This document shows positions 1-23,924 of a stretch of DNA of 23,924 nucleotides, piece after piece. A program made the position numbers and the translations under genes. Below the pieces are notes generated by a model, which saw only the letters and a program-made list of their open reading frames with translations, was not told the origin of the DNA and ran no database searches. The stretch is from the IMG/VR virus record IMGVR_UViG_3300011013_000097, positions 1 through 23,924 of that record. One strand, written 5' to 3'. The DNA comes from a virus. Numbering within the stretch: position 1 is the stretch's first letter; the number at the start of each line of letters is the position of its first letter.

Positions 1-1
1 A

Positions 2-265
2 CTTATCATTAGGGATAAACACACATTGGCAGAGTTACGAACATTCGTTCGTAACGACAGAGGCACAATGTCAGGATCTCCTTACGACGACAGAGTTATG
101 GCTCTTGCGTTAGCTAACCAGATGCGTAAATTCGCACATGAACCCGAATATGCGCCAGAAGTTGACGATTATTGGACTATTGACTGGTTTGCTAGACTGC
201 TACCTGGTCACAGTACAGAAGATCCGCTGCAAATAGGCTTGAATACTATTCGTGGGACACATTAA
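2..265 (+). CDS. terL: Terminase large subunit, C-terminal end (partial)
   Basis: The frame enters from the left edge without a stop, so only the last 87 residues are present and the start lies outside. The fragment is the end of the RNase H-like nuclease domain of a large terminase, the ATPase/nuclease motor that cuts and packages phage DNA into the prohead. The signature is GSPYDDRVMALALA at about 58-100, the late motif carrying a conserved Asp pair, preceded by AELRTFVRN. The internal TTG at 26 could start a 79-residue protein, but the open frame upstream and the family match make truncation by the window edge the better reading. It is followed 38 bases later by small genes and then portal, the usual packaging-head order. 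The short fragment leaves the terminase subfamily open. Confidence 0.82.
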   Translation, partial: LIIRDKHTLAELRTFVRNDRGTMSGSPYDDRVMALALANQMRKFAHEPEYAPEVDDYWTIDWFARLLPGHSTEDPLQIGLNTIRGTH

Positions 266-303
266 CCTAACTAATAGGAGCATGTTCCACAGGAAGGGCT
301 GTA

Positions 304-588
304 ATGGCTAAATTTGTTTCCCACACCAACGGTACTGAAACCGTTGATGGGGCGAAAGGGAAAAACGCTAAAATGGAGCGGGGCGGCAGTGTATCTGCTA
401 ACCCAATCTGGACTCCTGGCGGACCTCAATCACCAAAACAACGTATGGACGCAGGCAAATATGCGAACCAAACAGGTGGTAACGGTCAGGCGAGTCAACG
501 CGAAACCCCCAAAAATCAGCATGGTATCTCAGGTTCGGTAGAGCATGTAGCTCAACAGCCGAACTTTCGCGGCTCAGACGCTGGTTAA
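304..588 (+). CDS. Hypothetical protein, 94 aa, Gly/Asn/Gln-rich
   Basis: I do not recognise this protein. The ATG at 304 has a good ribosome site, AGGAAGG, at 291-297. It is hydrophilic and low in hydrophobic residues, rich in Gly, Asn, Gln, Lys and Ser, with no membrane segment and no Cys, so it is probably largely disordered. It sits between terminase and portal, where many phages place small head or packaging accessory proteins. That position is the only hint to its role. Stop and next start are three bases apart, consistent with one transcript. A 75-residue open frame overlapping at 314-541 lacks this support and was left out. Confidence 0.7.
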   Translation: MAKFVSHTNGTETVDGAKGKNAKMERGGSVSANPIWTPGGPQSPKQRMDAGKYANQTGGNGQASQRETPKNQHGISGSVEHVAQQPNFRGSDAG

Positions 589-591
589 AAT

Positions 592-864
592 ATGGCTGTC
601 CTCCCAGATGGGGCCAGCTTTGAAGAGTTCACTCAATACGTTCTGGAACGGCGAGGCAATATCGCTCTTACAGAACTTCAGGAACTCTACGAACGTAGGC
701 TTCGCCTAAAGTCGATTACGGTATCGACTGGACAAGGCTTCCAGTCCACGTTGCCCTCTGATGAGCAGGGGCTTACTAAACGTGAACGAGAAGCTAAAGT
801 TTTTGCTGAAGCTAAATCTCAGGGCCGTAACATAGAAAAGATGCCAGAGAAAGTTCAGTTTTAA
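592..864 (+). CDS. Hypothetical protein, 90 aa, helical
   Basis: Unrecognised small protein with two likely helical stretches: about residues 8-40 (ending in ELQELYERRLRLKS) and a charged C-terminal segment (LTKREREAKVFAEAKSQGR). No Cys, no membrane segment and no catalytic motif is visible. Its stop codon shares one base with the portal start (TAATG at 862-866), which suggests translational coupling to portal. A role in packaging or in portal assembly is possible from position only. The ribosome site is not strong: the bases before the ATG are the end of the preceding gene, so reinitiation after that gene is likely. Confidence 0.7.
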   Translation: MAVLPDGASFEEFTQYVLERRGNIALTELQELYERRLRLKSITVSTGQGFQSTLPSDEQGLTKREREAKVFAEAKSQGRNIEKMPEKVQF

Positions 865-2741
865 TGCCTAGAAAATCTCGTCAAGAAAAGCTTTCTGACT
901 ACATTGAGAAAGTAGACAAATGTGAAAATTGGCGAGATCAGGAAAACTTTGAACGCACTTGGCGTAGGCTAATAGACCTTTACAGAGGCAAGCATTGGCC
1001 TTCAACAACTTCTTCTAAGCAAGATCTCATTGCTGTAAACTTAGCTTTTTCTACAGTTAATGTTATTGCTCCTTCTGTAGCTGTGAACTATCCAAAAATA
1101 GTTGTTCAGGCTACGGATCCTATGGACTCTGCTCGGGCTGCTGTAGTCGAAGGTGTCGCCAACTATATGTGGCGGCACCACGACTTTAGAACTCCTTTCC
1201 GTTCCGCTGTTAAAGACTTCCTTGTCATAGGACACGGTTGGCTTAAAGTTGGCTGGAAGTTCGTTGAACAAGAACAAGGGCTAACGGACGAACAACGAGA
1301 AGAAATGATCGGCTCAGCAATGCTTGAAGCCGATACTTTCGCCATTGAGAATCCTGAAATGGCGGCAGATCTTCCTACAGATGACGATATTATCGCTAGT
1401 ATTCCTGAATCAGCGATGACGATTGTTGAAGATCAGCCATTCGTTGAAAGAGTTTCACCTTTCGATGTGTTTGTTGATCCAGTAGCAACCTGCATGGCAG
1501 ATGCCAAATGGATAGCACAACGAATTGTGCGTCCAGTTGAAGAAGCGCAGAAAGATAGACGCTATAAAGCTTCTGTAAGGAAACGGCTTTCTAGCTCAGT
1601 CATAGACACTGAAACGCCAGAATACCACGACGGTAAAGGCGAGTTCGTAGGCGATCAAGTTGTAATCTGGGAGTTCTACGACATTCTGGAGAACACAGTT
1701 GGCATATATGCTGACGGTGCAGAAGAATTCCTTGTAGACCCTGTTCCTATGCCTTACGCATATGGACAGCCTTTCGTAATGATACGAAACTACGATGTCC
1801 CTGACCATTTCTATCCGATTGGAGATTTAGAGTCCATCGAATCCCTCCAACTGGAACTAGATAAAACTCGTAGCCAGTTGATGAACGATAGAAAGCGTTA
1901 TGCGCGCAAATATCTTTATCACGAACGCTCATTCGGACCTGAAGGTCGCGAAGCCCTTGAATCTGATGAGGACGGTAGGCTCGTCCCCGTGGTGGACGAA
2001 AACAAACCTCTCCAAGAGGTTGTTGTACCGATGCCTCAAATCCCCCTGAGCCCTGAAATATACAACTATTCAAGCATTATTGAAGAAGATATAAATACTG
2101 TTTCAGGTATTTCGGAATACGCCAGAGGCGCTATGCCCGAAATACGGAGAACAGCTACAGAAGCTAGCATTATCGCAGATGCTCAGAATGCTAGAGCAGC
2201 AGATAAACTAGCAATAGTCGAAATATCTATTTCTGACGTAGCTCGCCACGTTATCCAGCTAATGCAACAGTTTATGACTGGAGAGCATGTAGCTAGGGTT
2301 ACGGCTAGAGGCGGAGAAGATATATTCTTTGAATTTGACCGAGATATGATCTCTGGAGAGTACGATTTCTCGGTTCAAGCAGGCTCTACGCAGCCCATGA
2401 ACGATACAATACGAAAGCAACAAGCAGTTTCTTTGATGAACGCTGTTGCTCCGCTTGTCGGGGAAGTTATTGACCCGCAAGCGCTTGCCGTTCATGTCCT
2501 TGAACAAGGTTTCGGTATTAAAGATCCCGAAAAATTCCTTGTTCAGGCTCCTGGCCCAGAAGTTGCCGCAGAAGAGGGTCAAGTCCCTTCTGAAGGCCCT
2601 GTGCCAGGTGGGATGCCGCCAGTACCGCCTGTATCCCCTGATATGGGGGCGGATGGGGCATTTGCCCCCACTGGTGGTGTTCCACCCGAATTACTTTTAC
2701 AGCTTCAAAACCAGATGGGGATGGAGCTTCCATCCCTGTAG
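864..2741 (+). CDS. Portal protein
   Basis: Portal (head-tail connector) protein, forming the dodecameric ring at one capsid vertex through which DNA enters and leaves. At 625 residues it is in the range of portals of short-tailed phages. Features: an N-terminal helical part with FERTWRRLIDLYRGKHWP; a conserved core with LAFSTVNVIAPSVAVNYPKI; the SPFDVFVDPVA segment near residue 198; a long helical region (ESLQLELDKTRSQLMNDRKR); and TATEASIIADAQNARAADKL, typical of the portal stem/crown. The last 60 residues or so are rich in Pro, Gly and Gln, which suggests a flexible tail. The gene lies directly downstream of terminase and upstream of scaffold and coat, the canonical order. The start overlaps the stop of the previous gene by one base. 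Confidence 0.92.
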   Translation: MPRKSRQEKLSDYIEKVDKCENWRDQENFERTWRRLIDLYRGKHWPSTTSSKQDLIAVNLAFSTVNVIAPSVAVNYPKIVVQATDPMDSARAAVVEGVANYMWRHHDFRTPFRSAVKDFLVIGHGWLKVGWKFVEQEQGLTDEQREEMIGSAMLEADTFAIENPEMAADLPTDDDIIASIPESAMTIVEDQPFVERVSPFDVFVDPVATCMADAKWIAQRIVRPVEEAQKDRRYKASVRKRLSSSVIDTETPEYHDGKGEFVGDQVVIWEFYDILENTVGIYADGAEEFLVDPVPMPYAYGQPFVMIRNYDVPDHFYPIGDLESIESLQLELDKTRSQLMNDRKRYARKYLYHERSFGPEGREALESDEDGRLVPVVDENKPLQEVVVPMPQIPLSPEIYNYSSIIEEDINTVSGISEYARGAMPEIRRTATEASIIADAQNARAADKLAIVEISISDVARHVIQLMQQFMTGEHVARVTARGGEDIFFEFDRDMISGEYDFSVQAGSTQPMNDTIRKQQAVSLMNAVAPLVGEVIDPQALAVHVLEQGFGIKDPEKFLVQAPGPEVAAEEGQVPSEGPVPGGMPPVPPVSPDMGADGAFAPTGGVPPELLLQLQNQMGMELPSL

Positions 2742-2797
2742 TGGGACATTATGCTACTCTTAGTAGGAGCAACTTTACAGACTCCTAGGAGGGGCTA
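2742..2797 (+). promoter_or_regulatory. Portal-scaffold leader with possible SD-sequestering fold
   Basis: This 56-base gap carries the AGGAGG ribosome site of the scaffold gene at 2787-2792. Upstream, TAGGAG at 2764-2769 can pair with CTCCTA at 2782-2787, a 6-bp stem with a 12-base loop that abuts the true site. CTCCTAGGAG at 2782-2791 is also a perfect palindrome. Two tiny open frames fill the gap: GTG 2741 to TAG 2788, overlapping the portal stop, and ATG 2751 to TAG 2798, overlapping the scaffold GTG. Each would encode 15 residues. Whether any of this tunes scaffold output is inference. Confidence 0.3.
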
Positions 2798-3517
2798 GTG
2801 CCTCAAGAAAATGAAGTAGACCTGGAATCCACTTATGAGGACACTCCAGAAACTTTTGATGACGTTCCACAGGAACCTGGTGAAACCTACATTGTCAAGG
2901 TTGACGGTGAGGAATCAGAGGTCAGCCTGGAAGAACTTCGAGATGGATACCAGCGTCAAGCGGATTATACCCGTAAAACGCAGGAATTATCGGCTGAACG
3001 GGACCGTTTGCGTCAAGCTGAGTCAATCGTTTCCGCTTTGGAGTCAGATCCAAAGGGGACTTTGGAAGCTTTAGGGCGATCTTTTGGTGTAGAAGTTGCC
3101 AATTCTCAAGATGTTGAGGACTGGGAAGATCTTGATCCAACTGAACAAAAGCTCCGAGAGCTTGAAAAGAAGATTGAGCAGCAGGAACAAACACAACGTC
3201 AGCAAACCGTTGAACGTGAGGTTACAAATCTTCAAGAGAAATACGGTGAATTTGACGCTAAGGAACTTCTTCGCCACGCTGTGAAGAACGGAATTAGCAA
3301 TTTAGATGCAGCCTATACTCACTGGAGATTCGGTGATGTTAAAGCTACTGCTGACAAGCTTCAGCAGGAGCAAGAAATTACTCAGAAAAAGCGTGATGCG
3401 TCTGTCATTACACCTGGAGGGTCAACCCAAGCGGGAACCCAGCAAACCCAGCCTGAAACAGCACCATCTAGCATCCGAGAAGCGTTTGAACGGGCCAAAC
3501 AACAATTAAGCACTTAA
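2798..3517 (+). CDS. Capsid scaffolding protein
   Basis: Internal scaffold that would guide coat protein assembly into the prohead. The GTG start at 2798 is set by the strong AGGAGG site at 2787-2792. The 239-residue product is acidic at the N terminus and almost entirely helical. A conserved block, VSLEELRDGYQRQADYTRKT, lies at about 42-61 and is typical of phage scaffold/capsid-assembly proteins. A charged coiled coil spans about 110-155 with many Glu, Gln and Lys. A Gln/Thr/Pro-rich linker follows, then a short C-terminal helix, SSIREAFERAKQQL, like the coat-binding helix of scaffolds. It lies between portal and coat as expected. No protease active site is seen, so release of the scaffold is not explained here. 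Confidence 0.87.
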   Translation: MPQENEVDLESTYEDTPETFDDVPQEPGETYIVKVDGEESEVSLEELRDGYQRQADYTRKTQELSAERDRLRQAESIVSALESDPKGTLEALGRSFGVEVANSQDVEDWEDLDPTEQKLRELEKKIEQQEQTQRQQTVEREVTNLQEKYGEFDAKELLRHAVKNGISNLDAAYTHWRFGDVKATADKLQQEQEITQKKRDASVITPGGSTQAGTQQTQPETAPSSIREAFERAKQQLST

Positions 3518-3534
3518 CCTTTTAGGAGCAAAAA

Positions 3535-4497
3535 ATGGCTGGCAACAGCAATTTTGATGAGATTCTAACTACGACTCTCAATAATTATGTTCCAAAATTA
3601 GTAGACAACATTTTTAGTGCCCGTCCATTGTTCTATGCTTTGACAAATGGTCAAACCATGCGAACAGTTAGCGGTGGCGCAAAGATTGTTGTTCCTATTA
3701 TTTATGGAACCAACTCAACCGCTGGCTCGTACAGCGGAACCGATACTATTTCCACAACGGCTCAGACAGGCATGTCGGCTGCTGAGTACGACTGGAAACA
3801 GTACGCTGCAACTGTAACCATTAACGGTATGGAAGAAGCCAAGAACAGCGGAGAAGCTCAAATCATTGACCTTCTCGAAGGCAAAATCTTCCAAACCCAA
3901 GAAACCATCATCGAGAACATGAACACCATGTTCTACGCTGACGGCACTGGTAACAGCGCTAAAGACTGGGAAGGAATCGCAGGACTCGTTGATTCTGCTG
4001 GAACTGTTGGAGGCATTGACCCAACAGGTACAGGCAACGGCTTCTGGGCTTCAACTGAAACTGCCTCTGGCGGTGTCGGTTCCCTTACCACAGCCATGAT
4101 GGCGACGTTGTACAATGATGTTTCTGTTGGTAATGACCAACCGACCATCATCATTACGTCCCAACAGGGCTACGAAAAATATGAAAGCTTGCTGACCAGC
4201 AATATCCGTTACACGGATACTGACATGGCTGACGCTGGCTTCCAGAACCTCATGTTCAAGGGTGCGCCAATAACATTTGACGCAGCTATTTCTACAGGAA
4301 CTGTAGCCGCAGGCTCACAGCCAATGTACATGCTGAACACGAAGTATCTGCAACTTGTACGCCACTCGGATGTTTGGTTCAAGCCAACGCCGTTCGTGCG
4401 TCCTACAAATCAAGATGCTGTGTTCTCACAGATCTTGTGCTACGGCAACCTTACCTGCTCGAACCGAGCACGTAACGGTAAGCTATCAGGGCTATAA
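3535..4497 (+). CDS. Major capsid protein (HK97-fold type)
   Basis: Main coat protein, 320 residues. The ATG at 3535 follows TAGGAGC at a good spacing. Recognisable blocks are VSGGAKIVVPIIYG (about 46-59), AAEYDWKQYAATVTINGMEE (about 83-102), a long helix (IIDLLEGKIFQTQETIIENMNTM) and FYADGTGN followed by GIAGLVDSAGTVGGIDP. This combination is well known from a family of tailed-phage coat proteins with the HK97 fold. There is no obvious N-terminal delta domain, which fits with a separate scaffold gene. Codons are richer in C-ending forms than in the later genes, as expected for the most abundant virion protein. A strong hairpin follows the stop. Confidence 0.93.
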   Translation: MAGNSNFDEILTTTLNNYVPKLVDNIFSARPLFYALTNGQTMRTVSGGAKIVVPIIYGTNSTAGSYSGTDTISTTAQTGMSAAEYDWKQYAATVTINGMEEAKNSGEAQIIDLLEGKIFQTQETIIENMNTMFYADGTGNSAKDWEGIAGLVDSAGTVGGIDPTGTGNGFWASTETASGGVGSLTTAMMATLYNDVSVGNDQPTIIITSQQGYEKYESLLTSNIRYTDTDMADAGFQNLMFKGAPITFDAAISTGTVAAGSQPMYMLNTKYLQLVRHSDVWFKPTPFVRPTNQDAVFSQILCYGNLTCSNRARNGKLSGL

Positions 4498-4514
4498 ACT
4501 AATAGCTCACAGGT

Positions 4515-4546
4515 GGTGGGGTGAGGGTTTCGGCCCTCGCCCCACC
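4515..4546 (+). terminator. GC-rich hairpin after the coat gene, without a U-tract
   Basis: GTGGGGTGAGGG at 4516-4527 pairs with CCCTCGCCCCAC at 4534-4545, with G4515-C4546 extending it to 13 bp. There is a single T:G wobble and a six-base loop (TTTCGG). It starts 17 bases after the coat stop. It is followed by CAAAAGTTCTGAGG rather than a run of T, so it is not a classic intrinsic terminator. It may act as a partial terminator or as a 3' barrier that stabilises coat mRNA, as hairpins after coat genes do in other phages. The role is inferred; the structure is plain in the sequence. Confidence 0.65.
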
Positions 4547-4564
4547 CAAAAGTTCTGAGGATTC

Positions 4565-4810
4565 ATGGGCAGAGAATTGCAATTAGGGTACGGAAGTAGC
4601 CGAAGGGTTTATGGAGATCCTGGGGAAGGATACTCTCAGAGTACCCCTAGAGATAGTTACTTCGGTGGCCGTGGAGTGCGAGCGGTGAATGCGGATATTC
4701 CGCATGAAGAGCCGCAACTTTCTTCTTGTCTTGCAATTACTAAAGCTGGTGATCCATGCAAAGCTCGTCCTGCTGAGGGGCAGAGCTTTTGCTCTTTCCA
4801 TAAGGAGTAG
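4565..4810 (+). CDS. Small protein with C-terminal zinc-knuckle-like motif, 81 aa
   Basis: The ATG at 4565 follows a GAGG site. The N-terminal half is rich in Gly, Arg, Ser and Tyr and looks disordered. The C-terminal half carries C55, C65, C76 and H79 in the arrangement C-x9-C-x10-C-x2-H, with the phrase CLAITKAGDPCK and FCSFH. This pattern (C-x-A-T-x-G-x-P-C-K ... C-x2-H) recurs in small phage and bacterial proteins and probably binds zinc. The partner is unknown. It lies between coat and the tail-tube gene, so a head-completion, decoration or DNA-contacting role is possible. The stop is followed two bases later by the GTG of the next gene. Confidence 0.75.
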   Translation: MGRELQLGYGSSRRVYGDPGEGYSQSTPRDSYFGGRGVRAVNADIPHEEPQLSSCLAITKAGDPCKARPAEGQSFCSFHKE

Positions 4811-4812
4811 CG

Positions 4813-5517
4813 GTGAACTTAGGGGAAATGCGTTCCTACATTCAGAGCGTTGTCGAAATTGACAACAGCGACATTTCTGATGACGTGATGAACCGCATGT
4901 TGGGGCAAGGCTATGACCAAGTTGTTTACAGCGAGAAACGCTGGCCTTGGTACGAGGTTTCTACAACCTTTTCTACTGTTTCTGGAACTTCGGATTATGC
5001 TCTTTCTACGGTGGGAGGAAGTGTCACCAACGGGTTGCGTGAAATAAACGCATTAAGAACAGACGATCATGTTCTTACGCTCATTGGAAGAGATGCAGGT
5101 GACCTTGTTTATCCTTTGGATTCTGCTGGGAATGGTGATAGTTGGTATTGGTCTTACTGGGCCGAAACCGTAAGGTTGTACCCTACCCCGTCCTCTGCTC
5201 AAACAATTTATGTTCGGGGATACAAAAACCCTTCAGCATTTGGGGCAGGTTCATTAGATTCTGCAACTCCAAGTGATTTCCCTGAACCGTTTCATCAGCT
5301 AATTGCGACCTTCGGGATTGCTCGTGCTTATGAACAGCAAGAAGATCCTGGTATGGCTCGCGAATACCAAAATATTTTCGCTAGGGAGTTAGATAATTTA
5401 CGGGCAAGGTATCTTGATGCGCCTGCACCGCAGCCTTTGGTTTTGAATACTGTTTCGACTTCTCGTTGGCGTTCACAGAGTGTTATGCCTGACCGACTTA
5501 GGTTTAGTTGGGAGTAA
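4813..5517 (+). CDS. Head-tail adaptor / tail tubular protein A-like
   Basis: Adaptor that would form the ring beneath the portal, comparable to T7 gp11 or P22 gp4 in role. The GTG at 4813 is supported by AAGGAG at 4802-4807. The 234-residue product opens with a helical segment (MRSYIQSVVEIDNSDISDDVMNRMLGQGYDQVV), a typical start for this family. It continues with beta-rich sequence, then the diagnostic phrase VRLYPTPSSAQTIYVRGYKNP at about 124-143 and a helical C-terminal part (FHQLIATFGIARAYEQQEDPGMAREY). The end is rich in Arg and Trp. It is followed after three bases by the tubular protein B-like gene, the expected pair. The identification rests on motif and context. Confidence 0.82.
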   Translation: MNLGEMRSYIQSVVEIDNSDISDDVMNRMLGQGYDQVVYSEKRWPWYEVSTTFSTVSGTSDYALSTVGGSVTNGLREINALRTDDHVLTLIGRDAGDLVYPLDSAGNGDSWYWSYWAETVRLYPTPSSAQTIYVRGYKNPSAFGAGSLDSATPSDFPEPFHQLIATFGIARAYEQQEDPGMAREYQNIFARELDNLRARYLDAPAPQPLVLNTVSTSRWRSQSVMPDRLRFSWE

Positions 5518-5520
5518 CGG

Positions 5521-7122
5521 ATGTCTAAAGCGGAATCCCAGGGCTCTGTTCCACATGGTCAGCGATATAAGCTGACCATGTTAGAGGATTTTAGTGGGGG
5601 CTTAAATTTACGTTCGGACCAATTCAATTTGGGTCCTAACGAAAGCCCTAACATGCTTAACGTAGATGTTGACCCTCGTGGCGGTATCAAGATGCGTTTA
5701 GGGGTAGATAAACGCAATTCAACTGCTTTGCCTTCTAGGGTGACAGGTTTAGGGCAGTTCACCCCAGATGGGGGAACAGCCCGAGTTATTTGTTCATATG
5801 GAACTACTGTTGCGGAATCTTCTGCGAATGATTTCACAACTTTAAGTGGTGTTTCGGTTACTGACGGTAACCGTTTGTATGGGCAAACAACTAACGATAA
5901 GTTTTATGGAGTTTCGGGAGATGCTGCGTCATTTGTTTACGATGGAACAACTGCTTCAAACCTTGCGTCGAATGTCAACGGTTCAGCAGGAAATTACCCT
6001 ATAGCTAAATACACTTGCCATTGGAACAACCATGCTTGGGTTGCCCACACCAAAGAAGGTGGCACTGCTTACGCTAACCGTGTGCGTTGGTCACGAATAG
6101 ATGATCCAGAGACATGGTTTGATTACGATTATGTGGATGTCAACGTGGGGGAACGAGGCGACGAACTTTCTGCTCTCGTACCCTTCGCTGATCGCTTATT
6201 AATTTTCAAAACGAACAGCGTTCATGCGCTGTACGGTTTTGATTCTTTGACGTTTCAATTAGTGCCTCTTTCCCAGGATGTGGGTTCTGTGGCAATGTCG
6301 TCACCAGTTTCGACTCCTTATGGAGTGTTTTTCTGGTATGACCGTCAAGGCGTATGGATGTATGACGGCGACAAGTTTGTTTGGGTGTTTGAGAAACTCC
6401 AACCAGCTATCGACGATGGAAGATTACAGTTCAACAATCCGCCTCAGTTGGCTTGGTTTAAGAACAGACTTTATGTTTCTGTTGATTGGGATGATTCAGG
6501 TGGTGCTGTTACTCATCGCCGTGTTCTAGTTTTTGACCCGACTTTGGGTGCTTGGACTATGACGAACATAGACGCTAATACGCTGTTGACGTTTGCGCCT
6601 CCTGGCGCTGAACAGGATTTGTTGGCTGCTTGTTATACGAACTCGGGTCGTGTTGTCCATTTGGAACAGGATTTGCAAAGCGATTTCTATGGGACGACGA
6701 CATCGCATATTGATTCTTCTTATACGACAAGTTGGCTTGTTGGGAAGAATCCGATTGTTAAGAAGCGTTGGGGTAAGCCTCGTATTGTGGTGAGTTCTGA
6801 TGCAACTGTGGCTATGTCTGCAAAGTTGTATACGGATTACGACACTGCGAACTTTAAGAAGTCAATGTCCTTTGGTGTTCAAACGGGGGCTACGTCTGGG
6901 GCAACATGGGCTGCTTCGGCAGGCCCAACGGGGGGGACAGGCGTTTATGGTACGAGTACTTGGGCGAGTGAGCCCAATACGGATGTTACTAATATTGAGC
7001 GGCTGCCTACTCTTGGGACAGCTAAGGCTATTCAATTAAAGGTAGAAGGTCCTACATCTGTTGATGAGGCTTGGGAAGTGAACGCTATGGCATTTACTTA
7101 TATTCATAGGAGACTGCGTTAA
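5521..7122 (+). CDS. Tail nozzle / tail tubular protein B-like
   Basis: Large beta-rich protein of 533 residues, most likely the tail nozzle that extends the tail tube, comparable in role to T7 gp12 and P22 gp10. The opening block, LEDFSGGLNLRSDQFNLG followed by NMLNVDVDPRGGIKMRLG, is characteristic of this family. Middle repeats such as GVFFWYDRQGVWMYDGDKF and RLLIFKTNSVHALYG fit beta-propeller blades. The stop overlaps the next ATG by one base (TAATG at 7120-7124), and an AGGAGA site for that gene sits inside its last codons. No enzyme motif is visible. Confidence 0.8.
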   Translation: MSKAESQGSVPHGQRYKLTMLEDFSGGLNLRSDQFNLGPNESPNMLNVDVDPRGGIKMRLGVDKRNSTALPSRVTGLGQFTPDGGTARVICSYGTTVAESSANDFTTLSGVSVTDGNRLYGQTTNDKFYGVSGDAASFVYDGTTASNLASNVNGSAGNYPIAKYTCHWNNHAWVAHTKEGGTAYANRVRWSRIDDPETWFDYDYVDVNVGERGDELSALVPFADRLLIFKTNSVHALYGFDSLTFQLVPLSQDVGSVAMSSPVSTPYGVFFWYDRQGVWMYDGDKFVWVFEKLQPAIDDGRLQFNNPPQLAWFKNRLYVSVDWDDSGGAVTHRRVLVFDPTLGAWTMTNIDANTLLTFAPPGAEQDLLAACYTNSGRVVHLEQDLQSDFYGTTTSHIDSSYTTSWLVGKNPIVKKRWGKPRIVVSSDATVAMSAKLYTDYDTANFKKSMSFGVQTGATSGATWAASAGPTGGTGVYGTSTWASEPNTDVTNIERLPTLGTAKAIQLKVEGPTSVDEAWEVNAMAFTYIHRRLR

Positions 7123-8402
7123 TGGCAACCTTTACCCAGCCGAATACGGCTGTAGCTGGTAGTGCGATCATTGCTAGCGAACATAACTCTAACTGGACTT
7201 ATTTGAAGAACTGGTTAGAGGGTGTTCCTGGTCAGACCGCTACTTATCCTGGGGTAATTCAGAATACTGGTGGAACAGTTAGCGGCGATTTAGCTGTTAC
7301 TGGTGGTTTAACTGGTGGGACTCTTACCTCTACGGGAAATGTTTCTCTTGGAGCAACAAACCACCTGTATTTGAGCAGTACCCAACATAGCGTTATTGGT
7401 TTGAGCACTGGTACTGATATCAACGCTGAAACTGCTGGAAGTTTCTTAAAAGATCTTGCTTATCGAGCGAACTTCTTAAGCTCGGCAGCGCCAGGAGGCG
7501 TTGCTGGACCTGGCAATAACACTCACTGGCTTTCTAACGGTGCTGACATAGCTGCTCCTGCGGCTGATGCTGGCAACTACTTGACTGAAGCCCATCGTTA
7601 TTCGGTGTACTCTCGTCGTGCTGGCGAAGGATACGCTGGGGCGGCGGAAGCTCGCCCCGAGTCCGAATATCGTCTTGTGGTAAATGGTTCTATTGCTGTC
7701 CGTGGCGACATTATTGGTTATTCCAGCAAAAACGAAAGCGTGCCTGGAACGTCAAGCGATTACGGGCTGGGTTTAGGTACCCGTATTGACTGCCAATGGT
7801 TGAATGTTGGGGCCAACGTAGATATTGCTGGGGAGCTACGAGTACAAACTGCGTATGACTATGCCCGTATCTATATGGGTAATGACTATTACACGGCTGA
7901 AGATTACATCGAGTGGAAAGACACTCTTCCAACAACCAACCTTCCTGGCTTCCAATTTGTTCACAACAGCACCGCTCATTTAACGATTGCCGAATCATCA
8001 GGTGTTCTTGATTTACGCAGTCAATCAGGTTGGCCGACGCTTTCAGGAACTGGTGCAGTTATTACGACTACTGGTTCGCATCAGCTTGGGTTATCTTCTT
8101 CTTCGATTCGTTTCAAAGAAGATGTAGAAGATGTTGAGACTGAAGATAATTGGACAAAACTTCGGGCTTTGAAGCCACGTACGTTTCGTTGGAACGAAGA
8201 AGTGGCAACTCATTCGGGGATGGACTATGAAACTCAGGTTCCTGAGCTTGGGTTTATTGCCGAGGAAGTACATGAGGCTGCGCCTGACGCAACATTGTAC
8301 GATGAGAATGGTGACCCGATTGTGTATCGAGAGAAGTCGATGCTTGCAATGCTAGTTAAAGCAGTGCAAGACATTGACGAGCGTTTGGGGGCTCTTGAAT
8401 AA
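7122..8402 (+). CDS. Tail fibre with C-terminal S74 self-cleaving chaperone
   Basis: Fibre or spike-type protein of 426 residues. The N-terminal two thirds is beta-rich with short repeats ([28 protein letters not shown]). The last 100 residues match the peptidase S74 intramolecular chaperone: [27 protein letters not shown], then [16 protein letters not shown] and a final helix [21 protein letters not shown]. The likely Ser-Lys dyad is S327 and K332, with the five-residue spacing seen in this family. Cleavage just before S327 would leave a 326-residue fibre and a 100-residue chaperone after trimer folding. The start and stop both overlap neighbours by one base, so it is translationally tied to both. 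The receptor target is unknown. Confidence 0.85.
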
Positions 8403-9049
8403 TGGCGACAGGGACCACGTACACCAATGATGTAGGCAGAGGCCAGAACCTCATTTCCTATGCTGACGGTTTCCGTTATCAAGGACAATGGTCGTCTGGT
8501 ACCTCCTACTCTGTTGGTGATGTTGTTGAATACAGCAGCGGTTCCTATGTTGCTCGCACAGCGCATTCTGGTCAAACTCCTTCTGCTGGTAGCAGTTATT
8601 GGCAAACAATTTCTGCGCCAGGAGCAGCAGGTGGCCCTGGCCCAGCAGGAGCATCAGGGCCGCAGGGCCCAACGGGCCCAACGGGCCCAGACGGTGCAAC
8701 TGTTCTTAACGGAATAGGTGATCCGCAAGGAGTTACTGGTCAAGACGGCGACTTCTATTTGAATGTATCCAATAACTATTTCTTTGGACCTAAAGCCAGC
8801 GGCGTTTGGCCTGTTGGGTTTAGTTTGATTGGCCCGAATGGGCCACAGGGTTCAACGGGACCTACGGGACCCACTGGTCCAGTTGGCCCACCTGGTGGGC
8901 CCCCTGGGCCCACAGGCCCAACGGGGCCCACGGGAAGTGTGGGTCCAGCAGGTCAAGCTTCTGGGCTTGTCAATGGTGGCATCCCAGCGTCTAATTCTAA
9001 TGGAGATTATGGAGGCGTCACACCTATTGACGCAGGAGGGCCAACGTAG
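8402..9049 (+). CDS. Collagen-like tail protein with carbohydrate-binding-like N-domain
   Basis: Structural protein of 215 residues with four parts. Residues 25-70 contain [19 protein letters not shown] and an SYWQTI end, the aromatic spacing of a small chitin-binding-type (CBM5/12-like) module. Residues 74-98 and 144-185 are Gly-X-Y repeats rich in Gly-Pro-Thr, expected to form a collagen-like triple helix. They are separated by a non-collagen insert with [16 protein letters not shown], common in phage fibres. A register break (GPPGGPP) interrupts the second repeat at 162-168. The C-terminal tail ([16 protein letters not shown] then IDAGGPT) resembles the end of the next protein. It may be a fibre stalk or a surface-binding protein. 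No strong ribosome site is seen before the ATG, which overlaps the previous stop. Confidence 0.82.
8621..8695 (+). repeat. Collagen-coding 9-base repeat, block 1
   Basis: Tandem Gly-X-Y codons in the collagen-like gene. GGGCCC palindromes occur at 8665, 8674 and 8683 with an exact 9-base period, each unit reading GGC CCA ACG or near it. The perfect local periodicity is a likely substrate for slippage or recombination, which could change stalk length. Confidence 0.75.
8831..8956 (+). repeat. Collagen-coding 9-base repeat, block 2
   Basis: Second and longer Gly-X-Y coding block. GGGCCC occurs at 8897, 8906 and 8924, again on a 9-base grid. A Gly-Gly register shift lies near 8885-8905. The block is GC-rich compared with its surroundings. 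The repeat is less uniform than block 1, with ACG, ACT and CCT variants. Confidence 0.72.
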
Positions 9050-9351
9050 TGCCTATTCAGATTCAATTTCGTAGAGGAACCCATGCTCAGTGGGTTGCTG
9101 CTGATCCTGTCTTAGCTGACGGCGAAATGGCTATCCAAACTGACGCTGGTGGTGGCGAACAAGCTATGACCTTAAAAATTGGTGATGGTACTACGGCTTG
9201 GAGTTCGCTGGCTTACGGCGGGCTGCGTGGACCGACTGGACCGACTGGTCCTCACGGAACTTCTGTCAATAACCTTGACGGGGGGGAAGCGGCGACTAAC
9301 TATGGAGGCATCGGGGCTACGGCTACTGGTGGTAACGCACAAGGAATATAA
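9049..9351 (+). CDS. Short tail protein, Mtd-N-like domain plus collagen-like tail
   Basis: The GTG at 9049 overlaps the previous TAG by one base and is served by GGAGGG at about 9035-9040. Residues 1-58 match the small N-terminal domain typical of phage tail proteins (major tropism determinant N-terminal type): IQIQFRRGTHAQWVAADPVL, then GE and LKIGDGTTAWSSLAYGGL. A short collagen-like stretch, [10 protein letters not shown], follows. The tail NLDGGEAATNYGG...GG repeats the pattern at the end of the preceding protein. At 100 residues it is short and contains no receptor-binding domain of its own. It may be a linker or adaptor within the fibre complex. It is a partial paralogue of the next gene. 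Confidence 0.8.
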   Translation: MPIQIQFRRGTHAQWVAADPVLADGEMAIQTDAGGGEQAMTLKIGDGTTAWSSLAYGGLRGPTGPTGPHGTSVNNLDGGEAATNYGGIGATATGGNAQGI

Positions 9352-9831
9352 ATGGCTGTACAAATACAACTTCGACGAGACTCCAGCACCAACTGGACCT
9401 CTGCTAACCCTACGCTCGCTCTTGGCGAGATCGGGTTAGAAACCGATGGATACAAATACAAGATTGGTGACGGCGCTACTGCGTGGACCTCGTTAGGTTA
9501 CGCAGAGCTAGCTGGTACCGACGTATTTACCATTAATGAGCAGACAGGTACCGCTTATACGTTGGCTGCTGGGGACGCTGGCAAGCTTATTAAGATGACG
9601 AACGCTGCGGCAAACACCTTAACGGTGCCGCCAAGTTCGAGCGTCAACTATGACATTGGAACAACAATCAATGTTGTCCAATATGGTGCAGGTCAAACAA
9701 CTTTGACTGCTGGCGCTGGTGTAACCATCTACTCGTACAACAGTGCGTTAGCTATTACTGGTCAGTACGGTCAAGCTGTTCTCACCAAGTGTGACACTGA
9801 TCTTTGGATTGCGGCAGGACTTCTGAGCTAA
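9352..9831 (+). CDS. Tail protein, Mtd-N-like domain plus beta C-domain
   Basis: The ATG begins immediately after the previous stop (TAAATG), with AAGGA just upstream. Residues 1-50 repeat the N-terminal domain of the preceding gene (VQIQLRRDSSTNWTSANPTL, GEIGLETDGYKYKIGDGATA). Residues 60-159 form a separate beta-rich module with YTLAAGDAGKLIKMTNAAAN, GTTINVVQYGAGQTTLTAG and a closing TKCDTDLWIAAGLL. This C-terminal module is common at the ends of phage tail and fibre proteins. The pair of genes therefore shares a head domain with different ends. It is probably a virion surface protein. Its function in binding is not determined. Confidence 0.82.
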   Translation: MAVQIQLRRDSSTNWTSANPTLALGEIGLETDGYKYKIGDGATAWTSLGYAELAGTDVFTINEQTGTAYTLAAGDAGKLIKMTNAAANTLTVPPSSSVNYDIGTTINVVQYGAGQTTLTAGAGVTIYSYNSALAITGQYGQAVLTKCDTDLWIAAGLLS

Positions 9832-10406
9832 TGGCTGGTGTAACGACTGCTTCTAGGGCTGGTTGGGGGATTATTGCTTCTTCGGAAGCAATGAACCCCA
9901 AATTGCAAGGCGATTATCTCAACTCGACGACCAACGCTTCTGGCAATTTCAGCATAACTAGTATCCCGACTACGGACTGGAAAGATTTAGAAATCTGGTT
10001 GAGTAAAAGTAACCAAAGCACTTGGACTGGTAGTTGGTATTTCTATTTCAATAACAACCAGAGTTTCGGTAATTCGTCTTACTGGTATCGAGGTCATTCA
10101 ACTGGGACTAGCTATGGAACTGACTCCCAGAATTACGCTCATATGTATCCAGAGGGTTACTCTAATTACGGTCATATGTGTCGCATCTATATCGCTAACT
10201 ATTCCAGCACGACAAACAATAAAGCTTGGTGGTCAATGGGGTCTTACACGAACGGAACCGCTACGAGTTATGGGACTCACCAGTTCAATTCAGGAGTATT
10301 AAACCTTGTTGATCCTATTACTTCGTTCCAAACGTCAGATTCGTATGGTAACGGCAGCGTCAGCTATCAGGCGTGGACAATACTTGGCCGAGGAGTCAAA
10401 CCATAA
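9831..10406 (+). CDS. Putative tail surface protein, aromatic/Ser/Asn-rich, 191 aa
   Basis: I place the start at the ATG at 9831, which overlaps the previous TAA by one base, as in the neighbouring genes. An upstream TTG at 9804 would only add coding inside the preceding gene. The product is rich in Trp, Tyr, Ser, Asn, Thr and Gly and poor in charge. Its pattern is like a beta-sandwich virion protein: WKDLEIWLSKSN near the start, then FYFNNNQSFGN, RIYIANYSSTTNNKAWW, and an end with ITSFQTSD and the short strand AWTILGRGVKP. This layout (an LxI strand, an I-x-NY turn, a closing strand) recurs in phage tail proteins of unknown detailed role. The family is not named. Binding to the host surface is an inference. 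Confidence 0.72.
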   Translation: MAGVTTASRAGWGIIASSEAMNPKLQGDYLNSTTNASGNFSITSIPTTDWKDLEIWLSKSNQSTWTGSWYFYFNNNQSFGNSSYWYRGHSTGTSYGTDSQNYAHMYPEGYSNYGHMCRIYIANYSSTTNNKAWWSMGSYTNGTATSYGTHQFNSGVLNLVDPITSFQTSDSYGNGSVSYQAWTILGRGVKP

Positions 10407-11092
10407 TGGCTCTTAAACAAAAGTTTTACGAACTTGGTTCTGCTACGACTGGTTCAGATAACACTCTTCAATATTTAACTATTGAGGGTTTGAATACTGA
10501 TTACGCCATGTTTTCAATCGTGTTCGACGGAATGCTTAAAATGCCTTCCACTGATGAAAGTTCTCTTAACTATTCGTGGCAGTACGGACCAACTGTTGAA
10601 ATGCAAGGCGCTTGGCCTGGTGGACCGAATGCTTCTGCGGCTAAGTATCGAAACTTGATGGTTGAGTGGATGCCAAATGTTGGAAACTCTACCTGTCGAT
10701 TAGGTAACGGTCGCGAAGCATACGTTACGACTAGTTACGGCAGCTTCCCTAGATGGTATTACATTACTGCTGCTTATGATTTCAGTGAACGAATGGTGAT
10801 GGAAGGTAATTGCATTCTTCCTGGGGATGACAGCATGAAAGTTATCGCTTGGAACGGCGGTGGACCTTTACCTGGTAATCCAGGCAGTTTCGGCAACTAT
10901 GGTTCGGCTCGTCAAATGGCTTATACTAAACTTGATTGCCAACTTGCTGATTCTGCGCCGACTTCGATAGGTCCAATGAGCAGTATTCGCATTGGTGCAG
11001 GATTAACCACAAATGGTAACCCTTTCACTTTTAACGTATTTTCGACACTCAAAGTTTATGGGATGGGCTGGACTGATGTTCACAGCACCTAA
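10406..11092 (+). CDS. Putative tail surface protein, 228 aa
   Basis: The ATG at 10406 overlaps the previous TAA by one base and is preceded by GAGGAG at 10390-10395. The earlier in-frame start at 10373 would lie inside the preceding gene and is not preferred. The product is beta-rich with many Gly, Ser, Tyr and Trp: TLQYLTIEGLNTDYAMFSIV near the start, WYYITAAYDFSERMVMEG in the middle, and PMSSIRIGAG with NVFSTLKVYGMGWTD at the end. The end resembles the closing strands of the preceding protein, so the two may share a fold. Three Cys are present. No enzyme motif is visible. It probably belongs to the fibre or baseplate layer, from context. Confidence 0.7.
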   Translation: MALKQKFYELGSATTGSDNTLQYLTIEGLNTDYAMFSIVFDGMLKMPSTDESSLNYSWQYGPTVEMQGAWPGGPNASAAKYRNLMVEWMPNVGNSTCRLGNGREAYVTTSYGSFPRWYYITAAYDFSERMVMEGNCILPGDDSMKVIAWNGGGPLPGNPGSFGNYGSARQMAYTKLDCQLADSAPTSIGPMSSIRIGAGLTTNGNPFTFNVFSTLKVYGMGWTDVHST

Positions 11093-11106
11093 AGGAATGA
11101 ATTGAT

Positions 11107-11820
11107 ATGCCAAATCAGAATTGGGTTTTAGCAGCACAAGTGCACGTTCCTTATAGCAGCGCTGTGAACCAAGTTACGTTCAGTAACACCACTTCCCAAA
11201 CTGCGACAGATGACACTGGGCAAGTTCGCACCTTGACGTATTCTCAAGCTCCTATTGCTAGGATGTTTGCTAAATATACGATTCACACTTCCTCCTCTCT
11301 GAGCCAAACCCAGGGTTATTCATACCTGCACACAACAGGTCAGCATGATTACGCTGAGGAATGGTGTGGCCCAAATCAAATTGGCACGCTGTATTCAAGT
11401 GGTAACAGCACAGGTACTGGTACCGCAAGCTATTACACCACTGGTGCTTATTGGGGTTATGGCGCTATGAAACACCACTACAGTATGTATGGTTGGGGTG
11501 CTGCAGTAACTGATGCTGCAGGCGCAACTGTTCAACCTTATGACAGGCGCAGGCAGGGTGTGAACGTAGGGTGTTGGGAGTGGTATACCACCGATCAATT
11601 TTACCCAGTTCATCAACACTGGACTATGTGTTGCACTGACGGTACTTCAGACGGTTCTGCTGCTACTGGTAACAGCGAGTGGGGGGCTTATGCACAGGGT
11701 TGCGGTGGACAAAACAGCACCTACAGCCCCTCTAATTTTTATTGGTATTGCGGTTACAACGTCAGTGGGACTTTTCTCTTGTATCGGTCTTGTAATGGGG
11801 ATTTTCAAGTAAATGAATAA
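11107..11820 (+). CDS. Putative tail surface protein, Cys-, Trp- and Tyr-rich C-terminal half
   Basis: The ATG at 11107 follows AAAGGAATGA and is separated by 14 bases from the previous gene, ending the run of overlapping starts. The 237-residue product is rich in Tyr, Trp, Gly, Ser and Thr, with no long helix. The C-terminal half holds most of its seven Cys (WCGPNQ, GCWEW, MCCTDG, GCGGQN, YCGYN, SCNGD), dense with aromatic residues. Such composition suits an extracellular, disulphide-stabilised beta domain able to bind sugar or protein. I do not recognise a named family. The last gene of a fibre cassette is often the most variable and host-specific, but that is inference here. Confidence 0.7.
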   Translation: MPNQNWVLAAQVHVPYSSAVNQVTFSNTTSQTATDDTGQVRTLTYSQAPIARMFAKYTIHTSSSLSQTQGYSYLHTTGQHDYAEEWCGPNQIGTLYSSGNSTGTGTASYYTTGAYWGYGAMKHHYSMYGWGAAVTDAAGATVQPYDRRRQGVNVGCWEWYTTDQFYPVHQHWTMCCTDGTSDGSAATGNSEWGAYAQGCGGQNSTYSPSNFYWYCGYNVSGTFLLYRSCNGDFQVNE

Positions 11821-11829
11821 GGAAATAAT

Positions 11830-12108
11830 ATGAGTTTAAGAGAACCGCCAATGATGATGGCTATTTATGATTGTGCGACCCAAGAGCAAACTATTCGTGA
11901 GTTCACCCAAGAAGAGTATGACGCTTTTGATGAGCAGCAAAAATTGGCTGTTCAGAACGAGGCAGAAGAAACACAAAAGAATGCTGATGCTGCGGCTGGT
12001 CGTCAGAAACTTCTTGATCTTGGGTTAAGCGAAGCTGAGGTTAATGCTCTTGTAGGACCTCCGCCTCCTGAGGGTGCTCCAGATGTTGAGGCACCTGATC
12101 CAGCATGA
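11830..12108 (+). CDS. Small protein after tail genes, 92 aa, Pro-rich end
   Basis: The ATG at 11830 follows AAGGAA. The product starts with MMMAIYDCATQEQTIREFTQEEYDAF, a style seen in small proteins at the end of phage tail gene clusters. A charged helical middle (EAEETQKNADAAAGRQKLLDLGLSEAEV) and a Pro/Glu-rich end (GPPPPEGAPDVEAPDPA) follow. The helical part may contact a tail or virion partner. No known domain is certain. The stop overlaps the ATG of the next small gene (ATGA at 12105-12108). Confidence 0.68.
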   Translation: MSLREPPMMMAIYDCATQEQTIREFTQEEYDAFDEQQKLAVQNEAEETQKNADAAAGRQKLLDLGLSEAEVNALVGPPPPEGAPDVEAPDPA

Positions 12109-12260
12109 GCGCTGACGTAGGTATCGAAGAAGTTATTGCTTCTTTGAGTGAGCGTGGGCAGATGGAATGGGAACTCGCTTTGATGCGAGTCCACATTGCC
12201 AATCTTGAAGCGGCTCAATGTTCGTGTGACTGCGATAAATGTGGGACGAAAGAGCCCTAA
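12105..12260 (+). CDS. Cys-rich small protein, 51 aa
   Basis: A short gene easily missed by length cut-offs. The ATG at 12105 overlaps the TGA of the gene before it by four bases (ATGA), and the frame closes with TAA at 12258-12260. Residues 8-37 look like one amphipathic helix (IEEVIASLSERGQMEWELAL, then MRVHIANLEAA). The end contains C39, C41, C43 and C46 (CSCDCDKC), a compact metal-binding-like cluster followed by a short polar tail. It is too short for an enzyme. It could bind zinc or another metal, or form a disulphide clamp on a partner. The overlap, and the fact that it fills the gap exactly to the ribosome site of the next gene, support it as real. Confidence 0.65.
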   Translation: MSADVGIEEVIASLSERGQMEWELALMRVHIANLEAAQCSCDCDKCGTKEP

Positions 12261-12274
12261 AGTAGGAGGCCACG

Positions 12275-13378
12275 GTGGGAATTAGACCTGTTGATCCACA
12301 AATAGCCAATAGAACGAGGGCTCGTAAGAACCGTAATCTTCGTAATCAGTCTTGGACAGAACGGAATGTGGAAGGGCTTATTGGTGCTTCGAGTGCGACT
12401 CCGACGAGTCGCCATAGCGGTTATGACCCTGATCCTGGGGAGCGTGATGCTCCCAAGTTCCCGCCTGCGTTTACAGGTAAGGGTACGAGCAGTAGTGCTG
12501 CTTTGGGGAATCTTGAGGGTTTGACGGGCCAGTATGGTGGGAATACTGGTTCCGCTTCTCGACGTGCAGAGAATAAGGCTGCGATAGCTCAGTTGATTGC
12601 TGATAATAAAGCGAAGAATGCTTTGGGTGACCATATGCGCCAGAATCCCTGGGCATATGGCGATAAGTATCGCACAGGTTCTACCCCTGGCTTAGATGCT
12701 GCTATAGATTTTGGTATCGCTCAGCGTACTCCTACTAGTCTTGGGCAGGGTGGCCCTTCGATGACTGATTTAGAGTCTTATGCTTTCGATAATCCTGTTG
12801 CTACTGGCGGAGAAGAGGAAGATGACACCAGCGGAGGCGGAGGAGTTTTAGATGTCATAGAATCTGACTTGTTGTCTGGTGGCCGCCAGTTTGGTGATTT
12901 GAAAACTTTGCAGAGAGCGTTGGTGAAGCTTCGTGGTTCTTTGAATGCGAATGAGTTGCAGCGTTCTCGTAGGTTGGAAGATTTCGCTTTGGCGCTCGAT
13001 AAGTATCGTCGCCAAGCGGATCGTATGCGTCGCCAGATTCCTGGTGGGTTTAATCGTCGTGGGATGTTAAATAGCGGCCAGTTTGATCGCGGTATGGGCG
13101 AGTTTGAGGGTCAGGTTATTCGTGACGAGTTAGAGCAGCGTCATAGGTTACAGCGTGTGTTGCAGGATCTTGGCTTTTCTGATCGTTCTGCTGGTTATGA
13201 GTTCGATGAGACTATTCGTGAGAATGCGATTGAAGGGGCGTTGGCGTCTGCTGCTAAGGCTTCTGCTTTGTCGATTCCTGGGTTAGATGGTGGCTTTACG
13301 CCTGTGGGTGAGAACATGATGAATCAATATGGGGATGCTTTTATGAACTCTTTGGTTCAAAGCATGTTTAAGGGTTAG
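12275..13378 (+). CDS. Putative internal virion / structural protein, 367 aa
   Basis: The GTG at 12275 is supported by AGGAGG at 12264-12269. The N-terminal third is rich in Arg, Asn, Gly and Ser and is probably flexible. From about residue 190 it becomes helical and charged: LSGGRQFGDLKTLQRALVKL, then ELQRSRRLEDFALALDKYRR, and a second helix around VIRDELEQRHRLQRVLQDL. Residues around PGGFNRRGMLNSGQFDRGMG resemble a motif seen in phage structural proteins where a Gly/Arg turn sits between helices. It lies just before two larger genes of the same kind, so it may be an internal virion protein ejected with the DNA. The function is inferred from position only. Confidence 0.65.
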   Translation: MGIRPVDPQIANRTRARKNRNLRNQSWTERNVEGLIGASSATPTSRHSGYDPDPGERDAPKFPPAFTGKGTSSSAALGNLEGLTGQYGGNTGSASRRAENKAAIAQLIADNKAKNALGDHMRQNPWAYGDKYRTGSTPGLDAAIDFGIAQRTPTSLGQGGPSMTDLESYAFDNPVATGGEEEDDTSGGGGVLDVIESDLLSGGRQFGDLKTLQRALVKLRGSLNANELQRSRRLEDFALALDKYRRQADRMRRQIPGGFNRRGMLNSGQFDRGMGEFEGQVIRDELEQRHRLQRVLQDLGFSDRSAGYEFDETIRENAIEGALASAAKASALSIPGLDGGFTPVGENMMNQYGDAFMNSLVQSMFKG

Positions 13379-13386
13379 GGACTGAT

Positions 13387-14736
13387 ATGGGTAACGGACA
13401 ACCAAAAACTATTCCAGATTCAGCTTTATCGCCAGAAGAACAAAAACGGCTTGCCGAATTTAGAGAAATGACTGGCAATACTGATCCGTTAACTCAGCAA
13501 GGCACATTAGGTTTTAATGACGGGGGCGGTGCTGTAGGCAATCTTTGGTCTGATTTAGGTGATGGTTTGAATGCGCTGTTGGATGCTCCGCAAGCAGGTT
13601 TAGATGATTTAGACCAATTTTTGTTTGGGGATTACCCAGAATCACCAAAATCACCTGAGCTTATTGATCCTCAAATTGCTGCTCAACGAGATAGGGCTGC
13701 TGCTGAACGGATAGCGGGTTATAAGGCAGATTCGGAAGGCCCTTTTAGGGGGCCGTGGGGCTCAGGACAGTTTAAGTCTGGGCATGGTTCTAGCACTGCG
13801 GTTAATCCCGAATGGCAACAACCAGGTTTCTTTTTACCTGAAGATAATGTTCGTGGCCGTTTCGACGGTTTGCTAGATCTTTACGATCAGTTACATGCTT
13901 CTGACACTGATGCAGCGAAACAGTATCTTTCAACCATCCAACAATACATAGGGGGTGCTGGGGCTGGTCGTGCAGGCCAGATACAGGAAGATACTGATGT
14001 TATTAACCGTCAGTTAGATGAGGTTTTTGCTGCCACTGAAGAACGAGATAAGAATAATGATCTTCGGTTTGAAGCAGAGTTCCAGACTGCTATTGACGGG
14101 ATGGAAGATACGCAGGAGGCTGCGGAGCTTCGTTTAGGAACTTGGGGTATTGATCCGCAACGATGGGTTGCTGGTGCTGGGGCTGAGACTGCTGCGTTGT
14201 TGACTTCGCAGGCAATGAATGGTGCTCGTTTCGCTAACGAAATGGGTGCCATTATGAAGATGGCTCACGGTATGGCTACTTCTCGCGTGAATCAAGGTAT
14301 GGCCGCTGAGGCTCGTAATCTCGCTAACACAGTTTCGCAGTTGGGTTTGCAGGCGCAACTTAATTACCAAAACAATATTCAGCAGATTGACCGAGAGTTG
14401 CTGATGAATAAGATTGGTGTTGAGCAGGCAAGTATGGCTTTGAATGCTGCTAATGAGCAAGCTCAAGCTGATTCGACAGCAGCTTTGCAGGCTTATCAGA
14501 TTATGGCTAAAGCTACGAACACTAGTTCGCAGTTGTGGTATGGGGCGGATCAGTTGGAGTTGGCTGATGATTTGTTTGAGCGCACACCGATGATTCCAGA
14601 GATTCCTGACAATACTCGTCCTTGGGGTGGTTTCCAGATTACACCTGAGGGCTTAGGACCACAGAATCTGTTTTATAAGAGCCCAGCAGAGTTACAACAA
14701 GCTTTGGAAACATATTTGAAGATGCACTCAGGATAG
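13387..14736 (+). CDS. Putative internal virion protein, 449 aa
   Basis: Unrecognised protein. The ATG at 13387 has only a weak ribosome site (GGTTAGGGACTG), so coupling to the previous gene's stop eight bases upstream is likely. The N-terminal 150 residues are rich in Gly, Pro and Asp. The rest is long helical sequence rich in Ala and Gln with few charged patches: DEVFAATEERDKNNDLRFEA, ALLTSQAMNGARFANEMGAI, and QLGLQAQLNYQNNIQQIDRE. Such Ala/Gln helices are usual in ejected internal proteins of short-tailed phages. It is adjacent to the 1868-residue protein and may assemble with it inside the capsid. No Cys is seen and no catalytic motif is visible. Confidence 0.65.
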   Translation: MGNGQPKTIPDSALSPEEQKRLAEFREMTGNTDPLTQQGTLGFNDGGGAVGNLWSDLGDGLNALLDAPQAGLDDLDQFLFGDYPESPKSPELIDPQIAAQRDRAAAERIAGYKADSEGPFRGPWGSGQFKSGHGSSTAVNPEWQQPGFFLPEDNVRGRFDGLLDLYDQLHASDTDAAKQYLSTIQQYIGGAGAGRAGQIQEDTDVINRQLDEVFAATEERDKNNDLRFEAEFQTAIDGMEDTQEAAELRLGTWGIDPQRWVAGAGAETAALLTSQAMNGARFANEMGAIMKMAHGMATSRVNQGMAAEARNLANTVSQLGLQAQLNYQNNIQQIDRELLMNKIGVEQASMALNAANEQAQADSTAALQAYQIMAKATNTSSQLWYGADQLELADDLFERTPMIPEIPDNTRPWGGFQITPEGLGPQNLFYKSPAELQQALETYLKMHSG

Positions 14737-14742
14737 GAAGCT

Positions 14743-17700
14743 ATGGCTAATAGAACAGATATGTTGGCTGCTTTGAAAACCCCTGGGTCGATAGATCTTT
14801 CTCCTGATTCTGGACACATAGATTTAAGCCCAGATGTTCCTAGCGAAAGCAAGGCCACATCGAATATTTGGGGTATAGATATAGATATTCCTGAACCTCG
14901 CCCTAAAGGGGGCGGAGGTTTTCTTGGGCCTATAGGTAAGATGATTGATATTGTTGACACGCCTCGTGCGGCGCTTGTGTCAACGGCTAAAGAAATAACT
15001 GACTTGATTCAGGGTGAAGGTTTTTCTGCTACTGATTGGTGGAACCAAACTTCTGACAATTACATGGTTGGTCAGTTCATGCAGGACGAGGGGTGGGGTA
15101 CAGGCACAGGCTGGGATTTAGCTATTGGGTTGCCTTTGGATATTGCTCTTGACCCGTTGACGTATTTGACTGGTGGCGCTGGAGCGGCTGCTCGTATAGG
15201 TACGTGGCGTAAAGCGTCTGACGCTTTGCGTAAGGCTGCTGTTACGGCTGATAAAGCTGGTGATGCGGTTAAGGCTAAGAGGTTGAATGATTCTGCGGTT
15301 AGGGTCGCTAAGAGTCGTTCAATTCTTGCAGGTGGTGATGATCTCGCTGAGATTGGTTTGAATCCTGCTGGTATGGGGTTTACTGCGTTTGGTACGGGCC
15401 GTGTTGGTCGTAAGCTTTTTGAACCTCTTGCTAATCGAGCATCTGGGGGACAATTCAGCAAGTGGGCTGATGCCAGGAGAGTCAAGCAAATACCTAAGTA
15501 TTTGTTAGACGATGCTGCCTTTGATCTTTCGAGTGCTACTAAGCAAGGTCTGAAAAACCAAGAAGCGGTTTTGACGACCATGAAGAATATGCGGGCTGGT
15601 AAGAGCTTGGGTAATGTTTCGTCGCAAGTTAAGCAAGCAGCGAAACTTGCTTCGAGTATGGCGGTTGATGTTGGTCCCCGTTTAGGCAAAGGTAGCGCCG
15701 CATTTGGGCGCACCATTGCTATGGGTCCTGGGAGGCTTTTCAATACTGCTGTCGCTAAGACTCCTTATTTGCGAAGTTTGAGTCTTGCTTTAGGTGGCGA
15801 TACTGCCAATTTGAAGATGGCTTCTAGGGGTTACGGTGTTGATGGTGCCAAGCTCACTGATGGCGATGTTTTGTTTCATATGGAAGCTTGGGACAATTTA
15901 GATATTGCGAAGAATGCTGAGAGGGCTTTTGGTATTAGTTTTGGGCAAACCGTATCCAAGTTACGCAAAAAGGTAGATAGATTAAATAGAAACTTTAGGG
16001 CTGCAAAGCTTCCTGAGCTTACTGAGGAAGAGCTTCTTCTGATAGGAGCCCAGCATCCTTGGGCTCAGATGGATGAGGCGCAGCAGGCGGCGACTGGGTT
16101 GTTGCCTGGGAGCGATAAAGCTCGGGCGCAAGAACTTGTTCAAGAATTCTGGGAAGATACTAGAAAGCAGTTCAACGAGCAGATCAAAGCGGAAGGTGGA
16201 ACCCAATATGGGACCATCGACGAAATGATCGACGAAATGTACGCTGCTCGTTATCTTGATTTAGATAATCCTGTTGCTCAGGTTGTTGGTGGCAATCGCA
16301 ATGCGTGGCAAGCTCCGCTTCCAGAGTCGGGGATGATGAAAGGTAGTCCTTTCCAGCCTCGAACTTATGTTGCTAATCCTCAGAAGGGGACAAGGCAAAC
16401 AAATATTTTCTTGGGAGAAGAACTTGTTCCTCCTGGTCAGCACCCTAAAGGTTTGAGTATTAGGGAGCAGATGGTTGAGATTGGAAAGCGGGCGCATGGT
16501 GCCGAGTTCCAAGATATGTTTAAGAAAGATTTTTGGGATGTTGTGCCTAGGTACGGTCGCGACATGGGTCGCCGTGTTCGTTTCCAGCGTTGGCATAACG
16601 AAAATGTTTCATCTGGTTTGATAAACAGAGCAACTGTTGACGGAGGTTCGGTTACTTTTAATCGTGAGCAAGCACAAAAACTTGAAAAGTTTATTGAGAA
16701 TGCTCAGAAACACCAAGCAAGAAGAGCTAGGAAATTAAATAGATCTCGACAAGATGTTGAGAAAGCTCGACAGAATGCTGTTAAGAGCCGCCCTGGGCAA
16801 GAAGAAGAATTAGTAGGATTACAAAATCTTTTAGTTCGGATGCACAATGAGGGTATGGAAATTAGCAAGATTGCTAATGGCCTTGAAGAAGCATTAGATG
16901 TTACGGATCTTTCTGATGAGGCTCGTGCCGTAATCGTTCAACTCGCTAACGGCACATTTGATGCCGCTGATGCCACGGGAGTTATTGCTGGCAGGGTTGG
17001 GCAAGAAATTATTTCTGTATTGGAGCCAGCGCAGCAACGGTTATCTATGCTGCGTAATTTCCAGCGTCAACTTCAAAGTGCTTTAGATCAGATTCAGGCT
17101 ATGGGGGCTCCTGGCGCTGCTGCTGGTGCTTCTGAAGCTCAGATTGCCCGTTTCTTAACAAAGATAGACGGGCATATCAGCAATTTGGAAGAAGTCTTTA
17201 CTGGTCTTAACCGTGGGTTATTGCGAGGTTTGGAGAACGGCGAAGAAGTCGTCGTTATGAAACAGGTTGTCAAATTAACTGACGATATCAATAACCCTAA
17301 GTACCCCATTTCGTATACGACGAAAAGGCTTGAAGGTCCTGCTCCTATTCAGCGTGAAGTAAGACGTATGTCGCCTGAGCGTGCTGAAAGTTTGCGTGAC
17401 GTTCGCACGCCTAAGCAACCAGACCAAGCTATGAAACAGCGACGTGAGGCTGGCAGGTTTGCTTCTGGTCAAGAACCAGATTTACGTCCAGAGTTTGCTT
17501 CTGGGACTATTGAGACTCCGCCGTTGACTAGGCATACTGTTCAGACTCCTACTGAAACATTTCATGTTGACCGCTACATTTCTCCTACTGCTGGAGATTT
17601 GGGTTGGCAGATAACTGGTGAGGGTTTGGAAGCTGGGCATCCTCTTGTTGGCGGCACGAAGGTTTATGCCAGTTTGGGTGAGGCTTTAGACGAGGTGTAC

Positions 17701-20349
17701 TCTTCGCTTGGCTATACAAAGGTGCAGGATAGATTGCCAGACGGGACGTTTGGTGGGAAATATTTTGTGCGTGAGGTGACTGTTCCTAAGGATTCTCCTT
17801 TATGGAGAACCCAATCTGGTAAGTCTTGGTCAGAGCGTATGGAGAAGATGGGTCAGCTTTCTAATCAGCTTGATGCTGAAGCTGTGATTGCTGGTAAGTC
17901 TATTGAAGATGCGGAAGATTACATTCGGGGGCTTGCCCGAGAGTTAGATGGATCTGATGCTGTTATTGGTTTGCAAGATGAGATTGCTCGTTTGCGTGCG
18001 TTTAATGAAGCACAACAAGGATCGAGGCATTGGTTTTATGAGCTTGTGGAGCAGGCCCCTGTTAGGGAAGCTGGCGAGGCTAGTGTTTGGCCTCCTCGCT
18101 CTAGGGCTGTTTGGCGTAATGCTGATGGTTCTGAGAGAACGATTTATGAAGTTGGGCAGGAGTTGGGCCTTGATGATGCGACGATAGCTAAACGCTACGT
18201 CGATCAGCACAGTCGGGTTGTTAAGACTCGTGGTCCTAAGAAAGCTCAGTCGAAGAAAACGGTTAGGGCTCAGAAGAAGGGGCGGCAAGAAGCGTTTGAG
18301 GACGCTGGTGCTCCTCAAACTCGTTTGGTTCCTCGTGAGTTCAGTGACGATCTCACCAGAATTGCCAAGAACTTAGAAGATGATATGCCGTGGCGACAGT
18401 TCGACACGGAACGAAATGGTTTCTTCCAAAGCCGAAACAGAACTGTTCCTCATATTGTTACTGATGTTGAAGAGAAGATGGCTTATCTTCAGAAAACCTA
18501 TAACAGGGTCCAACAAAAAATTAATGAGGCTGCTGATAGGGCAGGGGTTGTTAAAGACAAGATCAATGCGGCTGAAGCTCGTGTTGCTGCTAAAGAAGCA
18601 AACCTTGAGGATGTTCGTTCAGAGATTTGGATTGAGCGGCAAGCGCAAGCAGCGGAGCAACTCCAGATCCAAGCAGAAATTCAGAATTTGAAAACTTCTG
18701 GAAGTGTTGATGATTGGCTGAAAACTGCTGACAATAATGATGAAGCCATGATGTATGTGATGAAGAATCGTGGCTTGTATACCGCATTTTTGGATGCGTA
18801 TGGTGAAGCGCAAACTAACTTTATGCAGTCCTTCAGGAATCTTGATAAACGATTTGTGCCTGGTGGTACTGCTAGTGCTGGTGGGAACTATGCGGTTGGT
18901 GGTTTAAGCGAATCTGCTATGCACACTTTTGAAGAAGCTATTACTGCTGGCGCTAAACTTGCGGATTACAAAGAAGTTAAGAAGTTTGTTCAACAGTATC
19001 GAACGATAGCTAACTGGTGGAAAGCGCAAGCTGTGAGTACTCCAGGTTTCATTCTTCGTAACCTTATGGGCGGTTTGTGGATTAACTCTGCTATTGCTGG
19101 TGTGGAGATGGGTACCCATAGCAAGGTTATTGCTATGGCTAAGGCTGCTGCTTTAGAAGGTAACGGCAACGTCATTGATGGTGCTCGGCTTTTGTCTCAG
19201 GGAGATGGTGCAAAACTTTCTGGTGTTGCTGGTCTTGGTGGTATGCGTCGCGCTAGCGCTTATGACTTTGAAGTGTTTACTGAGCTTCTGGAAAGCGGTG
19301 CTGTTGGTACTGGTCAGGCGTGGTCTGAAGTTGCGACTGCTGTTTCACCTACTGCTACTGCGCCATTTGCTCGGGAAATTAACAGATTTGGTCGTGTTAA
19401 GTCTGGTGCGAGAATGGCTATGGCTGATGAAAGCACCACTTGGAATCCATTTAGCGCAGATTTCAAAGGTTACGTTGGTGTTAGAGGCCAGAACGAACGT
19501 GCAGAATTTGTTTTGCGTGCCGCTTTGGGCTTTGACACAATCAAGAAGGGCGGCAATTCTATTGATGCGGTGAGGAATATCAACAAGTATCACTTCGATT
19601 ATTCTGATCTGACTGATGTGGAACGTAGCATTAAAGATGTGATTCCTTTCTACACTTGGCAAAAGAATGTGGTTCCAGTGTTGTTGGAGTCAATGGGGAA
19701 ACGTCCTCAGGCTTGGTCGAATCTTCTTCGCACCAAGAAAGAGTTGGAGCTTCATTCTCCTCAGGAAGGTCTCGTGCCTGATTACTTTGGTGAGAACATG
19801 GGTATCAGGTTGCCGTTTAAGATTCCTGGGATTCGTGGGGGGCGTGTGTACGCTATGCCAGATCTTCCTTTCAGGAATCTGGCTACTTTTGCGAAGGAAC
19901 CGACTTCTCCGATTCGTGTGCCTTTAGAGTCTGCGTTTCCTTGGATTAAGATGCCTGTTGAGATTTGGGCTAAGAAGCAGTCGTTTGCTGATATTCCGTT
20001 TAGCGGAAGATATCAGCAGGTTCCGAGTTGGGGTAAGATTCCTGGGTTGATGCCTATCCTTAGTGCTATGGGTAAGGCTAAGAAGTCCAGTGATGGAACG
20101 TGGGTGATGCGTGACAACGATATTTATGCTGTGGATCAGTTCTCTCCTGTGTTGGGTCGTATGCGGAGGATGTTGCCTAATGAAAGCGCTAAGCAAAGAC
20201 GTTTAGCGCAGACTTGGATATCAACAATCTTTGGTGGGGGTTTCCGTGTTAATGATCCTTGGGAAAAGAACTCTCAACTTATCAGGGATAACACGAGTTT
20301 CGCTAATGAGTGGCGTGATATTCTTGATATAGATACAAGGCGGGTATGA
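14743..20349 (+). CDS. Very large internal virion / ejection-type protein, 1868 aa
   Basis: The largest gene of the window; the ATG at 14743 follows AGGAAG. In order: residues 1-60 are flexible with repeated IDLSPD; about 120-155 is an Ala/Gly-rich hydrophobic stretch (DLAIGLPLDIALDPLTYLTG); about 635-715 and 1240-1320 are long charged coiled coils; about 1159-1190 is Lys/Arg-rich; about 1423-1457 is hydrophobic (VSTPGFILRNLMGGLWINSA). The block near 1615-1650, YHFDYSDLTDVERSIKDVIP followed by FYTWQKN, recurs in large phage virion proteins thought to be ejected with the DNA. No lysozyme or transglycosylase active site was recognised. The likely role is an inner-core or ejection protein that spans the cell envelope at infection. 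A tape-measure or polyvalent-type protein is the alternative. The frame is intact. Confidence 0.72.
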   Translation: MANRTDMLAALKTPGSIDLSPDSGHIDLSPDVPSESKATSNIWGIDIDIPEPRPKGGGGFLGPIGKMIDIVDTPRAALVSTAKEITDLIQGEGFSATDWWNQTSDNYMVGQFMQDEGWGTGTGWDLAIGLPLDIALDPLTYLTGGAGAAARIGTWRKASDALRKAAVTADKAGDAVKAKRLNDSAVRVAKSRSILAGGDDLAEIGLNPAGMGFTAFGTGRVGRKLFEPLANRASGGQFSKWADARRVKQIPKYLLDDAAFDLSSATKQGLKNQEAVLTTMKNMRAGKSLGNVSSQVKQAAKLASSMAVDVGPRLGKGSAAFGRTIAMGPGRLFNTAVAKTPYLRSLSLALGGDTANLKMASRGYGVDGAKLTDGDVLFHMEAWDNLDIAKNAERAFGISFGQTVSKLRKKVDRLNRNFRAAKLPELTEEELLLIGAQHPWAQMDEAQQAATGLLPGSDKARAQELVQEFWEDTRKQFNEQIKAEGGTQYGTIDEMIDEMYAARYLDLDNPVAQVVGGNRNAWQAPLPESGMMKGSPFQPRTYVANPQKGTRQTNIFLGEELVPPGQHPKGLSIREQMVEIGKRAHGAEFQDMFKKDFWDVVPRYGRDMGRRVRFQRWHNENVSSGLINRATVDGGSVTFNREQAQKLEKFIENAQKHQARRARKLNRSRQDVEKARQNAVKSRPGQEEELVGLQNLLVRMHNEGMEISKIANGLEEALDVTDLSDEARAVIVQLANGTFDAADATGVIAGRVGQEIISVLEPAQQRLSMLRNFQRQLQSALDQIQAMGAPGAAAGASEAQIARFLTKIDGHISNLEEVFTGLNRGLLRGLENGEEVVVMKQVVKLTDDINNPKYPISYTTKRLEGPAPIQREVRRMSPERAESLRDVRTPKQPDQAMKQRREAGRFASGQEPDLRPEFASGTIETPPLTRHTVQTPTETFHVDRYISPTAGDLGWQITGEGLEAGHPLVGGTKVYASLGEALDEVYSSLGYTKVQDRLPDGTFGGKYFVREVTVPKDSPLWRTQSGKSWSERMEKMGQLSNQLDAEAVIAGKSIEDAEDYIRGLARELDGSDAVIGLQDEIARLRAFNEAQQGSRHWFYELVEQAPVREAGEASVWPPRSRAVWRNADGSERTIYEVGQELGLDDATIAKRYVDQHSRVVKTRGPKKAQSKKTVRAQKKGRQEAFEDAGAPQTRLVPREFSDDLTRIAKNLEDDMPWRQFDTERNGFFQSRNRTVPHIVTDVEEKMAYLQKTYNRVQQKINEAADRAGVVKDKINAAEARVAAKEANLEDVRSEIWIERQAQAAEQLQIQAEIQNLKTSGSVDDWLKTADNNDEAMMYVMKNRGLYTAFLDAYGEAQTNFMQSFRNLDKRFVPGGTASAGGNYAVGGLSESAMHTFEEAITAGAKLADYKEVKKFVQQYRTIANWWKAQAVSTPGFILRNLMGGLWINSAIAGVEMGTHSKVIAMAKAAALEGNGNVIDGARLLSQGDGAKLSGVAGLGGMRRASAYDFEVFTELLESGAVGTGQAWSEVATAVSPTATAPFAREINRFGRVKSGARMAMADESTTWNPFSADFKGYVGVRGQNERAEFVLRAALGFDTIKKGGNSIDAVRNINKYHFDYSDLTDVERSIKDVIPFYTWQKNVVPVLLESMGKRPQAWSNLLRTKKELELHSPQEGLVPDYFGENMGIRLPFKIPGIRGGRVYAMPDLPFRNLATFAKEPTSPIRVPLESAFPWIKMPVEIWAKKQSFADIPFSGRYQQVPSWGKIPGLMPILSAMGKAKKSSDGTWVMRDNDIYAVDQFSPVLGRMRRMLPNESAKQRRLAQTWISTIFGGGFRVNDPWEKNSQLIRDNTSFANEWRDILDIDTRRV

Positions 20350-20350
20350 C

Positions 20351-21118
20351 GTGGCCCTCACGATTATTTCTCGGTCGGGCTGGGAAGCTCGACCTCCTAA
20401 GAAACCTTTTACGAAGCTAAAGCGGTGGCGTATTAAGGGCGTTGTTTTGCATCATAGCGGTGTGAAGAATGGTCCTTCTGGTGTGTCTGCGGTGAAGCAG
20501 TATGAACGATTCCATATGGATTCTCGGGGCTGGAATGCTATTGCATATAACTGGCTTGTAGACGAGAAGGGTGTTGTTTATGAGGGTAGAGGTCCTGGTA
20601 TTCAGTCTGGTGCTACTAAGGGTTGGAATAGTCGTACTGAGTCGATTTGTTATACGGGCTGGGGTGCGGCAAAGGTTCCGAATGAAGCTTTAGTTTCTAT
20701 TAAGGCTTTGGTGAACGATATTCAGGAGCGTTACGATAATGGACTTTGGGTCAAGGGACACAGAGACTTGGGTAATTCAACTTGCCCTGGTAATTGGCTT
20801 TATGACTGGCTTCGCTCAGGGATGCCCGTCGATGAAGGAGATTGGGCTCAGATCGACTGGGCGTCGATTACAGCGCATGTAGATAAGTTGAAGGGGGTAG
20901 TATCACACTCCCCCCTCTCCGTTCGCCGTAGGAGCCGTGGAGAGGCTGTCAGGGCAGTACAGCAACGATTAAGTGACTTGGGGCATGAACCTGGTGGTAT
21001 TGACGGCATTTTTGGCCGAAATACGGCCAGAGCCGTCAAAGAATTTCAAAAAAAGTTTGGATTCCTTAAAGCCGATGGGGTTGTAGGCGTACAAACTTGG
21101 GATGTTTTGTTTGCATAA
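20351..21118 (+). CDS. N-acetylmuramoyl-L-alanine amidase endolysin, PGRP type with PG-binding domain
   Basis: Endolysin that would cut the bond between MurNAc and L-Ala in peptidoglycan. The GTG at 20351 lies one base after the previous stop. Residues 1-160 form an amidase_2/PGRP domain: ISRSGWEARPPKK, VVLHHSG with zinc ligand H34, AYNWLVDEKG with Y66 aligned to the T7 lysozyme active-site Tyr, and GHRDLGNSTCPG with zinc ligands H137 and C145. The Lys that precedes the Cys in T7 lysozyme is replaced here (Ser/Thr), as in many PGRPs. After a linker (about 160-192), residues 193-255 form a peptidoglycan-binding (PG_binding_1) domain with RGEAVRAVQQRLSDLG, IDGIFGRNTARAVKEFQKKF and GVVGVQTWDVLF. 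The two-domain form suits a Gram-positive target, an inference. Confidence 0.93.
   Translation: MALTIISRSGWEARPPKKPFTKLKRWRIKGVVLHHSGVKNGPSGVSAVKQYERFHMDSRGWNAIAYNWLVDEKGVVYEGRGPGIQSGATKGWNSRTESICYTGWGAAKVPNEALVSIKALVNDIQERYDNGLWVKGHRDLGNSTCPGNWLYDWLRSGMPVDEGDWAQIDWASITAHVDKLKGVVSHSPLSVRRRSRGEAVRAVQQRLSDLGHEPGGIDGIFGRNTARAVKEFQKKFGFLKADGVVGVQTWDVLFA
20893..20914 (+). other. Hairpin at the amidase domain boundary
   Basis: GGGGG (20893-20897), a bulged T, and AGT pair with ACT (20907-20909) and CCCCC (20910-20914) around a five-base loop ATCAC. It lies in codons for the linker between the catalytic and binding domains. It may slow translation between domains or be a by-product of codon choice. 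Confidence 0.35.
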
Positions 21119-21157
21119 ATGGGCCAAAGTTGCCCTATTATAGGAAGTGAGGTAGCA

Positions 21158-21304
21158 ATGCCTAAAGAAAGTAAACAATGGAAGGATTCTTCTTCTGTTG
21201 AAAATGCCGAAGTAGTGGGAATGAAAGCTAAAGAAGCAGCTTCGTTTCTGCGTTCCACGGCACTAGGTAACCAAAATTCGGGCGGACGCCCGTTCGGGAA
21301 GTGA
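21158..21304 (+). CDS. Hypothetical small protein, 48 aa, in lysis cassette
   Basis: I choose the ATG at 21158 because TAGGAAGTGAGG lies just upstream. An earlier ATG at 21119 directly after the amidase stop would add 13 residues but lacks its own ribosome site. The product (MPKESKQWKDSSSVENAEVV..., ending GGRPFGK) is hydrophilic and basic at the end, with no membrane segment. It may be a small regulator of lysis by position only. The stop is one base before the holin ATG. Confidence 0.55.
   Translation: MPKESKQWKDSSSVENAEVVGMKAKEAASFLRSTALGNQNSGGRPFGK
21279..21292 (+). promoter_or_regulatory. Small hairpin just upstream of the holin ribosome site
   Basis: CGGGC (21279-21283) and GCCCG (21288-21292) form a 5-bp stem with a GGAC loop, ending three bases before the GGGAAG ribosome site of the holin start at 21306. 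It lies within the last codons of the preceding gene. It could limit holin translation until that gene is read through. This is a structural observation; the role is inferred. Confidence 0.3.
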
Positions 21305-21305
21305 A

Positions 21306-21500
21306 ATGACTGAAGGTTCAGCCAAGAAACCATTTGACTGGGGTGACTGGATTGAGCGCTCTGTTTGGACTGCGGTCGAAGCAGGGCTCGCCATTCTTGT
21401 TGTCACAGACGTATCAAGCATGAAAGCTGCTGCATCAGCAGCGGCAGCGGCTGGCATAGCGGCTCTGAAGTCGCTGGCCAAGCAACGTCTGGCTCGGTGA
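21306..21500 (+). CDS. Holin candidate, r1t-like, 64 aa
   Basis: Small membrane protein that would open the inner membrane to release the amidase. The ATG at 21306 follows GGGAAG. Residues 11-20 (DWGDWIERSV) form an amphipathic start. Two short hydrophobic stretches follow, about 21-36 (WTAVEAGLAILVVTDV) and 39-57 (an Ala-rich run, AAASAAAAAGIAALKSL), then a basic end KQRLAR. This layout, with an ERxVxT-like opening, is close to holins of the phage r1t type. The position after the amidase supports it. The second membrane segment is Ala-rich and marginal. The stop overlaps the next GTG by three bases. Confidence 0.7.
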   Translation: MTEGSAKKPFDWGDWIERSVWTAVEAGLAILVVTDVSSMKAAASAAAAAGIAALKSLAKQRLAR

Positions 21501-21829
21501 CATCTGTGGGGGACGATGAGGCTCTCGATGACATCTGGGCAGACTGGATGGCAGAAGAAGGTTTAGAGATCGAAGAAGAGATCGAACTAACCCTTCTGGA
21601 GACTCGCGGTACTCTCGACATGCAAGACGGCACCCATGCTCAATGGATGAATGGTGACCTAGGCGTTCTCTTTACTTTTAGTTCTGAAGAAGTCACTGAG
21701 ATACTTGACGCTTGGGATGATGCTGTTGGAGGCAACTTGATGGCCTTGACCAGTTTGATGAACTGGCTTCAAGGCTTCACGGGTTTCCTGACAACATGCG
21801 TCAACGCTAAGTCAGATTTAGAGGATTAA
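21497..21829 (+). CDS. Acidic protein of unknown function, 110 aa
   Basis: The frame is open further upstream, but the first 44 residues of that longer version lie in the shadow of the holin gene and have odd composition. The GTG at 21497, overlapping the holin TGA (GTGA), is the likely start. A second GTG at 21506 is an alternative. The product is strongly acidic with several Trp: DDEALDDIWADWMAEEGLEI at the start and FTFSSEEVTEILDAWDDAVG in the middle. No Cys pair, membrane segment or known domain is seen. It ends the plus-strand block and meets the minus-strand gene at the stop codons. Its function cannot be stated. Confidence 0.62.
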   Translation: MTSVGDDEALDDIWADWMAEEGLEIEEEIELTLLETRGTLDMQDGTHAQWMNGDLGVLFTFSSEEVTEILDAWDDAVGGNLMALTSLMNWLQGFTGFLTTCVNAKSDLED

Positions 21830-22266
21830 TCTTTGAGCTTTCTCCACACAGCTTCATGCTGAAGGAGATTACTGCGAACTTTGGCAGCAAGCTCATCTCT
21901 TCTGCGCGCCAACGTAGTTTTAGGGATGTCCAACACTCGTGCTACGAAGCGTAGGGATAACCCAACATCTACAAGCATGTGATATAGCCATTGTTCGTCG
22001 TCGCTTAGAGAATCGAAAACCTCTTCAACGGCATCTATTAAGTCCCCTTCATCTCTGTAAACGCTTTCCCAAGAGGCAGAAGGTTCCTCGAAAGGGGCGG
22101 CGCTCATAAGAGCTTCCGCCTCCGTTTCGGGAATATGGTAGAGCCGTATGGCTCTGTACCATTCTGTGTCTGTTACCACCGCTCGTGACCTTTGAGGTCT
22201 TAGCGACGGAAACTTGTAATCTTTTAACGCTTGAAAGAATGCTTCAGAATCAAATTTGTCATCCAT
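21826..22266 (-). CDS. Sigma-region-4-like HTH protein, 146 aa
   Basis: Small DNA-binding protein. The ATG is at 22264-22266 on the minus strand. Residues 76-136 resemble sigma factor region 4: a first helix (LIDAVEEVFDSLSDDEQWLY) and the helix-turn-helix VGLSLRFVARVLDIPKTTLARR at about 101-122, followed by a basic helix. No region 2 is seen, so it is not a full sigma factor. The N-terminal 70 residues are unrecognised. It may redirect the host polymerase at early or late phage promoters, or act as another kind of regulator; many phages carry such short proteins near replication genes. It overlaps the upstream gene by eight bases and is the last gene of the minus-strand operon. Confidence 0.72.
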   Translation of the reverse strand: MDDKFDSEAFFQALKDYKFPSLRPQRSRAVVTDTEWYRAIRLYHIPETEAEALMSAAPFEEPSASWESVYRDEGDLIDAVEEVFDSLSDDEQWLYHMLVDVGLSLRFVARVLDIPKTTLARRRDELAAKVRSNLLQHEAVWRKLKD

Positions 22267-22708
22267 CGTCCCAGGGCAATAGTTTTGAGCTTATAGAGAA
22301 ATAAGCTTTGCCCTCAGGAAACTTCCCCAACGGTACATCTTCTTTATTGATGATGTTTACCATTTCGCTGTATGTCAACGCAGCGAAATTCTGTCGGGTT
22401 GATGACCAAATCCAAAAGTACAAGTCCATTCCCGAGTGATCCCACCAGGACAACGCAGATATTTTTTCTAGTTTCAATTTCAGCGGCGTTTTGCCCATTC
22501 CCATCACTTCTACTAGCCGCTGAGGGTTTCCTTGTAAGTAATCAGGAGTATATCTTACTCCCAACGGCATTTTGTGTATGTGAAAAGGTGGACGGTTCAA
22601 ACCATACCTAACCCAAGAGTCGTTTCTTTCCTCAAAAGCTGTTTCAGCTTCGTCGCCCATCTTTAAGTAGCGTTCTCCATAAGGCGCTTGGTGGAATGGT
22701 TTGTTCAT
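22259..22708 (-). CDS. PD-(D/E)XK nuclease-like protein, 149 aa
   Basis: Probable member of a phage nuclease-like family. The ATG (22706-22708) has GGGAAG upstream. An early helix carries acidic residues (GDEAETAFEERNDSWVRYGL, about 18-36), then LGVRYTPDYLQG with D56 and RLVEVMGMGKTPLKLKLEK with E67. The order Glu-helix, Asp, Glu fits the PD-(D/E)XK fold. The Lys expected two residues after E67 is Met (M69), and the nearest Lys is K73, so catalysis is uncertain. It sits between a Holliday-junction resolvase and an HTH protein in a replication operon, a place where nucleases acting on branched or single-stranded DNA are common. It could instead be an inactive DNA-binding relative. Confidence 0.62.
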   Translation of the reverse strand: MNKPFHQAPYGERYLKMGDEAETAFEERNDSWVRYGLNRPPFHIHKMPLGVRYTPDYLQGNPQRLVEVMGMGKTPLKLKLEKISALSWWDHSGMDLYFWIWSSTRQNFAALTYSEMVNIINKEDVPLGKFPEGKAYFSISSKLLPWDDG

Positions 22709-23043
22709 TTTTTCTTCCCGACGATCCTCTGTATTTGAATATCGTCTTTATAGGCGATGCCATTTAAGGCATCTTCTATCGCTTTAAGGTAGTTGGTAGT
22801 ATCTCCTCGGAGTTTGCTTTCCTCTACCTCTAGCGGAGTGATGGTTATCTGAGCTTTCTCTTTGCTCAGAACCACACTCATGCTTATGGGCCCCTCAAAG
22901 AGGGGGCCTTTGTAATGTTCTTTGACTGCGTTTTCGTAGTCCCGAGTGTTTTTAGGAGTGTACGCATAACCTTTTTTAGAAAACCTAGGGCGACCCTTGA
23001 CCTTTGGTCGCACTGGAACCGTAAATTTGTAGGACTTAGGCAC
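22705..23043 (-). CDS. RusA-like Holliday junction resolvase
   Basis: Endonuclease expected to cut Holliday junctions or branched phage DNA before packaging. The start is GTG (23041-23043), giving 112 residues, close to E. coli RusA. Family marks are KFTVPVRPKVKGRPRF at the N terminus, YTPKNTRDYENAVKEHY, and the C-terminal LRGDTTNYLKAIEDALNG followed by YKDDIQIQRI. The catalytic set would be D81, K87 and D100/D101. The position of the second Asp (RusA D72) is T83. Activity may persist if another acid compensates. The stop overlaps the ATG of the next gene by four bases (ATGA), and its start overlaps the primase end by eight. Identification is strong; activity is not certain. Confidence 0.88.
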   Translation of the reverse strand: MPKSYKFTVPVRPKVKGRPRFSKKGYAYTPKNTRDYENAVKEHYKGPLFEGPISMSVVLSKEKAQITITPLEVEESKLRGDTTNYLKAIEDALNGIAYKDDIQIQRIVGKKK

Positions 23044-23924
23044 GTCTATCGCCTATTGCCACCACTGCTCTATCAACAAGATTACGAAGTTGACGTTCTC
23101 TGTCTGCTCGGTCTGTGAACTTCTGCAGGCGATCATCGAATCTTCTTACCCAATCCAGTGTCGCTTCGTATGTGAACTCTTGCCAGATCAAACTGGTAGC
23201 GAACCCAAAGAGCGCTTTGCTGCGATCTTCGTGTTCGTGTTGTTCCCACAGTTCTTTAGCTAACCCCAGAAACTCCCCATCCAGCCGAAAACCCCGATCA
23301 ACATACTTCAGTTTCTTCGGCTCAGTCGCGGCATGGAGGGGAAGTAACTTTCGCATTATCGCTGGAGGCGTTCTGTTTTCTAAGGCTTCTTTCGTGAACT
23401 TTTGCCACGAATAGCCTTCAACTTCTTGCCTGCCAGGAGTGCGACCCCCAGGGTAGGGAAGCCTTAAGCAATTCCCTATGGAATCTTTAGCTAAAGATTC
23501 TTGTTTGGGGTACACCTCACGAGTGGGGACATCCACGATCCTGCAAGCACCTATAAGAGCTTGGCGAACCAAGCTGGCTGCCATTGGTGCTTCAAGATAG
23601 ACCCAAACGTGGTACCCCTTGGAGCGAGAGGGCTCTTTCCAAGAGGTAATACCCATTTTCGTGAGGAGTTTTTGTAAGTTGTTTGAATGAACGTCTGATA
23701 TTTCTCCTTCGTCTAAGTCAACTGCTCCCCAGTTGACCATCCAAACACCGTTCTTTTGCCAGAGAGGGTACACACCAATGTTGGCGTCGCCTTCTAAGTG
23801 CTTCTTTACTAACTCTTCGTATTCCTCGCCATACGCCTCAACATAGTCCCCCTGTCGGGTGAGAGGCTTTACTCCTTTCGCTACGTTAGCGATGAAGCCG
23901 CCTTTGTGAAGCTCAGCGAACTCT
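23036..23924 (-). CDS. AEP-superfamily primase (partial at right edge)
   Basis: Primase or primase-polymerase domain that would make primers for phage replication. The frame stays open to the right edge, so the N terminus is missing. A GTG at 23773 is an internal possibility, but codons above it continue the same protein (GDANIGVYPLWQKNG). The core motifs are visible: motif I, WGAVDLDEG with Asp codons at 23717-23719 and 23711-23713; motif II, SRSKGYHVWVY with His near 23610; and later GNCLRLPYPGG, typical of this family after the catalytic core. A charged helical C-terminal region follows (SKALFGFATSLIWQEFTYEA). No helicase or zinc domain is visible in this part. It heads the overlapping operon with RusA, the nuclease-like protein and the HTH protein. 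Confidence 0.82.
   Translation of the reverse strand, partial: EFAELHKGGFIANVAKGVKPLTRQGDYVEAYGEEYEELVKKHLEGDANIGVYPLWQKNGVWMVNWGAVDLDEGEISDVHSNNLQKLLTKMGITSWKEPSRSKGYHVWVYLEAPMAASLVRQALIGACRIVDVPTREVYPKQESLAKDSIGNCLRLPYPGGRTPGRQEVEGYSWQKFTKEALENRTPPAIMRKLLPLHAATEPKKLKYVDRGFRLDGEFLGLAKELWEQHEHEDRSKALFGFATSLIWQEFTYEATLDWVRRFDDRLQKFTDRADRERQLRNLVDRAVVAIGDRRA

Follow-up and report, generated by a model that had tools for sequence, protein, structure and literature searches.

The window, by which we mean the whole analysed stretch of DNA, is a virus record of 23,924 bases whose gene content reads as that of a tailed phage. Its major capsid protein (MCP) matched 23 records from named or deposited phages, and identity to the 12 of them listed is 24-37%. 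The sequence-only reading had singled out three consecutive genes at positions 9831 to 11820, and three consecutive plus-strand ORFs, here called A, B and C, begin and end at exactly these positions (Table 1). The trio lies directly 3' of a run of fibre genes, in which an S74-chaperone gene is followed by a gene for a collagen-like protein (coll) and by two genes for Mtd_N proteins (Mtd1 and Mtd2). Such a position, in or beside the tail-fibre genes, is one that we looked for in candidate receptor-binding proteins. The assignment of coll comes from PF01391 (E 1.5e-8) and from a PHROG tail fibre match (E 2e-26); its CBM_5_12-like stretch matched PF02839 with E 3.6e-5 and 24.1 bits, below the cut-off of 26.2. 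The C-terminal domain of Mtd2 is also found in tail proteins of Gordonia and other phages; the tblastn matches of Mtd2 included minor tail proteins of Gordonia phages, and its 25 PHROG matches included tail families. In Variovorax phage VBv52 (L060; L numbers denote loci outside the window), a fibre has the same C-terminal domain, and the ORF after that fibre (L060 4310-4894) gave sub-cut-off Pfam matches to 3keto-disac_hyd and to two carbohydrate-binding modules. The genes of the trio are tightly packed. The ATG of A overlaps the stop codon of Mtd2 by one base, the ATG of B overlaps the stop codon of A in the same way, and C is preceded by the purine-rich stretch AAAGGA. Gene D, the next downstream, had no family match that counts in PHROGs or NCBIfam.

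Table 1. Positions of the features discussed, numbered from the first base of the window.
Feature	Position	Strand	Description	Basis
S74-chaperone protein (S74)	7122-8402		fibre run upstream of the trio	PHROGs/Pfam
Collagen-like fibre protein (coll)	8402..9049	+	contains a CBM_5_12-like stretch	Pfam, PHROGs
Mtd1	9049..9351	+	one of two Mtd_N proteins	PF18454, E 5e-13
Mtd2	9352..9831	+	Mtd_N domain and C-terminal domain	PF18454, E 1.8e-13
Gene A	9831..10406	+	191 aa, first of the trio; predicted beta-sandwich, ConA-like type	ORF
Gene B	10406..11092	+	228 aa, second of the trio; predicted beta-sandwich	ORF
Gene C	11107..11820	+	237 aa, third of the trio; 7 Cys	ORF
Gene D	11830..12108	+	92 aa; straddles the variable island and a more conserved flank	
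1868-aa protein	14743-20349			

The three products had been described as dense in Trp, Tyr, Ser, Thr, Asn and Gly. Among the 20 genes examined, A and C each have a combined Trp and Tyr content of 13.1%, whereas none of the 17 genes outside the trio exceeds 9.0%; the figure for B, 8.8%, falls within the range of the latter. For all six residues the fractions are 0.59 in A, 0.51 in C and 0.45 in B, with 0.54 in the collagen-like gene and 0.45 in Mtd2. On these composition figures, the description is good for A and C and weak for B. The Cys count of C is the highest among the same 20 genes (elsewhere at most three), and five of these residues are retained in L002. The further proposal that A and B share a closing pattern, AWTILGRGV and FSTLKVYGM, came out at chance level in sequence. 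The two segments score 2 with BLOSUM62, and every one of 1000 trials with shuffled C-terminal 30-mers yielded a 9-mer pair at least equal to them; the best-scoring 9-mer pair of the two proteins was equalled in 293 of 1000. On this shuffling result, we discarded the pattern as a sign of likeness in sequence. Each segment overlaps the last predicted beta strand of its protein (A 181-189, strand 180-189; B 212-220, strand 214-220). A separate motif of B, QGAW.GG, is kept in all eight sequences of alignment A10, where Q67, G68, A69, W70, G72 and G73 are invariant.

The sequence-only reading had recognised no named family for these proteins, which is true of the libraries that we searched (Pfam, PHROGs and NCBIfam). 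Pfam had no match for A or C and one for B, far under the cut-off, and nothing that counts was found for any of the three in PHROGs, NCBIfam, PADLOC or the PDB sequences. Among 50,697 phage records, neither blastn nor tblastn matched A, B or C, and tblastn of the B equivalent of L021 against phages gave no match. The members of alignments A7-A9, scanned singly, reached no better than E 0.014 in PHROGs, the profiles of these alignments gave a single match in the PDB (E 0.54), and the proteins in the same slot of other loci had no Pfam match that counts. Single-sequence scans of IMG/VR retrieved no relative of A or B and one of C; scans with alignments retrieved two loci for A and four, later nine, for B, while st5521, a neighbouring virion protein, gave 50. 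Several of these loci are stretches of one contig. The 19 more distant loci L040-L058, several of them short, held no match to A, B or C at E 1e-3. Literature searches, confined to listings, turned up no account recognised as covering these proteins, so one may exist.

The products had also been suggested to be related beta-sandwich proteins. AlphaFold models, built from alignments of 12 sequences for A and 10 for B, were beta-sandwiches in both cases, with moderate confidence (pLDDT 65.4 and pTM 0.65 for A, pLDDT 68.9 and pTM 0.73 for B). In Foldseek searches of the PDB, legume lectins headed the list for B (best E 4e-4). The first 12 rows for A were coronavirus spike domains, followed by a mixture including lectins and GH16-type enzymes, with no E below 0.001. 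The TM-scores of these PDB searches were mostly 0.2-0.35. After realignment, ConA-like proteins dominated the lists of both models, with 4gkx, 3lcp, 8jp7 and 6xt6 as common entries. VIA-align placed A closest to 8aa2_E, a levan utilisation chain (Z 8.6), and to several legume lectins (Z about 7-7.6), and B closest to ERGIC-53 and pro-concanavalin A (Z 5.9). In the whole-model count, Z was at least 8 for 3 of 1000 chains with A and for 0 of 982 with B. The ConA-like matches are support and no proof, since by the tool's own warning a Z below 8 may reflect merely a common arrangement. Against the predicted viral proteins of BFVD, the model of B had 53 matches with E no higher than 0.001 (best E 3.9e-9, probability 1.00); among the 50 listed, seven were named as tail fibre or side tail fibre repeat proteins, and most were uncharacterised or unnamed. 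With moderate confidence, then, A and B are predicted to have ConA-like folds; unrelated folds were not the outcome, and C may have the same fold. The suggestion of beta-sandwiches agreed with the predicted folds of A and B, and that of kinship found no counterpart in sequence. Paralogy within the trio was not detectable by profile comparison, in which hhalign gave probabilities of 2.7, 0.2 and 1.2, although the weak alignments of A with B and of B with C are plausible in register.

We compared the window with close relatives gene by gene. In L011, the portal, scaffold, g4813, st5521 and S74 are 98-99% identical to those of the window, MCP is 93%, and coll, Mtd1 and Mtd2 are 96-99%; the trio, by contrast, has 73% (A), 80% (B) and 71% (C), and D has 82%. 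In L019, identities are 97% for the portal, 90% for the scaffold, 94% for MCP, 99% for st5521, 72% for S74, 95% for coll, 96% for Mtd1 and 92% for Mtd2, with 51, 37 and 33% for A, B and C, 52% for D, 82-84% for E and 72-74% for F. L003 has 83% in st5521 and 71, 83 and 75% in the trio, and L002 has 83% in st5521 and 71% in A. High variation among relatives had been anticipated for this stretch; the trio indeed varies far more than the genes around it, and no high conservation was observed. This variability above that of most virion genes in close relatives is a second property that we looked for in receptor-binding proteins, and S74 is variable too. At the nucleotide level, identity to L019 was 90-97% in segments starting at 9334-9709, dropped at about 9784-9859, stayed at 31-61% in segments starting at 9859-11732, and recovered at about 11946-12084, inside D, reaching 87% at 12084. 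Mtd2 is the conserved left flank of the island (92-96% identity in L011, L002 and L019). On the right, the first part of D lies in the island (49-52% at 11805-11871) and its last part in the more conserved flank (81-88% from 12009 to 12159). The values for MCP in L011 (93%) and for S74 (72%) and F (74%) in L019 argue against variation limited to the trio, which is not the sole variable stretch because S74 forms a second island. The S74 fibre gene is 98% identical in L011 and 72% in L019, with st5521 at 99% in both. For the 1868-aa protein, identity to L019 was only 38% across the first 768 residues, its neighbours E and F being far higher.

The three genes appear to travel together. Three ORFs of 191-240 aa were found, in order, at 13 of the 13 slot-spanning loci examined (window included), a count that is partly selected because some loci were retrieved as carriers of A, B or C, and that contains the near-duplicate contig pairs L021/L022 and L065/L066. 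In L021, L031 and L038, B and C equivalents were recognised chiefly from their place and size and less from their sequence (12-28% identity, the L031/L038 pair apart). The A and B equivalents of L031 and L038 have 207-224 aa. L007 and L039 have an additional overlapping ORF inside A. L031 (4516-5238) and L038 (13138-13872) have two extra ORFs of about 120 aa before the A equivalent, mutually similar by eye; those of L031 had no Pfam match. Across 10 loci, the distances of the three genes correlated with one another (Mantel rho 0.75-0.84, p 0.002, 500 permutations) and with those of coll and Mtd2 (rho 0.47-0.81), and not with those of st5521 (rho -0.04, -0.26 and -0.16); the L066 rows of st5521 and C include a few extra codons with an internal stop, with a slight effect on the L066 identities and the Mantel values. 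In the pair L007/L008, dS is 1.17 for coll, yet 0.058, 0.022 and 0.024 for A, B and C; in L011/L003 it is 1.19 for st5521, yet 0.105, 0.109 and 0.225 for the trio. Mtd1 and Mtd2 are intermediate in both pairs (dS 0.18-0.43). On these distances, both pairs share recent trio alleles on older backbones.

The same two pairs are informative as to how the trio changes. In the trio, third codon positions account for a fraction of 0.12-0.40 of the differences, whereas the fraction for coll, Mtd1 and Mtd2 is 0.59-0.76; the codon changes of the trio are near position-neutral in both pairs, unlike those of the genes just upstream. The dN/dS values of the trio were 0.36-0.59 between the window and L011 or L003; for A, B and C in turn, they were 1.10, 0.47 and 0.74 in L011/L003 and 1.01, 0.76 and 2.43 in L007/L008, and 0.27, 0.51 and 0.33 between the window and L019, where dS (1.5-2.8) is near saturation. 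For the upstream genes, the ratio was 0.01-0.22 in every comparison except that with L019, in which it rose to as much as 0.34 (S74). Over the five allele pairs, the value for C spans 0.33-2.43, the lowest coming with saturated dS. With a codon model of five alleles (four for st5521 and S74), omega was 0.497 for A, 0.309 for B and 0.462 for C, compared with 0.045-0.191 for st5521, S74, coll, Mtd1 and Mtd2, and 0.233 for D. A dN/dS clearly above one occurred once, for C of L007/L008 (2.43, bootstrap 1.24-10.77). When the models of A and B were used to place the variable sites, no enrichment outside strands was seen in either. In A, 46 of the 79 strand residues vary, as do 53 of the 112 others (p 0.14); the corresponding counts for B are 32 of 77 and 66 of 151 (p 0.78).

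The codon data bear on an unlikely, though not negligible, alternative, in which the trio consists of accessory, near-dispensable virion proteins and its variation is mostly old allelic divergence, spread by recombination under relaxed constraint and non-adaptive. The five-allele omega values of 0.31-0.50, all below one, and the sharing of alleles by diverged backbones accord with it, as does a Fisher test with approximate site counts for C of L007/L008 (p 0.14). It sits poorly with the intact state of the three ORFs at every slot-spanning locus examined, and with the differences in C of L007/L008, which fall at codon positions 1 and 2 rather than 3 in the ratio 30:4 (p 0.0059, uncorrected for 14 tests). 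Less probable again is a role as decoration of the capsid or of some other virion part, in which the trio would adhere to surfaces or matrix in the manner of Hoc and the primary receptor-binding tip would be something else. Heads too can bear small decorating beta-sandwich proteins, and the PHROG matches of Mtd2 also include head-and-packaging families and a weak Hoc-like match (E 0.1); but the trio directly follows the tail-fibre genes, its distances track those of coll and Mtd2 and not of st5521, and strong diversification would be better suited to receptor contact. The catalytic motif of GH16-type enzymes is E-x-D-x(1,2)-E; it is absent from A, B and C, and a GH16-type enzyme was rejected on this ground. 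That at least one of the three is an enzyme acting on surface glycans, with a catalytic site in a lectin-like fold, is very improbable, for although the structural match lists hold GH16 enzymes, fructosidase chains and sialidases, and PMC7771536 reports sialic-acid-removal proteins in the variable part of an Actinomarinales virus, neither Pfam nor NCBIfam gave an enzyme family match and the invariant or nearly invariant columns of alignments A7, A8 and A9 are devoid of Asp, Glu and His.

We consider it likely that the trio is a co-inherited, diversifying receptor-binding cassette, probably glycan-binding and lectin-like, at the distal end of the tail fibre. A, B and C would be small lectin-like beta-sandwich proteins located on the virion. 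The upstream collagen-like and Mtd_N proteins would build the tail-fibre assembly, and A, B and C would form or decorate its distal end, where they may bind the receptor and recognise the host surface, glycans being the most likely ligand. The cassette may be exchanged by recombination in its conserved flanks, the 3' end of Mtd2 on one side and D/E on the other. Against this reading stand the moderate confidence of the models, the few matches with Z of at least 8, the low TM-scores in the PDB and the spike domains that head the list of A, the five-allele omega below one, with a dN/dS clearly above one in a single case, and the lack of enrichment of variable sites outside strands. The variation beyond the trio and the absence of sequence kinship among its members also count against it. 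A more elaborate version, which we hold only tentatively and think somewhat doubtful, makes A, B and C three different lectin subunits of one hetero-oligomeric tip, each for a different host glycan and all exchanged together; if so, the phage would read three surface sugars in combination instead of a single sugar. Should the receptor-binding cassette be right, it would constitute a defined movable host-recognition unit for uncultured phages that have no close named relative in the searched collection, it would mark three protein families that have no match that counts in Pfam, PHROGs or NCBIfam, and its small proteins would be suited to glycan-binding tests.

As to the host, a scan of genome contigs with the portal gave no match, and one with MCP gave a single contig, NHIM01000009.1 (L069 1-15234), whose MCP is 73% identical to that of the window. 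By eye, this contig has the same portal-to-S74 gene order as the window. It is binned with the metagenome-assembled genome of Acidimicrobiaceae bacterium TMED189, which is a weak host hint because binning can misplace phage contigs. PMC7771536 describes viruses of Actinomarinales, including one whose variable part is for the removal of sialic acid; nothing in our analysis equates them with the group of the window.

Several known systems resemble the trio in part. The model of B is like predicted beta-sandwiches of uncultured Caudovirales phages in BFVD (A0A6J5NEP3, 'Tail fiber protein'; A0A6J5Q8S9, 'Fibronectin type III'; A0A6J5NFQ6, uncharacterised), with E of about 4e-9, probability 1.00 and query TM 0.53-0.61. 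These targets are small single proteins or larger proteins with 8-14% identity to B, whereas B is one of three separate adjacent genes. The ConA-like (L-type) lectin fold, that of legume lectins, ERGIC-53 and galectins, dominates the realigned lists of A and B (listed Z 6.8-8.6 for A and 5.3-5.9 for B), but identity to A and B is 4-13%, and no Pfam lectin match accompanies the structural one. The Mtd_N domains directly upstream recall Mtd of Bordetella phage and the diversity-generating retroelements. Unlike in that system, whole genes differ between trio alleles. A match to RVT_1 (reverse transcriptase) was found in 0 of 10 records, which are possibly fragments. In Alteromonas phages A5, V22 and P24, fibre genes, with lectin-like heads on the central fibre, are kept together as a host recognition module although the rest of the genes differ (PMC10579305). 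There, the fibre and its chaperone are shared between unrelated phage families, whereas the trio consists of three small proteins shared within one group. Exchangeable, variable host-recognition genes are a known kind, given these Alteromonas modules (PMC10579305) and the raised nonsynonymous variation in tail and tail-fibre genes of Mediterranean viruses reported for one depth layer in PMC6832022; three separate small genes in a fixed order are less usual.
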